Source of the DNA: Pelagibacteraceae bacterium AG-426-L23
GTDB lineage: Bacteria > Pseudomonadota > Alphaproteobacteria > Pelagibacterales > Pelagibacteraceae
Assembly (NCBI GenBank): GCA_003213115.1
Contig: QCNU01000001.1
Span: 186,001 to 250,000, forward strand
DNA length: 64,000 nt
Direction of reading: 5' to 3'
Below are positions 1-64,000 of the stretch, piece after piece. Position 1 is the stretch's first letter; every line of letters starts with the position of its first letter. The notes beneath the pieces were generated by a model. It saw only the letters and a program-made list of their open reading frames with translations. It made no database searches and was not told where the DNA came from. The translations under genes and the position numbers were made by a program.

Positions 1-37
1 TTTTTGCTTTAGCCCAATACTGAGGGGCATTACTCAT
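1..37 (-). CDS. 5' end of an unidentified gene (12 codons, cut by window edge)
   Basis: An ATG at 37-35 on the minus strand overlaps the TGA stop of the upstream permease as ATGA and opens a frame reading MSNAPQYWAKAK up to the window edge. The stop/start overlap is typical of translationally coupled genes in compact genomes, so this is probably a real gene start co-transcribed with the permease. Twelve residues are too few to name a family. Confidence 0.5.
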   Translation of the reverse strand, partial: MSNAPQYWAKAK

Positions 38-915
38 GTTCTTGGGGCAATTATTTGTTTTTTTAATTTATTCTCTCTCATAAAAATTATTAAAGAACTA
101 GTTATTACTAAAGTGGCTCCTAATAAAGTCAAAATTTTTGGTATTTCGCTCCAAATAAAGTAACCAAAAACAATGGCGAATACTAAACTTAAATATTTAA
201 TAGGTGTCACAAGTGATGCTTCTGCCAATCTATAGCTTTGAGTTAATAATAAATTTGCAACACTTCCACATAAACCAAGAACAAAAAATAATAAAAAATC
301 TATGTGTGTTGGCATAACCCAATCACCAAACAAAATTGTGCTTAAACCTAATAAAGTACAAAGTAATGTAAAATAAAATGCTATTCTGTAATTGGGTTCT
401 GTTTTCGAAAGCGACCTAACACTTATAGCAACACATGCAAAAAATATACAGAATACAATGGGAGTAATATAATAATAATTAAGATCTATGAAAGCAGGTT
501 GAACAATTAAAAGCATCCCTAAAAATCCAAGAAATACGGCTGACCATCTTTTAATACCAACTCTCTCAGATAAAAAAATAATAGATGCGATTGTAACGAA
601 TATTGGTCCTCCAAACGTTAATGACACGACATCTGCTAATGGCAATTCTCTTAAACCAAAAAATAACGCTATAATAGCTAAAGCACCACATATTGCTCTA
701 AAAGCGTGAAGACCGGGACGAGAGGTTTTGTAAAAAGAAAATATTTTGTTTTTTGGTATAATAAAAAAAATAGGAATGAATCCGATAAAAAATCTTAGGA
801 AAAGAACTTGTCCAATTGGATAATAATCTAACCACTTAACGCAAATATCCATGATAGAGAAGCAAATAACACTTCCTACCATGTACAATACGCCTATTTG
901 ATTTTGTGTTAACAA
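34..915 (-). CDS. DMT-superfamily permease (two EamA domains)
   Basis: A 293-residue inner-membrane protein with about ten hydrophobic helices in two halves (roughly residues 8-140 and 150-285), the usual build of EamA/DMT exporters. Substrate cannot be read from sequence; relatives export amino acids or metabolites, or are of unknown role. The start is a TTG, chosen because a perfect AGGAGG lies at 929-924 with an 8-base spacer, much stronger than most ribosome sites in this window. It is divergent from msrA across about 40 bases, and its stop overlaps the start of the next minus-strand gene. Confidence 0.85.
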   Translation of the reverse strand: MLTQNQIGVLYMVGSVICFSIMDICVKWLDYYPIGQVLFLRFFIGFIPIFFIIPKNKIFSFYKTSRPGLHAFRAICGALAIIALFFGLRELPLADVVSLTFGGPIFVTIASIIFLSERVGIKRWSAVFLGFLGMLLIVQPAFIDLNYYYITPIVFCIFFACVAISVRSLSKTEPNYRIAFYFTLLCTLLGLSTILFGDWVMPTHIDFLLFFVLGLCGSVANLLLTQSYRLAEASLVTPIKYLSLVFAIVFGYFIWSEIPKILTLLGATLVITSSLIIFMRENKLKKQIIAPRT

Positions 916-954
916 TTTAATATCCTCCTAAATTCTAAACATATTAAATAACTT

Positions 955-1401
955 ATGAAGAAATGTACACTTGCACTTGGTTGTTTTTGGAAACCTGAGG
1001 AAAACTTTAAAAATAAACTTGGAATTATTGAAACAGAAGTAGGTTACGCAGGAGGGGAAAATCCCACTGTTACTTATGAAGAAGTATGTGTTGGAGATAC
1101 TGGTCATGCCGAAGTGGTAAGACTTACATTTGATGAAAAAATAATTTCATTTAAAAAAATATTGGATTTGTTCTTTAAAATGCATGATCCGACTCAAAAA
1201 GACATGCAGTTTCCTGATGTTGGAACACAATACAGAAGTGAAATATTTTATGAAAATGACGAACAAAAAAAAGAGGCGCAAGAAGTTTTGAGTAAAAAAA
1301 ATAAGGAATTAAATGGAAAAATTCAAACTAATATTTCAAAAATTAAAAATTATTGCAAAGCAGAAGAGTATCATCAAAAATATATAGAAAAAAATACATG
1401 A
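955..1401 (+). CDS. msrA: Peptide-methionine (S)-S-oxide reductase MsrA
   Basis: Repairs oxidised methionine in proteins in the cytoplasm, using a catalytic cysteine recycled by thioredoxin. The family GCFW motif is at residues 9-12, giving catalytic Cys10. It is followed by the VGYAGG segment, the GHAEVV segment and a C-terminal EYHQKY motif. At 148 residues it is near the short end of the family, starting almost directly at the catalytic motif with no extension. The stop codon overlaps the start of the following sulfurtransferase gene (ATGATGA), so the two are probably translated together. Confidence 0.95.
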   Translation: MKKCTLALGCFWKPEENFKNKLGIIETEVGYAGGENPTVTYEEVCVGDTGHAEVVRLTFDEKIISFKKILDLFFKMHDPTQKDMQFPDVGTQYRSEIFYENDEQKKEAQEVLSKKNKELNGKIQTNISKIKNYCKAEEYHQKYIEKNT

Positions 1402-2216
1402 TGAATAACTTGGTAACTACAGAATGGCTTGAAAAAAATCTTAGTAAAGTAAGAGTAATAGATGCAACTTGGCATATGCCTAATTTAAAACGAGAGTCAT
1501 ATAAAGAATATTTGAAGACCCATATATCAGGTTCAGTTTTTTTTGACCTTGATAAAAATTCTAATGAAAAATCTTCTCTACCTCATATGCTACCAAATAA
1601 ACAAAAGTGGGGAGAAATAGTTTCAGATTTTGGAATAAAGAATTCTGATAATTTAGTAATTTATGATAGCTCTGATGCGTTTAGCTCATGTAGATGCTGG
1701 TTTAGTTTTATTTATTTTGGCCATGATCAAAATAAAGTTTCTATTTTAGATGGTGGTCTAAAAAAATGGATAAGAGAGAAAAAACCTTTAACAAATAAAA
1801 TAATCAAATTTCCTAAAAGCGATTATTTAGTAAAGGAAAATAAATTCTTAATTAAAAATAAAGAACAAATTAAACAGAATATTTTATTAAAAGACTTTGA
1901 ATTAATTGATGCGAGGTCTGAAGAAAGATTTAAAGGACTCGTTCCAGAACCTAGAGAGGGTTTAAAGAGTGGACACATTAAAAATTCAAAAAATATTCCT
2001 TTTGCTGAATGTATTAATAAAAAAGATAATACTTTTAAAAATAAAGAGGAGTTGAATGAAATATTTAAAAAACAAGATATTAATTATGAAAAAGATATAG
2101 TTTTTACTTGCGGATCAGGAGTAACAGCTTGTGTTTTGGGTCTAGCAAATTCTATTATAAGTGGTAAAACACCTATTATCTATGACGGATCTTGGTCTGA
2201 ATGGGGTAAAGAATAA
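1398..2216 (+). CDS. sseA: Two-domain sulfurtransferase (3-mercaptopyruvate sulfurtransferase-like)
   Basis: A tandem rhodanese protein of 272 residues. The C-terminal domain carries the active-site loop CGSGVTA with catalytic Cys238. This loop is characteristic of 3-mercaptopyruvate sulfurtransferases, whereas thiosulfate rhodaneses have a different loop. It should move sulfur from mercaptopyruvate to thiol acceptors or cyanide. The frame is open further upstream, but the ATG at 1398, overlapping the msrA stop, is the likely start because the upstream residues would lie inside MsrA; a second ATG follows at 1401. The pairing with msrA and the RND genes suggests a thiol or stress-related operon, which is inference. 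Confidence 0.88.
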   Translation: MMNNLVTTEWLEKNLSKVRVIDATWHMPNLKRESYKEYLKTHISGSVFFDLDKNSNEKSSLPHMLPNKQKWGEIVSDFGIKNSDNLVIYDSSDAFSSCRCWFSFIYFGHDQNKVSILDGGLKKWIREKKPLTNKIIKFPKSDYLVKENKFLIKNKEQIKQNILLKDFELIDARSEERFKGLVPEPREGLKSGHIKNSKNIPFAECINKKDNTFKNKEELNEIFKKQDINYEKDIVFTCGSGVTACVLGLANSIISGKTPIIYDGSWSEWGKE

Positions 2217-2219
2217 AAG

Positions 2220-3086
2220 ATGAAAAAATCTAAAAAAGTAACTATTGGAATATTATTATTTTTTATTGTTATAGCTGTCATAATTGGTGGCAGAAGTGCA
2301 ATTGGGAACCATTTTAAAAAAAAATTTTCAAAAAGACCCCCACCAGGAGTAATAGTTGAAGTTGTAAAAGAAAAAAATTTTAGTCAAACTATTGAGAGTT
2401 ATTGTACAGCATTAAGTAGCCAATCAGTTTCTTTCAAAATTAAAAAAAGTGAACTCATTGAACCAATTAATTTTGGTAAAAAAGTAAAAAGAGGAGATAT
2501 AATTGCAAAATTATCTTCAAAAAATATTGTAGCACCTTTTTCTGGAAAAACAGGAACAAGGGGTATTAGTTCGTCGATTTTGGGAACTAATTCTATAATG
2601 TTAACTCTTGATGACTCAAAAAATATACTTTGTGATTTACAAATTCCAGAAATTTTTGCAGGAGTATTAAAAAAAGGTCTAAGAATAAATGCTAAATTTT
2701 TGGCGTATCAAGGAAAAGATTACGAGGGTGTAATTGACTCAGTTGCATCAAGAATTGACGCTCAGACCCGGTCGATTTTAGCTAGAGCAAAAATCAAAAA
2801 CGAAGATTTTGAAATTCTTCCAGGTTCGCTTTTAGATATAAAGCTTTTTTACAATGAAAAAAAAGCTCTTTCTGTAGCAGATACAAGTATAATTTTTGAA
2901 GATAAAAAAAAATTCATCTATAAAGTTTTAGAAAATAATAAAATAGAAAAAATTGAAATCGTTACCGGTATTAGAAAAGATGGAAATTTAGAAGTTTTAA
3001 GTGGTCTAGACGAAAATGATAAAATTGTAAAAGAAGGATTAACACGTTTAAATAAAGGTATGACTGTTAAACCATTAGTTGAGTAG
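2220..3086 (+). CDS. RND efflux periplasmic adaptor (membrane fusion protein), hairpin-less
   Basis: The periplasmic adaptor of the RND pump encoded 3 bases downstream. Residues 5-27 form an N-terminal membrane anchor with no lipobox. The two halves of the lipoyl domain are at about 80-100 (RGDIIAKL) and 101-125 (NIVAPFSG) and follow each other directly. Classical adaptors of the AcrA type have a long alpha-helical hairpin between these halves, and here it is absent. Beta-barrel and membrane-proximal domains follow to residue 288. It begins 4 bases after the sulfurtransferase stop. How it contacts an outer-membrane channel without the hairpin is not clear. Confidence 0.88.
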   Translation: MKKSKKVTIGILLFFIVIAVIIGGRSAIGNHFKKKFSKRPPPGVIVEVVKEKNFSQTIESYCTALSSQSVSFKIKKSELIEPINFGKKVKRGDIIAKLSSKNIVAPFSGKTGTRGISSSILGTNSIMLTLDDSKNILCDLQIPEIFAGVLKKGLRINAKFLAYQGKDYEGVIDSVASRIDAQTRSILARAKIKNEDFEILPGSLLDIKLFYNEKKALSVADTSIIFEDKKKFIYKVLENNKIEKIEIVTGIRKDGNLEVLSGLDENDKIVKEGLTRLNKGMTVKPLVE

Positions 3087-3088
3087 TT

Positions 3089-6000
3089 ATGCATAATTTT
3101 TGCCTTCTAAATATTAAAAGACCAGTACTAAGTAGTGTTTTCTCTTTGCTTCTTGTAGTTTTTGGTTTGTATACATTCTTTCAAATTAGCACTAGGGAAT
3201 TACCAAAAAATCTTCAGCCTCCAGTAGTTGAAATCAGAACCAACTATACCGGAGCGAGCCCCTCTATAATTTCGTCAGAAATTTCTGAGCCAATAGAGTT
3301 AGCAGTGGGTGGAGCCGAAGGTATTAAATCAATAGATACTATTTCTGAAATTGGAAGAAGTACGATTAAAATAGAATTTTTAACAAATATTGATGTTGAC
3401 GATGCTGCAAACGATATTAGAGAAAGAGTAGCTAGAATTTTAGATAACCTTCCAGATGATAGTAAAGCTCCTGAAATTCGAAAAGCTTCAGCAGGTTTTT
3501 CTACGAGTATGTGGTTATCCGTAAGTAGTACTACTTGGAGTTCATTAGAAATAGGGGATTTTGTTAAAAGAAATTTAGTCGATACATTCAGTTCAGTTCC
3601 TGGAACTGGTCGAATAATTGTAGGTGGAATTAATGAGAAGGCAGTCAGAGTTTATTTAAATCCAATTTTACTAAGTGCAAATGACTTAGACGTAAAAGAT
3701 GTTGAGGATGCAATAAGAAAAAATAATGTTTCAATACCTGCGGGAACTATAGAGTCTAATAATGTGGATCTTACTCTTGATCTAGGAAAAGCATACAAAG
3801 ATATAAATTCTATTAAGCAACTACCAATAAAAAAAATTAATAGTAAAACAATCACCTTGGGAGACCTAGGAGAAATTAAGTATGGTCCAGTTTCAGAAAA
3901 AACTCTTTTTAAAGCTCAAAGTCGTAATTCAATAAATGAAAATACTGTTGGAATTGGAATTTATGCTCGAACAAATGAGAGTACGGTAACCCTTTCAAAG
4001 AATATAAGAAAAAAAATCAAGGAAGTAAAAAAAACTTTACCTAATGGTCTAACTTTATCAGTAAGTTTTGATCGTGCTAGCTATATTAAAGAAGCTATTA
4101 TGATGTGTTATCAATCCATAATTTTAGCTTTGGCACTTGTTGTGGGTATAATTTATCTTTTTTTAGGAAATGTTAGAGCAATGATAGTGCCTGCAGTTAC
4201 GTTGCCGGTAAGTTTAATTGGAGCTGCATTGGGTTTATGGATTTTTGGACTTACTATTAATATTTTTACGTTGCTTGCAATAATATTAAGTGTGGCCATA
4301 GTTACTGATGACAGCGTGGTTATGACAGAGTCTATTTATCATAGAATTGAACAAGGAGACTCTCGATTATTAGCCGCAGCAAATGGAAGTAAAAATGTTA
4401 TTTTTGCTATTTTATCTACTAGTATTATAATTTTAGCAACTTTTGCACCTTTGCTATTTATTGGTGGTATAAGTGGCACTCTATTCAGAGAAATGGCAAT
4501 AACTCTTTCTATTGCAGTTGTAATAAGTACCTTTACTGCTTTATCTATTGCGCCAATGTTAGGATCAAAATTATTAAATAAAAAAGAAAATAAAACAAGA
4601 ATAGTTCAAAAGTTCGAAAAATTTTTTAAATCTTTTGAATTTTTTTACTCTGAAACTTTAAGTTATTGGATAAAAAGACCAAAGATAATTATTTGGTTTA
4701 TGGTTTTTATAGTTTTTATAGGTGGATTTCTTTTCAAAATAACTCCTAAGACTTTATTAGAAAAAAATCCTGATAGGGGGGTATACCTTGTTTTTGGAAA
4801 AACAGATGAGTCATCATCATTTGAGTATACTGTTGACAAAGCAGAAAAAGTTGAAAAAAGATTAATACCTCTTTTGCAAAAAGAAAATGAACCTTATCAA
4901 AGATTGATCATGAGGGTGCCAGGTTTTGGAAGATCATCACAGTCTTATAATTCATTTATAATAATTGCATTGTTAGATAACTGGAAAGATCGAAAAGAAA
5001 GCGCTCAAAAAATTGTTAGAAAAGCTATAGGTAAAATAGTTACTGTTCCTGGGACAATGGCTTTCCCATTAACCCCGAATTCTATAAGGGTAAGCAACTA
5101 TCAAAAGCCTGTAGTTGTTACAATTACCGGACCGTCATATGAAAAGCTTTATAAATGGCAGAACCTTGTTATGGATGATTTGAGGAAGAATAAAAACTTA
5201 GCAGATATAACATCGGATTATTCAAAAAATAAGCCAGAAGTAGAACTTATTATTGATGAAAAAAAAGCAAAAGACTTAGGTTTATCTATCCAATCAATCG
5301 GTAAGTCAGTAGAAACTTTATTTTCTGGAAAAACAGTCACAACTTTAAATGAGTCAGGGAAAGAATACCCAATAATTTTACAAGCAGATCTAAAAGATAG
5401 AAGAAAAACAGAAAGTTTAAGTAAAATTTTTGTTCGTTCTGAAACTACTGGAAAGTTAATTTCGCTAGCTAATGTTGTACGTTTTGAGGAAAAAGGATCT
5501 GCAAAACTCTTAACACGTTATCAAAGATCAAAATCAATAACCTTAACGGCACGTTTAATGGATGGGTACACTTTAAATGAAGCTTTAAATTTTATAGAGA
5601 AAACTATAGATGAAAAGGCACCATTAGCTGGAATTTTTTACAAAGGTAAATCTTTAGATTTAAAAGAAGCATCAAATGAACTGTTAGTTATATTTGCCTT
5701 GTCTTTAATAAGCGCTTACCTAGTAATGGCTGGTACTTTTAATGCATGGCGACAACCGTTTGTAGTAATGTTAACAGTTCCATTAGCTGCAATAGGAGGA
5801 TTAGTTTTTATACTCTTATTTGATAGTACAATAAATATCTTTTCACAAATTGCCTTAATAGTTCTTATAGGAATAGCTACAAAAAATAGTATTTTAATTG
5901 TGGATTGGGCAAATCAATTAAGAACTACTGGAAAAACTGTTGAAATTGCCATTATTGAATCTTGCAAAAGAAGATTTAGACCAATAATGATGACCAGCAT

Positions 6001-6220
6001 ATCAACACTCATAGCAATGATTCCTTTAATAGTAGGAAATATTGGTCCTGGAGCAGGCGAAGGTATTAGATTAGCTGTTGGTTGTACTATTTTTGGAGGC
6101 ATGCTTATTAGTACTTTCTTAACCTTATTCACTACACCAGTGTTCTATTTATTACTTTGTAAAAATTCAAAAAGAATGGATGAGGTTGATTTACGTTTAG
6201 GAAAAGAATTTAATAAATAA
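3089..6220 (+). CDS. RND-family efflux transporter, inner-membrane subunit
   Basis: A 1043-residue proton-driven pump of the AcrB/MexF (HAE-1) type, with the expected repeat of TM1, large periplasmic loop and six-helix bundle, twice. The proton-relay acids are present as Asp407-Asp408 (IVTDDSVV), the same numbering as in AcrB, and the partner Lys932 is in ATKNSILIV. It is therefore probably functional. The adaptor gene sits immediately upstream. No TolC-like outer-membrane gene is adjacent, so a shared channel elsewhere is likely. Substrate is unknown. The 3' end overlaps the convergent lipoprotein gene by 11 bases. Confidence 0.93.
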   Translation: MHNFCLLNIKRPVLSSVFSLLLVVFGLYTFFQISTRELPKNLQPPVVEIRTNYTGASPSIISSEISEPIELAVGGAEGIKSIDTISEIGRSTIKIEFLTNIDVDDAANDIRERVARILDNLPDDSKAPEIRKASAGFSTSMWLSVSSTTWSSLEIGDFVKRNLVDTFSSVPGTGRIIVGGINEKAVRVYLNPILLSANDLDVKDVEDAIRKNNVSIPAGTIESNNVDLTLDLGKAYKDINSIKQLPIKKINSKTITLGDLGEIKYGPVSEKTLFKAQSRNSINENTVGIGIYARTNESTVTLSKNIRKKIKEVKKTLPNGLTLSVSFDRASYIKEAIMMCYQSIILALALVVGIIYLFLGNVRAMIVPAVTLPVSLIGAALGLWIFGLTINIFTLLAIILSVAIVTDDSVVMTESIYHRIEQGDSRLLAAANGSKNVIFAILSTSIIILATFAPLLFIGGISGTLFREMAITLSIAVVISTFTALSIAPMLGSKLLNKKENKTRIVQKFEKFFKSFEFFYSETLSYWIKRPKIIIWFMVFIVFIGGFLFKITPKTLLEKNPDRGVYLVFGKTDESSSFEYTVDKAEKVEKRLIPLLQKENEPYQRLIMRVPGFGRSSQSYNSFIIIALLDNWKDRKESAQKIVRKAIGKIVTVPGTMAFPLTPNSIRVSNYQKPVVVTITGPSYEKLYKWQNLVMDDLRKNKNLADITSDYSKNKPEVELIIDEKKAKDLGLSIQSIGKSVETLFSGKTVTTLNESGKEYPIILQADLKDRRKTESLSKIFVRSETTGKLISLANVVRFEEKGSAKLLTRYQRSKSITLTARLMDGYTLNEALNFIEKTIDEKAPLAGIFYKGKSLDLKEASNELLVIFALSLISAYLVMAGTFNAWRQPFVVMLTVPLAAIGGLVFILLFDSTINIFSQIALIVLIGIATKNSILIVDWANQLRTTGKTVEIAIIESCKRRFRPIMMTSISTLIAMIPLIVGNIGPGAGEGIRLAVGCTIFGGMLISTFLTLFTTPVFYLLLCKNSKRMDEVDLRLGKEFNK

Positions 6221-6809
6221 TATATTTCTTTTTATTTAAATTTTTTTTACAAACCGTTAATTGTTTTCTATATTTACTTGAAGTTTCTCTAACAGACCTC
6301 GCGTAAATAATTGCTTTTTTGTTATATTTAGAATTTTTATAATCTTTCCATCCCAAATAATAAGCAAGGTACTGACGGTAAGGATCAGTTTTAGGAATTT
6401 TTAAAATCTTTGAGGATTTATTAATGTACCATCCTATAAAATCTACAGAGTCTTTATAGCGCATTCTTGTAGCAAGCTTTCTTCCTGTTTCATTTTCATA
6501 TTGTTGCCATGTTCCCTTTATTGCCTGAGAATATCCAAAAGAACTTGACTTCCTTTTATAAGGAATAATTTTAAATAATCTTATTCTTTCTGGCTTGGCT
6601 AACCAATTAAAGTTACTTTCTTTTTTTATAAATGCTAGTTGTATGTGAATAGGAACGCCCCATTTTTTATATGATGCCTTTGAATGTTTGTACCAAAGGT
6701 ATCTTTCTTTAAATATTTCACAACTATTTTTAGTATTTCTAGGAACAGAAGAACAAGCGGATAAAAAAAAGAATATTATGATTATTAAATATTTTTGTAA
6801 ATGAATCAC
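6210..6809 (-). CDS. SLT-like lipoprotein (putative lytic transglycosylase)
   Basis: A 199-residue predicted lipoprotein: a hydrophobic leader ends in a lipobox LSAC with acyl-acceptor Cys19. The following domain resembles the lysozyme-like SLT fold, with the KKESNF motif (candidate catalytic Glu64) and SSFGYSQA in place of the usual GLMQ-type motif. It probably cleaves or binds peptidoglycan in the periplasm. The start is a GTG at 6809; no in-frame ATG precedes the signal peptide. It is encoded just downstream of the nuclease gene on the same strand and overlaps the RND gene at its 3' end. Enzyme activity is inferred from weak motifs. Confidence 0.7.
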   Translation of the reverse strand: MIHLQKYLIIIIFFFLSACSSVPRNTKNSCEIFKERYLWYKHSKASYKKWGVPIHIQLAFIKKESNFNWLAKPERIRLFKIIPYKRKSSSFGYSQAIKGTWQQYENETGRKLATRMRYKDSVDFIGWYINKSSKILKIPKTDPYRQYLAYYLGWKDYKNSKYNKKAIIYARSVRETSSKYRKQLTVCKKNLNKKKYIIY

Positions 6810-6829
6810 CTTTATTTTTATATAATAAT

Positions 6830-7354
6830 TTATTTAGAAATTCTTCTCCATTTTTCAGGATTCATAAATTCTCCTCTCCATAATCCTGATTTATTTTGTT
6901 TAGCAAATTCCTCATCAATAACATATTTTTTTGAATATCTTTTATAGGCTATTGCGTATCCATTTGAGACCATCCATTTATTTATATCTAATTTCTTTAA
7001 ATAACAGATGGCTATGTATCTATTATATTTATCTTTTGATTTAGAAATACATTTAACTTCTTTGTCCTGAATTTTTTTTTTCAGAGCTGTAGTAGAATAT
7101 ACCCCGCAGTCATATTGTTTTTGAAAAGAAAACATACTTATAGATAAAAAAACTTTTTTGCATTTCTGTTTTTTTTCTGGAGCATCAATACCAAAGAGTC
7201 TGATCTTTAATTTTTTAATAACTAAAGTGTCACCATCTATAATTTTTGGATATCCGTTAATTATTTCCTTACTATGTAGATTTTTAGTATAAGGTAAAAA
7301 TAATATGAATAGTAAACTAAGAAAAATCTGACTTTGCTTTTTCATTAAGCTCAT
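6830..7354 (-). CDS. Secreted thermonuclease-like nuclease (SNase family)
   Basis: A staphylococcal-nuclease-fold protein of 174 residues with an N-terminal signal peptide (about residues 5-28), so it likely acts in the periplasm or outside. The core motifs are visible: IDGDT with Asp42, IRLFGIDAPE with Arg52 and Glu60, and NRYIA with Arg112, which match the metal-binding and catalytic residues of the family. It may scavenge nucleotides or phosphate from extracellular DNA or RNA. The reading frame overlaps the end of the zeta-subunit gene by 38 bases; an in-frame ATG at 7345 would shorten the overlap slightly. Confidence 0.88.
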   Translation of the reverse strand: MSLMKKQSQIFLSLLFILFLPYTKNLHSKEIINGYPKIIDGDTLVIKKLKIRLFGIDAPEKKQKCKKVFLSISMFSFQKQYDCGVYSTTALKKKIQDKEVKCISKSKDKYNRYIAICYLKKLDINKWMVSNGYAIAYKRYSKKYVIDEEFAKQNKSGLWRGEFMNPEKWRRISK

Positions 7355-7625
7355 TCATTTTTTTCCTTATTTCTTCCTCAGAAATACTTTTGTTTTCTAA
7401 ATCTTTTTTAATCTTCCTAAAAACATCTTCATCTCCTGCCTCTTCAAAATCAGCTTTAATCACTGACTGAATATATTCTTTTTCTTGATCAGAATTATAA
7501 CCTAATTCTTTAGACACCCATTCGCCAATATATTTATTTCTTCTGGCACTAACTTTAAATTTTAATTCTTCATCGTGAGCGAATTTTTTTTCAAATGATT
7601 TTTCCCTATCGTCAAATTTATTCAT
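7317..7625 (-). CDS. F1-ATPase inhibitor zeta subunit (DUF1476)
   Basis: A small, highly charged helical protein of 102 residues. The N-terminal MNKFDDREKSFEKKFAHDEE segment and the ARRNKYIGEWVSKELG segment are typical of DUF1476. In Paracoccus this family is the zeta inhibitor that blocks ATP hydrolysis by F1FO ATP synthase; it is confined largely to alphaproteobacteria and so supports the taxonomic call. The usual four-helix arrangement fits this length. It is first in a short minus-strand run and its 3' end overlaps the nuclease gene. Confidence 0.92.
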   Translation of the reverse strand: MNKFDDREKSFEKKFAHDEELKFKVSARRNKYIGEWVSKELGYNSDQEKEYIQSVIKADFEEAGDEDVFRKIKKDLENKSISEEEIRKKMNELNEKAKSDFS

Positions 7626-7739
7626 AATCTTATTATACTGATTTTATTATCCATTTCAAAAAATCAATACTTTCATTTTTAATATCAAAAAAATTTAATA
7701 CCTTTCATTTCAATAATCTAATATAATAACAAAAGTTAT

Positions 7740-8459
7740 ATGGCTAAATTGATACTTGTTAGACACGGTCAAAGTGTATGGAATAAAGAAAATAGATTTA
7801 CCGGATGGGTAGATGTAGATTTATCAAAAAAAGGAAATTTGGAAGCTCAAAAATCAGGACAGCTCATTAAAAATCTAAATATTAATATAGATGTTTCCTA
7901 CACATCTTTTTTAAAAAGAGCTATTAAAACTCTCACAACCATACTTCAAGAAAATGATTTGGAACTTAAATTTAATACTGCTTGGGAATTAAACGAGAGA
8001 CATTATGGGTCTTTAACTGGACTTAATAAAGAAGATACAAAAAAGAAAATTGGAGAAGAGCAATTTAAAAAATATAGAAGATCTTGGGATATACCGCCAC
8101 CACCAATATCTGAAAATGACAAAAATAATTCCTTATTTAGTCCTTTAAACGCAAGTATACCTTTGGGTATGATACCATTTACAGAGTCTTTAAAAGATAC
8201 GTTTGAAAGAGTAATTCCTTATTATGAAAAAGAAATTAAAATACATATTCAAAAAAATAAAAATGTTTTAATATCAGCACATGGAAATTCATTAAGAGCT
8301 TTATGCAAAAGTCTATTTAAAATTTCTGATCAAAAAATAAATGAGTTAGAAATTCCAACTGGCAATCCTTTGATAATTGAATTTGATAATAATCTTGAAA
8401 TTAAGAAATATCATTATTTGGATGAGACTAGAGCTAAAACTATTATATTTAATCAATAA
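7740..8459 (+). CDS. gpmA: 2,3-bisphosphoglycerate-dependent phosphoglycerate mutase
   Basis: Interconverts 3- and 2-phosphoglycerate in glycolysis and gluconeogenesis. The N-terminal RHGQSVWN motif holds the phosphorylated His9; ENRFTGWVDVDLS follows, NERHYGSLTGLNK is near residue 90, and the second catalytic His is in SAHGNSLRAL. The length of 239 residues matches the cofactor-dependent family (about 228-250). It is expressed from the 110-base divergent spacer shared with the zeta gene and overlaps the convergent murU by 11 bases. Confidence 0.97.
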   Translation: MAKLILVRHGQSVWNKENRFTGWVDVDLSKKGNLEAQKSGQLIKNLNINIDVSYTSFLKRAIKTLTTILQENDLELKFNTAWELNERHYGSLTGLNKEDTKKKIGEEQFKKYRRSWDIPPPPISENDKNNSLFSPLNASIPLGMIPFTESLKDTFERVIPYYEKEIKIHIQKNKNVLISAHGNSLRALCKSLFKISDQKINELEIPTGNPLIIEFDNNLEIKKYHYLDETRAKTIIFNQ

Positions 8460-9144
8460 TTTTTAAATTTGATATTTTATCGTACATTTCTTTTGTATTT
8501 AAATGGTAAAACTTTTGCTTACTTTCTTTTCCAATTAATGAATTGTTCTCAATTAAATAATCCCAAATCTTATTCATAGAAAATACCTTATCTTTTATAG
8601 AGCCAAAAACGCTTCGATCTAGAACTTGAAGACCAGTAAAAATAAATTTATTACTAATGTCTCTACTAATCACTTCATCGTTAAGATTAAAATCTCCCTT
8701 GAAAGAGCTATCAAAACTTAAATTTTTATTGACTAATAATAAACAGGGCTTTTTCTTTTTAAAATAAAGATCTTCTAAATTTTTTAATTCGTTAGAGTAA
8801 GCTTCACTCCATAAAGTATCAGGATTAACTGCCACAAAAGGTTTTACGAAAGATCTTGTAGCGTTTAATATCCCTCCTCCAGTATCAAGCAACAAATCTT
8901 TTTCATCAGAAATTATAATTTTTGCTTTGTATTTTTTTTTATTAATATAATCTTTTATTTGATTTGGTAGATAATGAATGTTTATAGCTATTTCTTCTAT
9001 ACCATGGTTGATTAACAGTTCTATAGCTCTTTCTAGCAAATTCTTATTACCTATTTTTATTAATGGCTTAGGAGTTTTAAGAGTAATAGGCTGCATTCTT
9101 TTTCCTAATCCAGCTGCAAGGATCATTCCATGTTTAATTTTCAT
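8449..9144 (-). CDS. murU: Nucleotidyltransferase, N-acetylmuramate-1-phosphate uridylyltransferase (MurU-like)
   Basis: A 231-residue sugar-1-phosphate nucleotidyltransferase. The signature LAAGLGKRMQPITLKTPKPL starts at residue 9. A VNPDTLW metal-binding segment is near residue 100. It follows amgK with start and stop codons overlapping (9141-9144), the gene pair that in Pseudomonas recycles MurNAc to UDP-MurNAc without passing through GlcN-6-P. The pairing makes MurU the best name; from sequence alone a glucose-1-phosphate-type transferase is possible. Confidence 0.85.
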   Translation of the reverse strand: MKIKHGMILAAGLGKRMQPITLKTPKPLIKIGNKNLLERAIELLINHGIEEIAINIHYLPNQIKDYINKKKYKAKIIISDEKDLLLDTGGGILNATRSFVKPFVAVNPDTLWSEAYSNELKNLEDLYFKKKKPCLLLVNKNLSFDSSFKGDFNLNDEVISRDISNKFIFTGLQVLDRSVFGSIKDKVFSMNKIWDYLIENNSLIGKESKQKFYHLNTKEMYDKISNLKIID

Positions 9145-10100
9145 ATATTGATCCTCTTAAATTTTTTTAAAGGTAAATGCTTTTTAAATAATGTTTTCAA
9201 ATTATTAAAAATAGGGTTTCTTATTCTTCTCTCAATAAGTGACCAAGTGTAAGGTAAATATTTTAAATAACTGGGTTTTCTATCTCTTTTATAAAGACGG
9301 ACGAAAATTCCAAGTATTTTTAAATTTCTTTGAACAGATAAAATATCAAAATCATTTTTAAAATAAGATTGATCTTTAGCTTTTAATTTTGATTTTTGTA
9401 TGTAGTACTGAAATAAATCATCTTGAATATTTTTTGGGATTTTAATTCTTACATCATCAATTAATGAAGCAACATCGTATAAAGGATTTCCGATTACTGC
9501 ATCTTGGCTATCAATAAGACTTAGCTTCTTTCTTGTAATCATAATATTAGATGCATGAAAATCTCTATGTGTAAAATAATTGTTTTTAAAATAAAGTTTT
9601 TTATAAATATTATTAAGCTCTTTCCTTAATATTCTTTTTATTTTTCCAATCTTTAGATTTTTAGAACAATACTTAAGATACCAATCAAAAAATAAATCTG
9701 ATTCTTTGTGTAATAAGTTAAGAGAATATTTGGCGAATCTTATTTTTTTTCCATTAAAATAATATTGATTTTTAAACTTAATATTTTGTAGTTTAATGAT
9801 TAATTCAATTAATTTTTTATAATCTTTAAGCTTGTTCTTCTTATTTTTAACATAATCATAAAAAGACTTATCACCTAAATCTGTAATTTCTATCATACTC
9901 TCTTTGTAATAATTTTTTAAAAGCTTAGGTGATAAAATATTATTATTGTTCAAAATTTTGTTTACAACAGAATAAACAATTAAATTTTTATATTGTTCTT
10001 TTTTTGCAAATACTATTATTGATGTTTTGTTATTTTTTTTTACTCTATAAAATTCTCTAAAAGAAGCGTCGCCAGAAATCTTCTTTAATTTATAATTCAT
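9141..10100 (-). CDS. amgK: Anomeric amino-sugar kinase (AmgK-like), APH family
   Basis: A 319-residue aminoglycoside-phosphotransferase-fold kinase, expected to phosphorylate MurNAc/GlcNAc at the anomeric carbon for cell-wall recycling. The catalytic loop THRDFHASNI and the metal-binding LIDSQDAVIGNPLYD segment are visible; the N-terminal GDASFREFYRV segment fits the family. The frame is open to 10136, but the ATG at 10100 is preferred because it overlaps the tsaE stop by only 11 bases and puts the conserved start near the N-terminus. The tsaE-amgK-murU order is common in alphaproteobacteria. Confidence 0.85.
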   Translation of the reverse strand: MNYKLKKISGDASFREFYRVKKNNKTSIIVFAKKEQYKNLIVYSVVNKILNNNNILSPKLLKNYYKESMIEITDLGDKSFYDYVKNKKNKLKDYKKLIELIIKLQNIKFKNQYYFNGKKIRFAKYSLNLLHKESDLFFDWYLKYCSKNLKIGKIKRILRKELNNIYKKLYFKNNYFTHRDFHASNIMITRKKLSLIDSQDAVIGNPLYDVASLIDDVRIKIPKNIQDDLFQYYIQKSKLKAKDQSYFKNDFDILSVQRNLKILGIFVRLYKRDRKPSYLKYLPYTWSLIERRIRNPIFNNLKTLFKKHLPLKKFKRINI

Positions 10101-10545
10101 TTTTATTAATTTCTTTCCACTTTCCATATCCTTCAACGTTTAATTCTCTTTCATTCTCATTGTCGGAATGTTTTAAATGTAATTCTAATCTATTCGCTAA
10201 GTTTGTCTCAACTAATTCTGGCCATTCAATGATTTTAATTGAGTTTATACCTTCTCCAAAAATACCAAGCTGAGTTAGTTCTTTCTTATTTTTAATTCTA
10301 TAAAGATCGTAATGCATTACCTTTAGATTTTTAATTTCATATTCATACAATAGATTGAATGTAGGGCTTAAAACTTCTGTTTGTTTAACTCCTTTTTTTT
10401 TTTGTAAATAATTAATAAAATATCTTGTAAAAGTTGTTTTACCAACACCAATTTCTCCAATTAAAAAAATGCAATCATCTTCAGATACTTTGTCTGCAAT
10501 TTTATCTGAAATTGATCTAAGGTGTTCTGTAGATTTAATAATCAT
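10090..10545 (-). CDS. tsaE: tRNA threonylcarbamoyladenosine ATPase TsaE
   Basis: The ATPase partner of TsaB and TsaD in making the t6A base at tRNA position 37. The Walker A motif GEIGVGKTTFTR is near residue 30, followed by a SPTFNLLYEYE segment and a HYDLYRI segment. At 151 residues it is the normal size. Its partner tsaB is in this window near 54 kb. It sits between ahcY and amgK on the same strand. Confidence 0.95.
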   Translation of the reverse strand: MIIKSTEHLRSISDKIADKVSEDDCIFLIGEIGVGKTTFTRYFINYLQKKKGVKQTEVLSPTFNLLYEYEIKNLKVMHYDLYRIKNKKELTQLGIFGEGINSIKIIEWPELVETNLANRLELHLKHSDNENERELNVEGYGKWKEINKNEL

Positions 10546-10556
10546 TAGCTACTAAT

Positions 10557-11846
10557 CTAGTAGCGATAAGTATCTGGTTTAAATGGCCCTGATGGTTTAA
10601 CGCTAATGTAATCTGCCTGTTCTTTTGACATTTTAGTTAATTTTGCCCCAACTTTTTCTAAATGGAGCGTGGCTACTTTTTCATCTAAATGTTTTGGTAA
10701 AACATAAACTTTTTTTTCATATTTAGCTGAATTATTCCATAATTCGATTTGTGCAATCACTTGGTTTGTAAAAGAGGCGCTCATTACGAAACTAGGATGT
10801 CCAGTTGCACAACCTAAATTTACCAATCTTCCTTCAGCTAATAAAATAATTCTTTTTTTATTTGGCAGTTCTATTTCGTGAACTTGCGGTTTAATCTCAT
10901 TCCATTTATAATTTTTTAAAGCATCAACTTGAATTTCATTATCGAAATGCCCAATGTTACATAATATAGCTCTATCTTTCATGTCTCTCATATGATCAGC
11001 TGTTACAATATCCTTGTTTCCTGTGGCAGTTACTACAATATCTGCATCTTTAATTGACTCACTCATCAAAACAACTTCATATCCTTCCATTGCAGCTTGT
11101 AATGCACAAATTGGATCAGTTTCAGTTACCATAACTCTAGCGCCAGCTTGCCTCAATGATGCAGCGCTTCCTTTTCCTACATCGCCAAATCCAGCAACAA
11201 TAGCTACTTTCCCAGACATCATAACATCTGTTGCTCTTTTAATTCCATCAACCAAACTTTCTCTACATCCATACAAATTATCAAATTTCGATTTTGTAAC
11301 TGAGTCATTAACATTAATTGCTGGTATTAAAAGCTCTTTATTTGCTTCCATTTTTTTCAAAGCTAATACACCTGTTGTTGTTTCTTCTGAAACTCCTTTA
11401 ATATTTTTTAGTAAATCTTTATAATCTTTGTGCATTAAGGCTGTAAGATCTCCACCATCATCTAAAATCATATTAGGTTTCCAATCTTTTTTTCCTTCTA
11501 TAGTTTGTTTAACGCACCACCAATATTCCTTTTCAGTTTCACCTTTCCATGCGAATACAGGTATTCCAGCCTTAGCGATTGCCGCTGCCGCATGATCTTG
11601 AGTAGAAAAAATATTACAAGATGACCATCTAACTTCTGCTCCTAGCTCTACCAGTGTTTCAATTAAAACCGCTGTTTGAATTGTCATATGGAGACACCCT
11701 AGAATTCGAGCTCCCTTTAAAGGTTTTTTACTTTTGTATTCTTTTCTTAAAGCCATTAAACCAGGCATTTCTGTTTCAGCTAAAGAAATTTCTTTTCTTC
11801 CAAAATCAGCTAGTTTTATATCTTTTACCTTGAAATCTTCTGACAT
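10557..11846 (-). CDS. ahcY: Adenosylhomocysteinase (S-adenosylhomocysteine hydrolase)
   Basis: Splits S-adenosylhomocysteine to adenosine and homocysteine in the methyl cycle, NAD-dependent. The NAD-binding loop [10 protein letters not shown], the [13 protein letters not shown] segment with the lysine/aspartate active-site region, and the C-terminal [13 protein letters not shown] lysine-tyrosine tail are all present. The ATG at 11846 is chosen, giving 429 residues; the frame is open 13 codons further up, but those residues are not family-like. The partner SAM synthetase metK is at about 48-49 kb. Confidence 0.97.
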
Positions 11847-11894
11847 AATTGTTTTGGTTTTATCAATATAATTTAATCTTATCAAGCAGCAATA

Positions 11895-13430
11895 CTATAC
11901 CAATTTAGGTAATAGAACTTCTATTTGAGCGCCTTGTGAGTTCTTACGATTAGATGCTGATACTTTCCCTTTATGAAGTTCAATTATATTTTTCACTATA
12001 TTTAATCCTAGGCCAGAGTGTTCTCCAAAACTATTTGGTCTATTGCTATAAAATCTTTTAAAAATATTTTGAACAACAGTCTCGCTAAATCCAGGACCTT
12101 CATCTTTAATTTTCAGTATAAAATTTTTATCTTTTTCACTTATTTCAATTTCTATTTTACTTTTTTCTTTGCTAAAAGAGACAGAATTATCTAATAAATT
12201 TGCTATTACTTGTTCCAATCTATTCTCTATGCCCAGAATAAAATAGCCTTTTCCATTTTTATTTTTAGTGGTGATTTTTATATCAATATTTTTATTTTGG
12301 TTTATCAAAGATTGATTAAAATCTTCTACAACATTATTTATAATCTCATTTAGATCAATCTTTTTCATTTTTTCTCTAGACCATGATGCTTCATCTTTTA
12401 ACATTTGAGAATAATCTGTAATCAATCTTTCTATTCTCTCAACATCGTGATCAATAATTTGAAATAATTTTTCTCTTTCATTTTCCTGGGCTTTATGAAG
12501 AAGTTCTGAAGCACCTTTTAAAGACGCTAGAGGATTTCTAATTTCATGAGCTAAGTCTGTAGAAAAGGTTTCTGCTCTATTTGCCCTTTTTTGTAATTCT
12601 GTTGTCATTTCATCTATAGACTTAGTTAACTTTCCTATTTCATCTTTTCTTAAAAAAAACTTATTTTTTATATGTGACGGCGGTTCAGACTTTTCTTTAA
12701 TTGACTCTGTATATGAAACTAAAAATCCAATAGGTTTTAAAATATATTTATTCAAAAATAAAGAAAAAATTAAAATTACTAATGCTACAGCAAGCACAGT
12801 TCTTAAAATAAAATTTTTCCTTTCTTCTACAGCAAATAAAATGTCGTTAGCCTCTTCAGTTACCATTATATAACCTATAAAATTGTTATCTATTTTTATT
12901 TTATTTAATGTACTAACAAAAAAATTTTTTTTTATTTCATTTTCTATAACTAGAGTTTCACCTTGAAAGTCTTTTAAAATTACTTCTTTGATTGAATTTT
13001 CCTCTTTTTCGTCATTTTCATTTTCATTTAATGTTTGTTCTTTATTTATGTCTAAACTATTTGCATCTATATTTTGCTCTAAAACTAAATCTGACTTTGT
13101 AAAAACACTTTGGTCTAAATCTAATATATTAGTATCACCAATTAAGACTCCATCTGTATTGTAAAACTGAACTCTGTCCAAACTCTGAAAAAGAAATCTT
13201 GTAGAGAGTAGGAACTGTGTGATGCCTTCTTTATTAAAAGAAATTTTTAGTCTTTCTAAATGATCTGAGGTATTTTTAATAATTAATAAATGATTTGCAG
13301 TTCTTTTCTTAACTAAATTTGGCTGGACTGCTTCTAAATAAATTATAGTAAAAATTCCTAGAACTAAGAATACAAAAAAATTAAATAATAAAAACTTTTT
13401 TAATATTGAAGCTGACTTTTTTTCCTTCAT
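11895..13430 (-). CDS. chvG: Sensor histidine kinase, ChvG/ExoS type
   Basis: A membrane kinase of 511 residues: a TM near 13-33, a periplasmic sensor to about 205, a second TM at about 208-228, HAMP, then the H-box LAHEIRNPLASLKG and N/G boxes (NLLDNSVSFS, DEGPGF, GLGLNIV). Together with the response regulator gene overlapping it at 13430 it forms the ChvG/ChvI pair of alphaproteobacteria, which senses acid or envelope stress in rhizobia. The periplasmic domain contains an unusual acidic Asn/Glu-rich stretch near residues 130-145. No HPr-kinase or PTS genes, often next to chvGI, follow here. Confidence 0.9.
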   Translation of the reverse strand: MKEKKSASILKKFLLFNFFVFLVLGIFTIIYLEAVQPNLVKKRTANHLLIIKNTSDHLERLKISFNKEGITQFLLSTRFLFQSLDRVQFYNTDGVLIGDTNILDLDQSVFTKSDLVLEQNIDANSLDINKEQTLNENENDEKEENSIKEVILKDFQGETLVIENEIKKNFFVSTLNKIKIDNNFIGYIMVTEEANDILFAVEERKNFILRTVLAVALVILIFSLFLNKYILKPIGFLVSYTESIKEKSEPPSHIKNKFFLRKDEIGKLTKSIDEMTTELQKRANRAETFSTDLAHEIRNPLASLKGASELLHKAQENEREKLFQIIDHDVERIERLITDYSQMLKDEASWSREKMKKIDLNEIINNVVEDFNQSLINQNKNIDIKITTKNKNGKGYFILGIENRLEQVIANLLDNSVSFSKEKSKIEIEISEKDKNFILKIKDEGPGFSETVVQNIFKRFYSNRPNSFGEHSGLGLNIVKNIIELHKGKVSASNRKNSQGAQIEVLLPKLV

Positions 13431-14128
13431 TAACTAACATTCCATCTATATCCACTTCCGTATCGAGTTTCAATCGCTGAAAATTTATCATCTACCTTTT
13501 TAAACTTTTTCCTTATACGTTTAACATGACTATCTATTGTTCTGTCCTCAATTTCTGTGTTTTCCTTATAAGCAATATCCATTAAATGCGCCCTTTCTTT
13601 TATAACTCCAGGTCTTTTTGCTAATTCTTTAACAATTAAAAATTCTGTGGTTGTTAACTTATCTGGTAATGGTTTGCCGCCCCACTCGCATTCTAATTGA
13701 GATGGGTCTAATTTAAGCTTGCCGTGAGAGATTAAATTTTTTGAGTCATCAATGGACTGGTTTTTTTTTCTTAATTGAACTCTTATTCTTTCAATTAAAA
13801 TCTTCATGGAAAAGCCGCCCGACTTTTTAACGAAATCGTCTGCACCAAGTTTTAAACCTAATAACTCATCAACCTCTTCATCTTTCGATGTTAAAAAAAT
13901 AATTGGTATGGACATTTTTTTTCTTATCTTGGTTAAAAGCTCTTCTCCATCCATCCTAGGCATTTTAATATCTACGATAGCAAGATCAGGAGGGTTTCTA
14001 ACCAACCCATTAAAAGCACTTTCTCCATCTATGTAAGTTTGAACTTTAAATCCTTCTCTTTCCAAAGCAATACTTATGCTAGTAAGTAAGTTTCGATCAT
14101 CATCTACAAGTGCAATAGTTTGGCTCAT
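13430..14128 (-). CDS. chvI: Response regulator, OmpR family, ChvI type
   Basis: A 232-residue receiver plus winged-helix DNA-binding protein. The phosphorylated residue is Asp53 in IVDIKMPRMDG, with the acidic pocket VDDD at 8-11 and a Lys in LKLGADDFVKK. The C-terminal domain ends in a typical OmpR wing (RIRKKFK, RYGSGYRW). The last base of this gene is the first of chvG, so the kinase is translationally coupled. The 53-base gap to polA upstream holds no clear terminator. Confidence 0.92.
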   Translation of the reverse strand: MSQTIALVDDDRNLLTSISIALEREGFKVQTYIDGESAFNGLVRNPPDLAIVDIKMPRMDGEELLTKIRKKMSIPIIFLTSKDEEVDELLGLKLGADDFVKKSGGFSMKILIERIRVQLRKKNQSIDDSKNLISHGKLKLDPSQLECEWGGKPLPDKLTTTEFLIVKELAKRPGVIKERAHLMDIAYKENTEIEDRTIDSHVKRIRKKFKKVDDKFSAIETRYGSGYRWNVS

Positions 14129-14181
14129 ATTTATTCAATAATCCTAATTAAATTGTCAAAATTTAGGCGTTATTTAATTTT

Positions 14182-16950
14182 TTAATTTGTTTCTCCCCAA
14201 TTATATCCTGTATTTACATTAACCTCCAATGGAATGGAGAATTTATGATGTTGAGAGTTGGATGATGAAATCATTGACTCTGTTACTTTCTTAATTGTGT
14301 AAGTTTTTTCATTTTCTCCACATTCAAAAATAAGCTCATCATGTATTTGAAGCAACATTTGTGCTCTAAATTTTTTATCTGTTTCAGTTAATTCGTCAAT
14401 TTTAATCATAGAAAGTCGCATAATATCTGCTGCTGAACTTTGAATGGGAGCATTAATAGCTGCCCTTTCTTGGAAACTTCTCACACTAAAATTTTTGTCA
14501 TTAATTCCTCTAAGGTGAATTCGCCTTCCAAAAATATTGGAGACAAAACCGTCTTTCCTACATGATTTCACTGTTAAACTCATATAATCTTTTATTTCTG
14601 GAAATTTTTTAAAATAGGAGCTAATAAAATTAGCTGCTTCATCATTAGAAACTGAAATTTGCTTTGCCAAACCAAATTGTGTTATCCCATAAATGATACC
14701 AAAATTAATTGCTTTTGCTTTCCTTCTTAAATCTTGAGCAACTTTATTAATAGGCACTCCAAAAACTTGGCTAGCAGTTAAACTATGAATATCTTCATTA
14801 TTTTTAAAAGCTTTTTTTAATTCTTTAACGTCAGCTATTTCAGCTAAAATTCTCATTTCAATTTGATTATAATCCGCCGAAATTAAAATATTATTTTTCT
14901 CTGCTACAAATGCTTTTCTTATTTCTCTGCCGTCTTCAGTTTTAATGGGAATATTTTGTAAATTTGGATCACTTGATGCTAGTCTACCAGTATTTGTCGC
15001 GGCCAATAAAAAAGACGTATGAACTCTTTTTGTTTTTTTGCTTATATGGTCTTGTAAAGCATCTGAATAAGTGTTTTTTAATTTGGATAGCTGTCTCCAC
15101 TCTAAAACTATTTTTGGGAATTTATGGCCTTTGTAGGCCAAATCTTCTAGTACGTTTGCGCTTGTTGCTAAACTACCTTTTTTAGTTTTTTTAAGCTTTG
15201 TTATTTTGAGCTTATTATAAATAATTTCACCTAATTGTTTTGGGGATGCTATATTAAACTCTTTTCCAGCAATCTCAAAAATTTCTTTTTCAATTTTTTT
15301 TAATCTTTCATCGTATTTTTTTGATAATTTTTTTAAGTAATTTTCATCAACTTTAATGCCGTTGCTTTCTAGCTTTGAAAGTATTTTTACCATAGGCTTT
15401 TCAAAATACTCGTAAACTTTATTTAATTTTTCCTGATCCAATCTATTTTTAAGGTTATTATAAAGTCTTAAAGTTACATCCGCATCCTCTCCGGCGTATG
15501 CAGTTGATTGAGCTAAACCAATATCACTAAAGTTAAGTTTATTTTTACCCGTACCTACTAAGTCCTTATATGAAATGGTTTTATGATTTAGATGAATTTC
15601 AGACAAAGTATCTAAACCATGTCTATTAACTCCAGCATCAAGTGTATATGAAATTAACATTGTATCTTCAATAGGTTTCATTTCTATTTTATGTTGTTTA
15701 AAAACTAAATAATCAAACTTAATATTTTGGCCAACTTTTTTAATACTTGGATCTTCTAAAAGTCCTTTGATTTTTTTAATAACGAATTCACTATCTAAAC
15801 TCTTTATCTTTTTATGACGTAAAGGTATGTAGCATGCTTTATTAGGTGAATAACAAAAAGATATACCAACTAAATTTGTATCTAGAGAATTTAAAGAAGA
15901 AGTCTCTGTATCCACAGAAATAACTGACTTTGTATTTAATATCTTGAGCCACTTATCGAGAGAGTCTGCATCAATGATGCTCTCATAAATTTTTGTATTT
16001 ATCTCATCAGTTTGCTTTTTGCTGCTTCTGATGTTTGCTTCTTTACTTGGTTCACCATAAAAACCAATTACTTGGCTTAACAATCTATTAAATTCCATCT
16101 CTCTAAGAAAATTATAAAGCTTTTCTTTTTTAATACTTTTGAGAATAAAGGAACTCGGATCATGCTTTACTGGAACATCATCTCTTAATGTGACTAGTTT
16201 TCTGCTTATGATAGCTTTATCTTTATTTTGAATTAATGTTTCTTTTCTTTTTTTTTGTGGAATTTCATCTGCTTTTTTTAAAAGGTTATCTAAATTTTTA
16301 TATTTATTTATTAATTCTGCAGCAGTTTTGATCCCGATACCTGGAACTCCTGGAATATTGTCAGAACTGTCTCCGGCAAGAGACTGGACGTCTATAACTT
16401 GGTTTGGTTTGACACCAAATTTTTCTAATACTTCTTTTTCACCTAAAACCTTACTTTTCATTGGATCGTAAAGTCTTACATTCTTAGAAACCAACTGCAT
16501 CAAATCCTTGTCGGATGAAATGATTGTCACCTTCGCCCCAGCTTTTACAATTTTTTTTGCATATGTTGCTATGAGGTCATCAGCCTCATAATTAAGAAGT
16601 TCTATAGAGGGTATATTGAATGCATCTACAGACTTTCTTATATATTCAAACTGTGGCGCTAGATCCTCCGGGGCCTCAGTTCTATTTGCTTTATAATCCT
16701 GATAAATTTCATTTCTAAAATTTTTTCTAGCTGAATCGAATATTACTGCAAAGTGGGTAGGCCTTAAATCCGAGTCATCAGATCTGGAGTCTTCTAAAAG
16801 CTTGAAAAGCATTGAGCAAAAACCATTCACTGCTCCTGTAGGTAGACCATCGCTCTTTCTAGAAAGAGGTGGCAAAGCATAATAAGCTCTAAATATGTAG
16901 CCAGAACCATCAATTAGGTAAAAATGATCAGATTTTTTTAACAAACTCAT
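14182..16950 (-). CDS. polA: DNA polymerase I
   Basis: A 922-residue PolA with all three parts: a 5'-3' exonuclease domain (about 1-300, including the helix-hairpin-helix GVPGIGIKTA), a 3'-5' exonuclease domain (about 330-510), and the polymerase domain (about 530-922) with YNQIEMRILAE, RRKAKAINFGIIYG and HDELIFE. The proofreading acids are kept (SVDTETSSL), so the 3'-5' exonuclease is probably active. It functions in Okazaki fragment processing and repair. It is divergent from an ABC ATPase gene with 45 bases between starts. Confidence 0.97.
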   Translation of the reverse strand: MSLLKKSDHFYLIDGSGYIFRAYYALPPLSRKSDGLPTGAVNGFCSMLFKLLEDSRSDDSDLRPTHFAVIFDSARKNFRNEIYQDYKANRTEAPEDLAPQFEYIRKSVDAFNIPSIELLNYEADDLIATYAKKIVKAGAKVTIISSDKDLMQLVSKNVRLYDPMKSKVLGEKEVLEKFGVKPNQVIDVQSLAGDSSDNIPGVPGIGIKTAAELINKYKNLDNLLKKADEIPQKKRKETLIQNKDKAIISRKLVTLRDDVPVKHDPSSFILKSIKKEKLYNFLREMEFNRLLSQVIGFYGEPSKEANIRSSKKQTDEINTKIYESIIDADSLDKWLKILNTKSVISVDTETSSLNSLDTNLVGISFCYSPNKACYIPLRHKKIKSLDSEFVIKKIKGLLEDPSIKKVGQNIKFDYLVFKQHKIEMKPIEDTMLISYTLDAGVNRHGLDTLSEIHLNHKTISYKDLVGTGKNKLNFSDIGLAQSTAYAGEDADVTLRLYNNLKNRLDQEKLNKVYEYFEKPMVKILSKLESNGIKVDENYLKKLSKKYDERLKKIEKEIFEIAGKEFNIASPKQLGEIIYNKLKITKLKKTKKGSLATSANVLEDLAYKGHKFPKIVLEWRQLSKLKNTYSDALQDHISKKTKRVHTSFLLAATNTGRLASSDPNLQNIPIKTEDGREIRKAFVAEKNNILISADYNQIEMRILAEIADVKELKKAFKNNEDIHSLTASQVFGVPINKVAQDLRRKAKAINFGIIYGITQFGLAKQISVSNDEAANFISSYFKKFPEIKDYMSLTVKSCRKDGFVSNIFGRRIHLRGINDKNFSVRSFQERAAINAPIQSSAADIMRLSMIKIDELTETDKKFRAQMLLQIHDELIFECGENEKTYTIKKVTESMISSSNSQHHKFSIPLEVNVNTGYNWGETN

Positions 16951-16995
16951 ATATTTATAATACCTTATTTTTTTCGTGATATAATTAAATAAACT

Positions 16996-17928
16996 ATGGA
17001 TAAAATTGCCCTAACTGTTGAAAATCTTACAAAGATTTATTTAAAAAATAGAGGAAAAGAAATTTCAGAAAAAGCTTTAAATAATTTAAGCTTTCAGGTT
17101 AAACAAGGCGAAATATTTGGTCTATTAGGACCGAATGGTGCAGGCAAAACAACATTTCTTAGTATCTTAGGTGGAACTGTAATCAAAACAGAAGGAAAGG
17201 TTAACGTTTGGGGTTTTGACCTAGACAAAAATCCTAGGCAGGTTAGAGCCTCCATTGGAATAGTTCCACAAGAGGTAAACTTAGATGCTTTTTTTAGTCC
17301 CAAAAATTTATTAGAACTTCAAGCTGGATTATATGGAGTTCCCAAAAAAAAAAGAATTACTGAAGCTATTTTAAATATGGTTTCTCTATCAAAACAAGCT
17401 GAGTCATATTCAAGATCTTTATCTGGAGGAATGAAAAGGAGATTATTAATAGCTAAGGCAATGGTTCATCAACCACCAATTTTAATTTTAGATGAACCAA
17501 CTGCTGGAGTTGATGTTGAGCTTAGAAAAAATCTTTGGGATAACGTCAAAGAACTTAATAAACAAGGTGTAACTATAATTTTAACGACTCATTATCTTTT
17601 CGAAGCACAAAAAATGTGTGATAGAATAGCAATTATTAATAAAGGTAACCTAGTAGCGTTAGACACTACTGAAAAACTTTTAGAAAAAATTCAGACTAAG
17701 AAAGCTGTCTTTAAGGTAAAAAGCTTTAACGGTAAAAAAGATTTTAATGTTAATGGAGCAAAATTTTTTATTAATTCAGATAATAGTATTGCGGTAAGTT
17801 ATGATAAAAAATCATCAAACTTTAGCGATATATTAAATCATTTGCGAGAAAATGGTGTTGAAATACAAGATATTTCCACCGATGATGGTGATTTAGAGGA
17901 TGTTTTTGTTCAACTAACAAATGACTAG
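16996..17928 (+). CDS. ABC transporter ATP-binding protein (ABC-2 exporter type)
   Basis: A 310-residue ATPase with Walker A GPNGAGKTT, the signature LSGGMKRRL, Walker B LILDEPTAGVD and the switch His in TTHYLF. The C-terminal extension of about 80 residues (after residue 230) is the kind found in multidrug or polysaccharide exporters of the CcmA/NodI group. No permease gene follows: the next gene is bioY, 32 bases on, which belongs to a different transporter class. The partner must be elsewhere. Substrate unknown. Confidence 0.88.
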   Translation: MDKIALTVENLTKIYLKNRGKEISEKALNNLSFQVKQGEIFGLLGPNGAGKTTFLSILGGTVIKTEGKVNVWGFDLDKNPRQVRASIGIVPQEVNLDAFFSPKNLLELQAGLYGVPKKKRITEAILNMVSLSKQAESYSRSLSGGMKRRLLIAKAMVHQPPILILDEPTAGVDVELRKNLWDNVKELNKQGVTIILTTHYLFEAQKMCDRIAIINKGNLVALDTTEKLLEKIQTKKAVFKVKSFNGKKDFNVNGAKFFINSDNSIAVSYDKKSSNFSDILNHLRENGVEIQDISTDDGDLEDVFVQLTND

Positions 17929-17960
17929 ATTTATTCTCAAAAAAAAGTAAATATAAGGTT

Positions 17961-18515
17961 ATGGAATTAGTTAAAGTAATTAAGCAGTCTCAAATTATTA
18001 AGTATGTATTTTTTGCTTTAATAGGCACTGTCCTTTTAGCCATCTCATCAAAAATTAAAATTCCATTTTACCCAGTTCCTATGACAATGCAAACTTTTGT
18101 AGTTTTATTTATTGGAATTGCTTTTGGTTGGAAATTGGGCACATTTACTATTTTGCTATACCTATTTGAAGGAATAATAGGCTTGCCTGTTTTTTCAGGT
18201 ACGCCGGAAAAAGGAGTCGGTTTGGTATACTTCACTGGGCCTACTATGGGGTATTTGATAGGTTTTATTTTTGCTTCTTTTTTTTCAGGTTTGTTTAATT
18301 ATGATAACAATCTTGTTAAGAACTTTTTTAAAATAATATTTGCAACTTCTTTTATATATCTTTTAGGTATGTTTTGGTTAGGAAGTTTAATCGGTTGGGA
18401 CAAACCAATTTTCGAACTTGGTGCAAAACCATTCTTGCTAGCAGAATTGTTCAAAATACTGTTAATAATGTTTTTTGTTTCAAAAATTATTAAAATAAGA
18501 AATTTCTTAAATTAA
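17961..18515 (+). CDS. bioY: Biotin transporter substrate-binding subunit BioY
   Basis: A 184-residue membrane protein with about six helices and the BioY-type segments PVPMTMQTF (near residue 40) and YFTGPTMGYLIGF (near 95). BioY is the S component of biotin ECF transporters and in many bacteria can work without adjacent bioM/bioN; none are present here. This suggests the cell takes up biotin. An AAGG lies a few bases ahead of the ATG. The end abuts the convergent regA gene by one base. Confidence 0.93.
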   Translation: MELVKVIKQSQIIKYVFFALIGTVLLAISSKIKIPFYPVPMTMQTFVVLFIGIAFGWKLGTFTILLYLFEGIIGLPVFSGTPEKGVGLVYFTGPTMGYLIGFIFASFFSGLFNYDNNLVKNFFKIIFATSFIYLLGMFWLGSLIGWDKPIFELGAKPFLLAELFKILLIMFFVSKIIKIRNFLN

Positions 18516-18516
18516 G

Positions 18517-19092
18517 TTACCTTGGTGCTCTTTTAGACAAAATCCTTTGTAGCGTTCTTCTATGCATTTTTAACCTACGAGCTGTTTCAGACACGTTTCT
18601 GTTGCATAATTCAAAGACTCTATATATGTGCTCCCATTTAACTCTGTCTGCAGACATGGGATCTTTTGGAGGGTTAGCTTTATTATCAGGTGAAGCTAAT
18701 AACGCAGACTCAACGTCGTCTGCATCCACAGGTTTAGCTATATAATCTATTGCTCCTGCTTTAACAGCGGCAACAGCTGTTGGTAAGTTGCCATATCCTG
18801 TTAACATAACAATTCGACTTGATTTTTTGAGCTTAAATAACTCCTTTACCACGTCCAGACCATTTCCATCCTCTAGTCTAAGGTCAACCACAGCAAAATT
18901 TGGGGGTGATTTTTTGACTAAATCTAGTGCTTCTTTCTTACTCTTGGCCTCTTTTACCAAAAAACCCTTCTTTTCCATGGCTCTTGAGAGCCTTCCTCTT
19001 AATGGATCATCATCATCGACGATCAAGAGCGACTTGTCCTCGAAATCTGAAATTTTTAGTTGCAAAGCAGTGTCTTCTGAAACTTTCATCAT
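18517..19092 (-). CDS. regA: Redox response regulator RegA/PrrA/ActR
   Basis: A 191-residue receiver protein with a Fis-type helix-turn-helix. The acidic pocket VDDDDP and the phosphorylated Asp70 (VVDLRL) mark the receiver; the proline-rich linker is near 135-145 and the C-terminal HTH reads ETARRLKMHRRTLQRIL, almost the invariant RegA sequence. In other alphaproteobacteria it controls respiration, carbon and nitrogen genes in response to redox state. Its kinase gene regB is in this window at 23.4-24.7 kb, on the other side of the polyamine operon; senC, usually between them, is not here. A second Met codon is one codon in. Confidence 0.93.
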   Translation of the reverse strand: MMKVSEDTALQLKISDFEDKSLLIVDDDDPLRGRLSRAMEKKGFLVKEAKSKKEALDLVKKSPPNFAVVDLRLEDGNGLDVVKELFKLKKSSRIVMLTGYGNLPTAVAAVKAGAIDYIAKPVDADDVESALLASPDNKANPPKDPMSADRVKWEHIYRVFELCNRNVSETARRLKMHRRTLQRILSKRAPR

Positions 19093-19163
19093 AGAGCTTA
19101 TATGGTGAACATTTTGGAAATTACAAGCTGGAAATTCCTTTATTTTTTTCTTTACATGGAGTG

Positions 19164-19223
19164 AAAAAAACCTTAAATGCGGAAAGATAAGGTTTTTTTT
19201 AGTAAATTTTTAATGACCTTATC
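19164..19223 (+). promoter_or_regulatory. Candidate attenuator leader of the ornithine decarboxylase operon
   Basis: Seven A plus CCTTA at 19164-19175 can pair with TAAGG plus seven T at 19188-19199 (12-base loop), a terminator-like stem ending in a T run. The GATAAGGT at 19186-19193, part of that stem, is also perfectly complementary to ACCTTATC at 19216-19223. The two hairpins share bases and cannot form together, the layout of an attenuator. The site lies between the divergent regA and ornithine decarboxylase genes. An RNA leader named speF is known upstream of this decarboxylase family in alphaproteobacteria; whether this is a copy cannot be told here. The stem has only two G-C pairs, so it is weak. 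Confidence 0.4.
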
Positions 19224-19230
19224 TGTGTAA
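19177..19230 (+). CDS. Possible 17-residue leader peptide ahead of ornithine decarboxylase
   Basis: A short frame ATG to TAA inside the leader encodes MRKDKVFFSKFLMTLSV and runs through both arms of the second hairpin, ending 21 bases before the decarboxylase ATG. A GGAG lies 15 bases upstream of its start, too far to be a convincing ribosome site. Translation of it would prevent both hairpins. Peptides of this length arise often by chance in A+T-rich DNA, so the call depends on conservation that cannot be tested here. Confidence 0.25.
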   Translation: MRKDKVFFSKFLMTLSV

Positions 19231-19251
19231 ACAAAAAGAGGGGCACATGAG

Positions 19252-20433
19252 ATGCGAAAATTTAGAAACGTTAACGAACTAGTTATTGCACTTAAACCAG
19301 ATTTTCCGGTTTACTGTATACGACCGGAATCAATAAAAACTTCAACTCAGTTTTTTAAAAAGAATTTTCCTGGAAAAGTTCTTTATGCCGTAAAAACAAA
19401 TCCAAGCGAAAATGTTATTAAAATTATTATTAATAATGGGATTGAAAATTTTGATGTTGCGTCAATTAATGAAATTAAATTAATCAGAAAAATAAATAGT
19501 AAAGTTAAAATATATTTTATGCATACTATAAAAAGTAGAGAAAATATTAAAGAAGCTTATTTTAAATATAACGTAAAAGACTTTGCTTTAGACACCAAAG
19601 AAGAATTGCTTAAGATTCTTGAGGCCACAAATAATGCTAAAGATTTAAATCTATATGTAAGAATCGCAATTTCAAATGAACATGCAGAAATTGATTTGTC
19701 TAGAAAGTTTGGAGCTTTACCAAGTGAAGCACTTGGATTACTAAGATTGTCAAAGGCGCATGCTAAAAAAGTGGGATTAAGTTTTCATGTAGGTTCACAA
19801 TGTATGGATAAAATTTCTTTTACGAAAGGGATAAATGAAATTGGTAATATCATTAAAAAAACAAAAATTGTTCCAGACGTAATAAATATAGGTGGAGGTT
19901 TTCCTTCAGTTTATCCAGATTTAATGCCTGAGCCTATAGAAAATTATTTACAAGAAATTAAACAAGGATTAAAAAATTTAAAATTAGAAAAGATGCCTGA
20001 GATATTTTGTGAGCCTGGGCGTGCAATTGTAGCTGAGGCAGGTTCAACAATAGTGAAAGTTATATTAAAGAAAAAGCAAAAACTTTATATTAATGACGGA
20101 ACCTACGGATCTTTATTTGATGCTGGTGTACCAAATTTTGTACTACCTTCTAAGATGATACCGGGCAACGGAAAAATAGTATCTAAAAAATTAACTGCTT
20201 TTGATTTTTATGGACCAACTTGTGACAGCCTCGATTATATGAAAGGACCTTTCTTGTTGCCAAATAATATTAAAGAGGGTGACTATATAGAGCTTGGACA
20301 GCTTGGTGCATATGGAACTACATTTAGAACAAAGTTTAATGGTTTTTACTCAGATGCAAACTTTCAAGTAGATGACAAACCCATTCTTTCGATGTACGAT
20401 CGAAAAGATAAGTTTGATTACTTGGTTGCATAA
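19252..20433 (+). CDS. Ornithine decarboxylase, fold type III (PLP-dependent)
   Basis: Decarboxylates ornithine to putrescine. A 393-residue alanine-racemase-fold enzyme: PLP lysine Lys48 in YAVKTNP, the FHVGSQC segment, the glycine loop GGGFPSVYPD, EPGRAIVAEAG, and the active-site cysteine Cys324 in GPTCDSLDYM, the form typical of ornithine (or ornithine/lysine) decarboxylases, not of the larger arginine enzymes. The ATG at 19252 has an AGAGGGG 8 bases upstream. It is first of four polyamine genes; its stop overlaps the next start as TAATG. Activity on lysine as well is possible. Confidence 0.9.
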   Translation: MRKFRNVNELVIALKPDFPVYCIRPESIKTSTQFFKKNFPGKVLYAVKTNPSENVIKIIINNGIENFDVASINEIKLIRKINSKVKIYFMHTIKSRENIKEAYFKYNVKDFALDTKEELLKILEATNNAKDLNLYVRIAISNEHAEIDLSRKFGALPSEALGLLRLSKAHAKKVGLSFHVGSQCMDKISFTKGINEIGNIIKKTKIVPDVINIGGGFPSVYPDLMPEPIENYLQEIKQGLKNLKLEKMPEIFCEPGRAIVAEAGSTIVKVILKKKQKLYINDGTYGSLFDAGVPNFVLPSKMIPGNGKIVSKKLTAFDFYGPTCDSLDYMKGPFLLPNNIKEGDYIELGQLGAYGTTFRTKFNGFYSDANFQVDDKPILSMYDRKDKFDYLVA

Positions 20434-21476
20434 TGAACAAAAAAAATGACCCTAGATTAGGGCACAATAAAAAATCTCTATTAAATTCTGAAGTTGAGCA
20501 TATAGATATAACATCTTTTGACTCTAGAGAAATTATTAACTCAATGAAAAAAATGTCATTTACATCTAGAGATACAGCTAGAGCTGCGGAAATTTACAAT
20601 GATATGATAAAGGACAAAAACTGTTCAATATTTTTAACAATTGCTGGTTCTACTTCTGCTGCAGGCTGCATGAACCTTTATTCAGATTTAATAAAATATA
20701 ATATGGTTGACGCAATTGTTGCAACCGGAGCCTCAATAATAGACATGGATTTTTTTGAGGCACTTGGCTTTAAACATTATCAAGGAAACCAGTTCCAAGA
20801 TGACAAAGTTTTGAGAGAAAATTATATTGATAGAATATACGATACTTATATTGATGAGGAAGAGTTACAAATCTGCGATAAAACTATATGTGATATAGCA
20901 AATAGTTTGCCTCCTAAGACCTATACCTCAAGAGAATTCATTAAAGAAATTGGAAAATATCTAAAAAAAAACGGAAAAAAGAAAAATTCCTTAATTGAAG
21001 TTGCGTACGACAACAATGTTCCAATATTTTGTCCAGCATTTACGGATAGTTCGGCAGGTTTTGGATTGGTTATGCATCAAGAGCAGAACCCCTCAAAGCA
21101 TATTACGATAGACTCAGTCAGAGAATTTAGAGAATTAACAGAAATTAAGTTAAAATCAAAAACATCTGGATTGCTAATGATAGGTGGTGGGGTTCCAAAG
21201 AATTTCGTTCAGGATACAGTTGTATGTGCTGAGCTCTTGGGAAAAAAAGTTGATATGCATAAATATGCTGTACAAATAACCGTTGCAGATACTAGAGATG
21301 GTGCATGTAGTAGCTCTACTTTGAAAGAAGCAAGTTCTTGGGGTAAAGTTGATACTACAAAAGAGCAAATGGTCTTTGCTGAAGCAACGAGTGTTCTTCC
21401 GTTGATTGCTAGTGATGCTTATCATCGCCAAAACTGGAAGAATAGAGAAAGAAGAAATTTCCAAAAATTATTTTAA
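20433..21476 (+). CDS. Deoxyhypusine-synthase-like protein (SpeY type)
   Basis: A 347-residue member of the deoxyhypusine synthase family. The NAD-binding core and the C-terminal EASSWGKV motif are visible; Lys305 in that motif aligns with the lysine that carries the aminobutyl intermediate in the eukaryotic enzyme. Bacteria have no eIF5A, so the substrate must differ. Known relatives make homospermidine by transferring an aminobutyl group to putrescine, and other bacterial homologues are uncharacterised. Its position between ornithine decarboxylase and the two agmatine genes points to polyamine synthesis. The exact product is not known. Confidence 0.85.
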   Translation: MNKKNDPRLGHNKKSLLNSEVEHIDITSFDSREIINSMKKMSFTSRDTARAAEIYNDMIKDKNCSIFLTIAGSTSAAGCMNLYSDLIKYNMVDAIVATGASIIDMDFFEALGFKHYQGNQFQDDKVLRENYIDRIYDTYIDEEELQICDKTICDIANSLPPKTYTSREFIKEIGKYLKKNGKKKNSLIEVAYDNNVPIFCPAFTDSSAGFGLVMHQEQNPSKHITIDSVREFRELTEIKLKSKTSGLLMIGGGVPKNFVQDTVVCAELLGKKVDMHKYAVQITVADTRDGACSSSTLKEASSWGKVDTTKEQMVFAEATSVLPLIASDAYHRQNWKNRERRNFQKLF

Positions 21477-21480
21477 TAAA

Positions 21481-22356
21481 ATGGCAAAAACAAGGATAGC
21501 TTTAATACAGATGAAAATGTCATCTGACTTACAAAAAAATATGAATTCTGCTATAAAAAAAATTAAAGAAGCATCTAAAAAAAAAGCTAAGATTGTATGT
21601 TTGCCTGAATTGTTTTTATCTAACTATTTTTGTCAGAAAGAAAAGCATTCTAATTTTAACTTAGCTGAGAAAATTCCAGGAAAAACTACTAATATTTTAT
21701 GTACGTTAGCTAAAGAACTTAAAGTAATTATAATTGCTCCTATTTTTGAAAAAAAAACATCAGGTATTTATCATAACAGCTTAGTTTTAATAAATGAAAA
21801 AGGGAAATTAGTAGGTAAATATAGAAAGATGCACATACCTGATGACCCACAATATTATGAAAAATTTTATTTTACACCTGGAGATCTTGGATTTAAATCT
21901 TTTAAAACAACTCAAGGAAAACTTGGTACTTTAATTTGTTGGGATCAGTGGTTTCCCGAAGCAGCTAGACTTACATCTTTACAAGGTGCAGAAATAATTT
22001 TTTACCCCACTGCAATTGGATGGCACCCAAAGGAAAAAAGAAAATTTGGAAAATCTCAACTTAATTCTTGGATATCAGTACAAAGATCACATGCGATTGC
22101 AAATGGTGTATATGTAGCTGCAGTTAATAGAGTTGGAATTGAAAAGCAAGGCTCTAAAAAATTAGAATTTTGGGGTAACACAATTGTTTTTGATCCTAAT
22201 GGAAATATAATTGCAAAGGCTAAGCTTAATGAAAAAACAGTTATTTGTGACATTGATTTTAAAAAAGTTGAAAATGCCAGACGACATTGGCCCTTCTTTA
22301 GAGATAGAAGAATTGACTATTATAGAGGTATATTAAACAACCCAAAAGATGCCTAA
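21481..22356 (+). CDS. aguB: N-carbamoylputrescine amidase
   Basis: A nitrilase-superfamily hydrolase of 291 residues that should convert N-carbamoylputrescine to putrescine, CO2 and ammonia. The catalytic triad is visible as Glu in LPELFLS, Lys in YRKMHIPDDP and Cys in LICWDQWFPEA; the HIPDDPQYYEKFYFTPGD segment is typical of AguB. The frame is open to 21406, but the ATG at 21481, 5 bases after the previous stop, is the family-like start. It is followed directly by agmatine deiminase, which makes its substrate. Confidence 0.94.
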   Translation: MAKTRIALIQMKMSSDLQKNMNSAIKKIKEASKKKAKIVCLPELFLSNYFCQKEKHSNFNLAEKIPGKTTNILCTLAKELKVIIIAPIFEKKTSGIYHNSLVLINEKGKLVGKYRKMHIPDDPQYYEKFYFTPGDLGFKSFKTTQGKLGTLICWDQWFPEAARLTSLQGAEIIFYPTAIGWHPKEKRKFGKSQLNSWISVQRSHAIANGVYVAAVNRVGIEKQGSKKLEFWGNTIVFDPNGNIIAKAKLNEKTVICDIDFKKVENARRHWPFFRDRRIDYYRGILNNPKDA

Positions 22357-23401
22357 AATGCCTAATAGAGGCATTTATAGAATGCCTGCTGAGTGGGAAG
22401 CTCAAAAATCTACATGGATAGCTTGGCCACATAATGAAAAGGATTGGCCAGGTAAATTTGTCGAAATACCTTCTGTTTTTGGAAAAATAATAACTGAATT
22501 ATCGAAAGTACAAATAGTAAATATATTAGTAAAAAACAAATCCGAAAAAAAAAAGGTAATTTTTTTTTTAAGCAAACTTGGAAGTAAAATAAAAAATATC
22601 AGATTTATTTTTTGTAAAACTGATAGAGCTTGGACTAGAGATTTTTTACCAATATTTATCAAGAATAGTAAAAATAAAAATTTTCTCACTAATTGGAAAT
22701 TTAACGCTTGGGCAAAATACAAAAATTTTAAAAAAGATAATAAAGCTTATACTAAAGTTAAAAAATTTTTAAATTATAAAGTTTTAAATCCAAAATATAG
22801 AAATAAAAGGATAGTCTTAGAAGGTGGTTCCATTGATGTTAATGGATCTGGCTATCTTTTAACAACAAAACAATGTTTACTTAGTAGAACTCAGCAAAGA
22901 AATAAAGGATTTAATAAATTTGATTATTGTAAAATATTTAAAAAATATTTTGGTATTAAAAAAATAATTTGGTTAAATAAAGGAATTTATGGAGACGACA
23001 CACATGGACATATTGATGATATTGCAAGATTTACAGAAAAAAACAAAATATTTTTAGCTAGAGAAAATAACAAAAAAGAGAGAAATTTTAAAAATTTAAA
23101 TGAAAATATTCAAATAATAAAAAAATTTAAAAAAGAAGAAAAAGAAAAATTTAAGATAGTTTATTTGCCTATGCCAAAACCAAAATTTATTAGCGGCACT
23201 AGAGTGCCTGCTAGTTATTTAAACTTCTACATTGCAAATAAAATTGTTCTAGTTCCTACTTTTAATGACCCCAAAGATAAAATTATTTTAAAAATATTTA
23301 AGAAACATTTTAAAAACAGAAAAATTATTCCTATAGACTGCTCTGTTCTAGTTTGGGGTTTTGGGACAGTACATTGTATGACTCAACAACAACCAAGCTA
23401 A
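22349..23401 (+). CDS. aguA: Agmatine deiminase
   Basis: Converts agmatine to N-carbamoylputrescine. The start RMPAEWEAQKSTWIAWPHN and the histidine in DDTHGHIDDIARF are typical; the nucleophilic Cys is in VHCMTQQQP near the C-terminus. At 350 residues it has full length. Two starts are possible, ATG at 22349 (overlapping aguB) or ATG at 22358. No arginine decarboxylase is in the window, so agmatine must come from elsewhere in the genome or from outside. It abuts the convergent regB gene. Confidence 0.94.
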   Translation: MPKMPNRGIYRMPAEWEAQKSTWIAWPHNEKDWPGKFVEIPSVFGKIITELSKVQIVNILVKNKSEKKKVIFFLSKLGSKIKNIRFIFCKTDRAWTRDFLPIFIKNSKNKNFLTNWKFNAWAKYKNFKKDNKAYTKVKKFLNYKVLNPKYRNKRIVLEGGSIDVNGSGYLLTTKQCLLSRTQQRNKGFNKFDYCKIFKKYFGIKKIIWLNKGIYGDDTHGHIDDIARFTEKNKIFLARENNKKERNFKNLNENIQIIKKFKKEEKEKFKIVYLPMPKPKFISGTRVPASYLNFYIANKIVLVPTFNDPKDKIILKIFKKHFKNRKIIPIDCSVLVWGFGTVHCMTQQQPS

Positions 23402-23406
23402 TCATC

Positions 23407-24687
23407 TTAAATCTTGATGTCTGAAGTATTCCAACTTATTTCAACTTTGGCTCCACCTTTGTTTAAATTAGAAAATTTAAGCTTTGCAAAGTTTCTCTCT
23501 AAGAGAGTTTTCCCAATAAAAGTTCCTAATCCTAACCCAGACTTTGCACTAAGATTTTTATATTTCGTAGTGATATAAGGCTCGCCAATTAATTCTGCTA
23601 TATCATCTGGAAAACCTGGCCCATCGTCTAAAATAGATAATTTAATTATATTAGGATCTGTCTCTAAAATTATATCTACTTTAGATTTTGAAAATTTGAC
23701 CGCATTACCGTAAAAATTACGTATTCCATATATTATCTGAGAAGAACGACTTATAAGCACTTCATGTGTCGCGTTATCAAAATTTAAATATATCTTCTTA
23801 TTAGATATTTCTTCAAATGATCTAGATATTTCCTCAATTAAATCCTGAATTTTTACTTGGCTGATAAACTTATCATCCTCAATTTGTGATGTAGATATTT
23901 TTTTTAATATTTCACTACATCTTTTGGCTTGGCTTAACAATAAATCAATATCTTTGGAATGTTTGGGGTTTTTTAAAATTTCTTTTTTAAGCTCTTTTGC
24001 GATCACTGTAATCGTAGAAAGTGGGGTGCCAAGAGAATGCACAGCTGCTGCTGCCTGAAGACCAATTGTTTCTAGTTCATGTTCTTTTGCGATTATTTCT
24101 TCTAACTTATTTAAAGCTTTGTTTTTTTTTCTAGACTCGGTTCCAAATCTTGCTCCAAAGTATGTTAAGAAAATTAACGCTATAATTAAAGCTACTGGCA
24201 CTGCATAAAGGTAATAGTCTGGAACATGAAAATGTAAAGTTCCAGGATTTGGTAATGGAAAATGGAAAAGTGTTAAAATACCTAGCAACACTGCAGTTGC
24301 AATAGAAAGAAAAAAAGTACTTTTTAAGTTTAACAAAGTTGATGAGACAATTGCAGGTACAATTAAAAAAATTACAAAAGGATTTTTTATTCCTCCAGTC
24401 AAATACAATAAAGTAGCTAATTGTAAAAGATCATAAAATAAAATTATTGTTGAATGAAAATTATTGAGTTCATTTCTCGTATACCAAAGACTCAGATAAA
24501 GATTACTTAGGGCACCCACAAAAATTACATAAGAGCAGAGAAAAACTGGAAGTTCAAATTTTAAAAAAAACTTTACTAAATATATGGCCGCTATTTGTCC
24601 GAAGATGGCGATCCATCTAAGAATAATCAATGTTTTTTTATCTAAATTTAAATTATCTTCAAAATTAACAGGATTAAAAACGCTCAT
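23407..24687 (-). CDS. regB: Redox sensor histidine kinase RegB/PrrB/ActS
   Basis: A 426-residue kinase with six N-terminal membrane helices (to about residue 178). The quinone-sensing heptapeptide GGxxNPF is present as GGIKNPF at 98-104, the phosphorylated His217 lies in AAVHSLGTPLSTI, and the redox-active cysteine Cys257 is in AKRCSEIL. ATP-binding boxes follow (NFYGNAVKFS, DDGPGFP, GLGLGTF). These features make RegB identity strong. It starts 9 bases after gyrB and so may be transcribed with the dnaA-dnaN-gyrB genes, away from regA. Confidence 0.93.
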   Translation of the reverse strand: MSVFNPVNFEDNLNLDKKTLIILRWIAIFGQIAAIYLVKFFLKFELPVFLCSYVIFVGALSNLYLSLWYTRNELNNFHSTIILFYDLLQLATLLYLTGGIKNPFVIFLIVPAIVSSTLLNLKSTFFLSIATAVLLGILTLFHFPLPNPGTLHFHVPDYYLYAVPVALIIALIFLTYFGARFGTESRKKNKALNKLEEIIAKEHELETIGLQAAAAVHSLGTPLSTITVIAKELKKEILKNPKHSKDIDLLLSQAKRCSEILKKISTSQIEDDKFISQVKIQDLIEEISRSFEEISNKKIYLNFDNATHEVLISRSSQIIYGIRNFYGNAVKFSKSKVDIILETDPNIIKLSILDDGPGFPDDIAELIGEPYITTKYKNLSAKSGLGLGTFIGKTLLERNFAKLKFSNLNKGGAKVEISWNTSDIKI

Positions 24688-24696
24688 TTTAAAAAA

Positions 24697-26793
<2,097 letters not shown>

Positions 26794-26912
26794 TTAATTA
26801 TAGCATTTTTTTTAATTTATATAAAACTACCACTCATTAGGACCTTATATTATTATTGATTACCAATGGTTTTAGAGGAAAATGTAAAAAAAAAAGGTAA
26901 AAGACTCTCTCT

Positions 26913-28028
26913 TTAGATTTTCATCGGCATTATAACATAATAACTGTTTCTGTCCGACTTATCTTGTATGAGAACTGGAGAAACAGAGTCTTTGAGATTC
27001 ATTTGTAAACTTTTGTCTTCAATAGCTGAGGCAATATCTATTAAGTATTTTGAATTAAAGCTAATATTCAACTCATCTGAATTATAATTTGCCTTTATAA
27101 CTTCATTTCCATCGCCAGAATTACTACTATTTACTGAAAGTTTAACATTATCTTTGTTAATAATCATTTTAACTCCTTCTTTTCTATCTAGAGAGACTGT
27201 TGTAACTCTTTCAATAGAGTCGATAAATTCCTTTGATGAGACTGTTAATATTTTTTCATTAGTTACCGGAACTACTTTTTTATAATCTGGAAATTTACCA
27301 TCAATAACTTTAGAAATAAGTTTAGAATTACCAATAACAAATTGTATTTTAGTCTCACTTGTTTGAATTAAGATATCACCCTCAGAATCTTGAAGTAAGT
27401 TACATAATTGTAAAACCGTTTTTTTCGGTAAAATTAAGGAACTTAGATTAGTACCTTTGTCAATTTCAACACTGCTAGATGAAAGTCTATGTGTATCCGT
27501 GGCAACTCCAGTTAAAAAATGTCTTTCTTTAGCTTCTGTTAAATGAAAAAAAATTCCACTTAAGTAATGTCGAGTATCATCGTTTGAAATAGCAATCTTA
27601 GTTTTATTTAATAATGCTAAAAGTTTAGACTTTTTAATTTTCAATTGGTCGCTCTTAAAATCGCTTGAAAAATTGGGAAAATTATCTGTTGGAAGACATA
27701 ACAGATTAAAATCAGAATTATCTGCGGTTAAACTTAACTTATTTTCACTTTTAAGATTAAAATTGACCTCAGAATTTGGTGAAATTTTTCTTAAAATATC
27801 ATATAAGACTGTCGCTGATGTCGTGGTTGCCCCTTCATTTAGAGATTTAACCTCACCAATTTCGTCATAAAAAATAATATCTAAATCTGTAGCTACAACA
27901 ATTAATTTTCCTTTTTTAAGCTCCATCAATACATTTGACAGTATTGGTAAGGTATTTTTTTTTTCTATAACACCTTGAGCATGAGTTAACGAACTTAAAA
28001 GTGTATCTCGATTTATAGTAAATTGCAT
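26913..28028 (-). CDS. dnaN: DNA polymerase III beta clamp
   Basis: A 371-residue sliding clamp with three repeated domains. The N-terminal MQFTINRDTLLSSL..AQGVIEKKNTLPILSNVL is typical, and the C-terminal SPVLIQD..YVIMPMKI ends in the family's MPM(R/K) tail. It lies 5 bases after dnaA. The spacer to gyrB (26773-26912) is 140 bases and lacks recF, which commonly lies between dnaN and gyrB; no gene was found in it. Confidence 0.97.
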   Translation of the reverse strand: MQFTINRDTLLSSLTHAQGVIEKKNTLPILSNVLMELKKGKLIVVATDLDIIFYDEIGEVKSLNEGATTTSATVLYDILRKISPNSEVNFNLKSENKLSLTADNSDFNLLCLPTDNFPNFSSDFKSDQLKIKKSKLLALLNKTKIAISNDDTRHYLSGIFFHLTEAKERHFLTGVATDTHRLSSSSVEIDKGTNLSSLILPKKTVLQLCNLLQDSEGDILIQTSETKIQFVIGNSKLISKVIDGKFPDYKKVVPVTNEKILTVSSKEFIDSIERVTTVSLDRKEGVKMIINKDNVKLSVNSSNSGDGNEVIKANYNSDELNISFNSKYLIDIASAIEDKSLQMNLKDSVSPVLIQDKSDRNSYYVIMPMKI

Positions 28029-28033
28029 TTGCT

Positions 28034-29434
28034 CTAATCTTCTAAAAGTATGGCTTTTAATTGATTTAAATTATTTTTTATTTCCTCATCTTTTTCGGAT
28101 AACTTTGTGATCGTTTTTACTGCATGTATCACTGTAGTATGATCTCTATTTGCAAATCTTCTGCCTATTTCAGGCAAAGATCTTGTTGTCATTTTTTTTG
28201 CTAAATACATTGCGATCTGTCTGGGTCTAGCTAATGGTCTAGATCTTCGTTGTGATAACATTTCGTTTAAAGAAATATTGTAAAAATTTGAGACAGTATT
28301 TTGAATTTTATCTACTGTAATAACTCTTGTTTGATTGAAAACATCTTTTAATATATTTTTACAATCACTTATATTTAGGATTTTTTTGTGTATTTTACTA
28401 AAAGCGATGACCCTATTTAAAATACCAAGCAATTCTCTGATATTAGTTTTACTTTGACTAGCTAAAAAATTTATTACTTCCTCACTTATATTATAATTTT
28501 CCTTAAATTGATTTGAAATATCATTGAGTTTATTTTTTATTATCTTAGACTTTAAAGCTAAATCTGGTGTGTCAATATCAACTATAAGTCCACCAGATAA
28601 TCTTGATTTTATACGTTCTTGAACTCTATCTAGTTTTGTAGGTGATCTGTCTGAAGAAATAATTATTTGAGAGCTTTTTTCAATTAAACTATTAAATGTA
28701 TGAAAGAACTCTTCTTGTAAACCCTCTTTGCCCCTTATAAATTGGATGTCATCAATTATAAAAACAGAAGATTTTCTAAAAAAATCTTTAAAATTTACCA
28801 TATCATTTTTTTTAATCGATTTTATAAAGTGGTACATGAATCTTTCTGCTGAAATAAACATTACGTTATTTTTTTCTTGTAATTTTAAACCTATGGCATT
28901 TAGCAAATGTGTCTTTCCTAATCCCACACCACCATAGATATATAATGGATTATATCTAGATAGTTGCTCACATACTTTTATTGATGATGATAGTGCAATT
29001 TTATTACTTGAACCCTCTACAAAATTTTCAAAATTTAAAAGTGGATTAAGACGATTATAGTTGAGAATAGAGTCTTTTATAGTTGAGATTTTTCCAGGAT
29101 CAGTATAAACGTCTTTGAATTTCTCTTCTGTAACAATCTTATTATCCTCTAATATTTTAAACTCGATTCTATTAAGACTTAGTTTGAAGCTTTTCACATC
29201 TTTTAATATTTTATCTAAATACCTAGAAACAATCCAATCCCTAAAGAATCTAGTAGGGACTCCTAAAATCAAATAATCGTTATATTCTTTAAGTAGAGAT
29301 ATATTTTTAAGCCAGCTAGAGTATACCTCTTGCCCAAAAGTTTTTTGGAAAAGGCTTTGTACTTCGTTCCAATTAATCGTATTTTCTTCCTCAGAAACAA
29401 AAATATTTTTAGAATTTAATGACTTTTTTTCCAT
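28034..29434 (-). CDS. dnaA: Chromosomal replication initiator DnaA
   Basis: A 466-residue AAA+ initiator: N-terminal domain I (WNEVQSLFQKTFGQEVYSSWLKNI), Walker A GGVGLGKTHLLNAIG, Walker B FIIDDIQFI, and the C-terminal DNA-binding domain with the signature IAMYLAKKMT and ANRDHTTVIHA. All key motifs are intact. It is the first gene of dnaA-dnaN-gyrB and is preceded by a 263-base non-coding stretch with repeats, described separately. Confidence 0.98.
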   Translation of the reverse strand: MEKKSLNSKNIFVSEEENTINWNEVQSLFQKTFGQEVYSSWLKNISLLKEYNDYLILGVPTRFFRDWIVSRYLDKILKDVKSFKLSLNRIEFKILEDNKIVTEEKFKDVYTDPGKISTIKDSILNYNRLNPLLNFENFVEGSSNKIALSSSIKVCEQLSRYNPLYIYGGVGLGKTHLLNAIGLKLQEKNNVMFISAERFMYHFIKSIKKNDMVNFKDFFRKSSVFIIDDIQFIRGKEGLQEEFFHTFNSLIEKSSQIIISSDRSPTKLDRVQERIKSRLSGGLIVDIDTPDLALKSKIIKNKLNDISNQFKENYNISEEVINFLASQSKTNIRELLGILNRVIAFSKIHKKILNISDCKNILKDVFNQTRVITVDKIQNTVSNFYNISLNEMLSQRRSRPLARPRQIAMYLAKKMTTRSLPEIGRRFANRDHTTVIHAVKTITKLSEKDEEIKNNLNQLKAILLED

Positions 29435-29697
29435 GTAATTAGTTTTTTTGAAATTAACTTTTTATTTAATATTTTTATTAATTGTTCAAGAAATATTTTA
29501 GAATTTTTAAAAATAATTGAATGTAGGTTGTGCGTTTATCGTTGAGATAGAATTTTTAAAATTAATCGTTTAGATAGAAATTAAAAAAAAAGTAAATTTT
29601 TTCCTGCAACTTTTAAAATTAATTATCTATATTTAGTTTCTAAACGCTATCTAGCGTAAGAAAAAAATTATTTATCAACTTCAAATTGATTTAATAG
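29435..29697. other. Non-coding A+T-rich spacer upstream of dnaA, possible origin or dnaA control region
   Basis: The longest gene-free stretch in the window, 263 bases between rpsT and dnaA. It holds two 15-base direct repeats (29538-29552 and 29565-29579), an inverted copy of their core at 29639-29646, a small hairpin CGCT-ATCT-AGCG at 29645-29656, and long A/T tracts. Loose matches to the DnaA box start, TTATCGTTG (29536-29544) and TTATCAACT (29672-29680), occur, but no full TTATCCACA. Alphaproteobacterial origins are often away from dnaA, so origin status is only a possibility. Confidence 0.3.
29538..29579 (+). repeat. Pair of 15-base direct repeats upstream of dnaA
   Basis: ATCGTTGAGATAGAA at 29538-29552 and ATCGTTTAGATAGAA at 29565-29579 differ by one base and are spaced 27 bases start to start. 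The core CGTTTAGA appears again inverted at 29639-29646. The arrangement suggests binding sites for a dimeric or cooperative protein, but A+T-rich sequence makes partial repeats common. Confidence 0.5.
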
Positions 29698-29955
29698 TTA
29701 TTTAGAAATCTTTTTAGAAACTTTTGAGATTTTTCTAGAGGCAGTTTTTTTATTTATCACACCAGACTTAGCAACCTGCATGAGAATTGATTGAAATTTA
29801 GGAAAAAAGCTTTTAATTTCTGATTTTTTGCCTGATTTAATGAATATTTCCATCTTTTTTATAGCAGCTTTATACTTACTTTTTCTAAGTCGGTTTATTT
29901 GAGTTTGTTTTTTAACTCTTCGCACTCTTCTAATTGCAGATTTAGTATTTGGCAT
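29698..29955 (-). CDS. rpsT: 30S ribosomal protein S20
   Basis: An 85-residue, lysine-rich helical protein binding 16S rRNA. The start MPNTKSAIRRVRR matches the usual MANxxSAxKR opening; the frame runs 22 codons further upstream but that part is in the mutM spacer and not family-like. The TSRKISKVSK-like tail is normal. It lies between mutM and dnaA on the same strand. Confidence 0.96.
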   Translation of the reverse strand: MPNTKSAIRRVRRVKKQTQINRLRKSKYKAAIKKMEIFIKSGKKSEIKSFFPKFQSILMQVAKSGVINKKTASRKISKVSKKISK

Positions 29956-29999
29956 ATTTTTAAACTGTATATATCCCGGTATTATAGGGGTCAACTTTA

Positions 30000-30866
30000 T
30001 TATTTTTGGCATTTTGGACATAAAAAACTGGCTCGATTAGAAATAACAATTTTTTGTATTTTGTAATTACAATCACTGTTAGAACAATTTTTACCTAACA
30101 TGCCATATATCTTAAAATGTTCCTGGAAAGAACCTGTTTTCCCTTTACTATTTGAAAAATCTTTAATTGATGACCCTCCAAATTTGATTGCTTTTTTTAA
30201 AATTTTTCTAATATTTCTTATGATTTCATTTATTTCAAAATCTCTCAATCTACTTATTTGTCTTGTTGGTTTAATCCTGCTATGAAAAAGAATTTCATTT
30301 ACATAGATATTACCTAAACCCGAAACAAATTTTTGATCCATTAATAGGTCTTTGATGATTCTATTTCTTCCTTTTAAATAATTTTTAAAATATTTAAAAT
30401 TAAAAATACTATCTAATGGCTCGGGTCCTAAAGTTTTAAGATGGAAATTTTCTTTTAAGCTTTTGGAATTTTCAACTTTAATGAATCCAAATTTTCTTAC
30501 GTCATTATAGATAAGCTGTGTATTATTAGAAAAAATAAATCTAATATGATCGTGTTTTTTATCTTTTGGACTTAATTTGTAATAAAAACTTGTTCTTAAT
30601 TTAATATTTTTTTTATTGATTAAAATAAATTTCCCTGTCATACCAAGATGAACTAGCATTGCATTACCTTTTTCAAAAAAAAATAATAGGTATTTTGATC
30701 TTCGTTCTATGCTTAATATTTTTAAGCCTATTAGTCGTTTAATTCCTTTTATATTGACCTTATATCTTAAATTTTTATCATTAATCCTAATAGATTTTAT
30801 TTTTAACTTATTAACTGCAGTCTCTAAGGACCTTTTAACAACTTCAACTTCTGGTAATTCTGGCAT
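30000..30866 (-). CDS. mutM: Formamidopyrimidine-DNA glycosylase
   Basis: Removes oxidised purines such as 8-oxoguanine. The N-terminal PELPEVEVV (catalytic Pro2 and Glu3), HLGMTGKF, the helix-two-turn-helix GLGNIYVNEILF and the C-terminal zinc finger with CSNSDC and CPKC are all there, so it is a complete enzyme of 288 residues. Its start lies only 11 bases from that of the divergent ubiE gene, leaving little room for two separate promoters. Confidence 0.97.
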   Translation of the reverse strand: MPELPEVEVVKRSLETAVNKLKIKSIRINDKNLRYKVNIKGIKRLIGLKILSIERRSKYLLFFFEKGNAMLVHLGMTGKFILINKKNIKLRTSFYYKLSPKDKKHDHIRFIFSNNTQLIYNDVRKFGFIKVENSKSLKENFHLKTLGPEPLDSIFNFKYFKNYLKGRNRIIKDLLMDQKFVSGLGNIYVNEILFHSRIKPTRQISRLRDFEINEIIRNIRKILKKAIKFGGSSIKDFSNSKGKTGSFQEHFKIYGMLGKNCSNSDCNYKIQKIVISNRASFLCPKCQK

Positions 30867-30877
30867 ATAATTTAATT

Positions 30878-31582
30878 ATGAAAAATAATATTCAAGATAA
30901 ATCAAAATTAGTCAATTCTGTTTTTTCAGAAGTATATAAAAAATACGATATTATGAATGATATTATGTCACTAGGAGTCCATAGAATCTGGAAACAAAAT
31001 ATGATGGATTGGATGAGTCCACAAGCTAACTCATTCTTAATTGATGTAGCTTCTGGAACTGGGGATATTGCATTAACATATTCAAAAAAATTAGGTCATA
31101 AATGTAAAGTTTCATGTGTTGAGCCAAATAAGGAAATGTTAGCTATGGGACAAAAAAAATTAAAAGCATATGATAATATTAAATGGTATCAAGCAAGTGC
31201 TGAGAGGTTACCTTTTAAAGATGACACATTTGATTTTTACACCATTAGCTTCGGTATTAGAAACGTAAGTAATATTAATAAAACATTGGAAGAGGCTTTT
31301 AGAGTTTTAAAATCGGGGGGAAGGTTAATGTGTTTAGAGTTTTCAAAAGTCGAAAATCCTTTAATAGATATTCTATATAAAAATTACTCAAAAATAATAC
31401 CTATAATAGGGGAAAGAATTGTAGGATCTAAAAAGCCTTACAGTTACCTAGTAAAAAGTATAGATGATTTTTATAATCAAAATGAATTAGCAAATTTGAT
31501 TAAAAAGAATGGCTTTCATAGTGTTAAATTTAGAAATTTATCAAATGGTATCGCAGCAATTCATTCTGGTTGGAAAATTTAA
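30878..31582 (+). CDS. ubiE: Ubiquinone biosynthesis C-methyltransferase UbiE
   Basis: A 234-residue SAM-dependent methyltransferase for the ring C-methylation of ubiquinone. VFSEVYKKYDIMNDIMSLGVHR, the SAM motif DVASGTGDIAL and the FYTISFGIRNVSNI segment are the UbiE signatures. It heads a plus-strand run ubiE-ubiB-coaBC-(moeB-like)-SH3. Confidence 0.97.
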   Translation: MKNNIQDKSKLVNSVFSEVYKKYDIMNDIMSLGVHRIWKQNMMDWMSPQANSFLIDVASGTGDIALTYSKKLGHKCKVSCVEPNKEMLAMGQKKLKAYDNIKWYQASAERLPFKDDTFDFYTISFGIRNVSNINKTLEEAFRVLKSGGRLMCLEFSKVENPLIDILYKNYSKIIPIIGERIVGSKKPYSYLVKSIDDFYNQNELANLIKKNGFHSVKFRNLSNGIAAIHSGWKI

Positions 31583-31584
31583 AA

Positions 31585-33150
31585 ATGTTCAGAAAAATTT
31601 TCCAACTATTTAAAATTGCAAGGAAGCTTGGAACGTCTGGTGCGGTTGAAACACTCAATGAGATTTACAAAATTCCATTCTATATAAAAATTTTTTTTGA
31701 TGTCGTTTCATTGGGTTCACAAAAAAAAGTTCAAAATTTATCAAAATCATCCGGAGAAAAGTTATGCGATGCTTTGGAAGGTATGGGAACTACTTTTATT
31801 AAATTAGGACAATTTTTAGCTACAAGACCTGATATAATTGGCGAAGACTTAGCAAAAGATTTGGAAAAACTTCAAGACAAACTTCCTGCTTTTAGAACGT
31901 CGGTATCAAAAGAAATTCTCAAAGAGGAACTTGGTGAAAAACAGTTTAATAATATATCTAATTTAAGCGAACCTATAGCAGCTGCCTCAATAGCTCAGGT
32001 ACACACAGCTTCTATAAAAGTTGAAGAAGGAAGCAAAGAAGTTGCAATAAAAATTCTTAGGCCTGAAATTGAAAAATTATTTAATGAAGAATTAGATGCT
32101 TTAATGTTTTTGGCTTATATGATTGAAAGTCTAGTTGTTAAAACAAGAAGGTTAAAGTTAATTGAAGTTGTTCACCTTTTAAGAGAAATAACTAATATTG
32201 AAATGGATCTTAGATTTGAAGCTGCAGCAGCAAATGAACTTTATGAAAATACTAAAAATGACAAAGGTTTTAATGTACCAAAAATTTATTGGAACTATAC
32301 CTCTAAAAAAATTCTTACTTTAGAAAAAGTCAAAGGAATCTCTATTAGAGAAAAAGAAATTTTAGAAAAATCAGGTATTAATCTTAAAAACTTAGGCGAA
32401 AACTTAATACAACATTTTTTAAGACAGGCTGTAAGAGATGGTTTTTTTCATGGCGATATGCATCAGGGAAATTTATTTGTAGACACAAGAGGAAATATTA
32501 TTCCTGTTGATTTTGGAATAATGGGTAGGCTGGATAAAAATAATAAAAAATATTTAGCTGAAATACTATTTGGATTTATTCAAAGGGATTATGTTAAAGT
32601 TGCTGAGGTTCATTTTCAAGCAGGATTAGTTCCCAGAGAAACATCAAAGGAGGAATTTGCTCAAGCGTTAAGATCTGTTGGAGAACCCATTTTTGGCCAA
32701 ACTATTAAAGATATCTCGGGCGGCAATTTACTCGCGCAGTTATTTGAAATTACAGAAAAGTTTAATATGTCTACACAGCCCCAGCTTTTGCTTCTGCAAA
32801 AAACAATGGTGGTTGTTGAGGGTGTGGCAAGAAAATTATACCCCGAAACAAATATTTGGGAAGTCTCAAAACCAGTTTTAGAAGGATGGATTAAAAAAAC
32901 TAAAAGTCCAGAAGCAAATATTACCCAAGCTATTGATGTATCAAAAGAAATCTTAAAAAAAATACCTGATTTTCCAAATTTTATGGACAGAGCAAATTAT
33001 GCTCTGCAGCTTATTTCGGAAGGAAAATTAAACTTAAGCCTTAAAAACGACAAAGGATTAGAAATAGAAAAAATTAAGATAAAAAATCTAAGAAATAATA
33101 TTTTTCTTGGTATTTTTGGTATTGTAATTGTGACGTTATTAGTATTTTAA
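31585..33150 (+). CDS. ubiB: Ubiquinone biosynthesis protein UbiB (ADCK-like kinase family)
   Basis: A 521-residue atypical kinase-like protein needed for ubiquinone synthesis. The KxGQ motif (FIKLGQFLATRPD), the Ala-rich loop AAASIAQVH, the catalytic HGDMHQGN and VDFGIMGR motifs are intact, and one or two hydrophobic helices end the protein (about 500-520). The start ATG at 31585 is 2 bases after the ubiE stop; the frame is open 5 codons upstream within ubiE. Confidence 0.96.
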   Translation: MFRKIFQLFKIARKLGTSGAVETLNEIYKIPFYIKIFFDVVSLGSQKKVQNLSKSSGEKLCDALEGMGTTFIKLGQFLATRPDIIGEDLAKDLEKLQDKLPAFRTSVSKEILKEELGEKQFNNISNLSEPIAAASIAQVHTASIKVEEGSKEVAIKILRPEIEKLFNEELDALMFLAYMIESLVVKTRRLKLIEVVHLLREITNIEMDLRFEAAAANELYENTKNDKGFNVPKIYWNYTSKKILTLEKVKGISIREKEILEKSGINLKNLGENLIQHFLRQAVRDGFFHGDMHQGNLFVDTRGNIIPVDFGIMGRLDKNNKKYLAEILFGFIQRDYVKVAEVHFQAGLVPRETSKEEFAQALRSVGEPIFGQTIKDISGGNLLAQLFEITEKFNMSTQPQLLLLQKTMVVVEGVARKLYPETNIWEVSKPVLEGWIKKTKSPEANITQAIDVSKEILKKIPDFPNFMDRANYALQLISEGKLNLSLKNDKGLEIEKIKIKNLRNNIFLGIFGIVIVTLLVF

Positions 33151-33157
33151 TAACGGT

Positions 33158-34387
33158 ATGTCTTTAAAAAATAAAAAAGTTCTTCTTATAATTGGTGGAG
33201 GAATTTCTTCATATAAATCATTGGACTTAATAAGAATTCTTAAAAAAAATAATGTAGCTATTAAGACTGTGCTAACTAAAAGTGGAAAAGAGTTTGTTAC
33301 GCCTTTATCGATTACGTCGCTAACAGGAGAAAAAGTTTACGAAAATCTTTTTGACGCTGTTTCAGAATCAGAAATAGATCATATCTCTCTTTCTCGCTGG
33401 GCAGATGTTATAGTAGTTTTACCAACTACAGCAAATTTTATGACTAAGCTTAGTCATGGAAAAGCAGAAGACCTTGCAAGCACAGTTATTTTGGCATCCA
33501 ATAAAGATATATTATTAGTTCCAGCTATGAATGTTAGAATGTGGATACATAAAGCTACACAAGAAAACTTTAAAACCCTTAAAGGTTATGGTTACAAATT
33601 TGTCGGTCCGGTGACCGGGGAAATGGCTTGTGGTGAGTACGGTGAAGGTAGAATGTCAAGCCCAAGGCAAATATTAAGCTATTTGAAAAATTATTTTAAT
33701 AACAAAGATACTGTTAAAAAAGAGAAAATAAGTGCAGTCGTAACCTCAGGTCCAACAAAAGAATATATTGATCCGGTTAGGTTTATTTCTAATGAATCTA
33801 GTGGTAAGCAAGGTTATGAAATTGCTTTAGCTCTTGTAAAACTTGGCGTAAAAACTACTTTAATTACTGGAGCCTCAAAATTCGATCCTTGCAAGGGTTT
33901 AAAAATTAAAGAAGTAATATCAGCTGAGGAAATGATGCTCGAGGTAAAAAAAAATTTACCAGTCGATATTGTTGTTTGTGCAGCGGCAGTATCAGATTTT
34001 AAACCAAAAAAAACAAATAAAAATAAAGTTAAAAAAAATAGTAAAAATTCTTTGACATTAGAACTAATTAAAAATCAAGACATTCTTAATTTTCTTGGAA
34101 AAAATAATAAGTTGAGGCCAAAAATAGTCGTAGGTTTTTCTGCAGAAACAGAAAATTTGGTAAATAATTCAATAAAGAAGCTTGAAGAAAAACATTGTGA
34201 TATAATAATAGCTAATGATGTTTCAAAAAAAGACACTGGTTTTAATTCCGATTATAACGAAGTTCTCATAATTCAAAAAAACGGCAAAATTGAAAAATTG
34301 AAAAAAAGCAAAAAAACTTTTATTGCATCAGTAGTTGCTGAAAAAATTATGGATAAGTTTTTATTTGATAAAAAAAATATCAATTAA
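33158..34387 (+). CDS. coaBC: Bifunctional phosphopantothenoylcysteine decarboxylase/synthetase (CoaBC)
   Basis: A 409-residue two-domain coenzyme A enzyme. The N-terminal flavoprotein CoaC half runs to about 180 (GGGISSYKSLDLIR, PAMNVRMW, MACGEYGEGRM), and the CoaB half follows (VTSGPTKEYIDPVRFISNESSGKQG, AAVSDFKPK). In many alphaproteobacteria dut follows; here the next gene is the moeB-like gene, 13 bases on, and no dut is present in the window. Confidence 0.96.
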   Translation: MSLKNKKVLLIIGGGISSYKSLDLIRILKKNNVAIKTVLTKSGKEFVTPLSITSLTGEKVYENLFDAVSESEIDHISLSRWADVIVVLPTTANFMTKLSHGKAEDLASTVILASNKDILLVPAMNVRMWIHKATQENFKTLKGYGYKFVGPVTGEMACGEYGEGRMSSPRQILSYLKNYFNNKDTVKKEKISAVVTSGPTKEYIDPVRFISNESSGKQGYEIALALVKLGVKTTLITGASKFDPCKGLKIKEVISAEEMMLEVKKNLPVDIVVCAAAVSDFKPKKTNKNKVKKNSKNSLTLELIKNQDILNFLGKNNKLRPKIVVGFSAETENLVNNSIKKLEEKHCDIIIANDVSKKDTGFNSDYNEVLIIQKNGKIEKLKKSKKTFIASVVAEKIMDKFLFDKKNIN

Positions 34388-34400
34388 TAAATTTATAACA

Positions 34401-35150
34401 ATGAAAATTGCTAATAAAGAATTAAAGAGATTTTCCAAGCAGATTATTTTAAAAAATATTGGGTTATCTGGCCAAAAGAGAATTTTTGCATCAAAAGTTC
34501 TAATAATTGGTGTTGGAGGTCTAGGTTGCCCCTTGGCGCTATACTTAGCAAATTCTGGGGTAGGAAATATAGGAATAGTCGATCACGACAAAATTGAATT
34601 AACAAACCTTAATAGGCAAGTTTTATTTACTTCTAAAGATTTAGGAAAATATAAAGTAGATCAAGCTAGAAAAGTAATTAAAAATATAAATAAAAAAATT
34701 AAAATAACAAGTTATAGAAAAGCCATAACGAAAAAAAATATAAATTCTATTTTAAAAAACTACGACATTATTTGTGATGGCACAGATAATTTTAAAAGTA
34801 GGTACCTAATAAACGATTACTGTATGAAAAAGAAGAAAATATTAATTTCAGCTGCAATAAGTAAATATGATGGACATATTTTTAAATTTAATTTCAAAAA
34901 AAAAACACCTTGTTTCAGATGTTTTATGCCTCAAATTCCAAAAAATCAGTATAATTGTGACACTGAAGGTATAATATCAACTTTAGCCGGGATAATGGGC
35001 ACCATGCAGGCTAATGAGGTGATTAAAAGTATTATCAATTCTAAAAATGACCTTTCTGGTAAAATGATTGTTTTTAATTCACTAAGCTTAGATTTTAGAA
35101 AAGTGAAATTATCAAGTAATATAAATTGCATTAATGAATGCAAAAAATAA
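34401..35150 (+). CDS. ThiF/MoeB/HesA-type adenylyltransferase
   Basis: A 249-residue E1-like enzyme that should adenylate the C-terminal glycine of a ubiquitin-like sulfur carrier (MoaD or ThiS). The ATP loop GVGGLGCPLALYLANSGVG is followed by DHDKIELTNLNRQVLF, the DGTDNFKSRYLIND segment and zinc pairs CFRC and CINEC. It has no C-terminal rhodanese domain. The ATG at 34401 is preferred over the longer frame, which overlaps coaBC. MoeB and ThiF cannot be separated by sequence alone here. Confidence 0.9.
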   Translation: MKIANKELKRFSKQIILKNIGLSGQKRIFASKVLIIGVGGLGCPLALYLANSGVGNIGIVDHDKIELTNLNRQVLFTSKDLGKYKVDQARKVIKNINKKIKITSYRKAITKKNINSILKNYDIICDGTDNFKSRYLINDYCMKKKKILISAAISKYDGHIFKFNFKKKTPCFRCFMPQIPKNQYNCDTEGIISTLAGIMGTMQANEVIKSIINSKNDLSGKMIVFNSLSLDFRKVKLSSNINCINECKK

Positions 35151-35151
35151 A

Positions 35152-35595
35152 ATGAATAAACTAATATTTTTATTTTTTTTTACAATTTTAATTAATGATT
35201 TATTAGCTGTTGAGAAAAAATTTTTAACTTTAAGAAATAACAAAGTAAATCTAAGACAAGGGCCGTCATTTCAATATCCGGTAAAAATTTTTTATAATAA
35301 AAAATATTTACCAGTTATAATAGAGGATAGATCAGAGAACTTTAGAAAGATCAGAGACCATCAAAATAATTCTGGGTGGATACATGTTTCTCAATTATCA
35401 AAAAAAAAAGCTGCTATTACACTTGTAGATAATGTAATAGTTTTCAAAGGACCAACAATTTATTCGAAGCCTCAAGTAAAACTTGAAAAAGGTAGATTGT
35501 GTTTAATTTATAAGTGTAAAGGAAAATGGTGCAAAATTAAGACTGGAGATTATAAAGGATGGGTAAAAAATCAAAGCTTGTGGGGAAGACTTTAA
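35152..35595 (+). CDS. Secreted SH3-domain protein
   Basis: A 147-residue protein with a signal peptide (about 1-20, ending near LLAVEKK) and two bacterial SH3-like repeats: VNLRQGPSFQYPVKIFY at 35-50 with its GWIHVSQL end, and the second with KGKWCKIKTGDYKGWVKNQSLWG at the C-terminus. Such proteins often bind cell-wall peptides or act as envelope factors. Function unknown. It is the last gene of the ubi-coa run. Confidence 0.85.
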   Translation: MNKLIFLFFFTILINDLLAVEKKFLTLRNNKVNLRQGPSFQYPVKIFYNKKYLPVIIEDRSENFRKIRDHQNNSGWIHVSQLSKKKAAITLVDNVIVFKGPTIYSKPQVKLEKGRLCLIYKCKGKWCKIKTGDYKGWVKNQSLWGRL

Positions 35596-35843
35596 GAATT
35601 TTTTTTACTTACTTTTGAGGCCCAAAATTTATCTAGCATAAAATACCAGACAGCATTAGCTAAAGGTTCCACTATCGCATCTGTCATCGCTTCACTTAAT
35701 GTTACATCAGCAACCATCTTTAAAACTACTATAGCTATCACAAAATGACCGATTGTATAAACAACGGTTCTTAAAATTGAACCTTTATTTTGTTTGTATA
35801 TGTTCTTTGTAACCTCAAAAATGCCTGTAGTAAATTCTGTCAT
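35592..35843 (-). CDS. DUF2061 small membrane protein
   Basis: An 83-residue protein with two hydrophobic stretches (about 25-45 and 50-70) of the DUF2061 type, including the TLSEAMTDAIVEPLANAVWYF segment. The role is not known. It overlaps the end of the SH3 gene by 4 bases and lies 21 bases downstream of katG on the same strand, so it may be read with katG. Confidence 0.82.
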   Translation of the reverse strand: MTEFTTGIFEVTKNIYKQNKGSILRTVVYTIGHFVIAIVVLKMVADVTLSEAMTDAIVEPLANAVWYFMLDKFWASKVSKKNS

Positions 35844-35864
35844 AGTTATATTATAAATTGTTTA

Positions 35865-38078
35865 TTAATTTAAATCAAAGCGATCTAAGTTCATAACCTT
35901 AGTCCAAGCAAGAATAAAATCACCTATGAACTTGTCTAAAGAGTCTTCGCATGCATAAACTTCAGCAATAGATCTTAATTGAGAATTAGATCCAAAAATT
36001 AAGTCTACTCTAGAGGCTTTCCATTTGATTTTATTTGTTTTACGATCTCTTCCTTCAAAAAATTCTTCGTGCTCGTCTATTTCCTTCCAAGTTGTACCCA
36101 TATCAAGCAAATTAACGAAAAAATCATTTGTTAGTTTATCGGTTTTATTAGTAAGTATTCCGTGCTTAGATTTATCAAAATTTGTATTAAGTGCTCTCAT
36201 ACCTCCAATTAGAACTGTCATTTCTGGAGGAGTTAATTTCATCAGTTGAGCACGATCTACCAGCATCTCCTCTGCTGAAACGCTAGTCTTACTTGACGAT
36301 CCATTTGGTTTATTTACCATATAATTTCTAAAAGCATCTGCTTTTGGCTCAAGCAAGCTAAAGGAGAATACATCTGTCTGATCTTGAGAAGCATCTTCTC
36401 TTCCAGCTCTAAATGGAACTGATACTTTCTTGCCTGCATTTTTTGCGGCTTTTTCTATTCCTACGCAACCACCTAAAACAATCAAATCAGCAATTGAAGT
36501 TTTTTTATTTTTACTATCGAAATTCTTTTTAATTTTTTCATAAATTTTTAATATTTTAGATAATTCAGAAGGATTATTGACCTCCCAATTTTTCTGAGGT
36601 TCTAGTCTAATTCTAGCTCCATTAGCTCCGCCTCTTCTATCTGAGCCTCTAAAAGTGGAAGCAGAAGCCCAGGCTGTAGAAACTAGTTGAGATATTGAAA
36701 GTCCTGATTTCAAAATTTTACTTTTTAGTAAATTTATATCTTTGTTTTTTAATTTGTATTTAGATTTAGGTATTGGATCCTGCCATATTAGTTGTTCCTT
36801 TGGAACTTCTGGACCTAAGTAGCATGCTCTAGGGCCCATATCTCTGTGTGTCAGCTTAAACCACGCTCTTGCAAAAGCATCAGCAAATTCATCAGGGTTT
36901 TTATAAAAGTTTTCAGATATCGGTCCATATTTTGGATCGTATCTTAAAGAAAGATCTGTGGTTTGCATCATTGGCGGATGTTTTGTAGACGGATTGTGAG
37001 CATCAGGTACCATTTTTATTTCCTGACCATTTTTTTTAGGTGTCCATTGGTGAGCTCCAGCAGGACTTTTAGTTAATTCCCACTCGTGCCCATACAAACA
37101 GTCATAATACCCCATATCCCACTTAGTTGGAGACTGTGTCCACGCACCTTCTATCCCACTACTTATTGTGTCAGCTCCTTTACCGCTTTTGTAATTACTA
37201 TTCCAACCTGTTGCTTGTTCTTGAATTTTAGAACCTTCAGGTTCTGGGCCCTTATGGGACTCAGACGCTGCTCCATGAGATTTTCCAAAAGTATGTCCTC
37301 CTGCAACAAGTGCTACGGTTTCGTAATCGTTCATCGCCATTCGTCCAAAAGTTTCACGAATATCATGCGCCGCTAATAAAGGATCAGGGTTGGCATCAGG
37401 TCCTTGAGGATTAACATATATTAAGCCCATGTGAGATGCTCCGAGGGGATTTTCCAGATCTCTTTTACCGCTATAGCGATTAACACCTAACCATTCTTTT
37501 TCTGAACCCCAATAAATATCTTCCTCCGGCTCCCAAATATCTTCTCTTCCTGCTCCAAAACCAAAAGTTTTAAAACCCATAGACTCGAGTGCTACGTTGC
37601 CAACTAAAATAAATAAATCTGCCCAAGAAATTTTCTTTCCATATTTTTTTTTAATAGGCCATAGTAATAATCTAGCTTTATCTAAATTTACGTTATCAGG
37701 CCAACTGTTAAGAGGAGCAAATCGCTGATTCCCAGTACCAGCACCTCCACGTCCATCTCCAGTCCTATAAGTCCCTGCAGCATGCCATGCTAATCTTATA
37801 AACAAGGGGCCATAATGACCGTAATCAGCTGGCCACCATTCTTGAGAATTTGTCATCAATTTATTTAAATCTTTTTTAAGTGATTTGTAGTTTAGTTTTT
37901 TAAACTCTTTAGCATAACTAAACTTTTTATCCATTGGATTTACTAAAGAGGAATGTTGACTTAAAATTTTAAGATTAAGATTATTTGGCCACCAGTCTCT
38001 ATTAGATGTACCTCTTCCTGTCGGATGTTTAGGTGGCGTTCCTGCGCCAGTAAATGGACATTTTGACTGTTCGCTCAT
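35865..38078 (-). CDS. katG: Catalase-peroxidase
   Basis: A 737-residue bifunctional haem enzyme that destroys hydrogen peroxide. All active residues are readable: distal Arg95, Trp98 and His99 (IRLAWH), Tyr221 (GLIYVNP) and Met247 (GRMAMN) which with Trp98 form the covalent catalytic adduct, and proximal haem ligand His262 (GGHTFGKSH). The duplicated C-terminal domain is also present, so this is not a relic. No obvious signal peptide, so it acts in the cytoplasm. It is divergent from fabA, with a Fur-like palindrome in the spacer. Confidence 0.98.
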
Positions 38079-38190
38079 AATTTGAATCCCTAATGAGTAT
38101 ATTTTATGACGATTCTAAAGTGTTTGTAAAGTGGTTTAGACTGGGTTACGTTGTCATAATATTACAATAATTTAACATTATTAATAAGGT

Positions 38191-38209
38191 GCTATTGATA
38201 ATCATTACC
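38191..38209. promoter_or_regulatory. Fur-like palindromic operator between katG and fabA
   Basis: The 19 bases GCTATTGATAATCATTACC match 16 of 19 positions of the classical Fur box. They end 5 bases before the fabA ATG, so bound repressor would also cover the fabA start region. A Fur-family gene is in this window at 53.4 kb. In this position it could control katG (as PerR or Fur does elsewhere), fabA, or both. The match is by eye; no score was calculated. Confidence 0.55.
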
Positions 38210-38214
38210 GTTAT

Positions 38215-38721
38215 ATGAAAAAAAAAGATAGTTATGACTATAAAGAGCTAATAGATTGCGGGAAAGGTTTAATATTTGGCGAGGGAAATGCAAAATTACC
38301 TCTTCCACCAATGTTGATGTTCGATAGAATAACAAAAATTCAAGAAAATAGCGGCATATATAAAAAAGGATTTATAAAAGCAGAACTAGACATAAAAGAC
38401 GATCTGTGGTTCTTTAATTGTCACTTTCAGGATGATCCTGTCATGCCTGGATGTTTAGGATTAGATGCTATGTGGCAATTAGTAGGATTTTATTTAGGAT
38501 GGATAGGAAATCCTGGTAAGGGTAGAGCGTTAGGAGTAAGTGCTGTTAAATTTACAGGTGAAGTATTAAAAAAAACTAAGATGGCAGTATACGAAATAGA
38601 TATGAAAAGAGTTCTTGTCAAAGAAGGAACAACAGTTGGATTAGCTAATGGAATATTAAAAGCTGATGGGAAAAAAATATATACAGCGGAAAACTTAAAG
38701 GTAGGATTGTTTAAATCATGA
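38215..38721 (+). CDS. fabA: 3-hydroxydecanoyl-ACP dehydratase/isomerase FabA
   Basis: Makes the cis-3 double bond for unsaturated fatty acids by the anaerobic route. Active-site His70 and Asp84 ([18 protein letters not shown]) are at the same numbers as in E. coli. The opening, with [18 protein letters not shown] near residue 22, is typical, so the start is well placed. No clear ribosome site precedes the ATG; an AGGTG is about 24 bases away, and the Fur-like box occupies the space between. The stop overlaps fabB. Confidence 0.97.
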
Positions 38722-39929
38722 AAAGAGTGGTGATATCAGGTATTGGAATAGTTTCTTGTCTTGGTAATAATCAGGACGAAGTATATAAATCACTTTTAAA
38801 CTCAAAGTCCGGAATTTCATTTTCGGAAGAATATAAAGAATATAATTTAAAAAGTAATGTGCATGGAAAACCAAATATTAAACTTGAAGATCATGTTGAT
38901 AGAAAGTTTATAAGATTTATGGGTCCTGGCTCTGCTTACAATTACGTATCTATGAATGAGGCGGTAAAAGACTCTGGGTTGGAAGAAAAAGATATAAGCA
39001 ATATTAACACCGGAATGATAATGGGTTCTGGAGGTCCTTCAATAGAGAATGTAATTTTAGCTGCTGATAAAACTAGAGCGAAAAGTCCAAAGAGGATGGG
39101 GCCCTTTGTTGTTCCTAGAACAATGTCGAGCACTGCTTCAGCAACGTTAGCCGTTCCATTTAAAATTAAAGGAGTTAATTATACAATTAGTTCTGCATGT
39201 GCAACTAGTGGGCATTGTATAGGTAATGCAATGGAATTAATTCAGCTTGGAAAACAAAAAATTGTTTTTGCAGGGGGAAGTGATGAAGTTCATTTCGCAA
39301 TGACGGCTATGTTTGATGCTATGACAGCGTTATCTTCAAAATATAATGACACTCCAGAAAAAGCCTCTAGACCATATGACAAAACAAGAGATGGTTTCGT
39401 AATATCTGGTGGTGGAGGTGTGGTGGTTTTAGAAGAATATGAACATGCAAAAGCAAGGGGTGCAAAAATTTATGCAGAGATCACTGGTTATGGAGCAACA
39501 TCAGATGGTTTTGATATGGTTGCGCCTTCTGGTGAGGGAGCTGTAAGATGCATGAAAATGGCATTAGGAATGGCAAAAAATAAAATTGATTACATAAATA
39601 CACATGGTACTTCAACTCCTGTTGGAGATATTACTGAATTAAAAGCCGTTGGAGAAGTCTTTAGTGAATACAAACCTAAAATTAGCTCAACAAAATCATT
39701 GGCAGGTCATTCACTTGGGGCAACTTCTGTTCATGAGGCTATTTACAGTTTAATTATGATGAAAAATAATTTCATTGCTGCTTCTGCAAATATAACTGAT
39801 ATGGATGAGGAAGCGAAAAAATATCCAATAGTAACAAAAGTTGAAAAAGATGTAACTTTAAATTCAATAATGTCTAATAGTTTTGGTTTCGGTGGAACTA
39901 ATGCAACTTTAGTTTTTGAAAAGGTATAA
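38718..39929 (+). CDS. fabB: Beta-ketoacyl-ACP synthase I (FabB)
   Basis: A 403-residue condensing enzyme that elongates unsaturated acyl chains. The Cys161-His-His triad is present ([29 protein letters not shown]). Clear pairing with fabA: the two overlap by 4 bases (ATGA) and the pathway needs both. The KAS I type, as opposed to FabF, is supported by this linkage and the sequence SSACATS. Confidence 0.95.
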
Positions 39930-39931
39930 TC

Positions 39932-40717
39932 ATGGACCTGATGAAAGGAAAAAAAGGATTAATTATGGGCGTTGCAAATGAACGTTCCATAGCATGGGGT
40001 ATTTCTCAAAAACTTGCTGAAGCAGGGGCAGAGCTAGCGTTTACATACTTAGGAGATGCTTTAAAAAAAAGAGTTATTCCTTTAGCAGAAAAATTAAATT
40101 CAAAAATAACTTTTAGTTGTGACGTTGAAAAAAAGAATGAAGTTATTAAACTATTTGAAGATATAAAATCTCAATGGGGTGAGATAGACTTTGTTGTGCA
40201 CGCTGTAGCATTTTCCGATAAATCAGAATTGTCTGGTGAATATCTAAATACAACTAGAGAAAATTTTTTAAAAAGCATGCTAATCTCATGTTTTTCTTTT
40301 ACTGAAGTTTCAAAAGAAGCTTCAAAAATCATGAAAAAAGGTGGAAGTATGATAACTCTTACTTATGAATCGACAAAGGCTATTCCTAATTATAACGTTA
40401 TGGGTGTATGTAAATCAGCGCTTGAGGCAAGTGTAAAATACCTAGCTAGAGATTTAGGAGCTAAAGGAATAAGAGTAAATGCAATAAGTGCTGGCCCGAT
40501 AAAAACATTAGCTGCCTCAGCTATAGGGGATGCAAAATTTTTGTACAAATGGAATGAAAACCATTCCTTTTTAAAAAGAAATGTAGATATTCATGATGTA
40601 GGTAATTCTGCTTTATACTTACTAAGCGATCTTGCTGCTGGTGTCACAGGGGAAATTCATTATGTTGACGCTGGGTATAACAAAGTAGGAATGCCGGATC
40701 CTAAAAATATTTCTTAA
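39932..40717 (+). CDS. fabI: Enoyl-ACP reductase FabI (NADH)
   Basis: A 261-residue short-chain reductase completing each fatty-acid elongation cycle. The GVANERSIAWGIS cofactor segment and the catalytic Y-x6-K (YNVMGVCK) are present, with LRVNAISAGPI-type sequence (RVNAISAGPIKTLAAS) downstream. It starts 2 bases after fabB, completing the fabA-fabB-fabI cluster seen in many alphaproteobacteria, where irr is often the gene upstream of fabA. Confidence 0.96.
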   Translation: MDLMKGKKGLIMGVANERSIAWGISQKLAEAGAELAFTYLGDALKKRVIPLAEKLNSKITFSCDVEKKNEVIKLFEDIKSQWGEIDFVVHAVAFSDKSELSGEYLNTTRENFLKSMLISCFSFTEVSKEASKIMKKGGSMITLTYESTKAIPNYNVMGVCKSALEASVKYLARDLGAKGIRVNAISAGPIKTLAASAIGDAKFLYKWNENHSFLKRNVDIHDVGNSALYLLSDLAAGVTGEIHYVDAGYNKVGMPDPKNIS

Positions 40718-40795
40718 CTTGCAAAAATAACATTACTAAAATGTGTAAATAGTAAGTCTAAATATAACTAAAAAAAATTATAAATATCTTATCAA

Positions 40796-41311
40796 ATGAA
40801 AAAATTAAACGAAAAATTTAAAGAAAAATTAGATAACTTTTTCGACTGGGTCAAAGGAGCTGAATTGGTCGAACTTAAAACATGTAATGTTAGTGAGGAC
40901 CCAGTAAGACCGGAGTTAGATATTAAATTTAGGACTGAATATGGACGTAAAATTTATGGTGTTAAGTATAAAAAGGAAATTTGTGCAATTATGTGTTTTG
41001 GTTTTACAAATGAAATACCAAAAACAGTTGAAGAGCTAGATATGATGACTAAAGATGCTCACTTACAAAGTGCCTTGCGAGACCAAAAAGTGGGAAAAAT
41101 AGCTATTGCTTATACAGTTTGGTCTAAGAAAAAAGGGGGAGGAAAATTAATTGTAAAAGAAGTATTTAAAAAGATAAAAAAATCAAATCATCTTAATAGA
41201 TTGGTTACTTTATCTCCTCTAACCGAAATGGCTAGAAATTTTCATCTACATAATGGAGCCTTTGAGCTTCAAGTAAATGAAAAAACTCAAAATTTTGAAT
41301 ATAAAATCTAA
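40796..41311 (+). CDS. Small GNAT-like protein resembling the malonyl-CoA decarboxylase core
   Basis: A 171-residue protein with no signal peptide or membrane segment. Its second half resembles the C-terminal acyltransferase-fold domain of malonyl-CoA decarboxylase: a strand AIAYTVWSK, a glycine-rich turn GGGKLIVKEVF, then LVTLSPLTEM (compare the family's TLSPIPGF, with its catalytic Ser) and NFHLHNGAF (compare FHLxNGA, with its catalytic His). In the known enzymes these two motifs are far apart; here they are 9 residues apart, so it is a reduced form. It is 78 bases after fabI on the same strand. Function is inferred only; a general N-acetyltransferase is the alternative. Confidence 0.55.
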   Translation: MKKLNEKFKEKLDNFFDWVKGAELVELKTCNVSEDPVRPELDIKFRTEYGRKIYGVKYKKEICAIMCFGFTNEIPKTVEELDMMTKDAHLQSALRDQKVGKIAIAYTVWSKKKGGGKLIVKEVFKKIKKSNHLNRLVTLSPLTEMARNFHLHNGAFELQVNEKTQNFEYKI

Positions 41312-41314
41312 GAT

Positions 41315-43387
41315 TTAAGCCACTGCTTGTTTGATTGATAATTTAACTTTACCTCTATCAAAACCTACGACTTTGACTGAAACTTCGTCTCCTTCTTTGA
41401 CAACATCTCCTACTTTAGCAACTCTTTTAGCTGCAAGTTCTGAGATGTGAACCAAGCCATCCTGCTTACCTAAAAAGTTTACAAAAGCTCCAAATTCCAT
41501 AATCTTAACCACTTTACCTTTGTAAATTTTTCCCATCTCAGGTTTGGCGACCAAACTTTTAATAAACTCTAAAGCTTTATTTCTGGAAGCTTCGTCTGGT
41601 GCAGCAACAGTTACTTCTCCTGTATCTTTAACATCTACTTTTGCTCCAGAAGTTTCGACTATTTCTCTAATAGTTGCCCCTCCTTTGCCTATTACTGTTG
41701 CAATATCTTTTTTATCAACTTTTATAGTCTCCATTTTGGGAGTATGTTTTGAGAATTCTTTTCTTGATGATTTAATTGCTTTATTCATTTCAGTTAGAAT
41801 ATGCTCTCTTCCAGCCTTAGCTTGATTTAGAGCTTTTTCCATAATTTCAAAAGTAATGCCTGTAATTTTGATGTCCATTTGAAGAGATGTAATTCCATCT
41901 TTTGTTCCAGCTACTTTAAAATCCATATCTCCTAAATGATCCTCATCACCTAAGATATCTGAAAGCACTGAAAATTTTTCACCTTCTTTTATTAGCCCCA
42001 TCGCTATACCAGCAACTGGTTCTTTTATAGGTACGCCTGCATCCATTAAAGATAAAGAAGTTCCGCAAACTGTTGCCATTGAGGAAGAGCCATTGGACTC
42101 GGTAATTTCTGAAACAACTCTCAAAGTATAAGGAAAATTTTCCTTTAATGGTAATGAGGAATTTATCGCTCTCCAGGCCAATTTGCCATGTCCTATCTCT
42201 CTTCTGCCAGTTCCAATTCTACCACATTCTCCAACAGAAAAAGGAGGAAAATTATAATGTAACATAAAACTTGATCTTTGCATTCCTTCTAGGCTCTCTA
42301 ATCTTTGTTCATCATCGGTCATTCCTAGAGTTGTAACTACTAATGCCTGAGTTTCTCCTCTAGTAAATAAAGCAGAACCATGAGTCCTCGGCAGTACTCC
42401 AACTTCACATTTAATTTGTCTTACGTCAGCTAAACCTCTGCCATCAATTCTTTTCTTATCTTTTAATATTGCCGTTCTAACTATATCCTTTTCTAGCGAC
42501 TTTAATTGTGCCATAGCTTGACTTTCGGTCACCTTTTCATCTTCAGCAAACATTTCTTTAACTTGAGTTTCTATTTCAGAAATAGCTGTTGATCTCTTCT
42601 TTTTATCTATTTCTTTAAAAGCAGTTCTAAGATCACTTTCAAATTTATCAGTGATTTTCTTTTTAACATCTGAATGGTCAACTTCTTCCACTTCCCATTT
42701 AGGTTTGGCAGCTTTTTTAGCTAATTTTTCAATTGACTCGATTACTGGTACAAAGTTTTCGTGACCAAATTTTACAGCGTCTAACATTATTTTTTCTGAG
42801 AGACCTGAAGTTTCAGACTCAACCATTAATACTGCACCTTTAGTTCCTGCAACAACCAAATCTAATTCTGAGTCTTTTAATTCTTCAATAGATGGGTTTA
42901 ATAAAAATTTTCCATCTTTATATCCAACTCTACTAGCAGCAATAGGGCCTTGAAAAGGAAGTCCTGATATTGCTAAAGCAGCAGATGAGGCAATTATTGA
43001 TAAAATATCTGGTTGATTTTCACCATCATAAGATAGAACAGTTGGAAGAAGCTGAACTTCATTTAAAAAGCTTGAAGGAAATAGAGGCCTAATGGGTCTA
43101 TCTATAAGTCTTGAAATTAATGTTTCAGCTTCAGTAGGTCTTGCTTCTCTTTTAAAATAACCTCCAGGAATTTTTCCAGCTGCATAATATTTTTCTTGAT
43201 AATTTACAGATAAAGGAAAATAATCTTGCCCATCTTTCAATTTTTTTGCTCCAACCGCAGTTGCAATTACAACTGTTTCTCCACAAGTTGCAATAATAGC
43301 CCCGTCAGCCTGTCTAGCAATTCTTCCTGTTTCTAAAGTTATTTTTTTCCCATTTATTTTAATTTCTTCTTTATGAATTTTAAACAT
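41315..43387 (-). CDS. pnp: Polyribonucleotide nucleotidyltransferase
   Basis: PNPase, a 3'-5' phosphorolytic RNase of 690 residues with two RNase PH domains (about 1-230 and 300-540), KH ([14 protein letters not shown]) and S1 ([15 protein letters not shown]) domains at the C-terminus. Motifs such as [25 protein letters not shown] are unmistakable. Its start overlaps the rpsO stop (TAATG), the classical rpsO-pnp pair. It is convergent with the GNAT-like gene. Confidence 0.98.
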
Positions 43388-43647
43388 TATTTCCTTAAAT
43401 TTAATTGTTTTAAAACTTTATTGTATGACTCAGGATCTCTTCTTTTTAAATAAGTTAAAAGTTTTTTTCTTCTGTTTACTGATTTCTCTAATCCTAAAGT
43501 AGAATGTTTGTCTTTTTTAAATTTCTTAAAATGATCTGATAATCTGGCAATTTTTTTGCTTAATAATTCAATTTGAACTTCTGTGGAACCTACATCTTTT
43601 GCGTGAATAGCTAATGTACTAGTTGTATTTTTTTTCACTTGTTTCAT
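43387..43647 (-). CDS. rpsO: 30S ribosomal protein S15
   Basis: An 86-residue primary 16S rRNA-binding protein. [20 protein letters not shown] and [17 protein letters not shown] are the family motifs. The start lies 29 bases inside the end of rbfA; no later Met codon would keep the N-terminal helix. truB, commonly between rbfA and rpsO, is missing here. Confidence 0.96.
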
Positions 43648-44017
43648 TTTTTTTATTTTTTTCTATTAATCTCTCAATTTTTTCAGCATATTCGAATGAG
43701 TTATCTTCAATAAATGAAAGTTTAGGAAGAAACTTAGTGTCAATTTTTTTTGACAATGCTTTTCTAACAAGATGTGAGAATTCAGTCAAGGTACTTACGG
43801 TTTTTCTCATTTCAACACCTCCTAAAGGAATTACATAGGTTCTTGCTGTTTTTAAGTCTGGTGTCATTCTCACCTCAGTAACAGTTATCATTTTAGTATC
43901 AAGCATAGGAATTTTTGCTTCATTTCTGATGAAAATTTCTCCAAGATTTTGTTTTATAAGTTCACCAACTCTTAACTGTCTTTGACTGTAAGCTTGATTT
44001 CGACTGTCTTTTTTCAT
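43619..44017 (-). CDS. rbfA: Ribosome-binding factor A
   Basis: A 132-residue single KH-like-domain factor for 30S maturation. SQRQLRVGELIKQNLGEIF opens the protein, and ITVTEVRMTPDLKTARTYVIPLG is the RbfA core. Its start codon overlaps the infB stop (TAATG). It continues the nusA-infB-rbfA-rpsO-pnp order. Confidence 0.93.
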   Translation of the reverse strand: MKKDSRNQAYSQRQLRVGELIKQNLGEIFIRNEAKIPMLDTKMITVTEVRMTPDLKTARTYVIPLGGVEMRKTVSTLTEFSHLVRKALSKKIDTKFLPKLSFIEDNSFEYAEKIERLIEKNKKNETSEKKYN

Positions 44018-46212
44018 TAAATTGTTCTTTGTATTTTTTTAGATTCATAAGACTCGATAATATCATTTTCTTTAAAATCAATAAAATCTTTTAAGCCTAT
44101 CCCACATTCTAAACCTGTTTTAACTTCTTTTACAGCATTCTTCTCTCTAAATATACTTGAAATTTCACCATCATAAACGACTACACCATCTCTTATAAGC
44201 CTAGCTTTTGATTTGTTTTTAATTTCTCCGTTAACAACTTTTGATCCAGCTATCCTGCCTGCATCCGAAACTTTAAAAATCTTTTGTACTTGAGCTGATC
44301 CATTTGAAACCTCTTTTATATCTGGTTCTAATAAACCTGAGAGACCTTTTTCTATAGACTCAAGTGCTTCATAAATTATATTAAAATACTTAATTTCTAT
44401 ATTTTGTTCTTCTGCTAACTTTTTTGCTTCTCTATTTGGTTTTACATTAAAGCCTATAAGCAAAGCATTGGATGCTTTAGCTAAAAGTACATCGCTTTCA
44501 TTGATCATTCCTATATCAGATAAAATAATATGCGCTTGAACTTCGTCGTGTTTAATTTTATTTATAGCCATTTTTAAAGCTTCGTTTGAGCCTTGTACAT
44601 CTGACTTTATAATTATATTTAGTTCATCTTTGCTAGATTTAGCCTCAAATAATTTTGTTTTATCTTTTGCTATTAAATTTTTATTTGGGTTGCTATCTAC
44701 CTTTTTAAAATCAACAATCTCTTTTGCTTTCTCTTCATTTTCGGTTACAAAAAATTCAGCGCCAGCAAATGCGGAACCGTTCATCCCTAATATTTCAATA
44801 GGCATTGATGGCGAGGCTTCTTCAACATTCTTTCCATCGTGATTAATCATAGCTCTTATTTTACCCCAAGTATTGCCACAAACAAAAAAGTCTCCTTTTT
44901 TTAATAAGCCGCTAGATATTAGAATTGTTGACACTGGACCTTTTCCTTTATCTATTTTTGACTCAAGTACCACCCCTGAAGCAGGCCCAACAAAAGAAGA
45001 TTTTAAATCTAATATTTCTGACTGAAGAAGTATAGTTTCTTTAAGTTTATCCAAATTTTCTTTTTTTTTAGCTGAAACTTCAACAAACAAAGTTTCTCCA
45101 CTTAATTCTTCAGCTATAAGCTCATGTTGCATCAAATCATTTTTTATCTTGCTTATATTTTTATTTGGTAAATCACATTTATTTATAGCTACAATGATTG
45201 GAACCTTTGCTGCTTTTGAGTGTTTTATAGCCTCAATAGTTTGTGGTTTAACTCCATCATCAGCAGCTACAACTAGTACAACAATGTCAGTAACTTTTGA
45301 ACCTCTAGCCCTCATTTCAGTGAAAGCAGCATGTCCAGGAGTATCAATAAAAGTAATAGTTTCTCCCTTGTCAGTTTTTACTTGATAAGCTCCTATATGT
45401 TGAGTTATACCGCCATGTTCACCAGAAACAACATCGGTATTTCTTAGTGAGTCTAACAAAGATGTTTTTCCATGATCAACATGTCCCATAATTGTAACTA
45501 CCGGAGGTCTTTTTTTCAAATTACCCTTAACAATATTTTTAATTTTGATAGTTTCTAATACTGGTTTTTCTTCAATAATTGCCTTATGACCGAATTCTTT
45601 AACTATATACTCAGCAGTATCTTTATCTATAACGTGATTAATTGTTGCTACAACCTTCATATTGAATAAAAACTTGATAATCTCGCTAGAACGTTCTGCC
45701 ATTCTATTTGATAACTCTTGAATAGAAATTTGTTCGGGGATTTTTACGTCTCTTATAACCTTTTTAAACTCTTTTTTTTCTTCAGGTTGTGGGTTATTTC
45801 TTTTCTCTTTTAAACGTGCTCTTTTTACTGAAGCTAAACTTCTTTGCTTAATTTCGATTTCTTCTACATTTAGAGCTCTTGATACTGTTAGTTTAAAATC
45901 TTTTTTTTCTACTGGTCCTCTTAACTTTAATTTATTTTTATTAGATTTTTTTTCATCCTTTTTTATAAAGGCTTTTGTTGCCTGTTGTTCGACAAATTTT
46001 CTTTCTAGGTTTCTTTTATGTGACTGGGCCTTACCCTCAAAATTATTTGAAGCAATTGGTTTTCCAGGATTTCTGAAGCCTCTGTGTGATTTTTTCTTTT
46101 CTATATAATAAGACTTTTTACTATCCTTCTTTTTAATTGAAGAAACATCAATTTTTTTGTTAAAATTACTAGATATAGTTAAGGTTTTTTTTTTATTTTT
46201 ATCTTCCTTCAT
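44017..46212 (-). CDS. infB: Translation initiation factor IF-2
   Basis: A 731-residue GTPase that brings initiator tRNA to the 30S subunit. A basic N-terminal region (1-160) precedes IF2_N and the G domain: GHVDHGKTSLLDSLR, DTPGHAAF, NKCD. The ATG at 46212, 4 bases after the nusA stop, is taken as the start; the frame is open 7 codons upstream. The length is on the short side because the N-terminal linker is reduced. Confidence 0.97.
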   Translation of the reverse strand: MKEDKNKKKTLTISSNFNKKIDVSSIKKKDSKKSYYIEKKKSHRGFRNPGKPIASNNFEGKAQSHKRNLERKFVEQQATKAFIKKDEKKSNKNKLKLRGPVEKKDFKLTVSRALNVEEIEIKQRSLASVKRARLKEKRNNPQPEEKKEFKKVIRDVKIPEQISIQELSNRMAERSSEIIKFLFNMKVVATINHVIDKDTAEYIVKEFGHKAIIEEKPVLETIKIKNIVKGNLKKRPPVVTIMGHVDHGKTSLLDSLRNTDVVSGEHGGITQHIGAYQVKTDKGETITFIDTPGHAAFTEMRARGSKVTDIVVLVVAADDGVKPQTIEAIKHSKAAKVPIIVAINKCDLPNKNISKIKNDLMQHELIAEELSGETLFVEVSAKKKENLDKLKETILLQSEILDLKSSFVGPASGVVLESKIDKGKGPVSTILISSGLLKKGDFFVCGNTWGKIRAMINHDGKNVEEASPSMPIEILGMNGSAFAGAEFFVTENEEKAKEIVDFKKVDSNPNKNLIAKDKTKLFEAKSSKDELNIIIKSDVQGSNEALKMAINKIKHDEVQAHIILSDIGMINESDVLLAKASNALLIGFNVKPNREAKKLAEEQNIEIKYFNIIYEALESIEKGLSGLLEPDIKEVSNGSAQVQKIFKVSDAGRIAGSKVVNGEIKNKSKARLIRDGVVVYDGEISSIFREKNAVKEVKTGLECGIGLKDFIDFKENDIIESYESKKIQRTI

Positions 46213-46216
46213 AAAA

Positions 46217-47770
46217 TTATGCTTTAAAAACAATCTCCCTTGCGTTCATAATTAATTGATCAGCCTCTTCTCTTGACAAAGAGAACTCCTCTAAATATCC
46301 TTCAATTCTAACTTTTTTGCCTTTTATCTCGTCAAATCCCCCAATTAGTTCATCTGAAGACAGATAGGCAAAGTCACTTAATTTTTTAATATTTCTTTGG
46401 CCAAGTAAAACAAGCATACCTTGAGTTATACCTTTTAAGTTTATGAGTGAGTCTTCAACTCCTAGTTCTTTAAGTTTTTTAGAAACTTCTTCTTTTTCTT
46501 TTATTAAATTTTCTTTTGATCTATTGATCAACTCCTCTGCTGTGCTCTCGTCTATTCCCTCTATTTTTGAAATATCCTCGACCTTAGATTGAGATATTTC
46601 GTCAATACTTTGAAAACCCTCTGAAACTAAAAGCTGTCCCAATGTTTCGTCTACTTCTAAATTTTTTATTAAGTTTTCTGTTTTGTCTTTAAATTCTACT
46701 TGCCTTCGTTCAGAATCTTCCTTTTCAGTTAAAATATCTATTTCAAAATTTGTTAATTTAGATGCCAACCTTACATTCTGACCTCTTCTACCTATAGCTT
46801 TACTCAAGTTTTCCTCTGATAAAATTACATCAATTCTTTTATTTTCTTGGTCAATTAAAACTTTTTGTATTTCTGCAGGCGATAAAGACTCTGAAATTAA
46901 AGTAGGAAGATCTTCAGTCCATTTTATTATATCAATTTTTTCTCCGTGAAGTTCATTTACTATAGTTTGAACTCTACTACCTCGCATACCCACACATGCT
47001 CCTACAGGATCTATAGAGCTGTCTTTAGAATAAACACATATTTTCGCTCTACTACCTGGGTCTCTTGCCACAGATTTAATTTCTATTGTTCCCTCATAAA
47101 TTTCTGGAACTTCTTGAAAAAAAAGTTTTGCTAAAAATTGTGGATGTGCTCTTGATAAAAAAATTTGGTGTCCTTTAATTTCTTTTTTTACTTCACTACA
47201 GTAAGCTTTGACCCTATCTCCTGTTTTGAGAATTTCTCTAGGTATTAATTCGTCTTTTTTTATAACTCCTTCAGCTCTTCCCAAATCTACGATTACATTC
47301 CCATATTCCATTCTTTTAATTATGCCGCTTAATATTTGACCCTGTTTGTCAATAAACTCCTCATATTGTCTATTCTTTTCCGCCTCTTTTACTCGAAAAC
47401 TTATTACCTGTTTAGCGCTTTGAGCTGCTATTCGTCCAAAATCTATTTGTGGCAGCTCTTCAAAAATTTTATCTCCAATTTTAAGTTCTTTTTTCTCTTT
47501 ATTTGTTTTTTTTGCTTCTGCTAAAGTAATTTGTTTGTTCGGATCTTCAACGCTCTCGGCTATTTCAAGAACTTTGTTTATTTTGATCTCTCCATTTTCT
47601 CTGTCAATATTTACTTCTATACTGTTATCATTACCAAACTTTGTTAATGCAGCTTTTTGAATTGCGCTTTCCATTGACTCGATAACAAGTTCTTTATCAA
47701 TAGATTTTTCATTTGCTACAGCCTCTACTATCCTTAAGAGCTCTAATTTGTCTAATCCTCTGTTTAACAT
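46217..47770 (-). CDS. nusA: Transcription termination/antitermination factor NusA
   Basis: A 517-residue RNA polymerase-binding factor: N-terminal domain (1-130), S1 (GIIKRMEYGNVIVDLGRAEG), two KH domains (GACVGMRGSRVQTI; AIGRRGQNVRLA) and helix-hairpin-helix acidic repeats at the C-terminus. The ATG at 47770 has an AAGGAA about 7 bases upstream. The frame extends to 47794 only via a TTG inside a terminator. rimP, normally directly upstream, is absent, and the leader holds an intrinsic terminator hairpin. Confidence 0.97.
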   Translation of the reverse strand: MLNRGLDKLELLRIVEAVANEKSIDKELVIESMESAIQKAALTKFGNDNSIEVNIDRENGEIKINKVLEIAESVEDPNKQITLAEAKKTNKEKKELKIGDKIFEELPQIDFGRIAAQSAKQVISFRVKEAEKNRQYEEFIDKQGQILSGIIKRMEYGNVIVDLGRAEGVIKKDELIPREILKTGDRVKAYCSEVKKEIKGHQIFLSRAHPQFLAKLFFQEVPEIYEGTIEIKSVARDPGSRAKICVYSKDSSIDPVGACVGMRGSRVQTIVNELHGEKIDIIKWTEDLPTLISESLSPAEIQKVLIDQENKRIDVILSEENLSKAIGRRGQNVRLASKLTNFEIDILTEKEDSERRQVEFKDKTENLIKNLEVDETLGQLLVSEGFQSIDEISQSKVEDISKIEGIDESTAEELINRSKENLIKEKEEVSKKLKELGVEDSLINLKGITQGMLVLLGQRNIKKLSDFAYLSSDELIGGFDEIKGKKVRIEGYLEEFSLSREEADQLIMNAREIVFKA

Positions 47771-47792
47771 ATTTTTCCTTTTTGTTTTTTCC

Positions 47793-47819
47793 AAAAAAAA
47801 ATGGGCAAAAGCCCATTTT
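47793..47819 (-). terminator. Intrinsic terminator after metK, in the nusA leader
   Basis: On the minus strand, AAAATGGGC-TTTT-GCCCAT is followed by a run of nine or more T: a stem of 6 G/C-containing pairs plus A/T pairs (47798-47806 with 47811-47819, four-base loop) and the T tract at 47801-47793. It lies about 54 bases after the metK stop and ends about 23 bases before the nusA ATG, so transcription of nusA must either start beyond the metK operon's terminator in very little space or read through it. Confidence 0.8.
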
Positions 47820-47872
47820 GTAAAATTAGCAATGTAGTTACTATTTAATAAATATTTATATGTTTTTCAAGG

Positions 47873-49033
47873 TTACAGTTTAAAAATACTTATTTTATCT
47901 GTTTTTTCCCAAGAAAATTGGCCGTTATTTTGAGGCTGTCTTCCAAAATGACCGTAAGCAGCAGTCGCCTCATATATTGGTTTATTTAATTGTAATAATT
48001 CCCTTATCCCTCTCGGAGACAAATCAAAGTTTTGTTCAATAACTTTTTTAACTTTTTCTATTTTCTCTACATCCTTATCGGCTAATTTTATATAAATAGA
48101 AAGTGGTTTTGAAACGCCTATAGCGTAGGCGAGTTGTATAAGACATTTATCTGAAACTCCTGCAGCCACAATATTTTTTGCAATATATCTACTCACATAT
48201 GCTGCGGATCTATCGACCTTGGTTGGGTCTTTTCCAGAAAATGCACCGCCTCCGTGTGGTGCAGCACCGCCATAAGTGTCTACAATTATTTTTCTCCCTG
48301 TTAGGCCAGTATCGCCATCCGGACCACCGATAATAAATTGTCCTGTTGGATTAATATAAATTTCTTTTTCATCTAAATCTTTAAGAAAGCTTTCAGGAAT
48401 AGATCTTTTTATATAAGGAATCAAAAGATCCTTTACTTGTTTCTGATTTATATCTTTTGAGTGTTGGGTAGAAATAACAATTGAGGTTACTTTTTTTGGT
48501 TTTTCGTTTTCATATAAAATAGTTACCTGACTTTTAGAGTCTGGTTCTATACCCTTTAAATGTCCTTTTTTTCTATCCTCTGCCATTAATCTCAAAATTT
48601 TGTGAGAAAAATGAATTGGAGCTGGCATCAAATCTTTTGTTTCGTCACATGCGTATCCAAACATTATACCTTGATCTCCTGCACCCTCATCTTTATTTCC
48701 TTTAGAATCTACTCCCATGGCTATATCTGTTGATTGTTCATGTAAATTGGTTTCTATATTTGCAGTTTTCCAACTAAATCCTTTTTGATCATAACCAATA
48801 TCTTTTATACAGTCTCTTACTTTTTCAATAATTTCTTCGTTACTAATTTTTGGACCTCTGGTCTCACCTGCAAGGACTACTTTATTAGTTGTTGCTAAAG
48901 TTTCACATGCAACTCTAGCAAAAGGCTCTTTGGATAAATAAGTGTCTACGACCATATCGGAAATTCGATCACAAACTTTGTCGGGATGACCTTCAGAAAC
49001 AGACTCGCTCGTAAATAAAAAGTTTTTACTCAT
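47873..49033 (-). CDS. metK: S-adenosylmethionine synthetase
   Basis: Makes SAM from methionine and ATP. The opening [20 protein letters not shown], the [12 protein letters not shown] segment and [19 protein letters not shown] are the family signatures, and the 386-residue length is normal. Its start overlaps the lnt stop (ATGA), so it is the last gene of the tsaB-fur-miaB-phoH-ybeY-lnt-metK run. No riboswitch upstream, since it starts within an operon. Confidence 0.98.
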
Positions 49034-50607
49034 TTAAATCTATTTTTTAATGTTAAAAAGATGACTGTATATGTAAATAAAAGTAAAAAAAATATCAAAT
49101 CATTTTTATTTTTATAATTATTTTGAATTAACGGTATTTTTAATTCTATATTCCCAGATTCGTAGGGTTCTAGCCTTTTAATTGAAATGCCCTTATTGTT
49201 TATAAAAGCACTTATCCCCTTGTTTGCAGATCTTAAAAGATAAGTGTTACTCTCAATAGCTCTGTAGATTGCTTTCGTAAAATGTTGATAAGGTCCTATA
49301 GTGCCACCAAACCATCCATCTTCCGAAATATTAAGTATAAAGTTTACTTCATCATTTTTATTTTGAGTCATTTCAGGAAAAATTATTTCATAACATATCA
49401 AAGGTAAAACTTTATAATCATAAATAATTAAATTTTGTTGTTTATCTCCTTTTGAAAAAGAACTGTAACCCCTTGAAATTTTTTGTAAACCGAAGTTTTT
49501 AAAAAAATCCTCAAAGGGTAAAAATTCACCAAATGGGACAAGCTTTCTCTTATTATACTTATAAATAATTTCAAAGTTATTATTTACTGCAATTAAGCTA
49601 TTAAAATAAGTTTCTTTATCAGAATATTCATTTCTTAAATTAATGCCAAATATAACCGTATGGTTTTTAGAAAAATTTTTTTGAAAAATACTTTTGATTT
49701 GCTTCACTTCAGAATAACTATATCCGCCAAAAACTCCCTCCGGCCAAATAAACAAGGTTTTTTTATTTTTTTCTGGCTCGCTAAACTTAATTATTTTTAA
49801 AATTTGATTATTTAACTCACTTTGAGACAAATTATAATTCAAATCAAAATTAGGTGAAACTATTTTAATACTTGTTAAATTATTCTCATTTTTCTCTAAA
49901 TTATTAATAAATTTTGTGTTTTTATTTATTGAAAAAGAACCATAAATATAATTTGAGAAAAATAATAAGATTAAAAAGAAAAATATCGATAAGTTTAAGT
50001 TATTTTTTCTATATAATATTAATAGTGGACAACAAAAAATTGTTAAAGTAAGCAAGTTAAATGCAAACAGTCCTATTGGATTTAAAATTTGTAATATTTC
50101 AATAAACCATGACCAGCTATACGCCCATAAATTCCATGGAAAACCAGTGAATATTTTAGCTCTTAAATAGTCCAAAAAAGAGAATGATGCACAAAAAAGT
50201 AATATTGAAGGAAAGTTATTTTTTAAAAATGGTCCAGCAATTATAGTACTAACTCCATAAAACAAGCCTAAACATAATGGAATTAAAACTAATGATATAG
50301 GGATAAGATAATTTAAATCTGAGTCAAAAGTTAATGAATGAGAAATCCAGTATGTCCCTGACAGGAAAAAACCAACACCAAAAAAATAACCTACATAAAA
50401 TAGATTTATTAGATAAGGTTTTTTTCTATATGTACTTTTTGACTTTTTTTCCACATAAACAAGAATAGTAAACAAACTTGGAAAAATTAAAAAGTTTAAG
50501 AATGTAAAATTAAATGGTTGAAAAGTAAAAACAGTTAACATTCCTAAAAATAAGGGGAATAAAAAAACGAGACTAATTCTTTTATTGATTAAATTACTCA
50601 AAAACAT
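49030..50607 (-). CDS. lnt: Apolipoprotein N-acyltransferase
   Basis: Adds the third acyl chain to lipoproteins. A 525-residue protein with about six N-terminal membrane helices and a nitrilase-like domain. The catalytic Glu (WPEGVFGG), Lys ([12 protein letters not shown]) and Cys ([10 protein letters not shown]) are all visible, and the C-terminal helix (about 500-520) is present. It begins one base after ybeY. The many lipobox proteins in this window are possible substrates. Confidence 0.95.
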
Positions 50608-51069
50608 CTAATTAATTTGTCTTAAAAATTTATTTTCAACTTTTTTCATTACTAAATAATCTTTTTTTGATTTGTGTTTATGCCCTAATAAATGCGCTAA
50701 ACCATGTATCCATGTTTCATCAAATTTAAAGAAAAAATTTTTATTATTTAAATTAATTTTTAATTTATTTAGATTAATCACTATATCGCCGATATAAATA
50801 AATGATTTTCTTCCTCTTTTTTTTGAGTTTAAAGATTCATCTGAAGGAAAAGATAAAATATCTGTTGTTTTATTTTTCCTTCTAAATTTTAAATTTAATT
50901 TAGTAATGAATCTTGTATCAGATAATAGTAAGGAAAATTCTATTTTTTTATTTTTAAAAGGTATATTATTCTCTAGTTTTTTAATTTTTTTTTTTAAATA
51001 ATTTTCTGGATTTTTAATATACCTTTTCCAACTTTGATTTTTGACAAGTACATTAATTTTTATCATCAA
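50608..51069 (-). CDS. ybeY: Endoribonuclease YbeY (rRNA maturation factor)
   Basis: A 153-residue zinc RNase. The HGLAHLLGHKH motif gives three zinc histidines, although the usual Asp before the last His is Lys here (HKH instead of YDH). RKNKTTDILSFPSDE is the typical central motif. It overlaps the phoH end by 17 bases and touches lnt. Confidence 0.92.
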   Translation of the reverse strand: MMIKINVLVKNQSWKRYIKNPENYLKKKIKKLENNIPFKNKKIEFSLLLSDTRFITKLNLKFRRKNKTTDILSFPSDESLNSKKRGRKSFIYIGDIVINLNKLKINLNNKNFFFKFDETWIHGLAHLLGHKHKSKKDYLVMKKVENKFLRQIN

Positions 51070-52054
51070 AATTTTTTTGATAAGCTTGAATAATCTTTGA
51101 AACCAGTGGATGTCTTACGACATCTCTATGATCAAATTCAATAGTTTTTATTTCATTTATGTTTTTTAAAATATTTTTCGATTTAATTAAACCTGAATTG
51201 TTTTTGTTTAATAGATCTATTTGAGAAGGATCTCCGTTAACTACAAGTTTAGAATTTTCACCTATTCGTGTTAGAAACATTTTTATTTGGGTAATTGTTG
51301 CATTTTGAGCTTCATCTAATATTGCAAAAGAATTTCTTAAGGTTCTTCCACGCATAAAAGCTAGGGGCGCTATCTCAATTTCTCCTGTTTCTATTTTTCT
51401 TTGGATTTTTTCAAAGCCAAATAAATCATATAACGCATCATATAAAGGTCTTAAATATGGATCTACTTTTTCTTTCATATCTCCAGGTAGAAAGCCAAGC
51501 TTTTCACCAGCTTCTACTGCAGGCCTAGATAATATTACACGTTCAACCTTTTTTTCCATTAATAAAGTAATCGCAACGGAAACAGCTAAAAAACTTTTTC
51601 CTGTCCCTGCAGGTCCTAGTGCCATAATTATATTATTCTCTTTTAGTGCTTTAATATATTCGGATTGCTTCTTTGATCTTGCTATAACAGACTTTTTTGG
51701 AGTTTTAATTAAATGATCTAATGGCTGAATGTTTTTACCTGCTGTACCAATATTTTTTTTCACTGACAAAACTATATCATTTTTTTCTATTAAATTAGTC
51801 AAAAGAAATTTATTTAAAAGAAACTTAATGGCTTCAGATATATCTGATATATCTTCACTTTTGCCTTTAGCAGTAATAGAGTTTCCTCTAAAAAAAATGT
51901 TTGTATTGGTCAGTTTTTCTAGTTCTAACAAGTTATTGTTAAACTCTCCTACAATTGCCATAAGAGCATTATTGTCGAGTATCTGGATGTTAACAGTTTC
52001 TTTATCAATTTTCCTAATTATATAACTCTCAGTGAATTTACTTACTTTAGACAT
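51053..52054 (-). CDS. ybeZ: PhoH-family ATPase (YbeZ)
   Basis: A 333-residue RNA-related ATPase with an N-terminal KH-like part and the PhoH core: GPAGTGKSFLAVS, VILSRPAVEAGEKLGFLPGD, and FAILDEAQNATITQIKMFLTR. In many bacteria it works with YbeY, encoded next. It starts directly at the miaB stop. Confidence 0.95.
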   Translation of the reverse strand: MSKVSKFTESYIIRKIDKETVNIQILDNNALMAIVGEFNNNLLELEKLTNTNIFFRGNSITAKGKSEDISDISEAIKFLLNKFLLTNLIEKNDIVLSVKKNIGTAGKNIQPLDHLIKTPKKSVIARSKKQSEYIKALKENNIIMALGPAGTGKSFLAVSVAITLLMEKKVERVILSRPAVEAGEKLGFLPGDMKEKVDPYLRPLYDALYDLFGFEKIQRKIETGEIEIAPLAFMRGRTLRNSFAILDEAQNATITQIKMFLTRIGENSKLVVNGDPSQIDLLNKNNSGLIKSKNILKNINEIKTIEFDHRDVVRHPLVSKIIQAYQKNFDDKN

Positions 52055-53361
52055 TATAGAGAGATCTCCCCAAAAAGTGTATTTTGGTTAAAGTTTGTAA
52101 TTTTAACATCAAAAATTTTTCCGGTTAAGTCTTGACTACTTTGAACCATTACAGCATTCGCATGCTTGTCTCTTCCAAAATACTTTCCATCTTTATTTAT
52201 AGAGTTTTCAAACAAAACTTCCACTTTTTTATTTAAAAGTTCTTGGTGGTAATTTTTTATAATTTCTTCAGATTTTTTTTGAAATGATATTAATCTTTTT
52301 TTTGTTATTTTTTTGTCAATATTTTTCAACTTAGATGCTGGTGTCCCTGGCCTGGGACTGAAAATAAATGAATATGAATTAATAAAATCAATCTCATCTA
52401 ATAAAGCCAGAGTCAATTTGAAGTCTTCCTCAGTCTCTCCCGGATAACCAATTATAAAATCACTTGAAAACTTTATCGATGGATTTTTATCTTTTAATTT
52501 TTTTATGGTATTTAAATAATCATCAATATTATGTTTTCTATTCATAAGTTTTAAAATTTTACTAGATCCGCTTTGAACAGGTAAATGAACAAGAGGCATT
52601 AATTTTTTACAATTTTTATGTACATCAATTAAATCATCTGTCATGTCTTTTGGGTGTGAAGTAGTATACCTTATTCTTTCTAATCCACTCATTTCGTTTA
52701 ACGCACATATTAAATCCGAAAGTAAAAAATTTTTTGAATTATATGCATTAACGTTTTGCCCTAGTAATGTTATTTCTTTCGCGCCTGCATCAATTAATTG
52801 TCTTGCCTCAGATAAAATTTCATTATTAGATCTTGAATACTCAGGCCCTCTTGTATAAGGAACAACACAAAAATGACAAAACTTATCACAACCCTCTTGA
52901 ATTGTAAGAAAAGAAGATATCTTAGAACATTTAGTTTTAATTAAATTTAAATTGTCAAACTTTTCAATCACATCAAACTCTGTGCTATTAACTCTGCTTT
53001 TTTCAATTTCAATTTTATTAATTATTTTTGGAATTTTATGATATGACTGTGGTCCGAAAACCCCATCGATGTAGCTCTCTTTTTTTAACATTTCCTCACC
53101 TTCAGCTTGCGCTACGCAACCAGTAACTAAAAGGATAGGTTTTTTTTTATTTCTAAATTCTTTCTTAAGTCTTCCTACATCGTGATAGACTTTATCTGTA
53201 GCCTTCTCTCTAATGTGACAAGTATTTAATACATAACAATTAGTTTCTGAGATGTTTTCTGTGCGTGTGTAACCAATTTTTTTAAATAAATCTAAAATAC
53301 GATTACTATCGTATTCATTCATTTGACATCCAAAAGTTTTAATGAAAATTTTTTTATTCAA
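52054..53361 (-). CDS. miaB: tRNA-2-methylthio-N6-dimethylallyladenosine synthase MiaB
   Basis: A 435-residue radical SAM methylthiotransferase that modifies A37 of tRNA. The N-terminal UPF0004 cysteines (first in FGCQMNEYDS), the radical SAM cluster EGCDKFCHFCVVPYTRG, and the C-terminal TRAM domain are present. It follows fur by 4 bases. Confidence 0.97.
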   Translation of the reverse strand: MNKKIFIKTFGCQMNEYDSNRILDLFKKIGYTRTENISETNCYVLNTCHIREKATDKVYHDVGRLKKEFRNKKKPILLVTGCVAQAEGEEMLKKESYIDGVFGPQSYHKIPKIINKIEIEKSRVNSTEFDVIEKFDNLNLIKTKCSKISSFLTIQEGCDKFCHFCVVPYTRGPEYSRSNNEILSEARQLIDAGAKEITLLGQNVNAYNSKNFLLSDLICALNEMSGLERIRYTTSHPKDMTDDLIDVHKNCKKLMPLVHLPVQSGSSKILKLMNRKHNIDDYLNTIKKLKDKNPSIKFSSDFIIGYPGETEEDFKLTLALLDEIDFINSYSFIFSPRPGTPASKLKNIDKKITKKRLISFQKKSEEIIKNYHQELLNKKVEVLFENSINKDGKYFGRDKHANAVMVQSSQDLTGKIFDVKITNFNQNTLFGEISL

Positions 53362-53365
53362 AATA

Positions 53366-53794
53366 TTAATTTTTTTTAATTTTTGATCCGTACAATTCTA
53401 GTTTGTGGTCTACTAGTTTAAATCCTAGCTTTTGTGCAATTTTTCTTTGTAAGTCTTCAATATCTTTATCTACAAATTCAACTATTTCACCAGTATTTAT
53501 ATCTATTAAATGATTGTGATGTTCTTCAGTAGTTGGTTCATATCTTGATTTACCTTCTTTAAAATCATGCCTAATTAAAATACCTGACTCCTCGAAAAGT
53601 TTAATAGTTCTATAAACAGTTGCAATACTAATTTTTTTGTCTATCGAAGTAGCTCTTTTATGTAATTCGTCAACATCAGGATGATCTTTAGATCCATAAG
53701 TATCTTTTGAATCTGAAATGACCTTAGCAATAACTTTTCTTTGCTCAGTTAGCCTAACACCTTTTTCTTTGCATTTATCTTCTATTGTACTCAT
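53366..53794 (-). CDS. fur: Fur-family transcriptional regulator
   Basis: A 142-residue metal-dependent repressor: winged helix (ISIATVYRTIKLFEESG) and a dimerisation domain. The structural-zinc CxxC pairs of E. coli Fur are missing: the position after HHNHLID reads INTGEIVEF, as in other alphaproteobacterial Fur/Mur proteins. Regulatory metal ligands such as HH and the C-terminal DHKLELYG are kept. It may bind the palindrome between katG and fabA, and could respond to iron, manganese or peroxide. Confidence 0.9.
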   Translation of the reverse strand: MSTIEDKCKEKGVRLTEQRKVIAKVISDSKDTYGSKDHPDVDELHKRATSIDKKISIATVYRTIKLFEESGILIRHDFKEGKSRYEPTTEEHHNHLIDINTGEIVEFVDKDIEDLQRKIAQKLGFKLVDHKLELYGSKIKKN

Positions 53795-53807
53795 ATTTTT
53801 TCATAAT

Positions 53808-54191
53808 TTAACTTATATAGAGTGGTTTAATCAATTTATTTTCTAAAAGATTTTTTTCTATTAAAAGTTCAATATTTTTAAGGTTTAATTCATTTAATAA
53901 ATCGCCTTTATAACCAAATAATTTCGCTCCTCTAGACAATTTTATTCCTTTTGCCACAGCCAATGAAACTCTGATTGATGAAAAGCTACCTGGACCCTGA
54001 TTAACAATAATAGAAAAGTTTTTATCAACATTGGCTTTATTTTTTTTTAGAAATTCAGCTATATTGCCCACAAGCCTATCATTTGCTTTATTATTAATTT
54101 GAAATTTTTTTACAAAAAAATTATTATTAATTCTTAAACCAATTGAGTCATTTTTACCTGTGCAATTTATTATTAAAAAGTCTTTAATCAT
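53808..54191 (-). CDS. tsaB: TsaB-like protein, short form
   Basis: A 127-residue protein matching the N-terminal domain of TsaB, partner of TsaD in tRNA t6A synthesis. The GPGSFSSIRVSLAVAKGI motif is typical, but the second half (about 100 residues in a normal TsaB of 220-230) is missing. It is first in a seven-gene run. Its 5' end overlaps the start of the divergent deacetylase gene by 32 bases, so its promoter must lie within that gene. Confidence 0.82.
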   Translation of the reverse strand: MIKDFLIINCTGKNDSIGLRINNNFFVKKFQINNKANDRLVGNIAEFLKKNKANVDKNFSIIVNQGPGSFSSIRVSLAVAKGIKLSRGAKLFGYKGDLLNELNLKNIELLIEKNLLENKLIKPLYIS

Positions 54192-55203
54192 AATTTTTTT
54201 TCTTACAATTTTTCCTATTACTAAAAGCTATTCCGTATCTAATAAATTTGAAGATTATGGAATTATTACAATTATGTACCATAGATTCAATGAAAATAAA
54301 TACCCTTCTACGAATATCAGAATTGATGATTTTACAAAACACATTAATCTTATAAAAGCAGAAAATTTGATGTTTATAAAAGCTGAAGACTTTGAAAATC
54401 ATATATATTCAAAAAATACAGAAAGAAAAATTTTATTAACAATTGATGATGGCTTTGAGTCTTTTTATTTAAATGCTTGGCCAATTCTTAAAGCTGAAAA
54501 AATACCTTTTATATTATTTGTAAGCACAAGAGAAGTTGGAGCTAATAATTATATGAATTGGGATCAAATTAGAGAAATAGCCAAAGAAGATTTTGTACAT
54601 ATTGGAAATCATAGTCATACTCATGAGTATCTTATAGATAGAACCAAAAAAGAAATAGAAGAAGATATTAAAAAATCAATGGCAATTTTTAAAAAAGAAC
54701 TTGGATTTAACTCACCGTTTTTTTCTTATCCTTTTGGAGAATACAGTCTTGAATTTAAAAGGATTATCAAAAATTTAAATTTTAAATATGCTTTTGGTCA
54801 ACATTCTGGAGTAGCTGATGAGTCAAAAGATCTGTTTGAACTTCCAAGATTCCCTATAAATGAAAAATATGGCGAGATAAAAAGATTCAAAAGTATATTA
54901 AAAACATTGCCATTTAAGTACGAGGAAATTACACCTAAAGAAAAATATATAAACAATTCCTCAAATCCTCCAAATGTTAGAATTAAATTTTATAAAAATG
55001 TCAAAAATATCAATTTAATAAGTTGCTACTCCAACGAAAAGAATAAATGGAGAAAATCGAATATAAAATTCATTAACGACTATGAAGTTCAAATATTACT
55101 TGATGGAAAATTCACGACCGAAAGAGGACGTATCAATTGCTCCTTACAGGATAATGGTTTTTGGAGATGGTTAGGAATACAATTTGTTATCGCAGAAAAT
55201 TAA
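54160..55203 (+). CDS. Polysaccharide deacetylase (NodB-domain), exported
   Basis: A 347-residue protein with a signal peptide (about 1-24) and a NodB homology domain. Motif 1 is TIDDGFES (catalytic base Asp and metal Asp), motif 2 is GNHSHTHEYL (two metal His), and motif 3 is FFSYPFGEYS. It would remove acetyl groups from a cell-surface polymer; the substrate is not known. The start is a GTG at 54160, the only codon that keeps the leader, and it lies inside tsaB on the other strand. A beta-rich C-terminal part of about 90 residues is of unknown type. Confidence 0.85.
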   Translation: MQFIIKKSLIIIFFLTIFPITKSYSVSNKFEDYGIITIMYHRFNENKYPSTNIRIDDFTKHINLIKAENLMFIKAEDFENHIYSKNTERKILLTIDDGFESFYLNAWPILKAEKIPFILFVSTREVGANNYMNWDQIREIAKEDFVHIGNHSHTHEYLIDRTKKEIEEDIKKSMAIFKKELGFNSPFFSYPFGEYSLEFKRIIKNLNFKYAFGQHSGVADESKDLFELPRFPINEKYGEIKRFKSILKTLPFKYEEITPKEKYINNSSNPPNVRIKFYKNVKNINLISCYSNEKNKWRKSNIKFINDYEVQILLDGKFTTERGRINCSLQDNGFWRWLGIQFVIAEN

Positions 55204-55205
55204 TT

Positions 55206-56732
55206 TTATAAATTCAATTCCTTACGTATAACTGAATTACTTAACAAAACGTTTTCAAACTCATCTAACGAATTTTGATCAATAATTTGTTCAAGCACTT
55301 TTGTATAAGTTTTTCCAGTCTGAGCATAGTTATCTAAAGTGTCAGTTAGAGAAATGCCTTTTATTGGTTTGTTCCTTTGTCTTAATGAATATCTTTTTTC
55401 TCTAAATTTAGAGTAACCCTTATGAGTATTCAAATTATTCTTATAAGCTTTTACAGAAGCTCTTAAAATAGGAAATCTTAAGATCTTATGACCTTGATGT
55501 TTACCTTTGTCTAATGGTTCAATGCCTTGTCCAGTCCAAGTCCATTGACCAAATATGGCATTTCCTTCTAAAGCAAATCTTGATGTCCCCCAACCACTTT
55601 CTTTAGCTGCTTGAGCAAGGGCAATTGAAATAGGAATTATATCCATTCTTTTTTCAAGTTCTTTGATATCTGAATTTTTTACTTTATACTCTCTAAGTTT
55701 TTGCCTTAACCAAGATTTTTCTTTATCTGAAGTAATCTTCTTTGATTTTATCTTTTTAAGTTTCAATCTGTCGTCAGTAATTTTTTCATTTTCTGCAACA
55801 ACCAAAGGTAAAACAATCTTTATAAAAGTATCTTTTTTTAATTTACTATCTTTAATTTCATCTAAATCTTTTGGAAATTGAGTAAAATATATTGGCTTAA
55901 CTCTTTTTTCATTTCTTACTTTCCTTAAATCGTATTGAACATCATTAAACAAACTTAAGACCGTCTCAGTTTTAAGATTTAAATTTGGTAAAACAAATTC
56001 TTTTACAGCGCTAGTTTTTTTCTGTTTTTCAGGCTGAGCTTGAGCCTGTTCTTGTTTTGGCTTAATTTTTGGCTCAGCTTTTTTCTCCTCAACTAGCTTC
56101 TTATTTTTCGACTTTTCTTCTATTGGTTTTTCATCTATTTTTTTATTTTGAAAAGTCTCAGTATAAAAATTCATTAGAGTATCTTTTCCAAAATAACCTG
56201 CTACACCAAACAAAAATAGAAAAGCAGAAATTAAAATGACTGAAACAAGTTGATTAACTTTTTTTGTTTCAATATCAAAATTATAAATACCGTTCAAAAA
56301 ATTGAGGGTCGTTTTGCTTACAAATGAGCAAAAGTTTACTATTGCTCTTCCTGTTCCAAAAATTATATTGATTATAGTTTTGGCTACAAAAGAAAAAAAG
56401 CCTAAGATTGAATCGACTATACTTGCTAAAAAACTAATAATTCCTTTTTTTATTGAAGCAAAAAATTTATAAATAGAATTTAACACAGAGGAGAAAAAAT
56501 CTCCGATTTTATTTCCTGTTAAAAATATAGGTTTAGAAATTTTTTTTGCTTGAATTTCAAATATATTTTTTTTTAGCTCCGTTGGTATTGGGACCTTATT
56601 CTTTTTTAAAATAAGCTCTATTTGACCGGTTGTTAAATATTTTTTGTTTCTTTCGTATATTTGAATCTCAGAGATTTTATATATCTCTGCAAGTTCTATT
56701 AACTTATCTCTATAGCTTAAGTTTTTTTTCAT
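55206..56732 (-). CDS. Bax-like glucosaminidase with membrane N-terminus
   Basis: A 508-residue protein whose C-terminal domain (about 330-508) matches Bax/N-acetylglucosaminidases, with AQAAKESGWGTSRFALEGNAIFGQWTW and candidate catalytic Glu378. Ahead of it are a short helical domain (1-70), a run of amphipathic hydrophobic segments (about 80-155, rich in FF and Ile), a transmembrane helix (about 166-188), and a charged Lys/Glu/Gln linker (200-245). Most Bax proteins have only a signal peptide, so this layout is unusual. It should cut peptidoglycan in the periplasm while staying anchored. Confidence 0.8.
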   Translation of the reverse strand: MKKNLSYRDKLIELAEIYKISEIQIYERNKKYLTTGQIELILKKNKVPIPTELKKNIFEIQAKKISKPIFLTGNKIGDFFSSVLNSIYKFFASIKKGIISFLASIVDSILGFFSFVAKTIINIIFGTGRAIVNFCSFVSKTTLNFLNGIYNFDIETKKVNQLVSVILISAFLFLFGVAGYFGKDTLMNFYTETFQNKKIDEKPIEEKSKNKKLVEEKKAEPKIKPKQEQAQAQPEKQKKTSAVKEFVLPNLNLKTETVLSLFNDVQYDLRKVRNEKRVKPIYFTQFPKDLDEIKDSKLKKDTFIKIVLPLVVAENEKITDDRLKLKKIKSKKITSDKEKSWLRQKLREYKVKNSDIKELEKRMDIIPISIALAQAAKESGWGTSRFALEGNAIFGQWTWTGQGIEPLDKGKHQGHKILRFPILRASVKAYKNNLNTHKGYSKFREKRYSLRQRNKPIKGISLTDTLDNYAQTGKTYTKVLEQIIDQNSLDEFENVLLSNSVIRKELNL

Positions 56733-56749
56733 TTTTTAATTAGCTTCTT

Positions 56750-57295
56750 TTAATTAGCTTCTACTGATTTTACTTCTTCTACATAGTGACAAAGTAAATT
56801 TTGCACTCCTTGTTTTAAAGTCATTAAAGAGCTCGGGCATCCAGAACAGCTTCCTTGCAACTCTACTGTTACCACGCCATTCTTAAAGGATTTAAATTTT
56901 ATGTCTCCTCCGTCTCTAGCAACTGCTGGTCTTATTTTAGTATCTAAAACCTCCTTGATCTTCTTAATAACTTCATCAGATGTTTCCTCTGAATTTTTTT
57001 TTTTAATTGAGTCTAAAATTGGTTTTTTATTCTTTTCAAAATAGTCATTAATATGTGATACCACAGTTGGCTTAAGAGCATCCCAGGAAACATTATTGTT
57101 TTTTTTAACAGTTAAGAAATTTTGTGCCAATAAAATTAATTCAACACCCTCTACTTCAAGTAATTTTTTAATAAAATTATTATTTATTTTATCTTTGTCT
57201 TTTTTTTGAAATTCTTCCATGCCAACAGAAGATATGGTGTTCTCTGACAAAAATTTTAGTGAGTCAGGATTTGGTGTTTGTTCCGTGTGTATCAT
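56750..57295 (-). CDS. nfuA: NifU-like iron-sulfur cluster protein (Nfu)
   Basis: A 181-residue scaffold or carrier of Fe-S clusters. The N-terminal Nfu_N domain opens MIHTEQTPNPDSLKF, and the C-terminal NifU domain has the cluster-binding SCSGCPSSLMTLKQG. This two-domain form is common in alphaproteobacteria and mitochondria. It lies just after trpS on the same strand. Confidence 0.95.
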   Translation of the reverse strand: MIHTEQTPNPDSLKFLSENTISSVGMEEFQKKDKDKINNNFIKKLLEVEGVELILLAQNFLTVKKNNNVSWDALKPTVVSHINDYFEKNKKPILDSIKKKNSEETSDEVIKKIKEVLDTKIRPAVARDGGDIKFKSFKNGVVTVELQGSCSGCPSSLMTLKQGVQNLLCHYVEEVKSVEAN

Positions 57296-57307
57296 GCATA
57301 ATTTATA

Positions 57308-58312
57308 TTACAATAATCCCACTATTTCACGTATCTTTTTTAGGTTCTCCTCAGCTTTTTTTAAAGCTTTTTCCCTGCCTTTGTTCAAAACCTGCTCTAG
57401 ATAGCGTTTATCATCGATCAATTCCTTAATTTTTTTCCCTACAGGACAAATTGTTGCAACCAAACAATCTGAAAGTTTATCTTTGAGAAGGGAAAATTCT
57501 TTTCCTTCCATTTCAGAAAGAATTTTTTGCATTGAAGTTTTTTTTAAATCTGCATAAATCTTTAGTAAGTTAAGTGCCTCTGGTCTCTTTTCTAATTCTT
57601 TTTCCTGGCCAGGTATCGGTAAAGAGTCTGTCTTGGCTTTTTTTATTTTTTTTACTATTTCATCAGCGCTATCTTTCAAATCAATTCTGGAGTAATTTGA
57701 CTCCTCAGACTTGCTCATTTTTTTTGTCCCATCTCTTAAGCTCATCACTCTTGAAATATTTTTTTGAATTAAAGGCTCTGGTATAGGAAAGAAATTTTCT
57801 GATTTGAAATCATTATTAAATTTTTGCGCTATATCTCTACATAATTCCAAATGTTGTTTTTGATCTGCTCCTACAGGTACATGTGTAGCTTTATAAAGAA
57901 GTATATCTGCGGCCATAAGATTTGGGTAAATATATAAACCAACACTCGCTTTTTCTTTATCTGATCCAGCTTTGTCTTTGAATTGCGTCATCCTATTTAA
58001 CCAACCAATTCTCGAAACACAATTTAGTATCCAAGCTAACTCTGCATGACCACTAACGGATGATTGATTAAATATAATATTTTTTTTTTCATCCAAGCCT
58101 ATTGCCAAAAAGGCGGCTGTTGTTTCAAAAATATTTTGCTTTAGCTCTTCAGGTTTTTGGAAGGTTGTAATTGCGTGTAAATCAACTACGCAAAATATAC
58201 ATTCCATTTCTTTCTGGAGAGATACAAAATTTGTAAGCGCTCCTAAGTAATTTCCCAAATGAAGATTCCCAGTTGGTTGAACTCCGGAAAAAGCTAATTT
58301 TTTAACACTCAT
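57308..58312 (-). CDS. trpS: Tryptophanyl-tRNA synthetase
   Basis: A 334-residue class I synthetase. The HIGH-like motif is [13 protein letters not shown] and the KMSKS loop is [10 protein letters not shown]; the long [13 protein letters not shown] segment binds the amino acid. Normal length. It starts one base after murJ. Confidence 0.98.
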
Positions 58313-58313
58313 T

Positions 58314-59840
58314 TTAAAACATCCTATAATTTTTAAATTTTAATAAACCAAATAAATAACAGGTTATTAAATATATAGTTGCCACTAAACTTATCATAAA
58401 TACAAGATAAATTGACTTATAAATGTTATCATAAGCAAGTTTATCCTCAAAAAAACTTAATCCATAATATAGGACAAAAGACATAATAAATGTACTAAAT
58501 ATAATTTTTAACAAATTATTAATTGGTAAATTTTCAAAGAATAAAAATTTAGATTTGCCCAATAAAATTAAGTACAGAATAACTGCTAGCCATGTAGAGA
58601 TAGAAGTGGCTAGAGGGATGATAATAAATCCAATTTTTTTGAAAAATAAAAGACTTATTGCAACATTCAAAATAACGCTAAACAATGATAAGTAAAATGG
58701 TGTTTTAGTATTATCTCTAGCAAAATAGAAGTTGGAAAGAACTTTAATTAATGCAAAAGCAGGGATTCCATAACCAAAATATTTTAGCGCTTTAGCTGTC
58801 ATAGTTACATCTGAATTCGTAAATGAACCATAACCAAATAAAGCATTTATTATTTCCTCTGAAGCCAAAATTAATCCTAAACTAGCAGGAACAGATAAAA
58901 GTAAACTGAGTTCTATAGATTTATTCTGTACATCTTTTACATCATCAAATCTTTTTAGTTTTAAACTTTTAGATAATACAGGAAGTGATACTGTTCCAAC
59001 TGCGATACCTGCAATGGCTAAATTTATCTGATAAATTCTGTCAGCATAATACAAATAAGAGACAGCTCCAGCTTCGAAAGAGGCAATAATGGTGCCAACT
59101 AAAATATTTATCTGAGTAACCCCGGATGAAAAAATACTTGGTAAAAGTTTTTTAAGAAAAAATTTGACTTTAGAATTAATTTTAGTTTTTAGAAAGAGAG
59201 ATGGCTTATAGTATTTTTTGGTAAAAACAAATAAAAAAAATAATTGAATTATTCCTGCAAAAGTAACTCCATAAGATAAATTTTTTACAAAATCTAGTTT
59301 TAACAAATAAGAAATAAAAAGACTTATAATTAAAATTATATTTAAAATAATTGGCGCTGCTGCAGCTGCAGCAAATCTATTATTTGAATTCAAAATTCCT
59401 GAAAAAAAGGATGACAGACTTACAAAAAATAAAAATGGAAAAGTTATTCTTGTTAGTTCTACAGCTAAATTAAATTTTTCAGCATCATTATAAAAACCCG
59501 GGGCAAGTAAGTAGACCAAAAAAGGTGTAAAAATTTCAACTATAAAAACAATGGCCAACAAAATTAAAATTAAAAGATTTAACACCTCATCAGCAAACTT
59601 TTTACCTTCTAACTTGCTTTTTGCTCTTTCTGCGGTGTAACTTGGAATAAATGCTGCGTTAAAGGTCCCCTCTGCGAAAAGTCTTCTAAATGTATTAGGA
59701 ATACGAAATGCTACAAAAAAGACATCGGCCAAAAAGGAAGCTCCTAAGAATACTGCTATTAGTATGTCCCTTAAATATCCTAATACCCTGCTAATTAGTG
59801 TATAAAAACTAAAAACTGATGTTGAAGATAATAAGTTCAT
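58314..59840 (-). CDS. murJ: Lipid II flippase MurJ (MviN)
   Basis: A 508-residue membrane protein of about 14 helices that flips lipid II for peptidoglycan synthesis. The N-terminal [15 protein letters not shown] and the region [24 protein letters not shown] are the MurJ signatures. It is divergent from maeB with 58 bases between starts, and pairs with trpS downstream. Confidence 0.96.
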
Positions 59841-59898
59841 AATTAAGTCAAAAATTAATAGTGATTTCGTCTCATTTATATTACATACTCAAAATTCG

Positions 59899-62175
59899 AT
59901 GACAAAAAAGTCTAAAATTGATCATTACACAGATAAAGAAGCTCTTGATTTTCATATTAAGGGAAAGTCTGGCAAAATTGAGGTTAATTCCTCAAAATCT
60001 TTAGTAACTAAAAGAGATCTATCTTTAGCATATTCTCCTGGTGTAGCAGCGCCAGTAAAGGAAATAGCTAAAAACCCAGATGCGGCGTACGATTATACTA
60101 GTAAAGGTAATTTAGTAGCAGTTATTAGTAATGGCTCCGCTATCTTAGGGTTAGGGAACCTAGGAGCTCTAGCTTCTAAACCTGTTATGGAGGGAAAAGC
60201 AGTTCTTTTCAAAAGATTTGCAGATATAGACTCAATAGATATTGAGATAGAAAATTCAGATCCAAATGAAATCATAAATACAGTTAAAAATATAGGTAAT
60301 AGTTTTGGAGGTATAAATTTAGAAGATATTAAGGCTCCTGATTGTTTTATAATAGAGGAAAAATTAAAAAAAATTTTAGATATTCCAGTTTTTCATGATG
60401 ACCAACATGGAACAGCTATTATAACAACTGCGGCTCTTATTAACGCTTTAGATATTCAAAAAAAGAAAATAGAAAATATTAAAGTTGTAGTTAACGGCGC
60501 TGGAGCCTCGGCTATGGCATGCGTAGATTTATTTAAAAGCTTAGGAGTAAAAAAACAAAACATAATAATGTGTGATACCAAAGGGGTAATTCATAAAAAA
60601 AGAGAAGGTCTAAATAGTTTTAAATTAAAACATGCTACAGAAACAAAACATAGAAAACTTTCTGAAGTTATGGTTGATGCTGATGTATTTTTAGGACTTT
60701 CTGCAAAAGATACAGTATCTCCAAAAATGATAAAGTCTATGTCCAAGAAACCTATTATATTTGTATGTGCAAATCCTGATCCGGAGATTACTCCAGAAGA
60801 AATTTTAAAGGTTAGGACAGATGCAATAATAGCAACAGGTAGGTCGGATTATCCAAATCAAGTAAATAATTTAATTGGATTCCCATATATTTTTAGGGGC
60901 GCATTAGACGTTAGAGCAAAAGAGATAAATGAAGAAATGAAAATGGCTGCAGCAAAATCTATTGCAATGTTAGCAAGAGATGATGTGCCAGATGAAGTCG
61001 TTTCAGCTTATGGAGGTGAGAGACCTAAATATGGAAAGAATTATATTATACCATCAACGTTTGATCCAAGATTGTTAAGCGTTATACCTTCTGCTGTTGC
61101 CAAGGCAGCTATTAAAAGTGGTGTCGCACGAAAGAAAATTAACGACTTTGATGTTTATAAAGACGAATTAATTAACAGACTAGATCCCTCTATGTCTTTA
61201 ATGCAAGGCATAAATGCTAAAATTAGAAAAAACCCAAAAAAAGTAATTTTTGCAGAAGGGGAAGATGAGAATATGCTTAAGGCTGCGATTGAGTTTAATA
61301 AAGCAAGACTTGGTACACCAATTTTGATTGGAAGTGAGGAAAGAATAAAAGATCAGCTTAAAAAGATTGGATTAGGCGAAAATTTTAAAATTCAAATAGT
61401 TAATTCAAAAGATAAATCGAAAAGAGAAAAATATACAAAGTATTTGTATAAAAAACTCCAAAGAGATGGGCTATTAGAGAGGGATGTTGATAGATTGATA
61501 AGAAATGATCGAGTGGCTTGGGGCTCTTCGATGATTGCTTGTAAAGATGCTGATGCAATGGTTACTGGTAATATTAGACATTACGCTGCTTCAGTTGAAA
61601 AATTAAAAAAATTTGTAGATGCTAGAGAAGGTGAAACAATTTTTGGAATGACAATTATAGTTTCTAAAGGAAAAACAGTACTTGTAGCAGACACCAACGT
61701 TCATGATTTCCCATCTTCTGAAAGATTAGTAAATACCTCGATTTCTTGTGTAAGAGTAGCAAGATTGTTTGGTTTTGAACCCAAGGTTGCTTTTTTATCT
61801 CACTCTACATTTGGTAAACCTGTTTCGAGAAATACAAAACATGTAAGAGATGCAATTGAATTGTTGAAGACTAAAAAAGTAGATTTTGATTTTGATGGAG
61901 AAATGCAGCCAGATGTAGCTTTAAACCCAATTTATCAAGAAGTTTATCCGTTTTCTAAAATTGTTGGCAGGGCCAATATATTAATAATGCCAGCGTTACA
62001 CAGTGCTGCTATATCGACTAAATTAATGAAAACATTTGGTGGGGCAAAATTAATTGGCCCCCTTTTAATTGGATTAGGTTTGCCTATTGAGGTAGCTCCC
62101 TTAAGATCCTCAACATCTGACATTTTAAATTTAGCATCTGTTGCTGCGTATTCATCTGATGTAATTGATTATTAA
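59899..62175 (+). CDS. maeB: NADP-dependent malic enzyme with phosphotransacetylase-like domain
   Basis: A 758-residue fused enzyme. Residues 1-425 are the malic enzyme (LAYSPGVAAPVKEIA, VFHDDQHGTAI, VVNGAGASAMAC), decarboxylating malate to pyruvate. Residues 435-758 resemble phosphotransacetylase (FAEGEDENMLKAA, LIMPALHSAAISTKL), which in this family is usually regulatory, not catalytic. The layout is standard for proteobacterial MaeB. It is convergent with the BON lipoprotein. Confidence 0.97.
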   Translation: MTKKSKIDHYTDKEALDFHIKGKSGKIEVNSSKSLVTKRDLSLAYSPGVAAPVKEIAKNPDAAYDYTSKGNLVAVISNGSAILGLGNLGALASKPVMEGKAVLFKRFADIDSIDIEIENSDPNEIINTVKNIGNSFGGINLEDIKAPDCFIIEEKLKKILDIPVFHDDQHGTAIITTAALINALDIQKKKIENIKVVVNGAGASAMACVDLFKSLGVKKQNIIMCDTKGVIHKKREGLNSFKLKHATETKHRKLSEVMVDADVFLGLSAKDTVSPKMIKSMSKKPIIFVCANPDPEITPEEILKVRTDAIIATGRSDYPNQVNNLIGFPYIFRGALDVRAKEINEEMKMAAAKSIAMLARDDVPDEVVSAYGGERPKYGKNYIIPSTFDPRLLSVIPSAVAKAAIKSGVARKKINDFDVYKDELINRLDPSMSLMQGINAKIRKNPKKVIFAEGEDENMLKAAIEFNKARLGTPILIGSEERIKDQLKKIGLGENFKIQIVNSKDKSKREKYTKYLYKKLQRDGLLERDVDRLIRNDRVAWGSSMIACKDADAMVTGNIRHYAASVEKLKKFVDAREGETIFGMTIIVSKGKTVLVADTNVHDFPSSERLVNTSISCVRVARLFGFEPKVAFLSHSTFGKPVSRNTKHVRDAIELLKTKKVDFDFDGEMQPDVALNPIYQEVYPFSKIVGRANILIMPALHSAAISTKLMKTFGGAKLIGPLLIGLGLPIEVAPLRSSTSDILNLASVAAYSSDVIDY

Positions 62176-62177
62176 AT

Positions 62178-62765
62178 TTAAATTTTGTTTCTACTCAATT
62201 CAGAAACTAAAAAAATAGTTGGTATGACTTTTTCAACATTATAAACTTCTTCTGCTTCTTTAAGAACTTCTTTTTTTTCCTCGTCTGTAAAGGAAATGCC
62301 AAAAATATAAACTCTTTTATTGATAGTTTCTAAAGTATAATTCGATGATTTAATTTTTTTATTAAATATCATAGCTGTTCTCAATTGTGTTGTAATTAAA
62401 ACATCTTGGGCAGAGCTCTTAAAGTTTGTTTTTCCTTTTATTTCAATAGCGTTATTAACTGATCTCACTCCCTTCGTTTCCCAGGCAAGTTTTGTTATTT
62501 TTAGTTTTTCTTCTGGTTCGTCGACTTTTCCAGTAATAAATATTCTTCCATCTAAGACTTCAACCTGTATGCCCAAAAAATATTTTTTATCTGTTAAAGT
62601 TAACCTGGCAATTAAATTTTTTTGCATCAATGTATCGTCTATTTGCATACCGACAGTCCTTGGATCAAACGAGATGCTTACACCTCTTCCAAAAGGGCCT
62701 GCTTTTGAAGCTTGGCAAGAGTACAAGAACAAAGATAAAATTATTATATTAAGAAATTTTCTCAT
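62178..62765 (-). CDS. BON-domain lipoprotein (DolP/YraP-like)
   Basis: A 195-residue lipoprotein: signal peptide with lipobox LYSCQAS, then two BON domains (about 45-110 and 115-190) with DGRIFITGKVDEPEEK and VYIFGISFTDEEKKE. In E. coli the similar DolP (YraP) lies near rsmI and lpoA and maintains the outer membrane; here the same neighbours occur. It overlaps the rsmI end by 17 bases. Confidence 0.88.
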   Translation of the reverse strand: MRKFLNIIILSLFLYSCQASKAGPFGRGVSISFDPRTVGMQIDDTLMQKNLIARLTLTDKKYFLGIQVEVLDGRIFITGKVDEPEEKLKITKLAWETKGVRSVNNAIEIKGKTNFKSSAQDVLITTQLRTAMIFNKKIKSSNYTLETINKRVYIFGISFTDEEKKEVLKEAEEVYNVEKVIPTIFLVSELSRNKI

Positions 62766-63591
62766 TTTTTATATCTAAACAAATTTTATAAACTAACCTC
62801 TTATTCACCTTTTCCTTTTCGGATATAATTTTAACAACATCTTTTAAGCTATTTTTTTTTAAAAGTTTAATAGCTAGTCCTTTAATTTTAGAATCATTTG
62901 CTAAAGTTTTAGTTTTATTATTTTTTTTAGAAATTACAACTGTTAACTCCCCTTTCAAGGGTGAATTAAAAAGTTGGATTGAATCCACATTATCTCTATA
63001 AAAAGTCTCATGAATTTTAGTAATTTCTCTCGCTATTAGAATTTCTCTAGAAGAAAAGTATTTTTTAAAAAAATTTAAATAATAATTAATTTTTACTCCT
63101 GGAATAAAAAATATAATGGAGAAAGAAGAATCCTTTAAGTTTGAAAGTTCGTTATTTAATTCTTTTTCTTTTTTCGGTAAAAAACCATAAAAAATAAATT
63201 TATCATCAAAACCAGATATACTCATAGAGGCGGTGATTGAAGAAGGTCCTGGAACTGGGTGTATATTTATTTGATCTTTTATACATTCTTTAACTAAAAG
63301 CTTTCCGGGATCAGATAATAAAGGTGTGCCAGCATCAGATATTAATGACAAAATTTTGCCTTCATTTAAATATTTCATAATTTTGTTTAGCTCTTTTTTT
63401 TCGTTAAATTTATGATAAGGGAAAAGTTTTTTTTTAATTTTATAATGATTTAACAATTTTAATGATCTTCTTGTATCTTCACACAATATAATGTCTGATT
63501 TTTTTAATATATCTAATGATCTTAATGTTATATCATCGAGATTCCCTATTGGAGTAGAAACAATGTATAGACCTGGTAAAAAAGAATTCAT
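62749..63591 (-). CDS. rsmI: 16S rRNA (cytidine-2'-O)-methyltransferase RsmI
   Basis: A 280-residue tetrapyrrole-methylase-fold enzyme that modifies C1402 of 16S rRNA. STPIGNLDDITLRSLDILK, CEDTRRSLKLLNHY, SDAGTPLLSDPG and PVPGPSSITASMSISG are the family motifs. Its ATG lies only 3 bases from that of the divergent gene downstream of 63595. Confidence 0.97.
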   Translation of the reverse strand: MNSFLPGLYIVSTPIGNLDDITLRSLDILKKSDIILCEDTRRSLKLLNHYKIKKKLFPYHKFNEKKELNKIMKYLNEGKILSLISDAGTPLLSDPGKLLVKECIKDQINIHPVPGPSSITASMSISGFDDKFIFYGFLPKKEKELNNELSNLKDSSFSIIFFIPGVKINYYLNFFKKYFSSREILIAREITKIHETFYRDNVDSIQLFNSPLKGELTVVISKKNNKTKTLANDSKIKGLAIKLLKKNSLKDVVKIISEKEKVNKRLVYKICLDIKNEKIS

Positions 63592-63594
63592 TTT

Positions 63595-64000
63595 ATGATT
63601 AAACCAATCATTGCAATATTATTCTATATATCAATTTTTTTTAATAGCAATTTAATGTGTGATGAAAATACTAAAGAACTTAAAATTGGTTTATTGGCTC
63701 CTTTTTCAGGTATTTATAAAAACCTTGGTGACTCATTATTGCTTTCAACACAACTAGCATTAAATGAATTGAACAATAAAAAGATAATAATTATTCCAAG
63801 AGACTCAGGCTCAAATGACAAAGAAAAACTCAATACTGCAATACAAGAAATAATTAGTTCAGGCGCAAAAATAATTATTGGACCACCTGACTCTCAGGAT
63901 TTTGAGGAAATTAAAAAATATAAAGATACAATCTTTATTTCTTTGTCAAATAAAGAGTCCAAAATTGAAAACAACATTATAAGTATTGGAATAAGTTTAG
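63595..64000 (+). CDS. LpoA-like / periplasmic binding-fold protein, 5' part
   Basis: An ATG at 63595 opens a frame to the window end (135 codons seen). A signal peptide (to about residue 22, MIKPIIAILFYISIFFNSNL) leads into KIGLLAPFSGIYKNLGDSLL and IIIGPPDSQDF, the type I periplasmic binding fold. Next to rsmI and the BON lipoprotein it probably corresponds to LpoA (YraM), an activator of penicillin-binding proteins, although it shows no lipobox. A plain amino-acid binding protein is the alternative. The start is fixed by an in-frame stop at 63577. Confidence 0.75.
   Translation, partial: MIKPIIAILFYISIFFNSNLMCDENTKELKIGLLAPFSGIYKNLGDSLLLSTQLALNELNNKKIIIIPRDSGSNDKEKLNTAIQEIISSGAKIIIGPPDSQDFEEIKKYKDTIFISLSNKESKIENNIISIGISL

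Follow-up and report, generated by a model that had tools for sequence, protein, structure and literature searches.

The window, i.e., the whole stretch of 64,000 nucleotides analysed here, encodes downstream of fabI a protein of 171 aa that is identified by sequence comparison as a homologue of the malonyl-CoA decarboxylase (MCD) catalytic domain, reduced to a compact GNAT protein. This protein belongs to what is largely a phage gene family, and its gene and that of the full-length MCD exclude each other across 148 Pelagibacterales genomes. It is probably a phage-derived minimal malonyl-thioester decarboxylase that replaced the full-length MCD of the host. The relevant features of the window are as follows.

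38215-38721, plus strand: fabA, upstream on the same strand
38718-39929, plus strand: fabB, upstream on the same strand
39932..40717, plus strand: fabI (enoyl-ACP reductase), upstream neighbour
40796..41311, plus strand: the gene under study, whose product of 171 aa is the compact MCD-like GNAT protein
40895..40918, plus strand: EDPVRPEL motif, residues 34-41
41126..41146, plus strand: KKKGGGK loop, residues 111-117, at the position of GNAT motif A
41207..41218, plus strand: TLSP motif, residues 138-141, aligned to the catalytic Ser of MCD (Ser329 of human MCD, HsMCD)
41213-41215, plus strand: codon of Ser140, proposed to be catalytic
41240..41260, plus strand: FHLHNGA motif, residues 149-155, aligned to HsMCD His423 after removal of the insert
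41243-41245, plus strand: codon of His150, proposed to be catalytic
41288..41302, plus strand: QNFEY motif, residues 165-169, with Tyr169 as the candidate equivalent of HsMCD Tyr456 (placed by eye)
41315..43387, minus strand: pnp, convergent downstream neighbour

The open reading frame starts 78 bases past the fabI stop at 40717, where the first-pass annotation had put it, and the TLSP and FHLHNGA motifs from which that annotation proceeded are indeed present, with nine residues between Ser140 and His150. The names FabA, KAS I (fabB) and PNPase come from NCBIfam models that exceed their cut-offs; the fabI product scores 418 bits with the best FabI model, compared to a cut-off of 446. The nearest relatives of the gene are found in Pelagibacterales contigs, with 96% identity.

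A Pfam search started with the window protein identifies MCD (PF05292) as the top match, with an E-value of 0.0014 and 18.8 bits, a score that lies under the Pfam cut-off of 23.2 and counts against the MCD reading. Among 44 diverse members of the family, 37 match PF05292 at E ≤ 1 (the best at 2.6e-7) and 12 match Acetyltransf_1 at the same threshold (the best at 0.0002). No NCBIfam family is matched by the compact protein, and the PHROGs collection yields just two unnamed families (E-values of 0.007 and 0.17). Neither a phmmer search of the PDB with the window protein (best E-value 0.23, for an unrelated protein) nor a profile search of the PDB (best match 4ksa, an MCD, E-value 0.24) returns a significant match. 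The N-terminal domain of MCD, PF17408, is not matched within the 171 aa of the window protein; it is present in a SAR11 full-length MCD. A PF05292 search of the window's own genome produces no matches because this search misses the compact form.

An hhalign comparison of the profile of the 44 members with the catalytic domains of 25 alphaproteobacterial MCDs (29 could be cut out) gives an E-value of 5e-6 for the uncut MCD domains. In MCD, three or five inserted helices lie between strands beta5 and beta6 (excerpts of PMC3701320). When 66 residues were deleted from the MCD alignment, with the deleted segment slid along as a control, removal of the stretch between Ser and His changed the E-value to 1.2e-10 (1.3e-11 at the best nearby position), and the alignment then extends through the His motif. 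Deletions away from the insert gave E-values from 1e-4 to 2e-6 and partly overlapping ones gave intermediate values, and the gain peaks where the deleted segment coincides with the MCD insert. The DRR/GRK region is also aligned between MCD and the compact family by hhalign. The original description of a compact MCD-like GNAT protein devoid of the N-terminal domain and of the helical insert is supported by these alignments, by the Pfam matches and by the structure model described below.

Human MCD uses Ser329 and His423 as its catalytic dyad, and Tyr456 holds the latter in place; the residues given for CurA are Thr355, His389 and Tyr419, with a Thr-His dyad, and canonical GNATs have a general-acid Tyr at the position of the MCD His (according to the accessible part of PMC3701320). 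In the compact family, Ser140, His150 and Tyr169 are invariant in all 194 aligned members, so that position 150 is occupied by an invariant His and not by the canonical GNAT Tyr. Retrieval of these members relied in part on the patterns AYTVWS[KR]K and TLSPLT[PDE]M, so that the count is biased for Ser, though not for His or Tyr; the same three residues are invariant in all 63 rows (56 different sequences) that were obtained without the TLSP pattern, i.e., rows that came from protein or profile searches and were cut out with a regular expression on other residues, and the one member missed by this expression also has Ser, His and Tyr, as read by eye. The candidate equivalence of Tyr169 and Tyr456 was likewise assigned by eye; the hhalign alignment ends before Tyr169. 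Lack of conservation of the Ser or His among homologues, which the first-pass annotation had named as evidence against its own reading, did not occur.

Asp35, Pro36, Arg38 and Pro39 of the EDPVRPEL motif are also invariant in all 194 members. The KKKGGGK loop, a putative CoA pyrophosphate loop, lies at the position of GNAT motif A, (Q/R)xxGx(G/A), as defined in the available text of PMC3701320; this motif may correspond to residues 111-116, with glycines 114 and 116 invariant and the first position occupied by Lys, Arg and Leu in 115, 61 and 13 of the 194 members, respectively. Phe288, which is strictly conserved among MCDs and is thought to face the leaving carboxylate (PMC3701320, in part), aligns to Ala105, a residue shared by all 194 members, which counts against the MCD reading. 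Because it lacks the N-terminal domain, the helical insert and Phe288 and scores under the Pfam cut-off, the protein is not filed as an MCD; the claim is that it would work like MCD and shares descent with the MCD catalytic domain. The compact gene is under strong purifying selection: of the 21 pairs that can be formed from the window gene and six relatives, 16 have a computable dS, and their dN/dS is 0.03-0.08.

A first structure model, made from 10 sequences, had a pLDDT of 76, and its eight best Foldseek matches were MCDs; the second model, made from 38 sequences, has a pLDDT of 90.2 and a pTM of 0.83 and adopts the GNAT fold. In the model, strand 135-141 runs directly into helix 144-152, the MCD helical insert being absent. 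The ten best Foldseek matches in the PDB are chains of the human and Cupriavidus MCDs, with E-values from 2e-6 to 1.4e-5, and the eleventh is an ordinary GNAT (E-value 4e-5). In VIA-align, three MCDs and the GNAT decarboxylases SxtA and GphF occupy the top five places; the leaders (SxtA, GphF, and the Agrobacterium and human MCDs) have Z values of 14.1 to 13.5, and MCDs together with other decarboxylases span 14.1 to 11.3. Serotonin N-acetyltransferase reaches a Z value of 13.2, and it and some ordinary GNATs are within 1 of the MCDs; altogether, 784 of the 999 aligned chains have Z ≥ 8, and the listed rows are GNAT proteins or MCDs. Because the VIA-align Z values overlap, the fold alone leaves MCD versus ordinary GNAT undecided; a better structural match to ordinary GNATs, which the first-pass annotation had named as refuting its reading, did not occur, as MCDs outrank ordinary GNATs with Foldseek, although with VIA-align some ordinary GNATs are tied with them within 1. 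A search of a viral structure library produced ten matches at E ≤ 0.001, with 8-17% identity, none of which names the family.

With respect to known systems, the compact protein shares with MCD (MLYCD, MatA; PF05292 with PF17408) the Ser in TLSP and the His in FHLxNGA, which follow each other in the same order within a similar part of the fold, but consists of 171 aa compared to about 430-440 aa for the MCDs in the mapped SAR11 loci, lacks both the N-terminal helical oligomerisation domain and the helical insert between Ser and His, and is carried by phages. The GNATL domain of CurA, GphF and SxtA have the GNAT fold in common with it and rank high in the structure comparison; however, these CurA-type decarboxylases are parts of polyketide synthase loading modules, show 11-12% identity to it and, in CurA, have Thr in place of Ser. 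A role in making acetyl thioesters might be shared with MadA/MadB (YiiD), but the activity of the latter resides in a hot-dog domain (PF09500) with an unrelated fold, whereas the compact protein is modelled as a GNAT and does not match PF09500; for the purified GNAT domain of MadA, the available part of PMC8666670 states that malonyl-ACP decarboxylase activity was not detected.

At least 575 viral stretches in IMG/VR encode a relative of the window protein (575 of 600 among the matches listed); these may include near-copies, and 80 were retained for study. The gene contexts differ widely among the retained viral contigs. Of ten viral neighbour proteins tested, eight have a PHROG match better than 1e-10 (SbcC, SbcD, DNA polymerase, exonuclease, peptidase, peptide deformylase, Nol-like carbamoyltransferase and radical SAM), one has a weak match and one has none. 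Among annotated phages, one of 50,697 records matches at E ≤ 0.01, namely Pelagibacter phage Mosig, where the gene encodes a hypothetical protein and is flanked by thyX on one side and a gp59-like gene on the other. When annotated phages are queried with the phage protein, three more matches appear at E-values of 5-6, i.e., at chance level. No match was found in plasmids. Outside Pelagibacterales, the gene is rare among cellular genomes (6 of the 385 genomes in the class sample, 3 of these from the window's own family). In one phage group, the compact gene lies inside a block of radical SAM, SGNH-like, Nol-like carbamoyltransferase, epimerase-like and aminotransferase-like genes (some of these names assigned by eye), which is perhaps a surface or DNA modification cluster. 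The Mom protein of phage Mu, a phage-encoded, GNAT-like DNA modification protein, was considered as a relative and rejected (hhalign E-value 0.12, probability 0.5%, with a single Mom sequence).

A quick, midpoint-rooted tree of the family was built from the 109 of 223 rows kept after removal of near-copies and short rows, with the window's genus assigned to L031-L110 from Pelagibacteraceae/Pelagibacter titles. The 43 Pelagibacteraceae rows form a single clade (SH-aLRT 99), next to which two phage copies branch as its nearest rows (support 88 and 83). Copies from the SAR11 family f2 and from another alphaproteobacterial family (two genomes) fall into the other half of the tree with 25 phage rows, in an order that the tree leaves unresolved. 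The host copies appear nested in the phage diversity, with moderate support and a midpoint root that count against this placement; it suggests that the compact gene may have entered Pelagibacterales from tailed phages. Two further observations concern individual host genomes. One genome (G501) carries two copies of the compact gene on contigs C1 and C2, one of them with an in-frame stop, and a genome of the window's genus (L030) encodes a 206-aa GNAT-like protein that matches the window protein at 8e-4 and was rejected as a family member, by eye being an ordinary GNAT.

The genes next to the compact gene in the window flank it in 84 of 115 cellular loci, mostly from close relatives: the whole katG-to-infB block is present in 58 of the 115 and part of it in 26, whereas 30 loci, mostly from other lineages, have the gene alone and one has no match. 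Among the 68 carriers with a pnp region, the compact gene is located beside pnp in only 4, and elsewhere it occupies other positions, including those next to TRAP/CoA-transferase genes and isocitrate lyase. A general functional link to fab genes was therefore rejected, and the tie to fabA-fabB-fabI suggested in the first-pass annotation is not upheld as a general one; the position beside fabI is inherited in the window's lineage but does not amount to a partnership found throughout. Of 138 fetched regions, 125 have fabI within 2.5 kb of pnp, with a spacing from 0 to about 2300 bases, and given this variable spacing, the convergent junction looks like a place where insertion is tolerated. Among genomes of the same genus without the compact gene, four (G006, G457, G510 and G534) show 0 bases between the fabI match and the pnp match, which looks like the empty site, and four others have about 1.7 kb of other sequence at the junction. 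Across SAR11, the fabI-pnp junction (40718-41314 in the window) is a spot where different genes seem to insert. A separate matter is the start of fatty-acid synthesis in SAR11, for which 61 genomes show no canonical FabH over the cut-off (weaker matches in 27) and no MadA/MadB.

The relationship with the full-length MCD was examined in 148 Pelagibacterales genomes, namely the window's own (84% completeness) and 147 with completeness of 90% or more. The compact gene is present in 73 of these and a full MCD over the cut-off in 44, with no genome encoding both; two weak MCD matches (G495 and G501) fall within the compact gene itself. The probability of zero overlap is 1.2e-17 if genomes are taken as independent, i.e., with kinship ignored. 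On a pnp tree of 137 of the 148 genomes (10 have no pnp match at the threshold and one short row was dropped), there are at least 22 changes for the compact gene and 18 for MCD, and among 12 independent pairs, MCD differs in the opposite direction to the compact gene in 5.8 on average, in the same direction never, and does not differ in 6.2. This kinship-aware test is only just significant (median p 0.031, range 0.016-0.5). All eight genomes from the deep-branching genera g5, g281 and g282 encode full MCD and lack the compact gene. KAS III, which is also patchy, shows no such exclusion, unlike MCD: its 17 carriers over the cut-off include 12 with the compact gene (7 in f2), 2 with MCD and 3 with neither. 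The mutual exclusion suggests that the compact protein and MCD do the same job in Pelagibacterales, although 31 of the 148 genomes have neither enzyme, which counts against this interpretation. The pnp matches in G521, G535, G558 and G564 each contain one in-frame TAG.

In SAR11, the full-length MCD gene belongs to a conserved locus that, in ten mapped cases, includes a family III CoA-transferase, a DctP-DctQ-DctM TRAP transporter, dusA and a TauE/SafE transporter (in G445, no TauE gene is seen within the stretch). The CoA-transferase is closest to CoA:oxalate and succinate-glutarate CoA-transferases, with scores under the cut-offs. This TRAP-MCD locus may serve the uptake and use of malonate or a related diacid; it resembles the rhizobial matPQMAB malonate locus, with the CoA-transferase in place of malonyl-CoA synthetase. 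An orthologue of the CoA-transferase is present in 81 of the 148 genomes; MCD accompanies it in 43 of these, the compact gene in 34 and neither enzyme in 4, and no genome has both. In 3 of the 4 with neither enzyme (G473, G543 and G562), the transferase is less than 2 kb from a contig start, so that assembly gaps may explain the missing enzyme. The distance to the CoA-transferase is at most 8 kb for MCD in 39 of the 43 genomes, and for the compact gene in 7 of the 34. In the four of these seven that were mapped (G469, G490, G496 and G498), the compact gene is enclosed by the TauE-family gene(s) and the conserved gene that comes next, i.e., it lies in the same stretch that elsewhere holds MCD; a small DUF2061 gene separates TauE from the compact gene in G496. 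However, those of the seven that are on the tree are close relatives and the co-location is probably one event, and 39 of the 73 carriers (28 from other Pelagibacteraceae genera, 3 from the window's genus and 8 from f2) lack the CoA-transferase, so that malonate supply via the TRAP locus cannot be general. In 12 of the 30 best-scoring loci, the compact gene follows another shared gene; in the only annotated one of these (G267), the shared gene encodes a RamB-like acetate regulator adjoining isocitrate lyase, the RamB model scoring below its cut-off, a context that likewise concerns acetyl-CoA.

The Ser and His motifs and the missing insert make it plausible that the compact protein acts on malonyl-CoA or a related thioester. 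The bare GNAT domain would bind malonyl-CoA (or malonyl-ACP) in its groove, along strand beta4 and the GGG loop, the thioester carbonyl would be polarised by Ser140 and His150, and upon the departure of CO2, the enolate would be protonated to yield acetyl-CoA; polarisation by Ser and His, loss of CO2 and protonation of the enolate are the steps proposed for MCD in the accessible part of PMC3701320. In the hosts, the phage-derived enzyme would have taken over the job of the full-length MCD, including that in the TRAP transporter/family III CoA-transferase locus, where it would act on malonyl-CoA derived from malonate, or from a similar diacid, that the cell has imported. In phages, the enzyme would turn malonyl-CoA back into acetyl-CoA, so that carbon is diverted away from lipid synthesis and towards energy.

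Several other explanations are compatible with parts of these data. The protein might be a malonyl-ACP decarboxylase or a CurA-like decarboxylase/acetyl-S-transferase that makes the acetyl-ACP primer in bacteria without FabH, which we consider rather unlikely. The location downstream of fabI in the window's lineage fits this role, and so do the genome surveys: the fabH model TIGR00747 has no match in the window genome (84% complete) and is over the cut-off in none of the 61 Pelagibacterales genomes searched (weaker matches in 27), the MadA/MadB hot-dog family PF09500 is found in 0 of 61, and the KAS III family PF08541 is over the cut-off in 17 of 148 (65 at E ≤ 0.001). Furthermore, both activities are described for the loading GNAT domain of CurA (PMC3701320, in part), and a malonyl-ACP decarboxylase permits the life of E. 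coli without FabH (PMC8666670, in part). However, of the 31 genomes with neither the compact gene nor MCD, 28 also lack KAS III over the cut-off, such that these genomes seem to start fatty-acid synthesis otherwise, and for this reason FabH replacement is kept as a rival only; in addition, the compact gene is mostly not near fab genes in the other lineages that were looked at, and the exclusion involves MCD, an enzyme of a CoA thioester. A scenario in which a phage-borne decarboxylase repeatedly displaced MCD across SAR11 and, where canonical FabH and Mad are missing, as in the window's lineage, perhaps also provided an acetyl-ACP primer beside fabA-fabB-fabI as a stand-alone enzyme in the manner of CurA seems doubtful to the same degree.

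That the protein is an ordinary GNAT acyltransferase, acetylating amines or proteins, with MCD-like motifs that arose by chance or through distant common descent, appears quite improbable. The GNAT fold, the Acetyltransf_1 matches of 12 of the 44 members and the GNATs with Z values within 1 of the MCDs agree with this possibility, but the invariant His at the position where canonical GNATs have the general-acid Tyr (excerpts of PMC3701320), the insert-removal test, the mutual exclusion with MCD and the shared locus argue against it. It is very improbable that the host copy is a remnant of phage retained for some purpose connected with phages, e.g., interference between them, and not for metabolism: in its favour, phage copies are nearest to the host clade in the tree and the host positions vary, but the strong purifying selection, the shared position in the window's lineage and the statistical exclusion of MCD are at odds with it. 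Accordingly weighed, a phage-derived minimal malonyl-thioester decarboxylase in place of the full-length MCD is the explanation that we favour.

Among the titles listed by searches of open-licence full texts, there was no report of a phage or SAR11 compact MCD-like gene. The available part of PMC12636525, a study of offshore SAR11 with KOfam function models, describes the full-length MCD as differentially distributed and under strong selection, with a pN/pS of 0.019. The compact form, being without an NCBIfam match, may well be missed by function counts of this kind. If the proposed function is correct, phages, at least one isolated SAR11 phage among them, carry an unrecognised gene for malonyl-CoA breakdown, and the family would represent an unusually small MCD-like enzyme, which would show what parts of MCD catalysis needs. 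In that case, very abundant bacteria of the sea would have swapped their own metabolic enzyme for a viral one.
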